DNA of 64,000 bases, from contig OX485807.1 in the NCBI GenBank assembly GCA_950295325.1, positions 5,582,501 through 5,646,500 of the forward strand. Direction: 5' to 3'. This DNA is from Polytrichum commune (Eukaryota > Streptophyta > Polytrichopsida > Polytrichales > Polytrichaceae). Shown here in pieces: positions 1 to 64,000 of the stretch (positions are counted from its first letter, which is position 1; every line of letters starts with the position of its first letter). A program made the translations under genes and the position numbers. The notes below the pieces were generated by a model that saw only the letters and a program-made list of their open reading frames with translations, made no database searches and was not told where the DNA came from.

Positions 1-300
1 CCTATCGACTGCTACTTAGCAGTCAATATAGGCCATTCTGCTACTACTTTTCAATTGACATAAGGAATTCAACTACTACTTAGTGCAGTAGATTACTTGT
101 TAGCAATTGATTTAGTAACGAATAGTCGTCTTAGTGTAGTCAACTGTTGGTTTGCAGTCGTCATCGTAGTTGATCTATTTTGTCATCTACTTAGTGCAGT
201 CGATAAGATAGTTGATTGCCATGTTGATTTCTAAGTGCAATCGATAGGATAGCTGACTGTCATGTCGACTTTTGGGGGCAATCGACATCCTCCTACAAAA
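1..300. repeat. Degenerate subterminal repeats ahead of the hAT relic
   Basis: A short motif of the type CTACTTAGTGCAGTCGA recurs at least six times in the first 300 bases, with variants near 10, 70, 128, 185, 230 and 278. The last two form a diverged tandem unit of about 44 bp (GATAAGATAGTTGATTG versus GATAGGATAGCTGACTG). hAT transposons often carry clustered subterminal motifs that bind transposase, and this block lies just upstream of the hAT coding relic. Its role as a binding array is inference. The outer inverted repeat may lie outside the window. Confidence 0.5.
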
Positions 301-384
301 AATTCCAATGGGTTTGCATGGGGTTGAATATGACTTTTAATACAAAAGGATCATTTAGAGTTATTTCGAGTAAATGCACTAGGA

Positions 385-394
385 CTATAAATAG
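385..394 (+). promoter_or_regulatory. Candidate TATA box of the hAT relic
   Basis: CTATAAATAG sits inside the near-palindrome GGACTATAAATAGTCC, about 60-70 bp ahead of the first codons that resemble transposase. Its position and composition fit a plant TATA element. It is probably dead, because the coding region is broken. Confidence 0.35.
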
Positions 395-442
395 TCCAAT
401 TCATTGACCCTCGACATTCATGCGCATTCTATTTGACCTTGA

Positions 443-3040
443 TTGCCTTTAAGTATCCATCGCAAGTGGAGAGAGATAACGGATTATATTGGTATTGGTA
501 CGGGAGATGAATGGAAGCCTTGGTATGTGCCCAAGGAATGGGTTTCAACGTCCGACAAGGTGGAGTGCAAATTTTGCAAGTTGGAATTGGTGTATAAGAA
601 GGACAACATAGTTGTCCATTTGGGATACAAAAAGAACGACGATAAGATACGGGGATGACATTATGTCAATGTCAAGATCCGGTTGTCAAAGCTTTATTTT
701 CTAGATGTAGTGGTGTGTGGCCGGCAATTCCATATGAAGTTTTGGATGATTACGTTGAGGATGTAAGGGACAATGTAGTCGGCTCTCAACAACAAGCTTC
801 ATGCGGTGCATAATTCAATGCAAATGGAAATGAAACCGTTTCATCGTCCCCGCATCATCAGTGGCAAGGGAGGCGGTGTTTGAGCGGACTTCCAACCCTC
901 ATGTATGTTCTTAACATAGAATTAATTCATAGAAAGGCATGCAAAATTCCAAGAAACATGAGTTTGGATACGAAATGGTCACGAACCTTTTACGAGGGTA
1001 ATATGCCCATTAGTATTGTCTGTCATTTTGCATTCATGAAGGCCATGAAGACAATCACGAAGGCAAATTTTTTTTACAAACCACCGGCCTATCATGCAAT
1101 ACATAAAATTTTACTTGATGATACATGGCACAAAACCCAAGAACTAGTGGAATTGAAGACAAAATCATCCATTCACAAATTTGGCTACTTTATTTGTTTG
1201 GAGAGATGGGAGAATGTTGTTCACCAACCTCTAATGAATGTCATGCAAATTTGTAAGGCAAGTGATGTATTCATTGATCCCATTGACACAACTAGTAGTA
1301 CAAAAGACGCCGACTACATCGCCATCCAGATCAAAAGATATGTTGTCAAAGTGAACCAAAAAATGTCATCCAAGTGTGCTTCAACAATGCGGCGGCCATA
1401 AAAAACGTGGATAGCATTATTAGCCCTGAATGACCACACATATATTGGCAAGGGTATGTGGCACATTGCTTAATTTTTCTGTTGAAGGATTGGAAAAAAT
1501 AATGATGCATGAAGGATATTGTTAGATACATGTAGGCTCATCAATGTTATATGCGGTCTTTATTATTTACTAGTCCAATTTGAAAATGAAAAATGCTTGG
1601 ATCCATGAGATTTCCACCAACTTTTTAATGATTGATTGACTTATCAAGGTCAGACATGCATTAGAACAAATAGTCATACATCCCGAATGAATTGCCTACG
1701 TGAATAAGTTGAGTTGGGGGAGCAATGATTTGGACGATAAGTGTCATCGAGGCGCGTCAAACAAAGACAAATGTGAAGGACGACAATTTTTGGGTTAGTT
1801 GTGGTAATTACCACTATATATTGGAGGATGTGTTGAAAACACTGAGAGTGTTTGATGGCACGGAGCTGATAATGGGCAAGGCTTGGTTGATGATAAAGAA
1901 CTTGGAAAAACATGTACTTAGTCGTAGAAGTCATCCTTTCAACTTAGCCTACAACTTTGTCACATTGGCGGAAGAAGATTTTTATAGCCGATGGTGTATA
2001 ATGGCCACAAATCTTCACCATGTGGGTGCAATGTTGAATATGTATAAACTGGATGAACTTAGCATCTATGAAGATGCTTTCGTTAATTTATGTTTTTAGA
2101 TGCCATGAAGAGATTGATCACATACATCAACGGTCAATATATTTGGGTTGTGGCCAAATTCAAGTATTTAAAGAGTGTAGAGATGCATTTGCCAATATGC
2201 TTTTAGCCATGGAAGCCAACATTCCACTCCATGTGTGGTGGGACCTTGTGGGTGAAGGTGGCACACACTTGACCACTTTGGCCAAGCATATATTGGCCCA
2301 ATTGTGTCATTCTTTGTCGTGCGAAAGGAATTGGAGCATTTTTCCATTTATCGACAACAAAACTTAGAACCAATTGAGTTCGACCAGGGTTGAAAATTTG
2401 GCTTCTTTATACTTGTGCATAGTTGGAGTGGGAGAGGATGGACCGTGACTTTGTTGCATGGTATCTAATAAACATGATGTCTGAAGATTTCGACTACTTA
2501 GTCGATGATGATGTAAACGATGACCTACTGGCGGGACTTGGAGGAGGTTCTTTGGGGCTTTTAGACAACAATAGCGACAACGGGCACAGTGGAGGAAACT
2601 TGGAACTTGACAACCCCAATGATTTGTTGCATTTGATGGTGATGATGCCACAAAGGACGATAAACTTCACATATGGTCCAACATCACCGATTGGGAATTT
2701 TTCTCAAACACGAATGTGTGTCCCGTTACACCAATAATGACAATACCCATTGTGCCAACAATGGCCATACCCAATGTGCCTGTCAAACTTGAACCCAATG
2801 TCCATGAAGACGTTGTAGCCAAATCCAACGTAGATGAACCTATTGAAGAGGATGGCAACCATATAAACATGGATGAAGTCCAATCACATGCTTACCATAT
2901 TCATCCATTGTCTGATAATGTCTTCCCTCCTATGTTGCCAACACCAAGTTAGCAATTGTTAGATGCTACACCACTTATTTCCGTTCCACACGGTGAAGAC
3001 ACGTCCAACATTGTGGCACACACTTCAAAATTTGCAGCAA
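443..3040 (+). pseudogene. hAT-family transposase pseudogene (BED finger, DUF659, dimerisation domain)
   Basis: Relic of a class II hAT transposase, the enzyme that cuts and reinserts its own element. Four parts are visible in order. A BED-type zinc-finger remnant lies at about 530-700, with the CKFC pair, a following His, and the ending TLCQC reached only after a frameshift near 650. A DUF659 segment lies at about 980-1,395 (RTFYEGNMPISIVCH, then KSSIHKFGYFICLERWENV). A broken central region spans 1,400-2,100. The hAT C-terminal dimerisation block lies at about 2,230-2,364 (HVWWDLVG, then LAKHILAQ and SLSCERNWS). An acidic tail follows (MDRDFVAWYL, then DDDVNDDLLAG), with a Pro/Val-rich segment to about 2,950. 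Several stops and frame changes interrupt it, so it cannot make a full transposase. No authentic ATG is assigned: the longest open stretch at 443 opens with TTG. Family assignment is confident; the exact borders are not. Confidence 0.85.
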
Positions 3041-3060
3041 TTTCCAGATGCCATGATTAT

Positions 3061-3808
3061 GATATTTATTATTATTATTATTCTCCTTAGAGTTTGTTTT
3101 TCTTTGCAAGAAAAAAAATTCCTCGCTATTATTCCTCCTTAAAATACGCAAAATATATTAATTTATTGGCTATAGATGCCTCAACCTTGTTTGATGTCTC
3201 TTCTTAGATCCACACCCAACCATCTATCACTCAAACATACATTTCCACGTATTAAGACGAGACAACAAATTTAGGTAAATCTACCTTGCTTCCATCAACC
3301 TTGGCAACAAGCCTCTCACAAGATCGTGATCATCATTCAAAACTCCAACATATTGCCAACAACCAAAGACCAAGCCCAAACTAAAACTCCTTGGGCAAAC
3401 TTTTCTAGCTTCATATCAAGGCTAACTATATTCCTATTAAGGTTTTGAGGTTGAGGTTTAAATGTCTTTGACCTTAACCTATGTTGTCATAGCACTCACC
3501 ATCTTAAGTGTCGCTGACATGTCATGTCTTCATTGGACATGGGCACAAAGATTATAAACTGTAGCAAGTGGTCCTCGTGACATGGTGAGTGGTACGTCCG
3601 ACATCGGACACATGTCGCCTTGCTAAGTGCTATAATATGGCTCCCCATGTACACTATTTAATACATCTAATATTGAGGTTGGGGTTGAGGTTGGGTGGGA
3701 ATGTGGCCCTTCTCCAACTTATATTACCATCATCATCTGGTATCGAGATATTGAGATTTGTTGAGGTTAGGGTTGAGGTTGGTGTGACCTTGTTGTAAGT
3801 TAATCAAT
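3061..3808. other. Intergenic stretch with GGTTGAGG-type repeats
   Basis: No gene is seen. There is a short ATT run at 3,063-3,082. GTTGAGGTTG-type motifs recur near 3,447, 3,673 and 3,760. About 3,180-3,250 looks like a decayed minus-strand end of the TA-flanked MITE family described at 3,810, with CTTAGATCCACACCCAACC followed by CACTCAAACATA. Confidence 0.4.
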
Positions 3809-3809
3809 A

Positions 3810-4177
3810 AAGTAGACACCTTTATTCGGTTACTTGTCTTTTATGGACACCTATATTTGAGTGGTGTGTAGTTTGATGTGGCTTGAAGAACAACTATAAA
3901 AACAACATGTGCGAAAAAGATTGAAATGTGTGCCTTAAACATGATATCCATTCTAAGCTCAATAGTCAACCTAATTAGGGAGACCTATACGACTATTTAA
4001 GAAGCATGATAATCTTCACATTGATGAAGAAAATATTCATGTGACCTTCGAAAATTATGAAGGATGTGGCTAAGGCCTTGATGTGGATTTGCTAACCCGT
4101 ATTGTACTAATCGTGTATTTCATATCATCGAAGACACGGCTATTAGGAAAAAGTAACCATTTAAGACCCATCTACCT
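3810..4177 (+). mobile_element. TA-flanked MITE, TAAGGTAGA family, copy 1
   Basis: Non-autonomous inverted-repeat element of about 368 bp. The left end reads AAGTAGACACC and then CGGTTACTTGTC. The right end is the inverse of AGGTAGATGGGTCTTAAATG followed by GGTTACTTTTTCC. A TA dinucleotide flanks both sides (3,808-3,809 and 4,178-4,179), as expected for Tc1/mariner-type insertion. The interior carries the family signature CCTATATTTGAGTGGTGTGT followed by GTGTGGCTTGAAGAAC. It has no coding capacity. Confidence 0.65.
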
Positions 4178-4584
4178 TAGAATTGGACTTCTTGAAAACC
4201 CACAAATCGTCCACGGCAATATTTCAACTACACCCAGAGATGTGGACATGAGATGTGCCGAGATTTGAGAGGTTGGAATTGCAATTCTTCGAAGTATGAT
4301 GCAAGCATCCTCGCACTTGATGCCAAACCGATCGAATTCTCCACGCACTTCAATCTAAGTAAGACTGAATTCATCTACCCGATTCGTCCGCCGCTTATTT
4401 GATCTTCTTTCTAGAACCCTAATTGCTGTCTTTTTCGCATGGAATGCTGTGTCCCATTGCCTAGTCCTGCGGATCTTTTGCACTTACATCGTGGATTGTA
4501 ATTGCATTCATTTGCAATGTTTTGCAAGCATACTACTCACAATTTTTGCCATATGATTTGATTCTACACCACCTTCTTCTTTGA

Positions 4585-5215
4585 AGGCATTGATGTATGT
4601 GAAGGCCGTGGAGGGCATTGATTATCTTGTAATGGATGTTCAGAGCCTTCTTTGAGGCATGACTCAAGAAATGCTTAAACCCCAAACCCTAACCCCTTAA
4701 ACATGTGAATCCAGAGAATATTCTCTGGTTGTTCTTGGTCCATCATGTAAACTCGCCTTAATAGGTTTTTCCTTCATTGTCCGCTACAGAAGGTTGTCTG
4801 GCACCTGTCGTGCTTGAGACGTCATCTGTGTACATTGCATTCTTGTGGCATCAGAGGGTTTCGTCCTTCCGGCAATGTGACATTGTAATTATACTCAAGG
4901 GGCGTGGATATATGTAAAGGCGGTGGGGATCATTGATTCTCTTGTGATGGGTTTTCAATGCCTGTTTATCTCACCAAAGTGACAATGACATGCATGACTT
5001 AAAAAATGCCTAAACCCTACGCCCTAAACCCTAAGCATGTGAAGCAAGAAAAATTGTCCATGTTTTTTTGGTCATCATGTAAATTCGGCTTAATAGGTGT
5101 CTCCTTCACAGATTTCAGAAGAACGAAGCCTGTTGGTGCTACAGAAGATTGTCTGGCATCTCTCGTGCATCAACATCTGTGTACATTGCATGCTTGTAGC
5201 AGTGTTTTTAATGTA
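4585..5215. repeat. Diverged tandem duplication, about 320-bp unit, with telomere-like motifs
   Basis: Two direct copies, about 4,585-4,865 and 4,908-5,210. Both run through GGCNTTGAT, GTGAAGGC or GTAAAGGC, a TGACT...AAATGC block, AAACCCTAA-type motifs, a CATCATGTAAA segment, CTTAATAGGT, a GTTGTCTGGCA block and CATCTGTGTACATTGCAT. The second copy carries an extra stretch near 5,105-5,135. Neither contains an open frame of note. Confidence 0.65.
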
Positions 5216-8200
5216 GGCAGAGCAATGCTTTGAATGTGCAATTAGGGTTTCGATTTCCTATGTAGATGTTTGGACGCACTCACATATTGGTTAACAATCT
5301 ACAATCAACTACTTTGAATGTACATACTGTGTTATCTAGACACATTTTTTTGGGTGTCTTCTTTTGCAGGATAAACTCTCAACCTACAACCGATTATCTG
5401 AACATAGCTACTTTTAATAAGGTTCGTAGATCCCTTTCTGAATTGTTTACAGGGAGCTTGTCTTGGATGGAAACAGTTTGGAACAGGATTGATGTTTCTA
5501 GTTTCTTTTAAAGGAAATTAATGAGTCAAATTGAGTTACTACGGTATACATCTGATTAAGCGTACATTAAAATTGATGTGCCATTTTAATTAGAGTGGCC
5601 TCCATGACTTGCCCTGTAGCAGCAAGTGTCCCATCCTACCTTCTCTGGATGTCACCCAGTGATTGCAAAATCTTTTACGGGGGTCAATGATGAATAGTGT
5701 GGGCTACACTAAATCAGATGTATAGTGTAGTGAAGTCTGAAGTGAGATGATGCAATATCAATCATTGTCTGAAGCACTGGGATTGACAGTTATCAAATGA
5801 AAATTGCATCCATACCCATTTTGAAAATGATAACTTTGAAACCTCTAAAGTGGTGGGAAATGGTGTGAATGCTGTAAGTGTTGCAATTGTCATTGATGAG
5901 CCTTTAAAATTCCGGAAACTGGAAAAACCCTATCAACTTGAAATCACTCAGCATGTGTCTTCTCATGAGTCGGGAGAGATTATTTGAAAACTGTTTGAAG
6001 GGATGCTTCTGTAAGTTTTGAATATCCATGTGTGTAAATATGGATGTTTGTATAGGTTTTATTGTTGACTGGCTACTGCTAATTGCAAATTGACAGAATT
6101 GACTAGTAGGTATGTTCAAACATGGAAGTGCAAACTACAATGATTTCCTACAGTACGCATATGTTGAATTATTTCTTAGCAGGGCCAGTGTTGTGATGCA
6201 TCTTACCAGGATTGGTCGAAGGTCCTGTAACTCATCATACCTCTGCCTGTTCTTGCACTTTTAACCTTTCATAAATTTTGAGCTGTGCAGCTGGAGATCT
6301 CACGTTCACAGATACAACATTTTGCATTCATTAATGGAAACGCATCTGAAAAAATTCACATGGATAACCAGCACTATTACTATTTTAAAGTGATTATTGT
6401 TTGAAGAGCTGTCTTTGAGTGCCCATCCTTGCTTTCTATTTGATGCCTTAAAAGGGAACAAATGAAGGGGCAATGTTGATGTGCAATGTTGATTTGCAAT
6501 TTAGTCTTCTCAATATGTAAACTTTGAGTTGTAAAGACGCAGATTCAATTAAGTTCTAAACTGTATTAGGTTTGAGGGCTGAGTTTATAGATCACCCATC
6601 TTGTGAACAAAGCTTGCAGGTCGATATAATCTCTTCATACTGAGCTTAATATTCTTACCCAATATGTGTTCTAAGGTTTTCTTTCATTTGGTTTGGTACT
6701 CGATGAGCAGTAAGCTGATCCTCTAAATACAGGTCAATGAAGAGAATTTGATTTGGCTTATTGTCGCATATGTCATGCTCAGCAACATATCCTTTGTTCT
6801 ACTTCAAGGGATTTGTTGCATGGATAGGCATAGTTCAAAGCCTCTGCACTTTCTGCTGAAAGATGGTCAAAGTTAATTTTTGCGTCTAAGCCATTGATAA
6901 TTGAATCAATGCAAAATCACGATATGGTTGTTAATTTGTTCAATTTTGCAACCACCAGTAAGCTGAATTGGAGTAGAAAGTTCTAAGTTGGATGGCTGCT
7001 GCTTTCAAGCTGTGCTGCATTGGCATCCCAAACACCAGTATCTACGTGTTTTAAGTTGCGAGTTGAGTTTAGGTACTGTTGAAGCTTATCAGGTGAGTGT
7101 TGTTGCATCTGTTTGAGACAAAGTCTTTTCTTCTCCTGTTTCAAGTATCAATAGGCAATATAAGACTATCTGTTTTGTGTCAGATTGTGGAACTAATTGT
7201 TGTTGTGGATACATCTTTGAATGTGCTGTTTATACTCTACATATCTGTGTTCGTATTGTTCGGTGTGTTTGTCAACACAAAGCCTTTCAATTTTTTGATG
7301 AGAGATCATGCCTCTATCAGTGAGTAGATTATGTGGTTCTTATTGTTCACACTTGTATGAGAGATTTTCTTATTTTTATCCAGTTCGATTCAGCATATTC
7401 ACATACATATTCTGGATCAATTCACACTATGGTTGAAGTTGTTTTAGTGAGAGAGAGCTCAAATGAGCAATGGTTGATGATGTAGTGGACTTGGAAGAAA
7501 CAATTAAGATTTAGAAGCTGGCTGCTGCCATTTCTTTCAGAGTTTGAGAGCTCAACCTTCAACTTTCTCTGTGTCTGCCTGTAGTTTTATCTCTTTGCAG
7601 GGACGTTGAGGTTTGAGATATCTCACCAGCTCATGGAGTTTGCCAACATTTTGAACCTAACTTGAATCTCAGAAATGACAACCTGTAGTTGACCAACATT
7701 TTGTGATTTTTGCAGTCAGATGCCATGTGTGTGTGTGTGTGTGTGTGTATATCCAGTATGAGATATTGATTGTCTCTAAATGGATTTGGCAAGCTTTGTA
7801 CATTGATTCTGAGGAGAATTTTAGAAATTCTTTTTGTCAAAATACTCACTCTGGTCATCGTCAAGTGTGTTTTCTTAGTGCAGTGCAAGAACAAGCTTTT
7901 TTTTCAAGCATTGAGAGTTGATCTATTTTTCACTGAGGCCACATGATCTTCATTCACTCAAGGCTATTAATCCAGATTTCAGCTCTCCATATGTCATATG
8001 CTGCGCCTATATGTAAGTCTTTCTGGATGGGCAATGTAATGGTAATATGAATTTCATTGACGAAAGGGAACGGTTGATTTTGTTGCTAGTGTGTTCAAAT
8101 AAGCAAAAGGCATCGGATTGAATTTAAGCGACTGCAATGGAAGCTGTGCTTCATTTCATGTATGTAAGAGAGGGTAGGAACCATATACTGTGAATAGCAT

Positions 8201-8549
8201 ACAATATTAGTAAAGTTTCAAGTTTTAGTTTCAGTTTGGATTTCATATTTGGGTTTCAAGTTCTGGTTCCTGGTTTCAATTTTGGGTTTCAGTGCTAGTC
8301 CTTCCAAGTAATCCTTTTTGAGTGTTTGAATTCGTTCCTGGTTTTGGTTTGTTTGGTTTGGTTCCAAGTACTCGAGTCCTCACTGATGGACCTGCAAGTC
8401 CAACTTTTCTAGTTTTAGTTTTTTGGTTGATTCGACAGGTCCAATTTTCTAGTAATGGTTTCAATTCCAGCTTCAGTTTTTATTTTAACTGTCTTACGAC
8501 ACCAAGTTCTTGGTTTAGTTTGGCCTAGACTAATCGTCACAACTAGATT
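5216..8549. other. Non-coding, T-rich, intron-like stretch
   Basis: No gene is recognised. The sequence has the look of plant introns: T-rich tracts followed by TTTGCAG or TTTTTGCAG (for example near 5,365 and 7,710), and no long frames. A (TG)n microsatellite lies at 7,726-7,748. From 8,200 to 8,520 a loose repeat of GGTTTCA/GTTTTAGTTTCAG units runs on. The stretch could be the untranslated or intronic part of a decayed gene, but nothing proves it. Confidence 0.3.
7726..7748. repeat. (TG)n microsatellite
   Basis: Uninterrupted TG dinucleotide run of about 11 units followed by a short TATA. Confidence 0.95.
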
Positions 8550-8664
8550 CTACCGGCCCTTGTGTGAAGCCGCGCAACCTGGAGATACTTCGTAATGCGA
8601 GACACAAGAAGTCCCAACTGGTGACCTCCAGAGCACAGAAGCAATTTCTCGACAAAGTGGAACA
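8550..8664 (+). pseudogene. Exon-like relic of an unidentified gene
   Basis: After an ACAACTAG acceptor-like site, one frame reads through about 110 bases with plant-like codon use. It encodes a basic peptide containing VKPRNLEILRNARHKKS and then QKQFLDKVEQLPK. The frame ends at a good donor, AAAG|GTAATA. GC content and amino-acid makeup differ from the flanks. I do not recognise the protein family. No neighbouring exon was found, so this is either a captured gene fragment or the remains of a larger gene. An expressed exon cannot be excluded. Confidence 0.35.
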
Positions 8665-11600
8665 ATTGCCCAAAGGTAATACTATCCCCCAAATTTCTTT
8701 TCCTCTTCTCTAATTACTCTCCAATTCATTTCAACCCCCAAATTGTGATGGTGAAGGTCAACTAGAGCAATGAGGTATTAATAGCCTATGAAAAAACCTT
8801 AAGGTTGCCAAAATTCTCTTGTGCTACCAAAATGTTTGAAGAGCATAATTGAAAGCTATATTACTTGCCTTTATCAACTCAAAGATCACCAGCTTGATAT
8901 GTAAGCTTAAATTCACAGAAAACCATAACAACATTTATATTTGATAGATGACCTCATTAGGCTCCTCTTATTTTTCCCAACACAATCACCCCACTAACTT
9001 ATTGCAACCCTGTAGTGCATCATATAGAGTGGAGTTATCCCAAAATTATGAAAAATAATGGCGAACTTTGACATCTTTGTAATAAAATTGCAGACACTTG
9101 CAAATGATAGAACCACACAGGACAAGGATTCACCTATTCATCTTCACAATGGTGTGCATACTATGCCTTTTGGGTTTCTAGCCCTCCCACCCTCAATACT
9201 TGAATGGGTCAAAAACCTCATAACTCAATATTAAAAAAAGGGAACACTACAAACCCAATATTGATGAAACAATTTTCAAGTGAGAAAATGGACTACAAAT
9301 GAGCAAATCAACCACAAAGTTGAAAATTCCTTCTAGTTTAAATCTGAGGTTTCATATGCTGAATTCAATCAAGTTTTGAACTTTGGATACAACCATTACA
9401 CACAATAATCTGTTTTGGCCTCGTACCTTCACAAACTCAAATTGTACGCTTTGCCATAAAACTTGAAGGGATACTTGGCCTCACTGGGGCCTCACCTAAT
9501 ATCATCTTATGTTAATAAATGTGGGAAAGGTCTCAGTGAATCACAAGACACAATGTTACCACAAATCATATCACTAACCATTTTAAAGTGTTACAAATAC
9601 ACAATTTGCTTCACCCCCATCAATGCAGGCTCTAACAACAATAGACCACTAGAAGGCGCTCACTTTGGGTGGAACTTGGGCGAGATGGCCAATATAAAAT
9701 TATACGAAAGAAGTAAACATGAAAACTTGCAGATACCATCCTTGCATGTATGATGAAAGACACTCAGATATTTAATGAAAATTTGGTCACTTATCTTATC
9801 CTACAAAGGAAAACCCTTTAAATTATGATGCCCTTTGAGTCAAAATGTAGCTCAAGCATATACCAATCCTATCCTATAATCCACATATGGAGAGAACATA
9901 GCATGACACTTCATCATTCATGACATTTCATTGCAAAGCACAAACATTTGCAATCCCTTTGCGATACATAAATCAATGCAGACAATTTTCAAACACATTA
10001 TCTTCCTCCACAATATGTTCATACTGACATTTTAGTATATTTGGACAAACCACTTGTCCAAAAATTAATAAGGGATGTGCACTTGTGGGGACAAATGTAT
10101 AAAATGATAACATCAAAAACAACAACACAACAAGCACAACTTCAAGTGTTTGTATTCCATGTATGCCAACCACCATATTTGTATAGTTTTGCGATCTAGT
10201 GTACGTTATATTAACAGTTGGAATTGTTCAAATTCATGCTTAAATCCAAATATACTTAAATTCTAGATCTTGGCAATAATGATATCAAAAAAATACATGG
10301 CACCTCCACAACCAACTCGTGGTTCATTATTGGTGTCTATCGAAGCATCCCCAAACTTCCGCAAGTTTGCAAATGACATTTCAATCAAGCATTAAACCTA
10401 CCTTGAAGGCCTTTGTCAAGTCCTAGTTTATGTTCTTGAAGAAATAACACATCGATATTGGAGGTTATTGATAGATTTTTGTTGAGTGTATCCATTTACA
10501 AAATGTAATTTACTGGTGTTTTATAAGGATAATGTGATGGTTTGAGTCTTTGAGATGAAAGGCTTAATCAACTCTAGGTTCAATTCTCCATAAGTAGAAA
10601 TGCTTGGAGATGACATTTGTTTAATTGAAAGTTGCATTCATGCTTGTGCAACAAGACAATCGTATCCCATATTTTTAAGATCACAAGCACATCCACAAGC
10701 TCCTATGCTAGTCTTGCACATAAAAACCTCCACTAATCCTACAATGTCACATGATATTGAGAAAAAGAAGTTCAGTCAATTATTTAAGCTTAATTGTTTT
10801 GGTTTACCTATTATATTCGTGCAAATGTTGCATATTATTGTAATTGAGAAAGATGGAACCATCATGGTTTTCATTGCCTTGTTCTTCCAACATGGCACCC
10901 ATTTTGCAAGAAAATTCCCACCTAAAGAAAGAATCGAACATTCATTTGCATGATTTCATTGATGGGTACATTATCAATTGTTCGGATATTACCACAAGGC
11001 AACACAAAAACATGTATTAAAAAACCAGTTTGTATATAAAATTTATGTTATCATTGAAAATATAATAAATTACAGCCACAAGAGATAGTTGGTGTCACAC
11101 CATGGCAAACTACAAATTGTGTTGCATAAATTCTAGTAGGTTGTTTGTAACGTACCAACAAATTTGCAATGTTCATGCAACTTAAATGCACATATTTCAC
11201 GTCTACATATATGGGATTCATGCAACAAATACTTGTATTAAATAACACCTACTTAGACATGACACTACACAACAGATTACACATTATAGTAAGTATCCAT
11301 TTAAAATGCACTTCATGTCCACTTAAAGAATGTGCTTTGGCTTGGTGAGGTTCACAATTCTTCACATCGTTGAGTTTTTGGTCTATGAAGTGTCCCCGAG
11401 CATTGGTTGCTTCCACTATGGTTCTCACCAAATATAAGTCCGTGGTTTGGCACATTTGAATTCCACATTGCACTATAAATGCTAGTGGCATGACTGCACA
11501 ATTCCTATTGTGACTACTAGCATACGATTCCCAAAGCACACATCATTTCAACTTAAAGGTTTACAAATTTACCACTATAATATAATCATTTAATTTTTTT

Positions 11601-12299
11601 ATTATAAAAATTAACAACAATGTTGTGTCAATATCTTCAATAAACAAATACAAAAATGCTACTTATTGATGCAAGAATTGCAAGTCATCTAGGTAGTACA
11701 CAAATTGTTTGGACTTACCATTGGTTCTTTTCCACTAGTTGGTTATACAATCTATGAATATGGGTTAAGTATCTACCATCATTATAGATCACAAAACCAT
11801 CTAAGGTAGTGAGGCCTTAAAGTAATGCAAGCCCAATAGTGACACCTACTTTTGGGTCTCTAACTTGAAGCTAGCTAGCATGTAAACTGCATGCCTCCAA
11901 ACCTACTTGAAGCTACGTGAATGGCTCGAGTGCAAGGGAGTATGCACATATGAATAGACCACCCTACTTATCATTGAAAGGCTCAAATCAAAAATGACCT
12001 TTTTGATTTTGCCATGGAATCATACAAACTTCGTTTGCGCTAAAATTTAGTTGCTTCAATTCACCCCATGTTCGCTAATCTATGATCTTTTTTTGCAAAT
12101 ATTTTGATACTTTGAATGATATGAAATCTATAGAAAACTCTAAAAGCGACAATTTAAGGCCTCAATGCCTAAATTGATGAGAAGTATGTAGCGATCCCCA
12201 TAGTGAGTTCATGCAATACGATAGTAGTAAAAAGTGCATGAGCACATTGGCCTCTTTTATGTACAATTCACTGATAAGTATTAGTATGGATTCATTTAT
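8665..12299. other. Unrecognised intergenic stretch
   Basis: AT-rich sequence. The frames here have no recognisable domain, signal peptide or codon bias. The longest is 117 codons, at 10,600-10,953. No inverted-repeat element with clear ends was found by eye. Confidence 0.4.
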
Positions 12300-12720
12300 A
12301 GTTGAAGCTATGTAGGGTATGTGGGTGTTATTTTAGTCACATTTCTTAGTCGAACACCCATATTTGATTGAATCATGTGTGATTAGGTGAGGATCAAAGA
12401 ACAAACATCATAAAGACACATGTTTAGAAGAGATTGGACTACGTCTTCATATTAGATTGAATATCCCATACTTAATAAAGAACAAAACTGAGAAAGATCT
12501 ATGTATATAGTAAAAACAAAGAATCAACAAACATGCACTTCTGATAACCGTAACTAAATCGGACGAGATCCGAATTTCAACTGGTTTTTGTCGATGTTTC
12601 ATCATAGATTTGCTGATGCAAGTCACAAATTTGAAGACAAAAATCTGATGAATCGAAGATGGAGAACGAGGAAAAAAAAAAAAAAGCACCCGCACACCTT
12701 ATCTGTTGAAGTAAGTGGGC
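12300..12720 (+). mobile_element. Long-subfamily member of the dispersed TA-flanked MITE family
   Basis: Shares CCCATATTTGA, CAAAGAACAAACATC, GACACATGTTTAGAAGAG, ATTGGACTACGTCTTCATAT and the tail block TTGCTGATGCAAG with copies at 26,990-27,330 (same strand) and, inverted, at 28,715-28,975, 35,560-35,815 and 36,105-36,360. The outer ends are not clear here. A poly-A tract follows at about 12,671-12,685. Confidence 0.55.
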
Positions 12721-13066
12721 CCTTCCTGCGACGCCAATGCTGACTGCAGATGTGTGTATGCCGGCGTACAAAATTTAGAGTTCGCTCCAAAATCAAACAA
12801 GTGGAAAGGCAAGAAAAGAAGATGAAAAGTTCTCTCTGAGTTTGACGACCTGCAATCGAAGGTTCGAATGCAGGTCAAGAGGAAACGGACACTCTTTGAA
12901 ACAAGCACTCCTTTACAAGTGCGAATTTTTACCGGCCTTTTACTTGGTGGCCGGGATCATCGGCATTCGGAAAGTAAAGGGCAAAGGAAGCTTGAAAGTG
13001 AAACAATTTTTCCGTCGCCTTAAATGAGGCACAAGGAGACGTCACCAAGTGCTTGGAGGAGAATTT

Positions 13067-13617
13067 TGGGTAGATGGGTCTAAAATGGTCAGAGTTTCCA
13101 ACAACGCAGTTTGGTATTTAGTGTCACGTACACTATTTGCGAAGTGATATTTTGAGGAAACAATTCAATCTCTTTTAAACACATGTTTTTTTGGGCCTTG
13201 AGTTAGATCACATTTTCATTTGGCTGCGCCCTGCCCAGCCCCTCCCACGCTTCCTTCACTGCACAGTCTTCTTGCCTGCACCTGCGTGGGAATTCTTCCC
13301 TGTAGGGAACCAATGTGATGATATCCGGTCAAAATTACAAATATTCAAGTTGACAAGTCAATTGATGAAGTTCCTTCACATATACAAGGAGCTTAATGGC
13401 TTAAGTGACCAGGTATTGTCATATTGGTTCCCAACAAGAATGAGTTCCCATGCAGGTGCGTGCAGAAAGATTGGGCAGTGAAGAAGGCGTGGGAGGGACA
13501 TGGCCCAGCTGAATGAAGATGTGATCTAACCCAGGGCTCTTTTTGGTACCTTTTCTTGGATCAACACCAAATGGGTTTCCTAATAAGAAAAGTTAACCAA
13601 ATAAAGGTTGTCTACCT
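13067..13617 (-). mobile_element. TA-flanked MITE copy, split by a foldback insertion
   Basis: One end reads GGGTAGATGGGTCTAAAATG at 13,069. The other ends AACCAAATAAAGGTTGTCTA just before a TA at 13,618. The family interior (CAATCTCTTTTAAACACATG) runs into the foldback element at 13,193. It resumes at 13,540 with TTGGTACC and CTTGGATCAACACCAAATG, as the consensus predicts. Without the insert the copy is only about 200 bp, so it also has an internal deletion. Confidence 0.6.
13193..13539. mobile_element. Foldback element with about 130-bp arms, nested in a MITE
   Basis: The left arm starts GGGCCTTGAGTTAGATCACA and runs to about 13,325. The right arm is its inverse and ends at 13,539 (GATCTAACCCAGGGCTC). 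Both arms share, in order, ATCACAT, CTCCCACGC, a TCACTGC block, GCACCTGC, TGGGAA and GGGAACCAAT. The loop is about 85 bp. T-runs flank both sides, which fits a short T-rich target duplication in the host MITE. An RNA copy would form a long imperfect hairpin. No protein is encoded. Confidence 0.7.
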
Positions 13618-13698
13618 TAAGATCCCTCATGAGAAATATGGGTTTTATCTGGTGCAAAAAGTTGTGATGTATGCAAAATCTGTTGCTAGTCTTAGGAG

Positions 13699-13791
13699 AT
13701 TTGGGCAAACAAACCCATACACTTATTTCTTGTTGGATGCCTAAACCCTTGCCTTGAAGGAACCAATGTACGGGTTGGTTCACCCTAGCCA
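13699..13791 (+). mobile_element. 93-bp Mutator-like mini-MITE, copy 1
   Basis: Left end ATTTGGGCAAACAAACCC; the right end is the inverse of TGGCTAGGGTGAACCAACCC. Flanks TCTTAGGAG (13,690-13,698) and TCTCAGGAG (13,792-13,800) match at 8 of 9 positions and serve as the target duplication. The interior TTGTTGGATGCCTAAACCCT is shared with copies at 35,840 (inverted) and 36,982. All three copies are 93 bp. Confidence 0.8.
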
Positions 13792-14973
13792 TCTCAGGAG
13801 CACTAGAATTTACTGAATGAAATGTGTTTGGTAGTAACATTATAATTTATTTTATTATTTAGTGTAGTATCCGGTATTTTATAAAGGCCCAATTTGACTA
13901 CAAAATCATACAAATGGAAGTTGGGCCTTCCAATGACACAAGATTCATGGCCTTATATTTATTGTACTGTATTTGACCACTTTGTATGTGCTTTATTATA
14001 CGTATCTAGAGGAAAATAAAATTTCCCTTTTGCAAAATGTATAGTATTTTGCAAAATCTGTAGTTATCCAACACATTTTTGCACAATTTTGTGGGTCATC
14101 ACCTCACATCGGTTACGGCCAGTGTGTAGTGATACACTCTAACCTCCATATTATCAACCTTCTTAATGTCACTTCTCTTATATTCTGAAACCCTAAGGAA
14201 CATATGTTCTTAGTTGAAATCTTGCTTTTTATTGTCACATTTTCCTCCCATATATCATAGGTTTTGACATTAAATTAATCCATTGAAGAATTCAAACCAC
14301 ATCCTCGCATGCATCACATTGTCATTATTAGAGTGTTGACTTTGTGGTATTCCATAATATCACATGCTACACTAATTCTCTTTTATCACAAACCCATGTT
14401 AACACTACAAAGCTCCTCAATATCACATGCACTTTGGTTGTCGCAAGCGTGATATTATGGAGTTTAGAGTGTATTGCTCACAACTATTACATAGTGCTAG
14501 TGAAAGGTTGTGAAAACACTTCAATTTGTTTGTGCATTGTGTCAATTATGTGATCACATGTGGCATTGATAGTTGGGATGACTGCGTGATTCTTGGACTA
14601 ATTTTTATTTGCATTTCATTTTCATATTTCTAACTTATTACATGACGGTTTGATAAAAGGCTACTCGAATGTTGAACCGATTGCATGCAACAATGCATTT
14701 TAAAATTGCACACCACATCCATTCTCTAGACAAATATGAATATGCACTAAATCTTACATTCAAATTGGCATGCCAAGAGGTGATAAAAACGTGTTTGGCC
14801 CCCAATGAATCAATATAGAATGTTCTTCAAACCTCGACACCGACATTAAGCATGCACTGGAAACCTACCGAACATGGAAAGTATCAGGTACAAAACAACC
14901 AACTCCTGACCAAAACTCGGGTTAAATCAAATGATAACTCTAATATGATTAAGGAGAGAGGGAATCATCATAT

Positions 14974-15184
14974 GTGAGCGTACCTCTCATTCATCCAACA
15001 TAGAAGCCTTGAAACGGTATGCAACCTGGATGGTATCATATTGCTTATTTAAGTTCATCTGAGACCGGATTTAGCTTTAAAGACTACGAATTAGCATATT
15101 CAAGGTCATTTGAGATGAATCGGCAACAAACCTATAGGGGGTCAAGTTATTATGCTAGTTGGATGAGAGGTACACTTGTATACA
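14974..15184. mobile_element. TIR element with CCTCTCATTCATCCAACATA ends, copy 1
   Basis: The left end has GTACCTCTCATTCATCCAAC. The right end is the inverse (GTTGGATGAGAGGTACAC). The interior contains the phrase TTTGAGATGAATC, related to copies at 20,416-20,630 and 37,365-37,600. Elements are about 210-240 bp. Non-coding; superfamily uncertain. Confidence 0.6.
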
Positions 15185-15189
15185 AAAAA

Positions 15190-16355
15190 TCCATCTCTCC
15201 TATGATCAATGCCAATTGACCTCTTACATAACATTACTCATGTTACTAGCATGGTCCCTTTTCTACAAGGAGCAAGCTAATGATGAGCTTCAACAAGCCA
15301 TGCATCCCGGTGCCTTAACTCCTGGGGTTGATTGTCAGTGTCGAGATAACTGATACTGGAAAACCATCTAGTACTCAAGCCAACCCAAACCTTGCCTCCA
15401 CGTGGTAGCTAACAGGCCAACCGATAGGAGAGAACCCCACCTAGTTGTTCACTCTTAGATAGTGAACAATGTCTAAGTTCAATACTGTTCATTTTACAAG
15501 GGTGACCCAACACAAGGGGGGTATTATTCTCTCAAAATGCCCCAAATTCTTGGCACTAGGGGAGCATCACCCTGGTGCTGAGTAATGTTATGTAAGAAAA
15601 CAAAATCTACAATAAATTATGGGCATGAGTTCGGAAAGCCTGCCATGTATGTCATCAAGGAGAAGAAGGGAGGTTCCATAGAACTTACGATACCGAATCT
15701 AGTGCTTGAAATTAAGTTACTGACTGTTTGTGACTCATTTATGCCGACTCCGTGTATTAAATGGTTACGAGCTCCTCATCATCAGCATGGGATCTGGCTT
15801 CTGAGCTCTTGCAAGCAGTGTTCTAGATTGAAGTCTTCAATGCCCTTCAAACGCGTTTTGGCCCTTCAAAATATACCTCTCTCAAAACAAACCTTCAAAA
15901 TGCAATCCCAAATTGAAAATGAAGACGTCACTTGAAGTCCTCAATATAATATGCCCGCCACAAGATCCAACAAGCTTAGGGCAGTGTCATTACAAGAAGT
16001 AGAGTTAGATGGTTGATTCTTAATTCTTCACATTGAACTGGAAACATGTACCATATAATTCATGCACAAGTTTAATATGAGTTTTGTATTTCATTTTTAT
16101 ATTCTTGGATTTCCGTCTTGGATTTGAACCAGCCCTTCGACTCAGGGACTGAAATTTGAGAGCCCTTCAAAACGAAATTCATATGAGGGCTTCAATCTTG
16201 AACACTGCTCGCAACCCCCCATGCAATTGGCTGGCAACAGATAATGTTGGCATCCGTTGGTAGATAGACGGGTAAAATTACTTCTCTTAAATATAGGAGA
16301 TGTCACGTTACCATCCATCTTTATATATATATTAAAGCAAGGTAGCACGTAAGTT
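15190..16355. other. Unrecognised intergenic stretch
   Basis: No gene is seen. The sequence around 15,550-15,590 (GGTGCTGAGTAATGTTATG) shares a short phrase with the minisatellite unit at 22.8 kb. A GAACACTGCTCGCAA and TTGCAAGCAGTGTTC inverted pair (about 15,808-15,823 and 16,198-16,212) brackets related flanks, which hints at a further decayed inverted-repeat element. Confidence 0.35.
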
Positions 16356-16616
16356 AGGGCTGGTTCACACGGGGTCCCAAGTCCTAAGTCCCAAGTATGA
16401 CATGGATACATGCATGGCAACACTTTTTGAAGGTGAGGCTCGGAACTTGTATTGAGAGTTGGGTGCAGCAAAAAGCTAGACCCAACTCTCCACACAACTC
16501 CCGTGAGAATATCTGCATAAAATACTCAAGATCCAACTTTAATGACAACTAACCATATTTGAATGGTCTCTTGAGGCTCAAAAGTTGGGAGTTGGGGCCT
16601 CATGTGAAACGGCCCT
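16356..16616. mobile_element. Tourist/PIF-like MITE, diverged
   Basis: About 261 bp. Ends are AGGGCTGGTTCACACGGGG and, inverted, AGGGCCGTTTCACATGAGG, followed on both sides by a CCCAA-TCC block. The ends resemble the AGGGGCGGTTTACAC termini of the element at 40,724. Flanks are T-rich and the target duplication is ambiguous (TT or TTA). Confidence 0.55.
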
Positions 16617-17010
16617 TTGTGGAATATCTTCCGTGGTCCGTCTAAGTTACCACACAATGCCTTTGGAGTTGTGTGGGAAGCCTCCATTGAAGCTTCAAAT
16701 GGGTAGTACACGAAACAAACGACAAAAGACGAGGGCCGCTAGCTAGCTCTTACCGGAGGCGACTTCCCATGATGTTGTAACTCGGTTATGTTACTTGTTG
16801 TCGGAGTGGTGTTAGTTGTGTATATTCCGTGTCTCATGTTAGGGCTTGGCTTCCTCCCCTCTAGTTTGGAGTGTCCAACACAACACAAGTGCCCGGGCAC
16901 GGACACGGACGGACGACATGGGAGGGATTCCCTTCCCTCTTAATTACAAGGGCCGGACATATATGCGGGTCTTGATGGATGTCATTTCCTAGCACCTACC
17001 GTTTGATTTT

Positions 17011-17035
17011 GGGGAGGGGAGGGGGGGGGGGGGGG
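17011..17035 (+). repeat. Poly-G tract
   Basis: Three G-runs (4, 4 and 15) separated by single A bases. It can form a G-quadruplex on this strand. Confidence 0.9.
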
Positions 17036-17130
17036 TAATAGATTCATTGGTGATACATTCCAATTTTTTATTTCAGCAGAGTAAATCGGGGTTTCTAATC
17101 GCGATTTAGGTGGTATTTTTGCTTTGAATA

Positions 17131-17562
17131 CACGGGGAGGTCACTCCATTGTCAAGTTGAACACCACGTGCAAACAAAAAAAATCTACTTTTTACATAAA
17201 GCATCACCAAAATGGGTCAAAATTTTATCAATTTGTTTTTCTTCTCATGAGTAGATATACACGGTATCTATTACATAGTAAAAAAAATGGTAACCAAATT
17301 TGATGATTTGGTTTTTGTTTAAATTTTTTTTATATAAAAATATTGTTTCTAACTAGAATGACGCAAATTTGAACTAAAACAATTACTACAAAAATGAAGA
17401 TGACTAAAATTTTGAAAAAAACATACAAAAGATAATATCAATGGTTATGTATATGTAGAAAAAATATCATAATTTTAAAAGCTATCTATGGCGTGTAATA
17501 TAGGGGTAGCAAACTTTGTTCGCACATGGTGTTCAACTTGACAATGGAGTGACCTCCCTATG
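17131..17562. mobile_element. hAT-like MITE, family A, copy 1, with perfect 8-bp target duplication
   Basis: 432 bp. Terminal inverted repeats of about 44 bp start CACGGGGAGGTCACTCCATT on the left and, inverted, CATAGGGAGGTCACTCCATT on the right. Both continue with GTCAAGTTGAACACCA. The 8-bp direct flanks TTTGAATA at 17,123-17,130 and 17,563-17,570 are identical. CA termini and an 8-bp duplication fit hAT insertion. The interior is AT-rich and non-coding. Confidence 0.88.
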
Positions 17563-18131
17563 TTTGAATAAAAGTCTTTGGGCTTGACATAGAAATCAGT
17601 GTTTTCACCCTCCCCCTTGATAGGGGTCACAAAACATCACCCTCTTGTGAGCGAGGTGTCTCATGTTGAAAGAGGAAGAAAACAACTCACTTGACAAGGC
17701 TACGGGGGATCGTATGGTCTTTAAACCGTTACTTCGTGAACATTAGTTGGATTCATGATCTATGAAGCAAGGAATGGGGCGAATCTGTACTTGGTTACAT
17801 GTTAACCAACCGAAATGGGGAAAAAAAAAAAAAAAAAAAAAACTAAACTAGATTTGAAATCTTGGGTAGAACATTGACCATTTTTGTAGAATGTATAAAT
17901 TGCGCTATGCCATTGGCTTTGGAAGAATCAAAGTCTCCGCTAGTTGTTTTCGTATTCTCCCCCTTTCCTATTACAAAGTTTGTAGACTATAGGTCCTTAG
18001 TCCTAGATTTAGAATTCATGTAGTGGCCATGACCTAGTGGTACGAGCACCTCCACGTTGCCACCGCATCTCTCTCTCTCCCTCACTACTATGGAGGGAGC
18101 GGAGGCATATGAATGGCCACCAGATCCCATC

Positions 18132-18543
18132 CACGGGTAGATCACTCCATTGTCAAGTTGAACACCACGTGCGACCAGAAAAAAATCTTCTTTTGGTAAG
18201 TTGCACCACCAAAATGGGTCAAAATTTTATCAAATTTTTTTCATGAGTAGATATACATAGTACCTATGACATAGTCAAAAGTGGTAACTAAATTTGATGA
18301 TTTGTTTTTTTTTCATAAAACATACCATTTCTAACTAGAATGACATAGAATTGAACTAAAACAATTACTTATAAAAAAAAGATGACTAAAAATCTCAAAA
18401 AAGTATACAAAAGATACTATCAATGGTTATGTATATGTAGAAAAAATATCATAAATTTTAAAATTATGTATGGCATGTAATATAGGGGTAGCAAACTTTG
18501 TCCGCACGTGGTGTCAACTTGACAATGAAGTGACCTCCCCGTG
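18132..18543. mobile_element. hAT-like MITE, family A, copy 2, with perfect 8-bp target duplication
   Basis: 412 bp, same orientation and same interior as copy 1 about 1 kb away (for example CACCAAAATGGGTCAAAATT and ATCAATGGTTATGTATATG). Ends are CACGGGTAGATCACTCCATT and, inverted, CACGGGGAGGTCACTTCATT. Flanks ATCCCATC at 18,124-18,131 and 18,544-18,551 are identical. The target duplications differ between the copies, so these are two independent insertions rather than a local duplication. Confidence 0.9.
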
Positions 18544-19316
18544 ATCCCATCACATCTTCCTCCACACTCGTCAACAAATAAGACTCATGACCGAAATGAG
18601 GAGGGCATTGTATTTTAATGTATGAAAATAGAGGGTTCTTTATCCAAGTCAATCCTCCTTCAATGCTAAAAAGTGATCCCTTCATAGTACTTCATGCTTT
18701 ATACTAACCTTTACATTGTTAGCAACCTTATTGATACCAACACGCACACGTTTAAATTCTCTTACTCATTTTGGGATTACGAAGTTAAGAATAAAGTGAC
18801 AGACTTGCCAGGTGGTAAAACTGCCTCTTGTGCTTTGACGTTGGCATGTCGGCCTTCTGTCTCAAGAAAAAAAAGAAAAAAAAGAGAGAATAAAGTGACA
18901 GTTGATATTGTAGCGGTAGTGCTCCACCACACTATAGTTTATGATCTATGAACAAGGTAGATTTTAGAGTTGAATTCATAGATTTTGTAACTATTGGTAA
19001 TTACACACAATCATTGTAATGTGAGTTGAAATCTGACCGAATTGCATCCCACTTTGAGCAATCGAATTGCCTTTTGCTTATCATTTTGGCGAACTTTCAA
19101 TGATGTGTCTTTAATCCCTAAATAAAGTCTTTGAAACAACCACCTCAAATCACAGTCCTAGTTTAAGGTTGACCCATAGAGCAAAGCTGTGGATGGTGGG
19201 TTTTAAACTACGTCCATATGGTTGCAACAAGCAACATTTTTCATCGATTTAACATATTTTTAATGATAAAAAATCAAGTACAATTAAAACCATCCAATAC
19301 TCCATGAGTGGATGTA

Positions 19317-19814
19317 AGTGGTTGTTTACACTAGGGGCCATGAAATCAACCCAAGGCCCTATAAAATATGTTAGAGTGATCATGGAGTTCAAGGTCCTCA
19401 AACGACATATTTTAAGGCCTACATTATCCACTGACATGGTCCAATGGGTTTTGCAGTGGGAGAGGCAAAAGAGTTCCTATGAAAGAGAAATGTTGCTATA
19501 ATAAAATTTTAATGAAAATTTTTTGGGGTGGAAGAGAAGATGAAGACAAGAGAATGGTCAAACTTGATTTTTTTTTAATACATATATATTTTAACTGCCC
19601 TTTTGGGACATATATTAAAAATATGAGCACATTTGTTTTTTGGTGCATGGTCATTCCTCTTGGTCCACATTCGGTTTACACCTAGTGAGGGGCCTAAGGC
19701 TTTGTAAATTGATTAAAAAACATATCGGATTATGGAAGTTGGACCATCAAGTCAAACCACGGAAAAGGCCATCTTCCATGGTCTGACTTCATGGTTCATG
19801 GTGTAAACTGGCCC
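19317..19814. mobile_element. Tourist/PIF-like MITE, old copy of the element at 40,724
   Basis: Shares with 40,724-41,170 the phrases GGTTTACACCTAGTGA, GGTGCATGGTCATTC, TGGTCCACATTCGG, ATCCACTG followed by CATGGTCCAA, and a TGGGNCAAGCAAAAGAG-like block. Ends (AGTGGTTGTTTACACTA and, inverted, AGGGCCAGTTTACACCAT) have diverged, so it is older than the 40.7-kb copy. Confidence 0.7.
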
Positions 19815-20415
19815 TAAGTCTCTTGAAATCGGACATGTTTTGGTAGTTGAGAGTCATACCTTCTAGTTTATGAAATTATGGCTCAAATGTATCGAGCATC
19901 TTAGGCTCTAATTTTGATGCCTTGGAAAGCCTGTTACCCACAAACTCATTTGGGAATCCCAAATTCAATTTGTTTCACATGTGCAGGCACCAATGTTGGA
20001 CTAGTATTGTCATTCTTTTTTATGCCACTCAGGTGTCTATAATGAGGATTTCAATTTTTTGTGATACCAATAAAGTATGGATATTTGAGGATATTTTTTG
20101 TTTTTGACCCTATTCAGATTTATATATCATCAAAAACCTTCATACCTAGATAAAAAAATAAAAAATCACCCTAGTATCGATACGGCATAGAATGGTATTA
20201 ACCCAAATAAGGTCAAAGATACCTGCAAAATATTGATATTGATTGGCATTACAATCTTGATACCCATTGGTATATTCTTTGCTACCACTATTTGGTGTTG
20301 ATTATGATACCATGGATTCACTTATATACTAATCCAACATTGATAGGTATCTACATGCACATTTTGGAATGCACGTGTGATAGAATTATTGGTGATTAGA
20401 CGGAGAGAGAAATGT

Positions 20416-20630
20416 ATTGCATGCAAGAGTACCTCCTATCCATTCAACATACACTCTTGACCCCTACAAACATATGCGTTGCTGCTTCATCTCAAATGAC
20501 TTGAAATAAATTAAGTCAGGGTCTTTAAGACTAATTCCAATATGAATTCATTTGAAAAAAATAACTTCCAAGATGCATACTCTCGGGGTTTTGGGTTTAG
20601 GGTAAATGAGAGGAACTCTTTGTATGCAAT
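20416..20630. mobile_element. TIR element with CCTCTCATTCATCCAACATA ends, copy 2
   Basis: About 215 bp. Left end ATTGCATGCAAGAGTACCTC; right end, inverted, ATTGCATACAAAGAGTTCC. The interior has TCATCTCAAATGACTTGAA, a phrase also present in the 37.4-kb copy as ATCAAATGACCT. No clear target duplication. Confidence 0.6.
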
Positions 20631-20639
20631 GAATCGCCT

Positions 20640-22540
20640 CTCTCCCCATTACTAGACTAGTACCTTTGAGGATTTGACTTGGACAAATAGAAGTCAATGA
20701 GAAAAGCACAATCTAGTAGAATTTTGTCGTGCTTATAATGATGAACTTGGAAACATCGAAACAAGGGCCCGACTCATCTACTTAACTTATGTCGGTATAA
20801 GTTACTTGTTGGATGTTGAATTTTTGGGGATGTTTTGAGGAATCGCATATGCTTTAGCCTACTTAGTGTTACTTGTACTTCAAGTACGGCAATTCATCGG
20901 GTTGGTGGGCTTGCTTAAGTTACAAGCTCTAGAATAACATGAATGTGGTTGAAGATCTTTCAATGTTGAGTCAAACAAAGGCTTCCCACCTTTGGTATTG
21001 CGCTCATATTCTCATGTTGAGCTTGAGAGTCTTATTCTTGAGGGTCAAAATGCCTCTCTCTCACCCTAGGGTGACAACTCTCATTTTACATGCAAGGAAT
21101 CTCGGAATCACAAGGGTTGATTTTCTATATTTAAGAATGTTATACATGGAATCAAATCGTGTTCATATTGCTTTTTTTTAAAAGAGATTTCACAAACTCA
21201 AAAAATGAGAATCTTCAAATCAATTTGGATTAATTCTCTTATTATTATTATTATTCCCATTGCATATGATGTATGTTTGCCCCAGGGGCATGCTCTATCC
21301 TCCTATCTTGACTCAATGGCTTGTTGCGGTTGATGAAGTTTCGAGCATTCCACATGACCAAAAGTGACTATATGTGAACCATAAATGATGTAATCAATCG
21401 AAAACAAGTTATTTTGGTGTCCATTTTTAGATTCACACCTCACCACATATCACTAAGATATAGGTGTGCAAATTATTGTTGTGTTGGAATAAGATATGCC
21501 TAACTTAACTTTTTATTGCCAGAGGGTGCATTCATACCTTAGCCAATGGACTTGGACTTTAAATACCACCCTTGATGTTGAGGGAAATGAAGTCCACTAA
21601 CACCAACTTATTTCATAATCGGCTGCTTGTAAGTTGATTAACTTCATCATGAATATCTAGTAGGAAGAAAATCTCTACATTCAATAAATTTTGAGAAGGT
21701 CCAATAGTGGCAAAGGTGTGGTTCTCAAGTTGAGGCAACATGTGAGAATCTTGTTTGACCTAAATTTGGATGATGGGATTGATGAGGAAGTTCTTTAAAT
21801 ATATAGGATTATGTATGTATATCTTTCACGTATGTGAGAATTTGAAATACCAAAATTTTAAGTTCAAACTCCCACTCTAGAGGTGGTCAAAGTTCATTGA
21901 CCAAATGATGGGTTGTGTATGTTTATTCATTTTGTTGTAGCAGCTAGAGTGGCAATCACGGTGATGAAAATAATCAACATATATAGATATACTTGGGTGT
22001 AGTGAGACTTTCATCTTGACAATGCACTAATAATATTAGATTGGGCAATTTCATCCATTTTAAAGTTTTTTGGGTGGAAAAACTAGAGAAAGAAATATCT
22101 TGTTTTGCGACAAAGTATTCCACTTTTGAATTTGGAGATAGGTACATGCTTTTCAAAAAATTACCAAAATGCTTACATTGATGATGAGTGTCTCTCACAA
22201 TGAGTTTGAATGCAATTTTGAAACATTTTTGTTTCAAGATGTTGCCCACACTACCAAAGCTAGTTGATACTTGCAACATCATGTGCCATTAATGTAAATT
22301 GGTCTAATTTTGTTATCAATTTAAAACAAACACTTCTATGTAAGTGGTGTGTGGTTGGGTGTGGATCTAAAAACGGAGCATTTCATAAGGTTTAGAGAAT
22401 GACCATGCATAAAATTTTGCGAGTGAGCTTTGAAGCACTAGGGTCACATAAAACATCAATAACTACATCCAGATGAACACATAATTATGATTAAAAATAT
22501 AGTTAATCTTTAGCTAGATCCTACATTGATTGGGAGAAAC
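20640..22540. other. Intergenic stretch with MITE fragments
   Basis: No gene is seen. There is an (ATT)n run near 21,238-21,255. Decayed pieces of the TA-flanked family lie at about 21,415-21,480 (inverted: TTTTAGATTCACACCTCACC) and about 22,325-22,400 (forward: GTGTGGTTGGGTGTGGATCT). Confidence 0.4.
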
Positions 22541-22820
22541 GATATGACTGTGGACAAACACTTGGTAAGATCAAAGGAACAAAGAAAACCAAATTATTTG
22601 AAGAGTCCTCGCATATATTGAGATTGCATGAAACAATCCCTAAAAACTACAAAGAGATTGCCAGCTATGAAGAAGTCATGGTCAACTTCAGTTTGTTGTG
22701 GGAGGCAATAACTTCCTCCGCTACTAATCCAACCCTAATGTATCTTGGAATGTCAAGTCTCCATTTGACACTCTTACACAAATTTGAGCACCTTTAGGAG
22801 TGCAACACCTTAGCATTGTT

Positions 22821-23390
22821 GAGTAATGTTATGATAAGACCCGTATACCTTTTAGGGATGCAACACCCTAGCACGGCTAAGTAATGTTATGATAAGACCC
22901 GTATACCTTTTAGGGATGCAACACCCTAGCACTACTGAGTAATGGTATGATAAGGCCCGTATACCTTTTAGGGATGCAACACCCTAGCACGGCTGAGTAA
23001 TGTTATGATAAGACCCGTATACCTTTTAGGGATGCAACATCCTAGCACGGTTGAGTAATGTTATGATAAGACCCGTATACCTTTTAGGGATGCAACACCC
23101 TAGCACAGCTGAGTAATGTTATGATAAGACCCATATACCTTTTAGGGATGTTGTTGCTGAGTAATGTTATAATAAGACCCGTATACCTTTTAGGGATGTT
23201 GTTGTTGAGTAATGTTATGATAAGACCCGTATACCTTTTAGGGATGTTGTTGTTGAGTAATGTTATGATAAGACCCGTATACCTTTTAGGGATGTTGTTG
23301 TTGAGTAATGTTATGATAAGACCCGTATACCTTTTAGGGATGTTGTTGCTGAGTAATGTTATGATAAGACCCGTATACCTTTTAGGGGTT
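22821..23390. repeat. Minisatellite with 58-bp units switching to 48-bp units
   Basis: Units start with GAGTAATGTTATGATAAGAC and share the 40-bp core ending CCTTTTAGGGATG. The starts at 22,821, 22,879, 22,937, 22,995, 23,053 and 23,111 are 58 apart. Most of these units end CAACACCCTAGCAC plus four bases; the sixth already carries the short ending. The starts at 23,159, 23,207, 23,255, 23,303 and 23,351 are 48 apart, and those units end TTGTTGTTG or TTGTTGCTG. Because 48 is a multiple of three, the second half stays open in frames on both strands. That is a side effect, not evidence of a protein. Confidence 0.95.
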
Positions 23391-24003
23391 AAATATACGG
23401 CAATCGAGTCACCCTCCACAACACTTAACACCCCTTGCGACAAAAACCTGAAAGTCACCCGCTCGCTCCCGGAGTCCACTACGCATGCACCTACCCTTAA
23501 TTGTATTCAACGTGGCCACCAAGGGGCTCTTCAACTTACGCGGGGACTTGGTCGGCCCAAAATTGATTAGGAAGGGGCCAGAAGTTGCAATGCAGTGACA
23601 GTGGGATTTTGTATACCAGCTGTTTGTTTGGAGCCAGAATTTTCCTCAGTCTGCCCTGCCCGAATCCCTGCCCGTGTGGAGCCCTCCTGGAGTGAGTGTG
23701 TGTGTGTGTTTACTTATTATTACTGCAACTTTTTGTACATCCAAAAATCATTCAAAAACCTTCTAGTCAAGGCACTCTGTTGCCGCTCCGATGATGATCT
23801 CATTCAATGCAAAAAAACTAAACTACAGTTGTTTGTGTACTACTATTGCTTTCTCCCCACTCCCTCGTCCTCGATACTTCTTCTCCTTCTTGGAGATGGA
23901 CCTTGTGATTTTTTTTTGGACAAAAATAGAGCTTCAATGACACCCATGGAGTTGGACAACTTTAATTTTGCGAGAGCAATTGTGCTTAAATCTTATTGAA
24001 GGG

Positions 24004-24788
24004 GAGGTCCACATACGTTTGAAATGCTAGTTTCAAAATCGAGTTTGGTAAGGTAGAAGATCCAACAACAACAAATGACCAATACTGGTGTACTGAACTA
24101 GGGGTAGAATGATTCTTGTGTGAATCCAAAATGGCTAGTTATAAAAGTGGTGGCCCGAAAAGGTTGCAGCGATTAGCCGGATAGGTGTTGTTTCACACCA
24201 CTTGCGATCACTTTTTGGGTGCCATTGAGTTCACCCGTTTTGTGTGCATTTATATGCAAAGTAGGATACTTTGATGCTCAAATTAGGGAGACTCTACTAT
24301 ATAAGTAGGGGGTTTGACTTACTTGCCTGTTTGGAAATGTAACAAATTGTAAAATTATGAAACAACTTGCACTCATCATTTCCTCTACTCCATGTCTGAA
24401 AAACATTTCACATGTTTGAAGCCACTCCTTTTGGCTAAATCAACTTATTTTCACACTGTTCCATATATCTACCTTAAGCCAGGGTAAAAGAATGTCGGTC
24501 TTGACATGTGCTTCACTTCAAGGAGTTTGATTCAAGGTTGGTCCCTCTCTTTTTGGTTAAAACTGTCCGTTTCCAACTCCAATCGGAAATGGAGGTTTTG
24601 AAGCCTTGCAAACCTGCCGTCTTAAATCGGAATTGCAGACGAACGTTTATGCCCAATAAAAGAGGGACCGACCTTGAAACCAAGCTCCTTGAAGTGAGGC
24701 ACATGTCAAGGCCGAGATTCTTTTACCTTGGCTTACCAAACTCCATTTTGAAACCAACGTTTTTGAATGCGTGTGGTCTCCACATGAG
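24004..24788. mobile_element. Composite foldback element with a nested long hairpin
   Basis: Outer inverted repeats lie at about 24,004-24,054 and 24,728-24,788. Both contain GTTTCAAAAT, GAGTTTGGTAAG and a CCACA block. The inner arms at 24,475-24,580 and 24,629-24,735 pair over about 105 bp with a loop of about 48 bp. The phrases TTGACATGTGC, TCACTTCAAGGAG and GGTCCCTCT appear on each side. Mismatches are spread along the arm. The open frames seen here on both strands come from the palindrome. Confidence 0.7.
24240..24480. repeat. Dispersed repeat, also present at 27,650-27,900
   Basis: Shares in order AGGGAGA, AAGTAGGGGGTT, ATGAAACAACTTGCA, a TTCCTCT/CTTCTC block, AAATCA-CTTATTTTCAC and ATTTCTACCTTA/ATATCTACCTTA with the later stretch. 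Part of the first copy lies inside the foldback element at 24,004. Confidence 0.55.
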
Positions 24789-25009
24789 AGCGATGAAGGA
24801 ACCTATATACAACGGACAATGTGATGGTGGTAGTGACCATCGTCCCGCCATTCCCCATTATTTTGGAAGGACAGTGAAACTATAGGGGCTCGGGGGACCA
24901 CATTAAAGTGATGTGTTATAATGCATGGATGAATGGTATGGACTCATGCTATTGTCACTATGTATGGTTGGTGATGTGTATGTAGAAAGACCCTTTTTTG
25001 GGGATTATG

Positions 25010-25911
25010 GTAGATGGGTCTTAAATGGTTACTTTCTCCAACTAGCCCACTTCTTCTAGGATTGCTCAACATTTAATTAAAATGTGCCAAATTTGGGTTG
25101 TAGCCCAAGAGATAGAAAAAGAGAGATCTCATGAGATTATGGTCAAATAGGATGGGTTATCACCCTAATAAGTAAACATACGTAAAGGAATTGGAAAATG
25201 TTGAAAAGGAGGACTATTTTGGAGAGCAACTTGGAACATTTTTTCCTGAAGAAAAGATTGATTTTGTAAGCTAGGAGGGCCATTATCTTATCAAGAATGT
25301 GAAGGAGTAGGTATTGACCCTATTACTTTGATCATACCCCAATTGTGAGAACTAATTGTCATTCGTTAATTCTTTTGATGAAGAGTGATTTATCGGGCCA
25401 TTGAGTACATAACAATCCATGTATGGGATTATAAGATTAATTTGCAATGACTTTATGTTAATCAAGCTCTATATGTGTGTCTATAGTTTATGTACCATTT
25501 GGTTAAAATTATATGTTTGCAATCTTAAGAGAGGAACTTCATAATGTTTTGTGTCTGTGTGATGAATAAATTGGCTATATTCGATTGGAGTCACTCCGTC
25601 AATTGTTTGTGAGTGATTGTATGTAATTGCTATCAACTAGAATGGTGGTACTGGCTAGACCATTGTCTCATAAATAAGGTAAGCAAGTCACAAAGAATAT
25701 TATGTTAAGTTGAATGGTTATGTGATTGAGTCGTTATTTTAGCAACATGGAAGGGAAATATATGGTGTGTACAATCGAATACACAAAACAATTTTGGAGA
25801 ATACTTCAAAAAAATCTCATTGGAGTGAAAAAAACCAAAATTTAGACTTCACAAAAACTAATATGAATATCCTGTTCATTATCAAAGTGAATATTTGCGC
25901 GCATATTAAAT

Positions 25912-25950
<39 letters not shown>

Positions 25951-26110
25951 GTTTGTTGGCTATTCAGCTTAGAATGGTCATCATGTTTTGAGCACACAAT
26001 CCAATCTCTTTTGAACACATGTGTTTTTGTGTATCTATGTTTGGAGCCACTCCAAACCACACACTACTCAAATATAGGTGTCTGATTAAGATAAGTAACT
26101 ATATTATACA
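25010..26110 (-). mobile_element. TA-flanked MITE copy, enlarged
   Basis: Starts with the family end TAGATGGGTCTTAAATGG at 25,012, followed by TTACTTTCTCCAACTAGCCC. The family interior resumes at about 25,865 (TTCATTATCAAAGTGAATAT) and runs to TACTCAAATATAGGTGTCTG near 26,080. About 780 bp between these blocks is foreign or rearranged and holds nothing recognised. Confidence 0.5.
25914..25948. repeat. (CT)n microsatellite
   Basis: About 17 CT units, inside the enlarged MITE copy. Confidence 0.95.
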
Positions 26111-26699
26111 CGTCTTCCTTACTACTTATTTTTTTCTCGAACAAAAGATTAACTTGGGAACAGTAAATTACAATAGGATCCAAGTTACAAAATACTTGGG
26201 TTCAATGGACCCTATTCTTGGGCTCAAGATTGGCTCCCAACTTGAAGTTTGGTTTATCACACTAGGAGGAACAATTTCTTGAGTGCATACTGCCAAGATT
26301 TGGTGGGAATGTGATGTCGTATTAACATCACTTCATTTTTTTAATAACTAGGACACAAACCCTAGTTTGAACTCCTTGGGTCTAAATTGTTTTGCCTTGA
26401 TCAAAAGGATTGCTCAATTTTGGAGTTTCTTTTGATCTTAACATTCATTAGTACCCTATTCAGCCCTAGTGTGGGGTTCTCCTTCTAAACAAAGAGTTGA
26501 GCTATATGACATGGTATTTGTTGCAAGAAGTTCTTAAATTCAACTATAACTACAGTCTCTTATGGTCTCTTTGAAAGATAATTATACGTAAGACGCTAGG
26601 GATTTGTGGTGTCTACTTAAACTCATTCGTTAGTAAGGTGAAAACACAGTGAACTATTTATGATATGAACATGAAAATCGTTAGTTTTAGAATATTTGA

Positions 26700-26960
26700 T
26701 TTCATAAATGGCATTAGAGACCCCGTATTAGTGTAGTGGATTGTAACTAAAATGAATTAGCCCTCAACTTTGTAGAGGATTTGTTCTTACTAGAGCCCCT
26801 TCATCCACGATAGATGAGTTTATATAGATGTCATGAGCCTCAAGCGGTGCAATTAGGTGCATGTCCAACTTTAAAGATTCAAGAAACCCTAGGAGAAAGT
26901 ATTTAACCAAACTTTGACTTATGGGAGTCCAATCTTGTCCGTGGTGACATTCCAACTAAA
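26700..26960 (+). repeat. Dispersed repeat with GCCCTCAAC and CTTCATCCACGAT motifs
   Basis: Shares AGNCCCCGTATTAGT or GGCCCCGAATTAGT, GAATNNGCCCTCAAC, GAGCC-CTTCATCCACGATA and a GTGCAATTA/CGCAATTA block with 39,105-39,260. An inverted, diverged copy lies at about 53,080-53,300. No coding capacity. Confidence 0.5.
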
Positions 26961-26989
26961 ACTTAATTCTATTTGTATCATTTGTTCTA

Positions 26990-27330
26990 TTTGATTGGTA
27001 TGTGGTTTAGATGATGATCACATAACAAACATCGTAAAGACACATGTTTAAAAGAGATTGGGACTACGTCTTCATATTCTATCAACCACTCCACACTCAA
27101 TAGTGAACGTAACTTGGAGGGGCCTCTAAATCCAGTTAAGATCTCAACAACAATGCGCTTCCGATAACCATAAGTAAATCACAAGAAGTCCGATTCTCAA
27201 TCCGATTCTTGGTGATGTCTCATCGCAAATTTGCTAACGCAACAGAAGTTTTGTTGTGTACATCTAATCGGCAGAAGTTCGAGAACACGAACCGAATAAG
27301 ACCCACACACACCTTACCTGCACTACCAAC
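26990..27330 (+). mobile_element. Long-subfamily member of the dispersed MITE family
   Basis: Aligns with 12,350-12,720 through AAAGACACATGTTTAAAAG, GGGACTACGTCTTCATAT, GCGCTTCCGATAACCAT, GTGATGTCTCATCGCAAATT and ACACACCTTACCTGCA. Adjoins the TTAGATGATGATCACATAAC segment upstream. Confidence 0.6.
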
Positions 27331-27649
27331 ATATGAGTCCTACGCAACCGTCCCAAGTCGATGAAGGAAACCATGCAAATCTACTGCTGAGAGTTGAGCA
27401 TTTCAGATTTTCTAATTACATAAGACAAGTTTCTAGTGACGTAAGTGAAGTGCCCATGACTCATGTGCTTGTAAGGTAGAAATACCATAACCCGTTAACC
27501 ACCCTCTAGCCGTGCACTAGACCGCTGTCATAATGGTGAAGTGCCATTTCTAAAACCGATCATGGCTCGGCAACACTGCAATGCGTGTACACTTAGTGTA
27601 GCCAATGGGAGTCAAGTGTTAATGTACTCATGAGGTAACCGATTTAGGC

Positions 27650-27900
27650 GATGTTGTGTATGGAAATGCGGATTACCATGTTCGGTGTAGGGAGAATCTA
27701 ATGAACAAGTAGGGGGTTGAACAACTTTCCACTTTGAAAAGTTGTAGCATTTTTTGTATAGGGCAGAAAAATATGAAACAACTTGCATTCTTCATGAATC
27801 CTTCTCATCTATCTTGGGAAATTATCTCATGATTGTCAGACCAGATCTTCAATGCAAGCAAATCACCTTATTTTCACGGGTTATGGTATTTCTACCTTAG
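27650..27900. repeat. Dispersed repeat, second copy of 24,240-24,480
   Basis: Carries ATGAAACAACTTGCATTC, AAGTAGGGGGTTG and CACCTTATTTTCACGGG in the same order as the first copy. Confidence 0.55.
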
Positions 27901-27959
27901 TAGTTAGTGCTACTTCCGATCAATTAACAGACCCAATTAATTCTTTTTTCTTCTTTCAA

Positions 27960-28225
27960 CAAGGAGCCAACAAAAGTCGCCGCGTCGGGTCAGAGTCATA
28001 TGACCCAAATCCCGGCCATAGCCAGCCAGCCGGCGGTCGGTCTGCCAGTCAACATAAATTTATTCCGCCTGAGATGCAATTTGTACACTCACAATCAGAA
28101 GCGAAGCAGAGCGAAGAGAAGAGAAGCGAAATTTTAACGTTTGTGTGCGACGTTGTGGGCATCGGAACTGTCGACGAAGCTTTTGTGGTGTTTCTTCCCG
28201 ATTTCGGGAACGTGAAGGGTTCTTA
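27960..28225 (+). promoter_or_regulatory. GC-rich promoter or first-exon-like segment
   Basis: A sudden island of GC-rich, CpG-containing sequence within AT-rich repeats. It starts with GTCGCCGCGTCGGGTCAGAG, passes through GAAGCGAAGCAGAGCGAAG and ends around CGGGAACGTGAAG|GTTCTT, which could be a splice donor. It resembles the 5' untranslated exon of a plant gene. No coding exon follows in the next kilobase, so it may be a captured or orphaned promoter. The 124-codon frame across it shows no domain. Confidence 0.3.
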
Positions 28226-28714
28226 ATTATAATCTCTGAATTTCCCAGCATTATCTGCATGGGGGTGACAGAGAGACACTACTCTTGACGGCTCATCATG
28301 GTCTGCCACAATTTCAACAATTGCGATTTCTTCACACTTACGGTAGATGGATGTACCTGCCTAAGCTATCATTTTTGACGTGGCTGTTACTCGGTTTTGT
28401 TTCTCATGGTTCTCTAACTTCTACCAATAATTACATTTTACACGACGAAGCTTGTGTTGCATTCACATTATACCGTATACAATGTTGGGCAATCTGACGT
28501 GAATTTGAGTCCATTGGTTCTACCCTGCTCAAGGGTCGTTGTAATGCAAGGTGGGGTTTACTGCGAACCTTGTGGTGGGTGGGCTCTTGGTTTTTTCATA
28601 AGTAGAGAGAAGATTTCACAGTTAGGAATCGAATCACCAACCCCTTTGTTCGGATTTGGATACCTCTTCATTGTCATCTGGTAGTTTAGGGTCATCTCGG
28701 ACTAGTTGCATTCA

Positions 28715-28975
28715 CAAATCTATGATGAAGCAACAACAAAAATCGAATTGAAAATCAGATCCCCGTGGCTTCGTTGTGGTGATTGAAAGTGCATGTTTGT
28801 TGATATCTTAATTGAAATACATAGGTTCCTCCCAACAACGTTTGCTATTGAGTGTTGAGTAGTGAATACAATTTGAAGACGTAGTGCACTCTCTTGTAAA
28901 CATGTGTGTTTATGGTGCTTGTTCTTTGATGCTCACCAAACCACACAATAGTCAATTACAGGCATCATGTGTTGT
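28715..28975 (-). mobile_element. Long-subfamily MITE copy, inverted
   Basis: Inverse of the 12.3-kb and 27.0-kb copies: TCTATGATGAAGCAACAACA, TATTGAGTGTTGAGTAGTGA, ACGTAGTGCACTCTCTTG and AAACATGTGTGTTTATGG occur in consensus order. Confidence 0.6.
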
Positions 28976-28979
28976 AAAC

Positions 28980-30470
28980 TTCTGCCAGTGAGATTTTGTG
29001 TATTAAAGAGTTGTGTGTGTGTTTAAAAACGATTGAAAAACCAACTCATTGTTGATCTTGGAACAAACAGAACTGATCCCCTATGTGGACGTGCCCCTAT
29101 GTGGTCGTTCTTCTTAATCAAAAACCTTTATTTGAGTGGTATGTCGTGAGGGTTGTGCTCAAGAATGACACCAAGTAAATTTGTTCCTCCTTCATGCTAA
29201 TGGTCAACACGTTTGTAATACCTCACCCACCAAGATTGTGTTCATTGAATGAAAGGTTTTGTGCGTTGACAAGAAGTCAATGTGTTCCTCTCATGACCTA
29301 TGTGTAAGCAACATTGTTCAAGCTAGCATGATGCTCACTTTTTGGAACCCCAAAATAAAGCTCCCCATAAGATAATCAAGTGACCAATTTAGGCGCGCGC
29401 GTGCCCGTGACCGTACACATGTATTTCTCACACTTTGGATAGAGTAGATATGTTGTCTACTTATATGTATAGGAAATGCTTACGTGCAAGACGCGAGACT
29501 TATGGAGGACTCCACCATCATAATAGAGAGAGGTCGGCAACATTGTGTGATTGTAGTAATAAATGGAGGGAGAGAGAGAGAGAGACCAAAGTTCCATGCC
29601 CTTCATTCATGTCAAGTGACTCGGATTTGAGAAGGACGTTCAGCAACTTCAATAAAGCACTCTCAACAGTACCACTACTAACTTCTTCTTCCATCATCTT
29701 CCCCGGCCTTTTTCTTTTTCTTTTTCTTTTGTCGGTGGGGGTTGTTCGGTCACCCCTAGGCTCTTTGTTGGTAGATTTTAATGCATTTTCCCACCCACAA
29801 ACTAAGCTTTGTCATTTCCACCACCAATCTTTAGGGCAACTCTTGTACGGACTTGTCCACCCACAATGTAGTCTAATATCATGTACTAATTACGCTAGCT
29901 GTTGGTCTTGGTCAGTGTGGAGTCCTTCTTGGTAGGGAAAGTGCATCTCTTTCCAAAATTTATTGCTACTATTGAGGGTTTTTCGTCCTAGTCACAGTAA
30001 TCTCATTGGATGTAACGTACTGCAATTTTGCCAGTGCATACGAAGACGAGAACTCTTATCAAGATGGAAACTCTCCCACTGGTGTGAGCCAATCGTTGGT
30101 TGTAGTGTGGCATGGTAAAACTTACATGTTAATCATCAACATTTATTAGTGAACAATATTTGTAAATTTTAGTGGGTTGTTGGTGTAATTGCATTTTCTC
30201 TGTCTCATATCAAACTAAGGGAGAGGGGAGGGAGCGGGGAGGGGGGACGATAACATTGGTATTAGACATATAGGTGAGTGTAAAGATAGGGTGTTGTTTA
30301 TTGCTGGCAAATAAGAAAGTAAGATTTTCTAAGTAACATAAAATCTCCAAAATTATGTTAGTGTAGAGGGTTGGAATATTTTTATAACATGTAGATTTAA
30401 AGGTGTTAGTTATAGCCCCATAGGGAATACCCTTCGAATCCACACGGTTGCCAAAATCTACAAAGAGTGT
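28980..30470. other. Unrecognised intergenic stretch
   Basis: Contains a decayed forward fragment of the TA-flanked family near 29,110-29,175 (CTTTATTTGAGTGGTATGTC), a short GA run at 29,569-29,583 and a CTTTTT repeat at about 29,708-29,730. The 166-codon frame at 29,435-29,935 crosses these simple repeats and shows no recognisable domain. Confidence 0.4.
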
Positions 30471-30474
30471 CCCT

Positions 30475-30489
30475 CCCCCCCCCCCCCCC
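30475..30489. repeat. Poly-C tract
   Basis: Fifteen C bases in a row. Confidence 0.95.
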
Positions 30490-33400
30490 TTTTATTGTGA
30501 GCACTTCGAACTCCACAATGGCTTTGGTTGTTGCATTACTTTGGGAATGGTCTCATTTTGGTTAGCAATTATGAATCGCAAAAATTGTTGATTCAAGTTT
30601 TAGTGTATGGATTGACATGTAAAAGTTGGAAAGGGCCAAAGTGGTCATTCTCTTTCTTCTAAACAATCACAATGATCCTTGTCGTTGTATTAAGTATTGA
30701 ATCTAACATGGTGTCCACATTCCAAGCACATCATCCAATGTCATCATAACACATGTGTTTTTTTTTGTCTCCTCCATTAACTGCAAGCCTTGCCATATAC
30801 CACTCAAATATAGATTATCCAGTCAAGAAGAATGACCACATAAGACCCTTACATGCACATGTGTAGGGAACCACTAATGAGTTTTTGTGATCGAATTGAG
30901 GAGCTTATGATGCAATTTAGCATGTTGTAACTTTGATCTAGTTTTACTTGAATATCAATTAAATGCACATACCGATCCATGTAAGTGCATATTCATTCAC
31001 AAGTTGCAAATTGACAACTCCGGTAAAGTTTGGTCAACTGGAGTTTTGGTCATGACTTTAATGCATATAAATTCACAAGTTTTGATCATGAGTTGGTTGT
31101 TTTGCATACAATACTTCCATGTCCAGTAAGTTTTTGGTACATTCTTGGAGTTGGACCTTGGTGTGGAGGTATGAACAAACAACTTCTTGTATCAGTTCAT
31201 TGAGGGTTCAAATTTATGGTGGCATGCCAAGAAGTGCTAAAATGACTAGTCAATTGTCAACCAAGTAGGGCCCACAAGAATTACATGGCACACTCTAATG
31301 AACATATCCAACCCCTACACGTTCACAAATGGTTTTGACTTATGGAAAAATGGGTATTTATGAATCCATTTATTTGAGGATTTGTAGAGGGAGATTCACA
31401 AACTTTCATAACATAAATCAGTTGTCCACATGTGTACCATGGGCCTAGGGATCCTCACGATGTCATTCCTGGACAACGGTCATGGGGATGTCCCACACAT
31501 CCAAATTTAGCCTACATCTAGGAAAACTATGAGACGTCTCCATTGGTGGTTGTTGGACTACCAATGGTTGTGACCTAAATGCATTGATATCCACATGGTT
31601 TGTTAATGCTTGATAAAGTTCAGCATTTCCTTCTACCCCTTGCAATATTAGAAAGAGAGCTCATGCTCATGATTGATCAATGTTATGTTAAAGGCAATGT
31701 GATTGTAAGGAATTAAGATATATGAATTTCCTTTAATAATCCACTTGTCAACATTTGGGGTATCATATCACATATATGTATTGTATACTAGCTTGTATAA
31801 TGCGGGAAACATTGGGGCATTTTAAGGGGCTTACAAAAAGTCTTGGGTTGCATATATAATCAAGTTCAATGAAGTTACCAATCCATTTTCTTATGAATTT
31901 CTTCATTTTAAGTTATTCACTTAGTTTAGTTTAGGTTGATTAGTTATGTATTTACCATGTTTTTATGCTTATCATGTCCAAAACCTAGAGTGACCAATGT
32001 CTTCATTATCGAAATGGGCCCTATAACTTGTACAAAATGCAAAGTGGGTAGTCAAACTCACTAAATATGTAAAATGTCAATGGTAAATGTTTTAATAATG
32101 TACGCATAAAACACACATGTCAAATTTTAGTTGTTTGGATGCAATATACTATAGCCAAGTAGTCCCAACATGCAAACATGCGAAGCTTTTAAGGTAGACG
32201 ACCATTCCCAACCATCACCCCATTTTCGCATCTTAGATCAACTTGATTCCATGCAACATAATATTGATCTCTAATAGTTTTTGACATCTCACAATCAACC
32301 TCACCATTTGGTGCCCCTAAAAGAAATAAGCCAAGGTTTTTAAAAAATGGGGTGGGGGGGTTTGTGAACGCTTCTCAAACCCCTTGCATACCTCATAAAT
32401 GCCTTACCCCGAGTGCACTAAACCCTAAACCCTAAACCCCATTATTTAAGCCACGTGTATGGATGCACTAATATTGATAATAGACGGGCCGAAATGACAT
32501 GACATACCCCGATTTTTGTGAAAGGGTGAGTTCGTGTACTAATCTAACAAGGTCTTCCCTAAACGGTCACTCCAAAAAAATCCATGGCCTCATATGAATT
32601 CCCAACAAGGAACTTGCATAGATGAAATTCAAAGACTTCTTTGGATGAAGTTTCACGATCCTTTATGCTATTAAGACACATAATGTGACAAGAAAATCAC
32701 AATGATGTAGAAGATAAGAGATGAAATCAAAATATGTACTAAATATCATTGAAATTGAAAAAACTATGGTATAATTGTCAATGTCTGATATTAATAGAAA
32801 ATTTACCTCGACGAGATTTTGAGAAAGAATGAGTTCTTGTCAATGTCTTTTAAATACTTGACCTTTATACGCCTACCCAATAAGTGACATCATCAATGAA
32901 CGACCTTCAATTCTACTATCAAGAGGCTCGCGAGAGGTCTAAGTCACCTTCTCGTGGAGAGGAGCCTACATAAGTGCATATCAATATGAAGATGATGAGC
33001 ATTGTGTAAAATGTGAAAGGGTTCATCTTGTAAATGATATAACAATGCAAAGTGTGTGAAAAGATCACCTTATGAAATCTAGTTTAATACTATCACCTAC
33101 CCAAGTTGGTAGCTTTCTTCATCAAGATCGCTTTTTACTTTTGACTCATGAAGTCAACATAAACCACACTCTTTGTTTGTTTGTTTGTTTGTTTGTTTAC
33201 TTATTACATGGACAACTTACATTATGTTTAAGATAAGCATGCCCAATTTGGTCATCGTTCTTAATTTAACACTTATATTTTAGTGATATGTAGGTTAGGT
33301 GTGGATCTAAGAACATACATTTGAAAGACATGCTTTTCAAAAGAGAGTATACTATGCGTTCAAAATTTGCTAACTATTTTGAGTTCAATAAGAAACTTAG

Positions 33401-34700
33401 TAACTTGGGTAGGGGGGGGGGGGGGGGGAGAGGAAGTCTATATTATCATTCAAGAAGAAAGTTGTTTTTTCACTTGGAGGGGTACATGCATGTTGGGCTA
33501 CCCTTTCAAGAACCAATAACATTGTTTTGTAATTGAGATAAGAAATAAAAAAAATGCCTCTCAAAAATAAAAGAACAACATGTAAAGCTAGTATGAATAT
33601 AGAAGCAATTTTTTGACTGAAACTACTATCAATAACCACAAATGTATAAGGTATACTTCAAAGAATCGCATAAAATTGGAAAGAAATACCATTCTAGCAC
33701 TAAATGAGCTAGAGTTGACATGGAATTTGTGGGTATGTGGTAGTTTGGATGCCCTAGAACATCAAGTGCATAAAAACAAAAATAGAGAAAAAGATGGTGA
33801 AAGCTACCCAACATACTAAATCGTTTATGGTGTTTATTTTCATAATTATGTATTTGAGGCACTTGGTGCTTTGATATGAATGATTGTACATGTAGTATGC
33901 GTGTTTGAGGTTACTCTAGGTATATATCACTCCCTTACATCCTAATTGTTTTTAATAATTCCGCCAAAATCACCAAATATCTTCCAAAATGAAGGTCCTT
34001 TGGCATGTTGCCCTGTTGTTCATCATCATGTGCATTTATTTAAATTTTATAATTTATGAAAACATGGATTTGTACATATTAATGAGCTCCATGTTGATGT
34101 TTATAGAATGATCAAACTATGTTACATCTTATGATGTCTGCTCTTACACCAGAGGCATTCTTTTGCTTTGTCTTCAAGGAAAAGATGTCGTTTATGACAA
34201 GTCCTTAATGCCATAGGAAGGATATTAAAATAAATCAACATTTTGAAATACCATTTATTTTAGATAGAACACTATGTAAGGAATACAAAGGACTATTACT
34301 TTCTTATGTTCACTAGAAGATGTATTTATGAGATACTTCAAAACCTTCAAAACCTATCAACTTTGGTGGGGAACATTCCTTTTGGATACCCCAATCATGC
34401 ATGTACGCTGATCATGAATGAGATATATGAGAATACATGTTCCGAGAATATGCGGAAAATAGCTAGGATTTCAAATTGGATTTTCCCAATTATCTCATAT
34501 TCAGCCGCATGATTTGTATTCTTGGAGAAGAGAGCTATTAAGAAGATAAAGAATGAACACTCTTTAAAATCCACCTACCTTAAACACAATGCTAGTTGCA
34601 GAAAAGAGGAAGGATCAATGTATGCTCTTTCTATTATTTGAGGTAGCCCAATACCCACTTTTTCAATCCCTCAATTTATTATACCGAACAGAAGCAAATC
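30490..34700. other. Intergenic stretch with scattered MITE pieces and simple repeats
   Basis: No gene is seen. Inverted family fragment at about 30,700-30,830 (AACACATGTGTTTTTT, ACCACTCAAATATAG). Forward fragment at about 33,240-33,360 (GTGTGGATCTAAGAACATAC). Telomere-like repeats at 32,419-32,440. (TTTG)n at 33,173-33,199. Poly-G of 17 at 33,412-33,428. Confidence 0.45.
32419..32440. repeat. Interstitial plant-type telomere repeats
   Basis: About three tandem CCCTAAA units. The short length and the repeat-rich surroundings point to an interstitial site, not a chromosome end. Confidence 0.8.
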
Positions 34701-34704
34701 AGAA

Positions 34705-35130
34705 AAATTGAAATCCAAAGATTAAAGACAAAGATATTTCTAACAACTAAGTGCTAAAGCTAAGACTAAGTTATCCAGAAATGACACCATGAAATATTGA
34801 GTTCCAAATGGCAATTACCTCTGTATTGATGACCATCAATTCTAAACTTCAATAACTTAGTTTTCAGGATTGTTGCCATTACACACTCAATGGCACAAAA
34901 CAACTCACAAATGCTCCATTATTAACATGAAGATAGTTTATTCCACACGGTATATTATATCTAAAGTTTTTGAATTGGATATATTATATAGGACATTATG
35001 TTAGTTAAATAGACCAGTATGGCATACTTTATCCATCATATATCACCTCTAGAAAATTTCAAGACTATTACGTATAAATAATAAATTACACCATATCTTT
35101 GGTCGCACCAATCCAACTAAAATGATCTAA
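34705..35130 (+). repeat. Segmental duplicate carrying the empty site of a hAT-like MITE
   Basis: Direct repeat of 37,850-38,828. Shared phrases in order: TGACACCATGAAATATTGAG, GTTCCAAATGGCA, GTTGCCATTACACACTCAA, TTAACATGAAGATAGTTTAT, GGTATATTATATCTAAA and ATTATGTTAGTTA. CACCATAT at 35,089-35,096 follows and occurs once here. In the other copy it is doubled around a 414-bp element. Function unknown. Confidence 0.85.
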
Positions 35131-35559
35131 GCCACCCCACATGATCTTATGCGATCAATCTTTGTAATGGGACACCTATATATTTGTGTGGTACATGGAG
35201 AGATTTGTAATCAATAATTATATGTGTGTGTGTGTGTATATATATATTCATTCTCATTGTATTCTACAAACTATTGTGCAATGGCATCACGGAGGCTATC
35301 ACCTTGACACGTTAGCCTAGAAAGATTAGGATAGAGGACTTCACCTCGACCTCTTATTTAGCATCTCAAATTTAATCTTAAAACTTGAAACAAAAATTCG
35401 TATGGTCCACACTTGTTAACCATATTCGACAATTCCAATCAACCCTAATGGTTACTATTGATGTGGAGTGAAAAGCAATTGGCAAAATTCACTTAAGGTA
35501 CATGGGTATTATTCAACGTCTACCGGTCAGGCTTACACAACAAAACTTGTGTTGCGTAA

Positions 35560-36505
35560 GCGAATCTACAATCAAGGATCAACAAAAACCGAACCTCCCT
35601 TAATTTGATTATTGTTATTGAAAGCACATGTTTGTCGATCCCTCAACTCATATTCTCCCATTTATGTTCACTATTAAATGTGGAGTAGCTAATAAAACCC
35701 GAAGATGTAGTCAAGTCTCTCATAAACATGCATGTTTTTAGTGTTTGTTCTTTCGATTCCCACGTGACTGATTGTACTCACATGAGTCAAATATAAGTGC
35801 CTGATTAAGAAAAAAATGAACTGGAACAACACCACCCGCAGGCTAAGGCGAACCAACGTGTACATTGGTTCCTTGGAGGCAAGGGTTTAGGCATCCAACA
35901 AGGAACGAGTGTGTGGGTTGGTTCGCCCAAATCACCACCCGCGTAGCTTTACGCCGTGAAGGGCGGACGCTCATGGCTGGTTGGCTGGTGCAGCAAAATC
36001 ACCCTACCCCGGATGTTACGAGAAAGGCCAAAGCATTTTGGGGAGACTCCCAACTTCTACAAGGTATATATGTGGATGTTTTTAAACTTCTACCGATGTG
36101 TTCCATCTGCAAATCTACAATGAAGCATCAACAAAAACCGGACCTCCCTCCCTTCATCTGGTTCTGCTTACTGGAAGCGCACGTTTGTCGATCCCTCAAC
36201 TGATCAACTGTTATTCTCCCAAACTATGTTCACTGTTGAGTGTGGAGTAGCTGACAAAATCCGCGTCTCTCTTAAACATGCATGTTGGCGGTGTTTGTTC
36301 TTTCGATGCTCACGTGAGTGACTGCACTCACATGAGCCAAATATAAGTGTCCGATTAAGAAAAGTAACCAAACAACAACACCCGCATAGCTTTCACACTG
36401 TGAAGGACTGGCTGCAGGAAAATCAGCCGACCATGCACGGAAGTTGCGATGATGCGAGAAAGGCGCGAAAGCGTTTTGTGAAGACTCCCCCAACTTCCAA
36501 CGAAG
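35560..36505. repeat. Tandem duplication of a MITE plus flank
   Basis: Two direct copies, about 35,570-36,060 and 36,112-36,505. Each begins ATCTACAAT, AGGATCAACAAAAACC or AGCATCAACAAAAACC, and runs through the inverted long-subfamily MITE (TGTCGATCCCTCAACT, AAACATGCATGTT). Each then passes an ACACCCGC-AGCTTT block, CGAGAAAGGC and GACTCCC-AACTTC. The first copy is longer because the 93-bp mini-MITE sits in it at 35,840-35,932. Confidence 0.8.
35840..35932 (-). mobile_element. 93-bp Mutator-like mini-MITE, copy 2
   Basis: Ends AGGCTAAGGCGAACCAA and, inverted, ATTTGGGCGAACCAACCC. CACCACCCGC is present on both sides (35,830-35,839 and 35,933-35,942). The tandem partner at about 36,386 has a single ACACCCGC and no insert, so this insertion happened after, or in one unit of, the local duplication. 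Confidence 0.88.
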
Positions 36506-36545
36506 CTCGCTCATGTTGTAAGTGGATTGACTTGAGGAGGGAGAA

Positions 36546-36571
36546 GGGAGGGGGAGGGGGGGGGGGGGGGG
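36546..36571 (+). repeat. Poly-G tract
   Basis: G-runs interrupted by single A bases and ending in 16 G. Quadruplex-capable. Confidence 0.9.
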
Positions 36572-36981
36572 TTGGGGTTTAAGAGGGTTTTTCTATAAGA
36601 ACTTTATATAATAAGTACGAACCAAGGGACCGGACCTTGGGCTGAAAGCCAAGATTTGTGGAGGCGGTTGACTTGGCATGGAATTTGCTACCCATCTCAC
36701 AGACACAACGCTACCTTATTCCCTGCACCAAACTCATTCTTAAGTTCATTAGCCCCACGTCACGGGCCAAAAAATTAATAATAATAGGCTTAATTTGGTG
36801 TACTGCTACTAGGACTACTGGAACCGACCCTGCCGGCAAGCAGTCAGGCACTTGGTCGGGGGTGGTATATATATGTATATTAACTTACTCAGGTCGCACT
36901 CCACTATTCCGCGTTCTCTTTCTCTTTTTGTGAGGCAAATGAAATCAATGAACAGGGTGAACTGACTGCTGGTTTACAAAG

Positions 36982-37074
36982 GATTTGGGCGAACCAATCC
37001 ATACACTTGTTCCTTGTTGGATGTCTAAGCCCTTGTCTCTAAGGAACCAGTGAACGGGTTGGTTCGCCCCAACC
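36982..37074 (+). mobile_element. 93-bp Mutator-like mini-MITE, copy 3
   Basis: Ends GATTTGGGCGAACCAATCC and, inverted, GGTTGGGGCGAACCAACCC. Flanks TTTACAAAG (36,973-36,981) and TTTACAGAG (37,075-37,083) match at 8 of 9 positions. The length equals the other two copies. Confidence 0.88.
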
Positions 37075-37364
37075 TTTACAGAGGTGCGAGGTTTCAGGAA
37101 ATTATGCATTGTTTATGAGGAATATATGGAATGTACCTCAAATTCATAGAGAAACCCCGAATGATCGCAATATGTAACTCGGAAACGTGAGGATTTTGAC
37201 CAATTAAGCCCAAAACTCTCCTCGGACGCTTGATGCGATGCTTCATTTGGTTGCCGACAAACGTGCAAGGTGATTGGGACCCAAATTTATCATCATTCGT
37301 GTCAATACCATTCGAAGTCGTATTAACATTAGGGGCGGGTTTTGTTTAGGTATGGAGGTCGGAG

Positions 37365-37600
37365 AGAGGGAGTTATTGAATATGAGTGTACCCTCTCATC
37401 AAACCAACATGAACACTTGAGGCCCTATAGCCTTGTTGTTGATTGATATCAAATGACCTCGAGCACACAAATACAGGGACTTTACAAACTGATTATGGTG
37501 TCGAATCGACTAAAAAAAGGTAATTTTTGGTTTGCATACTATTTTGAGGACTTTTATGTTGGATGAATGAGAGGTTCTTGCATGGTATGTAGACCCGAAT
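37365..37600. mobile_element. TIR element with CCTCTCATTCATCCAACATA ends, copy 3
   Basis: Left GAGTGTACCCTCTCATCAAA; right, inverted, AACCTCTCATTCATCCAAC. The interior GATATCAAATGACCT matches the position of the same phrase in copies 1 and 2. Confidence 0.6.
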
Positions 37601-37849
37601 GATATAGAAACAAAAACACCTTCAAATATCCATACCATAGAGGAGGGGGGGGGGGTGACTCCTTGGGGAGGCTTGTAATCACGTGCGATTGAGCGGTATC
37701 ATTGTAGGGGTAGTTTGATGGCCCGGACCTATTAATGGACCATTTAATTAACTCACTTAATTACCTAATTTCATGGTGTTTTAAGGGTCCATATATTTAC
37801 TTACAAATTGTGTAGGGGGGGAGGGGCATGTTTCATTGTAACAAATTGA

Positions 37850-38828
37850 AGTATATAAGAAAAATGAAGTCAAGAGACATAAATTTCTTCTAAAAATTTG
37901 AGTGCCAAAACTAAGACCAGGTTGACAAGGAATGGCACCATGAAACATTGAGTTCCAAATGGCAGTTTATTTTTTTGTAATGACAACCAAAATTTCTAGA
38001 TTTCAATAACTTAGGTATAAAAGATGTTGCCATTACACACTCAACAACACAAACTCCACACAAACACTCCATTTTCAACATGAAGATAATTTATCCCACG
38101 TGGTATATTATATCTAAAAACACTAAATTGGACATAACATCACTCATCTGATGAGCTATGTTCATGCGCCCCGCAATAGATTCAAGAAGAAAGCCTCTAG
38201 ATGCCAGAATCCCAGTGCTTTAGACCAAACATGAAGTCAAGGCTGCTAAACACAACTCATCAGATGAGCAATGATACGGAGATGTTATATATGGCCTTAT
38301 GTTAGTTACAATCCAATGTGGTCTACCAGAAATTCCAAAATTTGAAGTACAAACAATAAACTACACCATATCCCGGGGAGTGCACTTAAAGTTAAGATTA
38401 GGAATACACGTGAGTGCGTTTTAATGGCATACCCCCTACAATACTTGGCCTTAAAATAGTTTTTAAATTAATAATTTTTAAGTGCCAAATCATTTACGTA
38501 TATATCTATCACTTGGTATAAATTTCAAGACAAAAAGTTTTTTAAAATTTATTAAAAAAATGATAGAAGTTTGAACTAAAATGCGTTGTTTTTTGCTTCA
38601 AAAATAAATTTAAAAATATTTACAATTGATTATTTTTTGAAATTTATATAACAAGAACTTAGAATGTGTTTAACAACTTCATATTTTTTTTACAATTTTT
38701 AGATGATTTTTTAGTACATACATAGGGGGGTCAAAATTACGCACCCACGTGATTCCTAGTCTTAACTTTAAGTGCACTCCCCGAGCACCATATGCTTGGT
38801 TGCACCATTCCAACTTCTAAATCACCCC
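37850..38828 (+). repeat. Segmental duplicate of 34,705-35,130 with two insertions
   Basis: Same order of phrases as the first copy, interrupted twice. About 38,141-38,287 is an inserted block with ATAACATC and inverse GATGTTAT ends and inner CTCATCTGATGAG/CTCATCAGATGAG repeats. The hAT-like MITE lies at 38,372-38,785. After the second insert the duplicate resumes with GGTTGCACCATTCCAAC, matching GGTCGCACCAATCCAAC in the first copy. Confidence 0.85.
38372..38785. mobile_element. hAT-like MITE, family B, with proven insertion site
   Basis: 414 bp. Inverted repeats of about 50 bp: CCCGGGGAGTGCACTTAAAG on the left and, inverted, CTCGGGGAGTGCACTTAAAG on the right, then GTTAAGANTAGGAAT. The 8-bp direct flank CACCATAT occurs at 38,364-38,371 and 38,786-38,793. 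The paralogous empty site at 35,089-35,096 has it once. The interior is AT-rich and non-coding. Confidence 0.93.
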
Positions 38829-38992
38829 CCTTGGATCCATACCCTTCTGATACCAGAAAAAAAATGAAGTGAAATCCTCAGTACACTTGCCCAAAGGGCG
38901 TCAAAGGAAGACGAAATTAGACCAACAGTGGACATAATACAAATACTGGAATATGAGTTGCCATACTGTGTGTGGTGGCACTGCAGAGTGAG

Positions 38993-39256
38993 GCAATTAA
39001 GGGCCTGGGATTCGTGGCACTCAAGTAAAATCATCCGTGCGGATGAAAAAAACACAGGAATCATCTAAATGGCTATTTTTGGGCAATTTGATTCCGGAAA
39101 TAGAGTCAAAGGCCCCGAATTAGTCTAGTGACGTCACATTCGAATGAATCGGCCCTCAACCCCATAGGGGGGCTTTTTTTATTGGAGCCACTTCATCCAC
39201 GATATCTTGGATGGATGATTTTACTTGAGTGCCACGAATCCCCAGCCGCAATTAAG
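38993..39256. repeat. Inverted pair of about 45 bp around a short spacer
   Basis: GGGATTCGTGGCACTCAAGT at about 39,005 continues into AAAATCATCC. The inverse, GGATGATTTTACTTGAGTGC then CACGAATCCCCAG, lies at about 39,210-39,245. The right arm overlaps the dispersed repeat shared with 26.7 kb. Confidence 0.7.
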
Positions 39257-39339
39257 TGGAGGGAGACAAAGAATGAGAACCGCAGCCGGGTTTTCGTTGA
39301 AGTTTTGGCTGCAGGAATAGTCACTTAACAGCACAATGA

Positions 39340-39560
39340 TCGGGGAGAACCGGCAGTTAGTTACAAATGAACCGGTTGAGTTTGAGAAATAACTGGTTTG
39401 AAGCTCAAGACTGCAGGAAAATTATCGATCATTTTAGAGGAATTTATAGAAGAATATACCCCAGTTTAAGAAAGGAAAACCGGAGGATGTGAACATGTAA
39501 GCGGTTGGATTAGCAAACACTAGGATCTCAACCGATTATTATGCCCAAACAATCTCCCCA
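39340..39560 (+). repeat. Dispersed repeat, inverted copy at 45,560-45,760
   Basis: AACCGGTTGAGTTTGAGAAA, ATTATCGATCATTTTAGAGG and CTAGGATCTCAACCGAT reappear inverted at 45.6 kb (CTCAAACTCAACCGC, CCTCTAAAATGATCGGTAAT, TGAGATCCTAGTGTTT). A weaker forward copy lies at about 37,085-37,235. Confidence 0.65.
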
Positions 39561-40263
39561 ATCACTGTAACAGCACTGTGGCAGCAAGCAGGCCATGAGC
39601 ACTGCCAACCCCAGATGAGATGCCTTTTGTAATGACAGTGATGAAGGGCATCGGATGATGATAAGCAACTACACCGTTTAGTTTAGGGTCTTTAGTGTCA
39701 CTCACTGTTTGGAGTCACACAATGCTATAACTTTTGATGTGGAATGTGAGTGTTTACCAAGTTGGGTTGTTCGTTTTCTATGATGTCCCAAACCGGCATA
39801 TTTGACCTTTGTTGGTAGATAATGGAATTTGTAGTAAAGAGTTGTAGCATACCGTAATTAATTTCGTATAGTAGCTAGGTGACACTAAATACCATAATCG
39901 ATGTAACTTCCTAACTTACTTACGAGAAGGGGGGGGGGAGTGTGGTGTTAAACCTCCCCTTATGAACTTTTATAAGGGGGGGGGTCTGCTAGGATAATGA
40001 TTAGGGTTGGGGTCATGACTAGGACCTACAATCCACAACTCTTAGACAACCCCTGAGAAGAAGAAGAAGAAGAAAATCAATTTTTTTTTAACCCGACCCT
40101 AAAATGTTGTCCTCCTTGCCTGACTTAAAAAAGAGACATGCCCTTGCATTCCTGAAGGTTGCGTTGTCCATAAAACCCATATTGAGTGCACTTGACCTTC
40201 AAGGTCTAGCATCCAATATATACGTTCACTTCCACTTAACCCATTTGAAGTTAGTGTGACCAC

Positions 40264-40350
<87 letters not shown>
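40264..40350. repeat. Compound (TA)n(GA)n microsatellite
   Basis: About 12 TA units followed by about 32 uninterrupted GA units, the longest simple repeat in the window. Confidence 0.97.
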
Positions 40351-40355
<5 letters not shown>

Positions 40356-40723
40356 TTTATGTTGCTTATGATTTAACATGTGAAGATTTTATTTAATGTA
40401 AGGTGTTGGTTTCAAGTCTAAAAAAGACTAAGAAAAAAACCTGGGATCTTGGACCCACGTCATTTCCACCTGGACTAGTCAATTAAAGTGGCCCACATCA
40501 ATTATTTCCACGCTAATTACCCTCTCTCCCCCCCCCCCCAAAAAAAAAACACACACACACTAATAATAGGACTATTTGTGAAGCGCAATGGATAAGAAAG
40601 GAGGCATTCAATCGACGCTCCGCCCGGAAAGTAGAGAGCCGCAAGAGCTGTGCCGGTTCAACTTATGAATCGTTGCGGTAAGAAAATGAAAAGCACGAAT
40701 CGGTCGAGCGAGTAAACTAAGTA

Positions 40724-41170
40724 AGGGGCGGTTTACACTATGGACCATGAAGTCGTCCCACGGCCGTCTAAGCGATGTGATTGGACGTTGAAGTCGTCCC
40801 GGGACGACTTGGGTTTACACCAAGGAAAAAATGGCAGAGTGACCACGGAGGTTGAGGTCCACAAAATATTGTTTTTTAAGCCTACTCTATCCACTGCCAT
40901 GGTCCAACGGGTTTTCCGTTGGGACAAGCAAAAGAGGTGGTCCGGGAAAAAGAGCAAGGGCCCATGTCAGAAAAATGCCGTTTTAAGCCTTTTTGGTGCA
41001 TGGTCATTCTTCATGGTCCACATTCGGTTTACACCTAGTGAAGGGCCCATGAACCATGAAAACTAATATTTTAGTAACTCGGACCATGGAAGTCGTCCCA
41101 TGAAGTCGTCCCACGCAAAATAGGCCTGTTACATGGGACGACTTCATGGTCCATAGTGTAAACCGCCCCT
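40724..41170. mobile_element. Tourist/PIF-like MITE with near-perfect 39-bp inverted repeats
   Basis: 447 bp. Both ends read AGGGGCGGTTTACACTATGG and continue with ACCATGAAGTCGTCCCA. TA flanks both sides (40,722-40,723 and 41,171-41,172). The core AAGTCGTCCC recurs five or more times inside in both orientations, including the palindrome AAGTCGTCCCGGGACGACTT at about 40,790-40,810. The near-identity of the ends suggests recent movement. Assignment to PIF/Harbinger rests on the termini and is tentative, since a TA duplication also fits Tc1/mariner. Confidence 0.85.
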
Positions 41171-41179
41171 TAGAATGAA

Positions 41180-42070
41180 TGGGTCTCTGAAGAGAAGCAT
41201 CATGATCCGTGTGAGCAGCGAGAGAGAGAGAGAGAGAGGCGTATTTGAAGGAGCTCACAAGGCTCCCCTTGAACCTGCAAAACGTGAAGGCCCTCCATGG
41301 GGGAAGGGGAATTTAAAGAAGCTTGTGTAATGAACCAACCCACTGCTTTGAAGAGGCTCACATGTAAGTTACACCGTCCACCGCATGCAGAGAGAAACAT
41401 AATAATATATATAAGGCCGACCCTAACAAAACCGGTGACTCCATTTAACTTGCGCCACTCTTCCTTCCCAGGCTCACACCACCACACCACATACAATTGA
41501 ATTGGCCCTTAATAATAAGGGCACATCAATGTGCGAGCGGGACTCATGGTTGCCTTGAGCGATACTTTGCTCCTCACGGCTTTCATGGCCGGCCGGGGCG
41601 GGGAATTAATCCTTCTCTCTTTCAACTTCACTCATTCTATCCCATGCGTCCCGGGTGGCCGGCATCAAATGCTCCCTAAGGGTGAGTATGTTTCCGTGTA
41701 AGCCGCTCGTCCGCTAGATTCTAGAGGATAGTGGGTTTGGAGGTGCTCGCATGGGTTTCAGCGTGAGTTGTCATCCAACCACGTTTTGGTGGTCTGCTGG
41801 AATGTGGAGGGCTGTAAATACAGGTTGCTAGATTTTTTATGTGCTTGTTGAGGAAGTTTTAACCTACAGGTGTTGGTCAGTGAAGTTTTTGAAGATCGGT
41901 TTTAGGAGGAGGAGGAGGTTAGTACTCGGGCATGGATTTTGAGAAGATGGGAGTAGCTAGTTGGTGCATACGGACCTTACCTCACCAGGTTCCCTCTACA
42001 TTTGGACGGGTTTGTCCTTATTCACACTAGAATTTGGTGGGCGAGTAGCCTACATGGAAACTCAAACTAA
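41180..42070. other. Intergenic stretch, partly GC-rich
   Basis: Short GA run at 41,220-41,239 and GC-rich patches around 41,500-41,700 (GGCCGGCCGGGGCGGGG). Frames of 60-98 codons on both strands show no recognisable domain. Nothing functional is supported. Confidence 0.35.
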
Positions 42071-42072
42071 TG

Positions 42073-42832
42073 CTCCTTTGGTAAGATGAAATTATATAAG
42101 TGCAAACTCAATTTCATGATTTTATAAACCAATTTAGCAATAGGTTCTATCAATTTCATTGGAATCATGAACCAAGTTTATTACATAAACAACCAATTTG
42201 GCTTGAATTTGCAGCCAATTTCACTACGTGTTGTGAACGATTTCACCATTTGGTACCCATATTCACAACTTTACAAAATCAATTTCATGAGTTATATAAT
42301 TTTATTTGACAAAGAACGGTACATCATGTATAAGATTCTTCTAGTCACTCCCCACAACTAGCTCTACCAAAATGTCAACTGACCTCTCTTGTCCAACCTT
42401 GGACCATGTCCGAGGTGCTTGCTTGTACATCATCATTAATTCGACCTAATATTAGTGCTTGCTTCCGGCTTTGTAATGAAAGACCAAAGAAAATTCAACA
42501 TCAAGGCTAGAGGCTTTGAGGTAAACACATAACAAAGAGGAACCAATGAACAACAAGAAGGCAAAACGAGGAGGCGAGAAGTTGAGAAGTTGAGAATATG
42601 ACCACCGCTTAGTGTGAAAAGATTTGTAAAATTAATTTGAAAGATTCACGAAGTTGCTAGAAGTAAAGGGTCCAATATCATGTTAAGTCGGTTTAGAAGA
42701 ATTGTGAACTAAATTTTGAAGGTTCATGAAATCAGTAGACCACTCTGGTAACATTGGTTGAAACGTTCATGAATTAGCTTGGAACCTTCATTAATTTGAG
42801 TTTGCACTTTTATGGAAATCATCTTACCAAAG
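42073..42832. mobile_element. Non-autonomous TIR element of about 760 bp
   Basis: Ends CTCCTTTGGTAAGATGA and, inverted, TTCCTTTGGTAAGATGA. Both are followed at about 10 bp by AAGTGCAAACTCAA. TAA occurs just outside each end, but with a short offset on the left, so the target duplication is uncertain. The interior has CAATTTCAT/ATGAAATTG-like repeats and no transposase. Confidence 0.65.
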
Positions 42833-42839
42833 GAATAAT

Positions 42840-44135
42840 TTTTGCATCATGGGTCAATGGCCTTCAAGCTATGATATCAAGTGGCCCTAACTTGTCTACA
42901 ACCCTAGAAATGTTGTGTCCACAATTTCTCATCATGACACTATTTGGCAACATAAGTGATTCATTAAAAATGATTTTATGTTATTTTACATTATGGCATA
43001 TACTATAAGGTGTGAGGAATGCGAGGAGATATATACACCTTAGGGAGTTCACCAGGAAAATTTAGTTTTTACCAAATGTCGTGAGTTGAATATAGGGTAC
43101 AATTTAAATCTTTGACATAATAATTACTATATTAGACATTAAAGTAACAAAGTATCAATCTAAAACCAAATCATGGGTATATATAATAGCAATTTACAAA
43201 TTCCATGGTACTAGGTTCACATTTTTTCTAATGTAGTATGCACATAAAACTTTTGCATTTTTTTCCTATAGTAGGTTCTATGGGGATGGATGAAGACGTG
43301 CTACATTTGTATTAAAATATGGATGTACCATGGACAAAAAGGATGACAAAGTTTGGAGGTTCTGAGGTTTAGGGTTCTCAGTTCGATCACAACATTGAGA
43401 TTATAAAGTTGTTATGGACGCTACAGATTGGGTCGGAAAGGCAAAGTGACAAAAAAAAAACATCAATATTTGATGAAGAGGTAATTAGGGGTTAGCATGT
43501 CTAGTTGTATGTGTCTTCTTCTTCTTCTTCTTCTTGGTGCAGATAGTGAGTCTTTTGTGCCTTGAATGAATATAGTTGACTAAACTATTCAAGTTGTAGT
43601 ACTAAGCACACGCTACATCATCGCTAGTGAAAGGGAAAACATGTAGGAGGTGCACAGTGCTAAAGAGCATAGATGATTGATAATTCTTCCCATATGATGG
43701 ATGCTTTACATTTGGTTGTTAAATTGTTTGACAATGTATGGAAACCGTTTCTAGGTTTTTATAGTTAATATAGAGTCCTTTACAAACACATAGCTAAAAA
43801 CTAATAAAAATTAGTAGAATTTGGAAAAAATGCTTGAAAGACCACTTCATTATAATATTAGGATCACTTGAATTCATAAACGTTGTCATAATAGCCCCCC
43901 ATTGAAATACTTGGTTAATGCACATGTGTACCAAATGGAAGTCATCCATCGAGATGGTGATGACGGAAATCATCCCTATGGATCAGTTAAGTGATAAAAC
44001 CCTAGTGTTACCAAGTTCTCGATTGGCACATCAAGTTAACATAAGCTTACTTGCTGAGTGGGCGCTGAGTCAATTTGTCTTAGTAAAGGGAGCCAGCTTG
44101 GACTACATCTTACAGTGGAGGATGCAGCAAGAGTA
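42840..44135. other. Unrecognised intergenic stretch
   Basis: AT-rich, with a (CTT)n run at about 43,508-43,535. No recognised gene or bounded element. Confidence 0.4.
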
Positions 44136-44345
44136 GATGGGTCTTAAATGGATACTTTCCTCATAACATTATTCAGATCTATAACAATGTTATGTGGGAC
44201 TGACACAATTCCATGGAATATTCTTCACATTTGATGTGAATGTGGGAATATTTCGTGGAATATTCACAGTCCCACATAACGTTGTTATGAATCCAAATAA
44301 TGTTATGTTGTCTATCCCACTTCTCCTTGAATATGATACGTGCGA
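44136..44345 (-). mobile_element. TA-flanked MITE fragment with a nested foldback MITE (44,162-44,307)
   Basis: The family end TAGATGGGTCTTAAATGG starts at 44,134 and is followed by ATACTTTCCTC. A 146-bp palindrome interrupts it: arms of about 60 bp start ATAACATTATT on both sides and share ATAACAATGTTATGTGGGAC (ATAACAACGTTATG in the other arm). The host MITE resumes with ATCCCACTTCTCCTTGAATA, matching AGCCCAGTTCTCCTAGGATA of the 53.0-kb copy. Confidence 0.65.
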
Positions 44346-45311
44346 TTAAGGTAGCCATCCCATTCCCGATTAGTTAAACAATTTGGTGTACTATGTGTTG
44401 TTTAGGTGTGATCAAAGGGGATAAAAAAATTCCGCGTGTAGAGAAATAGAAATAAGAAACAATTCGTGCTTTTTCATATTTTTTTGTTGTTGCAAATAAC
44501 CGAATTACTATGATTTTTCCTAAGAATTACTATGAATATAAGTAATCAGAGATTGATATTGTGATGCACAGAAATAGGTCGACCTACGCTGCAAAAATGA
44601 GGTGGTGGTCGGGAATGGGTTGGCTACCATAGCACAAGATTGCTCGATATGCCTAATTGCCTGATTATTTGGAGTCGGTAACTTGGTAGTTGGTTGTGAA
44701 GTTTGAAGCTTGAGAATTGGAATTATGCAATGTTTAGTTCAATTTGGAGGCTTCAATCTACGACGGATGTGGTGGAGATTGAGAGAAATTTGTTTTCTTG
44801 AACACAAAATCGCCAATTTGGTGCAATCTTTTTATTAGTTAAAGCCACAAATGCTGCCACTATTCTTTGAAATGTCGCCACGATTACTCTTTTTGGAATG
44901 TATGTTTTGCAATTAGCAGTTGAGATAAAACATCCCACCTTATAGTCAACTAGTCAATACTTCCAAAAAACAAACAATAGGCTAGCCATAAACATATACT
45001 TCTTAGCTCTGTACCGACTTCTCATTGGATATGAAGGACGCAATTAGTTCAAGATGATTAGCAAATCCGAATCATCTTAGTCGATTTCCACTAATAATCC
45101 CAAAATGTGGAATACTATAATGTGTGTGTGCTATGTCTTGGCTCCTTCTAAAGTAGCTCCTTCCACATCTGTAGCAGTGGTGTCATTGCCACTATAGCTA
45201 TAAGGCACCTCCACCTAAGACGCTATAAGCCCCTTCACCACCCCCCTCCTAAACCCACATGAGTTATAGGTCCAATTACATAGGATAACCACATAAGATC
45301 CACACACCCAA

Positions 45312-45336
45312 ATAGATAGATAGATAGATAGATAGA
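45312..45336. repeat. (GATA)n microsatellite
   Basis: Six tandem ATAG units. Confidence 0.95.
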
Positions 45337-45881
45337 AATGCTAACCCCCCAACAGTGGAAAGCATACATGAAGAGTCTCTTCACCCGAAGGCTGTTGCCA
45401 CGTCCACACACCATATTGTTGGTAAGAAGCCAAAAAAGTTGGAGTATGCCTAAGCAATTTAAGATAATGTTTTGAAGGACTTGTATATCAAAATCATTCC
45501 CGAAGCTTGATCCAAGAGCAGTCTACTTACAGTATTTATCCGAGGCAGTGTCCAGAGAGATTTTTGAGCATAATCGACTGAGATCCTAGTGTTTCCAAGC
45601 CCAACCAGTTCCATGTTGACATCTTTTGATACTTTCCTTTATTAATTTAAGGAAAATTATGTAAATTCCTCTAAAATGATCGGTAATTTTCCTATTGTTT
45701 TGAACTTCAACTGGCTATTTCTCAAACTCAACCGCTTCATCCATAACTACACTATTTTATCTATTCAGGTGGGTTACCATTCAGAGTTACATGTTGCTAT
45801 AAATTTTTATGGGCTCTTCCCATTCATTGAACTGAGGTTAGGTGGAGACTGAAAAGTGCGACGTGTGTGCCCCAAAATAGA

Positions 45882-45882
45882 A

Positions 45883-45922
<40 letters not shown>

Positions 45923-45933
45923 ATAATAATAAT
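45882..45933. repeat. Compound (ACT)n(AAT)n microsatellite
   Basis: Thirteen ACT units run into four TAA units. Confidence 0.95.
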
Positions 45934-46249
45934 GTTTCTGTATAATACTTCATTAAACTTACGGCTACCGTATCATCAAGTGGAAGTATGAGCTCTGTAT
46001 TTATTTATTTATTTATTTAAAAAATGGGGGGAGAGTGGCCATGATGGCAAGCAATAAAGCTTCACGTCGTACTTATCAAGAATGTCACATTGTCTCGGTG
46101 CCGAGCGGAAAGAAAGAAAGAAAGAAAGAAAGACGTCAAAAACCGTCCCCAATAACATATTGGGAGTTTGGTTGGACTTGGCCGGGCAGGGCAAGTAAAT
46201 TAAAGTAATAAAAAAAGTGTATCTATATATGCAGCTGACAGTCTATATA

Positions 46250-46600
46250 AAGTAGATGCACCTAATTCAATGTTCGATCTTAATGGACATTTGACCGGTT
46301 GTATGGTTGGGTGTGAATTCAAGAACAAACACCAAACAAGACACGTGTCGAAAAGAGATTGGATTGTGTGCTAAAAAATTTGTTAACCACTCCAGACGCA
46401 ACAAACCAACGTAATGGGAAAAACCTACCGTATATGATCATTCAATAACGTAAAGAAATCTTCACTTTGATGATGAATAATATATCCAAAAATTATGAGG
46501 AACGTGACTATGGACGTGTATTGGGTTTGCTAATCATCTTGCACTAGTTGAATGCGTTTTCATATCCCTACAAAAGTGTCCGTTTAAGACCGGCTTACCC
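46250..46600 (+). mobile_element. TA-flanked MITE copy
   Basis: 351 bp with TA at both borders (46,248-46,249 and 46,601-46,602). Ends AAGTAGATGCACC and, inverted, GGGTAAGCCGGTCTTAAACG. The interior has GGTTGGGTGTGAATTCAAG, AGACACGTGTCGAAAAGAG and ATCTTCACTTTGATGATGAA, matching the 52.7-kb copy in order. Confidence 0.7.
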
Positions 46601-46893
46601 TAATATATATATATATTGCATGTGTAACTCAAGCTTTTCCAACCAGCTCAAAGTGAATAGTAAATTGGCATCAGGCGCAGAGGAACTCTAATTGTTTTTT
46701 TGTTTTTGTTTTTTAACTTTTTGTTTAACTTTAAAAGTATAAAGTTGTAGTGCGTGTGTCACGGTAGTACTTTTTGAGTGTGTGTGTGAGAAATCTTTTG
46801 GGCCGCCCGCCCCTCACGTCCTTTGCGTATTGAAGTACAAATTCCCCTCCCCCAAATCATTTCTTACTCATAGCCTCGCCCTTGGCTGCCCAC

Positions 46894-46936
46894 GTTGTTG
46901 TTGTTGTTGTTTTTTTTTTTTTTTTTTTTTTTTTTT
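46894..46936. repeat. (GTT)n and poly-T tract
   Basis: Five GTT units lead into 27 T bases. The frames running through it are artefacts of the tract. Confidence 0.95.
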
Positions 46937-47491
46937 CCCTCCTTTCTCTTTCTCCTTCCTTGTGCTTGCAATTGGCATCCTTTCATGAGTTGGCCGGCGG
47001 GATGGTGATAATTACAAATACCATCATTTATACAGCTACAAGATATGCCATTATTGAGCTTTCATGGTTCAATGTGGATCGTCATCCACAAAATATAATA
47101 ACAAGAATAATTTTGATGGCATGATGCCCGAAACCCTCCGAACAAAAAAAATGATCCATGCGAGCCACGACCATTTACTAAAGTTTTCTTCGATCGGTTT
47201 GCATGAGTCAAGGTAGAATGTGGGCCTTACGCGATCACTTTGGTTAATTGGACACTTAAGGTACACTGACGAACAATACTAATCACATTTTGAACAGACT
47301 TATCTTCAATAGACAACCACGAACAATTCACATGTTCTTTTTTATATTTGAAAATTGGATATGATATTGCACTAACTTGTGCACATGTATGCAAAATTTC
47401 ACATTACATTGATAGTAAGAAAGTGGGTTGCAAAACCAAATGAGAAATTATATACAAATACTTAGTTTTGTTCAAGTTGCCTACAAAATCT

Positions 47492-48470
47492 TTAGTAATT
47501 GGTCCAGTAACCTTTATTCTTCAACACAATGTCAATTCTTCGTGGCATGCTCTCATAAAACGTCATGCAATCATGTATACTGAACTTGGGATACATTGAA
47601 CACACACGCTCCCACAATTCTTGGATACCTCTTGGAGGTGTTGTAAATTCGGTCAAGCGTTGTTTGAGAAGTGCCCAGAAGTGTTCAATGGGATTCAAAT
47701 CTAGAGACTTTGCATGCCGTTGAAGGAGTTAAAATGGTTGTGATGCCAACCATTCTTGCACGATCTTGCTTGTGTGCTTGGGATCATTATCTTGTTGAAA
47801 GATCAACCTACTTGGATCCACATTGTAATTTGTATAGTGGATCACAAGAAATTTTCTAAAATAAATTTGTACAAATGCCTATCCATCCTACCTTCAATTC
47901 TATACCATGCTCCTGGCCCAAAGCCGTCATGCATCCCCAAATCATCACCGACCCACCTCCGTGTTTCACGGTCTCATGGACATGTTGAGGTCCATCGCGT
48001 TCTCCATCTCTATTTATCTTTGTCTCGTCATTGAAAATCATGCGTTTCCAATCATCAATGGTCCAATTCTCATGCCTTTGAGCAAACCTTAGGCATGCAA
48101 GAACATGTTAACGACTCATAAATGGCTTCCTTTGCTACATTTGTGCACCCAATCCAACCTCTCTCAAAGCACGCCTCACAATAATGTCATACAACAATTT
48201 ATTTGTTTCATATCAAAGTTGTTTTGATGTCACATATGCAATTCTAAGTCAACCCTCAATAACAGGATTGACACAACACCTCTTCTCTCGCTCTTCAAGA
48301 AACTTTGGACGCCCTCCTCTTTGTCTTTCAATTTTGCCCCCTACATCCTTCCTTAGATGTGCTACATAAGATTGGCTCATGCCCACTAAAGCGGCAACTT
48401 TGCGAGTAGAAACACCGCTTCTAAATTGCACACAAGCTTGGTGCTTCTATTCTTGAGACAACCTAGGCAT
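47492..48470 (-). pseudogene. Tc1-like (DD34E) transposase pseudogene
   Basis: Relic of a Tc1/mariner-superfamily transposase. ATG at 48,470; codon 8 is already TAG. A helix-turn-helix lies at about 48,340-48,420 (VAALVGMSQSYVAHLRK). The catalytic core follows: first Asp at 48,027-48,029 in FNDETKIN, then TVKHGGGSVMIWGC, second Asp at 47,789-47,791 in QQDNDPKHTSK, and Glu at 47,684-47,686 in LNPIEHFW. The last two lie in one frame with exactly 34 residues between them, so the triad is DD34E. A TAA at 47,729-47,731 breaks that interval. First and second Asp are 238 bases apart: out of frame and shorter than usual, so there is a small deletion. The C-terminus ends GYWTNY at 47,492. Terminal inverted repeats were not found with confidence. 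Confidence 0.9.
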
Positions 48471-48479
48471 ACGGCTACA

Positions 48480-51400
48480 AATGATTCTACAAATTGCACC
48501 TCACATACTATGGAACCAAGGCTACACAATGCACAAGAAATCTCACAACGTTCTCAACTACGCAACACACACAAAGGTGTTGCGTAGTAACCACCTACAA
48601 AATGAGTATTGTAACCTTAACCACTTCAACATTTCCTATTTTAGAAACCCTAAACCCTTTTCACTTTTTGGTGTCACATTTATGCAATTGATTACTTGGA
48701 CTCTTGCTTTGATCACTTGATCACTTAATTTTTTGATTTGATATAGGTGACAATGGGAGCCGAAGTTGCGTTTGTGTACAACGTACTCAATTTTGTTTGT
48801 AATTGTATTTGCGTCGATTATGTGTTGTCACTGAAATTGGACACCATATGGAACAAATTGTCATCACACATTTAGTATCTACAAATATTATAGATTGTGT
48901 CCACATTAAGGTACATTATCTACAATAGGTGCACATATCTTATTTATATTGGTATATGGTACAGGTTGTAGTTAAGAACATACAACAAAAATACTAGCTA
49001 AATTCGAGTATGGAGTGGAATATCATGCCATTATTCATTTCCCTAATATAGATGCATGGACCCACTGAGCATCATGGCATTGTAACAAACCAATGTTATG
49101 ATCATTTGTTTAAATATATAATACTCCATTACGTCTTCTTGTAATTCTTGCATCTCAACCTTGATTCAAAAATTTGAATCGACAATCATCTTGAATCGCA
49201 ATTGCTTACTGGATGAGACAATTTCCAAGTCATTAATCCAACAACCCTAAAATATTCATGGAGTTAGAAGTGCCCACAATAGGGCCACACACCCCTTATG
49301 TGTAGTGGTGGAAGTAAGCCCCACAATTAAGAGTGGTAAAATGCATGTGTAGTCCAAAAGGATCTCTTGAAGCAACACCATTTTGGGGTGTAAGTAAATA
49401 CACATTTTGTTTTAACACGGTTTTTATTAGGACCCTTGGCAACAAAATCACATGTGCTTTAACAAGAAAATCTCAATAGCATCTAGGATATATGATCTTA
49501 AAGGTACATGGCTTGAGGTGGGCACACATAGGACTAGGTTGGTACTTCAAACAAGACTTTTCCTTTTTTTCATCATTTGACCCGCTAACTTGGTCTTGGT
49601 TTGGTACTAAGGGAAACACGATGAGAAGTAATTAGTACTATGTCTAGTATATATCTAGGAAATTGTAAAATCGACCACATAATTTGTTAAAATGACCATA
49701 AAGACACGTCACATAGTCACATGACCTGTCAAATTTTGATTTTTCATCGCACACATGAAGAGGAGCAAAGCATCAATTTTTTGTTAGAAGCAATAAACTT
49801 GGTCAACGCGGACGACAAGTCAGAACCTAATCGACACTTTACATATTGATTGTGATCGTTTTAACCAGTGTGTGGTCGATTTAATAATCCCCGATATCTA
49901 TTCTTGTTGCCTACATTAGGTACACTCTCTCGATACTTATTACCGTGGGTCACACCAATAACAAGGAATTCATGCTAACAACATTGGGGATAATATTGTG
50001 GGGTGCACACTATTTACCAACCCACATTACATAACATCAGAGGTCTAAGAAACAAATGATGATATTCTTCCTTCAAGTCTTGTTTTTTTCCACATTAACA
50101 AGCAATCTCTTGTAGAGTTTCTCATCTTCTTTCTAAAGAAACCAAGACCGTCTTCTACTTCTTAGCCATTCAGCAACAATGGCTAATCAAGTATCAACTG
50201 CATGTTACTTTCAAAATACACATTCATGTTGAATTCTCATGTGTTTCTCCCTTAATTCTTGGAAGCATAATGTTGGTTTCTACACTTTGGATATACATTC
50301 TCGATTGCTTTCAAAATAGAATGCGCTTACTTGCAACTAGAAGTGAAACATTCAACAATGAGTGGTGAAGATTCAAGTCTCACTATGCACTGCACACTAT
50401 TTTCATGGGTGATGGTGTATGTTGTGGATCACACTCTGAGGATACAAAAGGTAAATCATACAATACATATGCCTACAATACTTACCATAATCAATGTAGT
50501 TATAACCTTAAGTTTGAAGTTCCTTTAAATTGTGGTCTTCTTAGAGTGTCTTGATCTATGGGCAAACAAAAACCAACAACCAAAACTTAATTTTCTCTTA
50601 AGACACGTCATAAAGCACTCAAGGGTTTTGATGGAATGCACACTTCCAGTGCATTCCAAATGTAAGAACTTTCTTGGGCTAGACTTGCCCTCAAGATCTA
50701 CTTACATGTGAATTGTCACTTGTGCCAACAAATTTTTCATATATTTACTCCTAAAGGCCCAAGCCAATTTCACATAGTAATAGACGTTGTTTGTGTGCTA
50801 AAATATGAAGGTTTCAAGGCTACAAAGCAAGAAAAACATTGGAACTCAAACATGTTGACATTAAATGAAAGTTCACATCCATAAGATCGTTATGTGATAT
50901 AACTTGGTGAACTCTACGTAAGCATTCTATAAATTCAAGTCCACTTTTTTTTTCATGAATCAATATTATGTGAGTTTAGGTTGAAACCCTTTTAAGGTCT
51001 TAGGAACACATATAGACTTATGATGTATCAGAACATGAGAGGTTGATATTGATTGTTTATGAATGATGTGGATGAAAAAGATGCTCTAGATGAGAAATCA
51101 TACTAATAAAAGACATTTATGAATGAATGATTTCTAGTGTATAAAATGATGATCAATGTCAAGTTTTGTCAAGTTTTGTTCAATATGGTTTGATGTGCAT
51201 TTCTTATGAGTTTAAATTAGTTTGGATTAATTTTGGGGTATTAGAGGGTCCAAATCATGATAAACCATTGTGGGACTATAACTTACATAATTAAAACCCA
51301 CACTAATATTAATATCAAGAAAAATAAAAATAAAATAGTGGAAATTTAATCAAATAAAATAAAATCTGCCATGGTAAATTGATGTTTCGGAGGTGTTTCC

Positions 51401-52370
51401 AATTGGTATTAATCACTACCGGTATATCGGTGTTGTTATTAAAGTGATATTTGGAGAGGTGATACAAGGCGCATCAAATTATATAACATGAGTACACATA
51501 TCCATATTTGATACTAGCAACATATCAATACACAACTCCAACAACAATATAACTTGGATGAATGTCATTCATAAATAATTGCTAATAAATCATTTGCTTG
51601 ACAAGTGAAACTTGAACAAGTGATCTTCTTCTTCTTCTTCTTCTTCTTCTCTTTTTTGTATGAAGGATTTTGTGATTTTGTTGCATCCCACCAGGGAAAA
51701 ACACTCACCAGTTGCTTACTAATTTCCTTTATAGATGTAATTTTTTCTTAAAAAGAAAAAATTCATACAAATTATTTTTTAGTTTCTCTTTTTTCTCTTT
51801 TTTGCTTATATGAGAGTTCATATGCCATTTTTTTCTTTAAAAAAATTGGATAGAAAATAAATTGCATCCCCATCCAATCTTCCAAAGGTTCCCATTTGAA
51901 CAGAAACTTCCATATGGGACATTGAGGGCTAACCTTGGGGGTGGACTCTTCTTACCACAAATGAACTAATGTGAGTGTAAGAAGGGGTATTACTTGAGGC
52001 ATTAGCTTACAAAGTATACATAAGGAAGAGGAATTGCTTTTTCTCTAGTGTCTACATTTAAAAGGCTATTATGAAAGTTGAAGTAAAGGTAGATGTACAA
52101 AAAAGGGCCAGTAGGGCTTAGAAAAAAATTTAAAAAATGATAATAGATGTGCTAGTTCCATCCAATACACATTTTTGTCCATTCTTGACAAACGATAATA
52201 TTCCTCAATGACTACCTTGTCCATTCTTGTTGGGGTTTGCTTTTGGGTTCTAGGTATTGACAAAGTGAAACCTCATGGGCTCCCTTGAGTAACAGTCTCT
52301 GGATTGTGGCTAGCTTATTGTGCTTATGCCTTTTTCTTTTTGCTTCGTGCAATCTTTGAGTTACATGTTA
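48480..52370. other. Unrecognised intergenic stretch
   Basis: AT-rich, with AAACCCTAAACCC at about 48,646 and a (CTT)n run at 51,625-51,650. Frames are short and lack domains. No bounded element was identified by eye. Confidence 0.4.
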
Positions 52371-52640
52371 TGGATTAAAAAAATGTTCAGTGACTTTTCT
52401 TATTGAGAGTGAAAGTGAATTTTATATGTAAGAAATGCTTACTTCATTTGAGAGATACATTTTGCATATGTAGTGGAGGCATTTATTACGTTACATTGAC
52501 AAGCTTAGTATAAATACATGTGTCCATTTTCTATCATGCCGTCAGTACGTATACACTTGTTTTTCTCTACAAGGTTCTTGTATATAGGGGGTTTATTTTT
52601 CTATTTGTTATCTCCTAAGCGAATGGATATCCATTGCACG
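52370..52640 (+). repeat. Promoter-like dispersed repeat, second copy at 55,060-55,300
   Basis: Both copies have GTAGTGGAGGCATTT or GTAGTAGAGGCATTT, TTACATTGA, AAGCTTAGTATAAATACA, CCATTTTCTATC, AGTACGTATACA and TTTTCTCT in order. The shared TATAAATAC element and a following T-rich segment resemble the promoter part of an LTR. No LTR borders or primer-binding site were seen. Confidence 0.6.
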
Positions 52641-52708
52641 AACCTAATAAAATTTGTTTACTAGCAAACAAGTTGCAACAAGCTCGTCCCCTCACTAATT
52701 CACCTCTA

Positions 52709-53072
52709 AGGTAGACAACCCTTATTTGGTTATTTTTCTTACTAGAACGCCTATATTTGAGTTATATGCGGTTTGGTGTGGCTCCAAGAATGGACACCAG
52801 AGATAAATGTGCTTAAACAATATTGGACCACATTCTCAAAATATGATAACCATCTTCAACTCAATACTCATTATTATTGGTGTTTTTTTGTTCTTCTTTT
52901 GGGGAGGGGGTGGTTATATGGTCATTTTATGATCATTTTATGATCATGAGAATCTTCACTTTGATAATGAGGAAAGTTGCCATGGCTTTGATTTGGATTT
53001 GCTAATCATGTGTTCATATCCTAGGAGAACTGGGCTAGTTGGAAAAAGTAACCATCTAAGAACCATTTACCT
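52709..53072 (+). mobile_element. TA-flanked MITE, best-preserved copy
   Basis: 364 bp. Left end AGGTAGACAACCCTTATTTG then GTTATTTTTC; right end, inverted, AGGTAAATGGTTCTTAGATG then GTTACTTTTTCCAACTAGCC. TA at 52,707-52,708 and 53,073-53,074. The interior carries CCTATATTTGAGTTATATGC, TGTGGCTCCAAGAATGG and ATCTTCACTTTGATAATGAG. Serves as the reference copy for the family here. Confidence 0.8.
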
Positions 53073-53079
53073 TATTCAT

Positions 53080-53300
53080 CATGGATGAAGGGGCTCTAGT
53101 AAAACAAGTCCCTTACATGGCTGAGGGCCAATTCATTCCAATTGGAGTCCACATGATTAAGTCGAGGTCTATGATGCCAATTATGAAGTCAAATGATATA
53201 GAAATAGTCATTTCTATATTATAAATAGTTTGATGCATTTTCACCTTCCTATTGAATGAGTTTACATAGACAACATAAATTCCTAGTCATGTGAGAGTAG
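53080..53300 (-). repeat. Inverted diverged copy of the 26.7-kb dispersed repeat
   Basis: CATGGATGAAGGGGCTCTAG followed by TGAGGGCCAATTCATT mirrors the GAATTAGCCCTCAAC and CTTCATCCACGAT blocks at 26.75 kb. Confidence 0.5.
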
Positions 53301-54249
53301 GGAATACAACATACACATAGCTACATGGTTTTGGCTTTCCTTGGTTTGTAGATATACTAGGCTATTGCCAATAGAAGAAAAATTGTATGTCTACATTAAG
53401 GGTTATAAGCGTAAAGTTTTTGGGGTAAATTTGTGTTTGGCATTTCATTATTCATCAATTTTCCAACTTGTGTAAATACTTGAGGGTATATCCAACTTAT
53501 AAGTTTGTAATTGCATCCTTTTTGTGGCTTGAAACTTTGGGTATAGGGTACTCTTTCAAGGCGACACACATTTGCCATTCTTTCATTTCAACTAATTGTG
53601 CATCTCATGGGTGCATAAGCCACACCCTCAAACAATCACCGTGGATACCATCAATCCCATCATTCTTATTGGCTTCAATGCGAATGTTGATTATGGACTA
53701 CATAATTGGCAAGGTGACTCGAAAGTGGATGGTGAGTTGTGATAGCAATGTGATATCCACCTACTCAAACCGTTTTCACAACATAATCAATCTGCTCACT
53801 GACCAAAAACTGAGGTTATGGATGAAGTGTTGTTGCGTTGATTGAAAAAGCACATTATTTTGTCGGAAGTGCTCTCCATCTAGCATTTTCAGAATCTTTA
53901 CTAGTGTAAGTAATAAGCATGTTCGACACAAATCCATTCAAACCTCATGCAAAGCGCCACATGTTGATTTTATATTAATCATAGCATGTATAAAATCTCA
54001 TATGCCACCTCAAAAAAAATAATGGTTCGGCACCACAGTGACAAACTTACTATGGTAGTGTAAATTTAAATTAGAGTTATGTAGTGTCTACAACAATGTT
54101 TCTCTAAAGTCAAAGATGGGTTTATTTTTGACAAACATAACAAATTCAACAATGCTCACAAGTCTCATACTCCCTTTGTCCCAAAATGATTTTGGGACAT
54201 AACCTCTACCATGTGTGGTTCATTTGGACAAGATTTCTTCTAGTGATAT
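53301..54249. other. Unrecognised intergenic stretch
   Basis: No gene is seen. The 125-codon frame at 53,468-53,845 has no recognisable domain, signal peptide or codon bias. Confidence 0.4.
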
Positions 54250-55059
54250 AATATTTTCCCGATGGTGAATATGTAGAAAAGTAAAAGTAAATGTAAAAGT
54301 GAGGGAGGCAAGGCGAGGAATTAAATTCATATGAGGGGTGCAAGGGGACACCAAAGACAAGGCAATCAATCAAAGGCGATTATGGAGGATTAGGTTGCTA
54401 CCCTTGCTTTCACCGGAGGTTATTGGCAACGTGTGGCTTCTATGGGGACACCCAATGACCGCTATTTAATGTGATTTTCATTGGAAAGATATTATGCCCA
54501 TCAATGCAAAATCAAGTTTGTAAACAATTGTTGGACCAAAAGACAAATTTTCCAAGTGAGGTCAATGAACATGTTGAATGAGAATTGGGTGGCGGACAAA
54601 TCTTCTCCCATAATAATCACACCATTGAGTGAGAGATAAAAGGTGAAGAAGATACATGAAAATGTGTAGGGATACTAAGACAAGCCAAAAGATGAAAGGC
54701 AATTAGAGCGGGAGAGGTAGAGAAACATTATTTTACATAATTTTGAATGCACACAACTGGAGATCCAATTTGTAAGCAATATGTTGAATCAACATAACGG
54801 TTTTAAAATGGGGTCACTACAATGATTATTCCAATTAGTGCATGTTATTTGGAGTTATGCACTACAATACCGCTTTACTTAGGAGTTCAATTTTTAGTAA
54901 GAAGAGTTTGATAAGTTATTCAGACATTATGACTTCAAATAGTAACACACACTAATTGGGATAATCTTGTTTTGCTCTTCAAAATATGGCTAAGTTACTA
55001 TCCTCAAGTTTGGTTCTTGTCTTTGTGTGTTCGATGCACTTGCTGAGATGCATCTTGTG

Positions 55060-55300
55060 GGTGAAAAAGATGTTGAATGACTTTCTTGTTGGAATTTGGA
55101 AGTGGATTGTAGATGTGATAAAGGTTTAATTTAATTCATGATTTGTATTTTGTAGGTGTAGTAGAGGCATTTAACTCCTTACATTGAGAAGCTTAGTATA
55201 AATACAAAAGGCCATTTTCTATCCTACCCTTAGTACGTATACATGTTTTCTCTCTATAAATATCTCATATATAAGGTGGTTTAGTTTCATATTCACCCAT
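55060..55300 (+). repeat. Promoter-like dispersed repeat, second copy of 52,370-52,640
   Basis: Contains GAAGCTTAGTATAAATAC and TTAGTACGTATACATG. It is embedded in the array region. Confidence 0.6.
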
Positions 55301-57171
55301 GCACATCAATTAGGTTGCAAATGAAGTGTCCATCCCCTAGAGTGTGGTGGATGCATTAGAATGAATGGTTCATTGTAAGAAACTTTGGGGTGGAGGTCAT
55401 AGTCTCTTCCCGATGGCGAATATTTACATACGAGGAAAAAGTTGACAAGAGGTATGAAAGTGTCATGGTGTTGTACCAATGACAAGGTGAAAGATTGTGG
55501 TAATCAAAGGGAGGGAAAGTTGGAGGTTGCTTCCTTTTTGTTGGGTCCACCCAATGACAAACTTGTGATGGATTGTCCTAATTTCCAACAAGTGAGCTAC
55601 ATAAGATACGCTTATGATTTTGTGGTTTTTGTTTGACATCAAAATAAGGCTAAAAAAATAAGAGTCAAAATCAACTTGGTTGACAAACATAGTTTATGTA
55701 CTGCTGATGTGGCAGCTTGTTGCGCATCAAGAAAGTAGTTACTTCCACTATGTTCTACGTGCTTATTCCACCTCCCACAATATTGCTCATCTCTCAAGTT
55801 TCGCAACAATCCGACTTGGGAATGGGGTAAGTACCTTGAACCTCAAACAAATGATCGTAGGGTAGGCTAGCTAGACCACATGCTCATTGTTATCTAATGC
55901 ACTTTTTATTAGGAAGAGGTCATGAACATCGATAAAGAACTTTGTAATTAATTTGTTGGATTATATAACAATGTATAAGTGAAGGTATGGTTCATTCCAA
56001 GAAACGTTGGTTGGAGGCATAAACCTCTTTTGGATGGTGATTACACCATCAGCCAGGAGATAAATAAAGTGTGTTGGGACACCAAAGACAAGGTAAAAGA
56101 GGGAGGCAATTACAAGAGGGAGTGAGAGAGGGAGGTTGCTTCTTGAATTTCACTGAAGGTGGCTTTAGAATTGGCGACCCACAATTTAATCGAGTCCACC
56201 CAAGGACCATTAATCTCTCGTGTTAGGTTATAATTTCCAACATGAACGAATAATGCATATCATCAAAGAAGGTCAAAGACAACAAGTTGGATAGTAGTTG
56301 GACCATATAGAAATTTCCAATCAAAAATGAAATTAACTTTAAGGAAGATGTGTGGAGGGGAATAATCTCTTCTTGATAGTAAATTCCATGATCAAAAATA
56401 GAAGTTGAAAAATTAAGTTAAAGCCACATGACAATTTGCCATAGACAGTTTAAAAGATAGGGAGGCAATTGGAATGGCAACGGAAAGAGGGAGGATGCAT
56501 CCCTAGCTTTCCCCAGAGGTTGCTTTAATATTGGCCACCCGATGATCATTATCTAAGCTAACTTCCACTAAAAGGAGGTTATGCATACCTTTTGACTGAT
56601 AGGTGGACCATATCACACTTTAAGCATGAGGTGCTTAGACACATTTTAATGTGCGCTTCACCCTAAGAAAATTAAAGTGGAGGACACAAACTTGGGTCAT
56701 TGGCAGCTTTGCATTTCAAAATAACTCTCTATTGTTTCTATTGAATCCATCTAAGAGTTGTGATTATCTTCTTATGTGAAGACTTGCAATAACACACTTA
56801 TATGAGGAATGCAATGACATCATAAGTATCCAAATATAAAAGTCTTGGACCTCCAAAAGTTGGTTTAGGAAAATAAATAAATAAATATAGTATTATTAGA
56901 ATGATTTATTCCTTATTGATCCCTACTTATTATATAGCAAGTTGCCACCCCAAGAGGGGCATCACGAAACTCCGCCTCGATGGTGATTCCATGATCAAAG
57001 ATAAAAGATGAGGATATAAAGAAAAAGAAAAAGAAGGTGACATGATGGTGTGTCAAAGACAAAATAAAAGAGAGGAGACAACAACTTAAGTTAGAGGAGA
57101 TGAGGGAGAGGGGGAGGTTGCTTCCCTTGCTTTCACCAAGAAGTTTCTATTATATTTGACAACAAAATCTC

Positions 57172-57495
57172 ACATTCTTCATAATAGAAGTATATCATTC
57201 TCATTAGAAGTTATGGTATTTATAAACCCCAGCTCCAAAACAACTTCTTAAGATGGTGATACATACTTATTATACAACAAACATTCTTCATAATAGAAGT
57301 ATATCATTCTCATTAGAAGTTATGGTATTTATAAACCCCAGCTCCAAAACAACTTCTTAAGATGATGATACATACTTATCATACAACAAACATTCTTCAT
57401 AATAGAAGTATATCACTCTCATTAGAAGTTATGGTATTTATAAACCCCAGCTCCAAAACAACTTCTTAAGATGGTGATACATACTTATTATACAT
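57172..57495. repeat. Three 109-bp tandem copies inside the array
   Basis: ATTCTTCATAATAGAAGTAT starts at 57,174, 57,283 and 57,392. Copies are almost identical (differences such as ATTC/ACTC and GGTG/GATG), unlike the worn array around them. Single diverged relatives lie at about 59,163, 59,432 and 59,752. Confidence 0.95.
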
Positions 57496-59544
57496 TAACC
57501 ACCACTCTAGTGGCAATGATAAATCTTTTCCCCCATGGTAAGTGCATTGACCTGAGATAAAAGTTGAGGGGAGAATTGAAAAGTGATATAGTGGTGTGCC
57601 AAAGACAAACCCGAGGGGTTGGAAGCTTAACATAGCATTACTTAACAACGTGGGCTCACAAAATATAACAGTGGGATGTTGGGAGCTCAATCTGTATCTA
57701 AGACTCCCTACGCAACTTTTTGAGTATCCAACTGTTATATTTTGAGGGCCCACATGATGAGAGTTGAATGCTGATTATCGTTATGAAATGATGTGCATGG
57801 GAGACTTTGAAATAAAACCCCATATATACATGAGTTTCATAAAGAAAAATTTGTATATGTACTAACAGTAGGCTATACAATGGGTTCATGTATTTATACT
57901 AATTTTTTCAATCTAATGTGATAATTGCCTCCACTACATACACATAATGAAAATTTCATGAAATAAATAAACCTTCATTACATATACAAGTCATTGTGGA
58001 CGATTACCATATGACAACAATGAACGCAATCGGTAAATTGGATGGCATCAACACATCATTTGCAAATTTTTCTTTCCAAACCTGAGGGCCCCCTTTTGTA
58101 CATCTACTTAAAGTCCAAAATTCTTAATAGCCTTTTTTTATGTAAACACTAAGAATTTTTTAAAAAAAAAAAATCTCTCTCCCTTCCGTATTATGTGTAT
58201 GCTATTGCCTCAAAGAATACCCCTTTCTGCACTCACATTAATTCATACATGATATGGAGATTCCACCCATGGGGACAAGGAGAAGGTAAAAGATAGGAGG
58301 CTACATCCCTTGTTATCCAAGAGGCTACATTCTCAATTGGGTCCATCTAGTGACCGCAACCTAATGTAATTTTCAACGGGAAGAGATAATAAACACCAAA
58401 TTGGAAAACTTTTTAAGCAATATGTTGGACCATTTGACGGTTTTTAAGTGTAGGAGGTGAGCATGTTGTAACATGTTTGAACATGTGGTTCGTCATAAGG
58501 AACTAATGGCAAAGGGCATGAATCTCTTCCATGATGGTAGTTCCATGACCAAAGATGAGAAATGAGGAGAAAAATAAAATGACTTGATGGTTGTTGAAAG
58601 ACACGGTAACACATAAAGCATAGGAGAAATTTAGAGGAAGGAGGGAGGGACTTCAACTGGGTCCATCCGGAGACCATAGTTTAACATAATTTTCATTAGG
58701 ATGAGATCATAAACATCAATAAGATTTGTAAGCAATATGTTGGACCATATGATAATTTATGGGTGCGGCAGGCAAACCAATTTGAGCTTGTGGTTTGTCA
58801 TAGGCAGAGTGCATAAATCTTTTCCATGACCAGAGATAAAAGGTAACGGATGATGGTGTGGCAAAGAAAAAGACAAGGAAAAAAAGATACGAGGCACATA
58901 ACTTAGAGGAGGGAGAGGGGTTGCTTCACAATATTTACCAATCAGGGGGAGCATAAATCTCCCCAGCCCATGGTAATTCCATGATCGGGTCATAAATAAA
59001 AAGTGGGATGATGATGGTGTGGCCAAGATGACGACAAGGGGAAAAAGATAGTAGGTAATTAACTTAAAAGGAGGGAGGGAACAAAGTTGGTTCCCTCCCT
59101 TTTGCCAAGGGAATTTCTAATAATTTTTTTATAATAGGAGTATATTCCACATAGGAAGGGGGTATTCTTCATATTGGAAGTTCCAAAAACTTAAAAATCT
59201 TGACTTCGGAATAACTTTGTAAGAGATAGATCCATGCTCATTATTCACAACAATTGCCAATCTAGGAGGAGCATACATCTCCCCTCCCCCCTTGGTAATT
59301 CCATAATTGGGAGATAAATAAGAGGCAATCAACTAAGAAGGGGGTGGGGACATTGCTTCCCTCACTTTCACTAGGGAATTTCCTTAGAATTACTCATAAT
59401 AAGAGTATAATCCTTATATATAAAAAAGAACATTCTTCATATTAGAAGTTTCAATTCTCAAAAATCTCATCTCCAGAATGACGATTCTAAGACATAGACC
59501 CATGCTCATTATACAAGAGTTACCAATCTAGGGGGAGCATATAA

Positions 59545-59569
59545 CCCCCCCCCCCCCCCCCCGCCCCCT
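59545..59569. repeat. Poly-C tract
   Basis: Eighteen C bases, then G and five more C, within one array unit. Confidence 0.95.
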
Positions 59570-59885
59570 CAAATGATAATCCCATAATCGGGAGATAAAT
59601 AAAAGGTGAGATGACATTGTGACAAACAGAAAGACAAGGATAAAGATAAGAGGCAATCAACTAAGAGGGGAAAGGGAGACTACATCCCTCGCTTTCATAG
59701 GGAATTTTCTAGAATATTTCATAGTAAAAGTATATTCCTCATAGAAGGAGAATATTCTTTGCATTAAGAGTTCCAACAAAATAACTTTTGAAGACATAGA
59801 TCCGTGGTCATTATACAAGAGTTACGAGTGGGGAGGGAGCGTAATAAATCTCCCCTCCCCATCCCATGATGATGGGGAGATGCAA

Positions 59886-59914
59886 AGAAGAAGAAGAAGA
59901 AGAAGAAGAAGAAG
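59886..59914. repeat. (GAA)n microsatellite at the edge of the gene island
   Basis: About ten AAG units at the junction between the degenerate array and the GC-rich island. Confidence 0.95.
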
Positions 59915-60518
59915 GAAGGGGAGGAAGGGAGTGGCAAAAGCAAGGGCAAGGTAAAAAAAAAGGGAGGAGGGTGTCACCACGAGGTGGCTTTACAATTGGA
60001 GACAAGACCAGACAAGAGCAGGCTAGAGGTAGCGAGGAAGTTGAGAGAGAGAAAGAGAGAGAGAGAGAGGGCGAGACAGGGGGCCATCATCATCATCACT
60101 ACTTGTATCGCTCGCTCGCAGCGTCTGCCTCTCACTCGCCACTTACACAGCTTACTCACTCGCTTGTCTCGCCATCGCCATCGCCCCTGGACAGGACGAG
60201 GAAGAGGAGGGAAGTATGAGATGAGATGAGAAGAGAAGGGAGGAGGAGGAGGAGGATTAGTGCAGTTGCGGACTAGAAGTGCAAGGAAAGGCAAAGGAGG
60301 CAGGCAGGCAGGCAGGAGGCAGGCAGGCAGGGTGGGCAGAGGAGGAGTGGAGTCCTGATGAAGCAGCATTACTACGCGCACCGCACAAGCTATGTTTTGG
60401 TGCAATTGTGCTTCCTAGCGATCCTGCTCTGCCGCTTTCGTCGTCTTCTTCTTTAGCCCCAGGCACTGCGCTGCGGGATTCGTTTGCGGATCGCTCAGGG
60501 AGGGGGAGGGAGGAGGGA

Positions 60519-60522
60519 GGGA

Positions 60523-60583
<61 letters not shown>
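60519..60583 (+). promoter_or_regulatory. Long GA tract upstream of the CLE gene
   Basis: About 30 GA units with two single-base interruptions, 260-325 bp upstream of the CLE start codon. Shorter GA tracts lie at 60,043-60,069. Plant BBR/BPC (GAGA-binding) proteins bind such sequences in promoters and leaders. Whether this tract is transcribed or regulatory is inference. Confidence 0.4.
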
Positions 60584-60584
<1 letters not shown>

Positions 60585-60798
60585 CAGAGAGAGGGGAGCG
60601 TTAGGATTTTTACTGTGGATTGATTGTTTCGCAAGGGAAAGAGGCACAGAGAGTGTGTGTCTGCGTCTGTGGGTGCCTTTTGTGGTGTGTATTTTTTTTT
60701 TTTGTTTTTTGCGGAGAGCGGGGAGGAGAGGCGTGAGAGGGAATTGAGCTTCGGGTAGCGGAGTGAGAGCGGGGGAGCAATTCACGACGTGGCTTGGC

Positions 60799-60826
60799 GG
60801 GGAGGGGAGGGGAGGGGAGGGGAGGG
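60799..60826 (+). promoter_or_regulatory. Potential RNA G-quadruplex just before the CLE start codon
   Basis: Six runs of three or four G, each separated by one A, ending 17 bases ahead of the ATG at 60,844. If in the leader, this is a strong candidate for a translation-damping quadruplex. No experimental support is visible. Confidence 0.5.
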
Positions 60827-60843
60827 TTGCGGTGGCGTTGGCG

Positions 60844-61227
60844 ATGGCGAGGAGGGGGAGGGAACCGGGGTATAGGATTGTGGTGGTGATGGTGGTGTGT
60901 GTGTTGCTGGCCTTGATCGCGGTGGCGGAGTCCGCGCGCCCGTGGACAGCACGAGAGAGGGAGGTGGGGATGGCGTTGGGAGGGCAGGAGGAGAAACAGA
61001 GGAGAGGGTTGCTTGTGGAGGAGGAGGAGGATGCGGTGCCTCCATCTGGGACGATGGCACCAACGCAGGAGGAGGAGGCATCGCCGCGGAAGCCGCACAT
61101 TGAGTGCGACGAGGTCTCCTCGGATGTGGAGAGCTGCTCGCCCCCAGCACAGCGGCAGACGGATCGCAGCATGTGGGGAATGTCGAAGCGCTTGGTTCCC
61201 ACAGGCCCCAACCCGCTGCACAATTAA
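60844..61227 (+). CDS. CLE: CLE (CLAVATA3/ESR-related) peptide precursor
   Basis: 127-residue secreted precursor of a short extracellular signalling peptide read by leucine-rich-repeat receptor kinases of the CLV1/BAM group at the plasma membrane. Residues 1-31 form a signal peptide: basic start (MARRGREPGYR), a hydrophobic core of V, L, A and I, and a cleavage-like AESA followed by RPW. Residues 32-115 are a charged variable domain with an EEEE run and two Cys. The last 12 residues are RLVPTGPNPLHN, a textbook CLE motif directly before the stop. It is preceded by Lys, as many CLE motifs are by a basic residue. Pro4 and Pro7 are the usual hydroxylation sites. The frame is open upstream to a GTG at 60,763, but the first ATG is 60,844, in good context (GCGATGG). 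No intron is seen, as in many CLE genes. GC-rich, unlike the flanks. Receptor and role cannot be told from sequence. Confidence 0.93.
   Translation: MARRGREPGYRIVVVMVVCVLLALIAVAESARPWTAREREVGMALGGQEEKQRRGLLVEEEEDAVPPSGTMAPTQEEEASPRKPHIECDEVSSDVESCSPPAQRQTDRSMWGMSKRLVPTGPNPLHN
61189..61224 (+). other. Mature CLE dodecapeptide coding segment
   Basis: Encodes RLVPTGPNPLHN, the processed ligand. The ending PLHN and the VP-GPNP core place it with the A-type (CLV3-like) group, which typically restrains meristem or root growth, and not with the TDIF (B) type, which ends in ISN. It differs from the Arabidopsis CLE9/CLE10 peptide as I recall it only by Thr for Ser at position 5. Confidence 0.9.
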
Positions 61228-61900
61228 GTAAGCAAGCAAGCAAGGGCCGAATCCACCGTTCCCTCTCCGGAACTCCATCCCCAATCCCCAATCCCCACTG
61301 CTCCCATCAAAATTACTGCACAGGCTGCTCGCATACACTTATTAAAAAGGGAAAGGAAACGTGTGTTATTATTATGACGATGCTGATGATAATGCCTGGA
61401 CTCCCTTGTCCCGTTATGTTTGGTTTGGTGACGGGATGGCGATCCATGCGGGCCTCAAAACCTCCTTTTTCTCCTGCCATTCATAGCTGCAACCACTTGT
61501 GGAATTCGCAGTGGTTGCTTACCAAACCCAAATGTAGCTTATAGCGGTCACTGGTGTTAATGTAGTCTGTTGTGGTAAAACGTATGTAGTTGGCGGACAA
61601 ATGACAATGATGATGAGTGCGCCAGTGGTGAGATTGATAGATTGATTACGAAGAAGAAGAAGAAGAAGAAGAAGAAGAAGAAGCCGTGTGCTCGGTGGAT
61701 TGATTTTGATACCCTGTTCATTATCTGTACATACTTACTGGCGTTGCTCGATACACTTGAAATCTCTCTGTGGCTGAGGTCAATTTGCAACCGACCAAGA
61801 GCAGGACGTTGCTAATTTGGATTTCAAGAGAATTTCCTGTTGGGAGATGCTTCAACGTTGTTACAGTTCATCTTGAACTCGCTGCACTTGAAGTGAGGAG
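61228..61900 (+). other. Probable 3' untranslated region of the CLE gene
   Basis: Follows the stop with GTAAGCAAGCAAGCAAG. A (GAA)n run lies at 61,651-61,683. TGTACATA at 61,726-61,733 fits the Pumilio-protein consensus UGUANAUA. No convincing AATAAA signal was found, so the transcript end is unknown. Confidence 0.4.
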
Positions 61901-63207
61901 GAGGGAGGAGATTGCAGGTCGGACATGTCATTGCGGGTAGAGAGGTTTAACGGTATTTCTTCACGGCTTTGTTCAACTCGCATCATGGTGGGTGGGGGAG
62001 TGGAAAGGATAAGGAAATCTTACAGTATTCTTATTATTATTGGCTCCTGTCTCTTTACCTACAGCAGAATTGGGGCAGTTCAACTGCAGATCAGAAAGGT
62101 TAATCTCCAATCGAGTGGACACGATTGAATCCAACCCAGTTTGAACGTGGAAGCTTCCAGCTTTCCCTTCACATCAGATAGATTCCCCACCTCCTCGGCA
62201 ATGGAGAGGCTGCTGCTTCTGCATGATGTTGATACTTCTCCGACTCCCAGGCAAAGCAGGTTAACTTATTTCAGTAAATTTGTTCCTGGAGCAGAGAGCA
62301 AACTGGGGTCGGTCGGTCGGTCGGCCGGTCGGTACTGCGGGTGGGCAACTTAAGTGCAGCTGATTTCAAGGGCTCTTTCACTCACTCTTTCACTCACTCA
62401 TTCCATTGTCCGCATCCTCGAACTTCTCTTGGCTGCCGTTCTTCAACTTCATCGTCTCCAGCCTAGGCTGCCTTGCACATTTAAGCCTCGGAACCCTTAT
62501 CCAGCAGGAGGCTAGGCCTTCCAATCTGATCATCCCGGTGCGATATCACTTTCTCTTTGATTCTCATTTCACCCGCCTTCGGATGCAAGAAAGGCGAGCA
62601 GAAACGTCGGTTCCACCTCTCTAAGGGTTTAAAGAAGAATGATTGTCGATGGTATGAACTTGATGATGATGGTGATGATGATGTTCGATGCAGCCAGCAG
62701 CAGTCTTCAGTACCGAAGTCTCCGAGATTCTGTGCAATAGTACATCAATTTCTTCACTTAGCCAGCGTTGTGGTCGTAAGTAAATGTAGAGAAAGAGACA
62801 GACAGACAGACAGACACTTGATGAATATAGTAGTAGTGGACACTGTAGGTAGGCGCCGGTGGCTCGATCGACCACTAGAGGAAAGGAAAGGAAACTAAAA
62901 CAACTACTACTACTCATGGCAATCATTCATTTACAAAGGAAAGAGATAGAAAGTACAAAAAACTCTGGGCACACCTGCAGCACAGCTTCTTCCAGCTTGC
63001 AGCAGGCGCCCTTGTGTAAAAGCAGCATTCAATTATTGTGCATATCTAAGATCTACTAAGGCATGTTGTCTGTCTCTACTAAATGGTGGTATGGTGGTAG
63101 CCTTTATGTCCTCCTCATTCCTCCCCTCCACACCACCCGCCCTTTTATGGCTTGCCTCCCACATCATTGTTGCTCCCCTCCAATCCGTCCCAGTGCAAGA
63201 TCTCTCA

Positions 63208-63256
<49 letters not shown>

Positions 63257-64000
63257 GACAGTACAACAATACATGATCAACAGCTCTTGGGTAGTTCTAA
63301 CCAGCGCTTGGACCACCGCTGCTTTAAATTGTGACCAGGTAGCTTGAATATAACCATGCATGTATGTATACATATATGAATTCCATAATCATGGCCGGCA
63401 TCTACTTCTACCCACCGTCCCTGCAGCTTGATTCTGTTGTTCAGGTTCCCGATCATGAGGAGCTATGAGTCTCCTCCTCATTGATTGACTCCTGGAATTC
63501 AAGCTTAAGTACATGTGTCATGTCAATGTTTTTGTACTACTTAAGGTTTAGCAAGGGTTAATTCTCTTGTTAAGCTGCTAAGTCATGGGGTTTGAGCCCT
63601 GATTCCTTGTGCATGCATGCATGGATGGATGGATGGATGGATCGCTAATTATTGTTGTTTGTTTGTGTGATCTGATGGAAGAAGAGACGCAAGTTGATTA
63701 AATAGTACGGAGATGATGTTTCATAATTCATCACACCCAACACTTGAGTGGTGGTACTGTCTGTAAGGAAGGGGAAGAGTGCACTACCGATTTGCATGTG
63801 TCTGGGATCCGGAAAGCTCTGAATAATCACATGCATCGGTTACTACGTTCACTACTCCAATTGTTATAATCTTTTAAAGGTCCTTGTGTGTTCATCAGAA
63901 GTTCTAGTAGTCTGTGATCATCTGCTCTTGAGTGGTTCATATTAGGGTCAATGAACATATGACCGGTCACCACCACCCACTAGGTCATTTCCGTGTGACC
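61901..64000. other. Downstream non-coding stretch
   Basis: No gene is recognised. Simple repeats include GGTC units at about 62,308-62,333, CACTCACTCTTT units at about 62,378-62,400, (ACAG)n at 62,797-62,815, (TA)n(TG)n at 63,208-63,254 and (GATG)n at about 63,621-63,641. GC content is intermediate to 62,900 and then drops. Frames of 60-113 codons on both strands show no domain. Part of 61,900-62,700 could be transcribed, but nothing proves it. Confidence 0.4.

Follow-up and report, generated by a model that had tools for sequence, protein, structure and literature searches.

The CLE family is defined by an N-terminal signal peptide, a non-conserved middle region and a conserved motif of 12–13 residues towards the C-terminus (PMC7552357, BMC Genomics 2020). 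In the moss Physcomitrium, nine PpCLEs encode four peptides and differ in promoter activity (New Phytologist 2025, PMC12138186), and the Physcomitrium CLEs diverge outside the motif (Whitewoods et al. 2018, PMC6089843). CLE peptides dwarf the gametophores, Pprpk2 mutants do not show this response, and RPK2 reportedly mediates the action of the peptides (Whitewoods et al. 2018, PMC6089843). The motif RLVPTGPNPLHN is the peptide of PpCLE5 and PpCLE6 (PMC6089843, PMC12138186) and one of the ten CLE motifs that occur most often in plants (PMC7552357); RMVPTGPNPLHN is the peptide of PpCLE1-3, 8 and 9 (PMC12138186). 

The stretch of moss DNA analysed here (the window) spans 64,000 nucleotides, corresponding to bases 5582501-5646500 of contig C5 (52.9 Mb) in a genome of 407.8 Mb and 64 contigs. 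Near its end lies a gene that we read, with a probability of about 90%, as an ordinary moss gene for a CLE peptide hormone of the CLV3 type. Its features are as follows.

60844..61227, + strand: coding sequence of the CLE precursor, a single open frame of 127 aa plus stop.
60844..60927, + strand: residues 1-28, MARRGREPGYRIVVVMVVCVLLALIAVA, a putative signal peptide; mean hydropathy of 3.62 across 12 aa, with AVA before the likely cut.
60928..61188, + strand: variable pro-region, residues 29-115, with two Cys, read from the sequence; removal on processing expected.
61018-61029, + strand: EEEE in the pro-region, encoded as (GAG)4 in locally purine-rich DNA.
61189..61224, + strand: RLVPTGPNPLHN, the CLE motif and predicted mature peptide of 12 residues, with Pro at positions 4 and 7; adjoins the stop codon.
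60513..60593, + strand: GA-rich tandem repeat upstream of the coding sequence, possibly promoter or 5' UTR.
61341..61346, + strand: ATTAAA, a possible polyadenylation signal by visual resemblance.

The stop-free frame around the coding sequence opens at 60748, and the start ATG at 60844 is its first Met. No intron is required for the full frame, which ends with TAA at 61225-61227. The precursor begins with a basic stretch, followed by a strongly hydrophobic run ending in AVA, a charged region and RLVPTGPNPLHN as residues 116-127 of 127, in the place of the conserved C-terminal CLE motif. An N-terminal signal peptide is indicated by hydropathy (12-aa mean Kyte-Doolittle value of 3.62) and, by eye, by the AVA triplet, which we take to be the cut site under the AXA rule. 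The small size of the precursor (127 aa) and its non-conserved middle also follow the family pattern: searched in full length against its own genome, the protein matched only itself (1 match from 4 candidates, E<=0.001). A sequence-only reading had described an intact CLE gene consisting of signal peptide, variable domain and C-terminal motif. Its coordinates, frame and sequence proved exact, and the hydrophobic start, the pro-region and the motif directly at the stop were all recovered.

The motif is of the CLV3 type and not of the TDIF type (HEVPSGPNPISN kind). When the 12-mer was compared with published plant CLEs, as the sequence-only reading had proposed, it turned out to be identical to the predicted mature peptide of Physcomitrium patens PpCLE5 and PpCLE6, in a comparison that covered the mature peptide (PMC6089843, PMC12138186). 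Arabidopsis CLE9/CLE10, RLVPSGPNPLHN, differ from it by one substitution, with Ser in place of Thr at position 5, and that motif is reported only in eudicots (PMC7552357).

The same reading had taken the variable domain with its EEEE run and two Cys as a sign that this may be an unannotated, lineage-specific member. We find no support for this view: the variable domain carries little weight, because precursors usually diverge outside the motif and because EEEE is simply four GAG codons in purine-rich DNA (purine fraction of 0.625 in the coding sequence versus 0.504 in window bases 1-58000). As the 12-mer is already published and precursors diverge outside it, the mature peptide is a known one and the divergent precursor is usual. 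The gene is an ordinary addition to the known CLE family.

Relatives of the precursor were also sought in other collections. The genome-contig search gave 53 pattern matches and one locus, L008, from a MAG titled Hyphomicrobiales. This apparent bacterial relative was rejected: the locus is a ribosomal-protein operon, and the seed search had picked up a chance word match. The word TDRSMWGMS is common to the CLE pro-region and the protein at L008:5025-5558, which is presumably ribosomal L6. No CLE precursor relative was found in viral contigs (10 pattern matches, 0 confirmed). A PDB sequence search with the precursor, which is probably disordered, returned nothing meaningful, with four matches up to E 10 and a best value of 0.44.

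Chance was assessed separately for the motif and for the open frame. Three motif patterns (strict, relaxed and core) were run over the six frames of the window, and all three matched in the frame at 60844-61227 and nowhere else. Under the amino-acid composition and with independent positions, R.VP[ST]GPNPLH[NH] is expected 3.6e-9 times across all six window frames, which places the motif far outside chance. For the open frame, 3000 null sequences were generated from a first-order Markov model of the local 800 bp. The length of the frame by itself is weak evidence for the gene, because 135 of the 3000 null sequences contained a + strand ATG ORF of at least 127 aa. The DNA around the gene is purine- and GC-rich, and the minus strand opposite it holds even longer open frames, up to 242 aa. 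These observations would suit a chance open frame within GA-rich DNA, in which both strands happen to be open over long distances. Such a frame would nevertheless have to place the 12-mer just ahead of its stop codon and an equally hydrophobic stretch (12-aa mean of 3.62) near its start, a combination of length and hydrophobicity seen in 0 of the 3000 null sequences. Because the 12-mer adjoins the stop in the same frame as the hydrophobic start, we give the accidental frame practically no credence.

Codon usage was scored with a model trained on nine long frames from the same genome. All six frames at the CLE locus scored negative; the CLE frame was the best at −18.3, with the others ranging from −26.5 to −86.7. 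By the synonymous-codon score, the CLE frame reached −12.0 and two other frames +19. In the control, the true frame was found in 43 of 43 chunks, which were drawn from the training frames themselves. Codon scores were weak for two other CLE exons of this genome as well (correct frame versus next, −4.7 vs −5.0 and −2.5 vs −11.2), and codon usage is not counted in favour of the gene.

The window is gene-poor. It contains 26 stop-free frames of at least 110 aa. The Pfam scan, like the rest of the survey confined to single open frames, covered 20 of them and took the CLE frame from its start codon; the other six lie in repeats or low-complexity DNA. One of the 20 scanned frames matched Pfam at E<=0.001, namely DUF659 at 814-1398. 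No Pfam family was found at the cut-off for the CLE frame, for which Pfam may hold no model. ARAGORN (bacterial code) found no tRNA in the window, and no Rfam family reached its gathering threshold there. With this single Pfam match among 20 scanned frames, it is plausible, though short of proof, that the window has no other clear gene, as the sequence-only reading had it. The 10-kb flanks outside the window hold one stop-free frame of at least 110 aa on each side.

Several other elements of the window were observed along the way. The DUF659 frame (814-1398, + strand, 195 codons) matched with E 4.7e-8 and 33.3 bits, just under the Pfam cut-off of 34.7, and is probably a fragment of a transposon of the hAT type. 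Overlapping tandem arrays with 58-bp (6.2 copies) and 48-bp (5.8 copies) units sharing a common core occupy 22793-23387, and where the 48-bp array lies, both strands are free of stops, over 160 and 140 codons. At 57172-57494, a 109-bp unit is repeated three times with 97% matches.

A DNA search of the 408-Mb genome for a second copy of the CLE gene returned one match from one candidate, the gene itself. This result of the DNA and protein searches, the gene-poor surroundings including both flanks, and the lack of a clear codon-usage signal would all fit a recently silenced CLE gene whose sequence is intact and whose transcription has been lost. Against it stands the frame itself, unbroken and complete in start, motif and stop, and we regard recent silencing as quite improbable.

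A third explanation is contamination by a non-plant organism that makes CLE mimics, for instance a nematode with such an effector; CLE-like effectors do exist in cyst nematodes (PMC5319780). This origin is extremely improbable, given that the gene sits in a contig of 52.9 Mb and that the genome contains many plant-type receptor kinase sequences. The latter were found by searching with a kinase segment of the CLV1/BAM type, which gave 150 scored matches from 872 candidates. All scored matches fell on C1-C7, and contigs C3-C7 measure 42-59 Mb each; therefore, the genome appears to comprise about seven large chromosomes. Together with the PpCLE-like peptides, this fits a moss with n=7, as in Polytrichales. 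The leading kinase-query matches were the following.

C6:10680401-10680583 (82%) and C6:10681291-10681488 (68%): CLV1/BAM-like candidate, two exons.
C5:22927101-22927289 (78%) and C5:22926604-22926798 (73%): CLV1/BAM-like candidate L027, two exons.
C6:10.55 Mb (74% and 63%): further split kinase exons, L028.
C3:37.45 Mb (72% and 50%, one stop in the second piece): further split kinase exons.

The kinases at C6:10.55 Mb and C3:37.45 Mb are not far behind the two best candidates. The genes at C6:10.68 Mb and C5:22.93 Mb show, upstream of the kinase segment, LRRs and a transmembrane-like stretch followed by WKLTAF.RLDF, which we take to be a CLV1/BAM-like signature. The PDB comparison of pieces of L027 and L028 does not single out CLV1/BAM, because different kinds of LRR kinase ranked highest (GSO1 first in both, and also FLS2). 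Taken at the level of sequence, the genome carries candidates for CLV1/BAM-like receptor kinases.

If the window gene is an ordinary moss CLE gene, the behaviour of its product may be predicted from the family. The precursor would be secreted, and the pro-region would be cut off upstream of the R of the motif. As the motif runs right up to the stop, the 12-mer would need no C-terminal trimming; the prolines of the motif may be hydroxylated. The 12-mer would then be perceived by LRR receptor kinases of the CLV1/BAM or RPK2 type on neighbouring cells and may contribute to the control of cell division during 3D growth, a role that CLE peptides have in Physcomitrium.

The locus thus supplies one more intact gene with a PpCLE5/6-type peptide, in another moss, which is useful for annotation. 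It may also serve to ask whether L-type and M-type moss peptides differ in role. The general view of the CLE family is unchanged by it.

A 21-residue C-terminal query found three places from three candidates in the genome, i.e., the window gene and two other CLE-motif frames.

C7:32216479-32216523: other CLE-motif frame, RMVPTGPNPLHN.
C4:11763632-11763673: other CLE-motif frame, RMVPTGPNPLHN.

Both share 11 of 12 motif residues with the window gene and show no clear similarity to it outside the motif, so that they meet it via the motif only. A signal-peptide-like start was not seen in the open frames of their loci, L003 and L004, and an upstream exon is therefore expected for each. With a query that joined RVVPSGPNPLHH to RMVPSGPNPLHN, these two frames were recovered and the window gene was missed. 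Because of this miss, the searches are not regarded as exhaustive, and the genome holds at least three CLE genes. Elsewhere in the genome, a TDIF-type query, run without a positive control, gave no match. It is conceivable, although we consider it unlikely, that the genome holds a very small CLE set of three genes for two peptides, in which the window precursor differs from both others outside the motif. If so, the CLAVATA pathway of a plant with 3D growth would operate on far fewer CLE genes than in Physcomitrium, which has nine, and genetics could tell the two peptides apart.

Over a stretch of 27 residues around the motif, the two other frames are 93% alike. In both loci (L003:1471-1557 and L004:1471-1557, − strand), RMVPTGPNPLHN is followed by the identical tail SNRSQVIFP and then a stop; this shared ending may point to a recent duplication, or the tail may be conserved.
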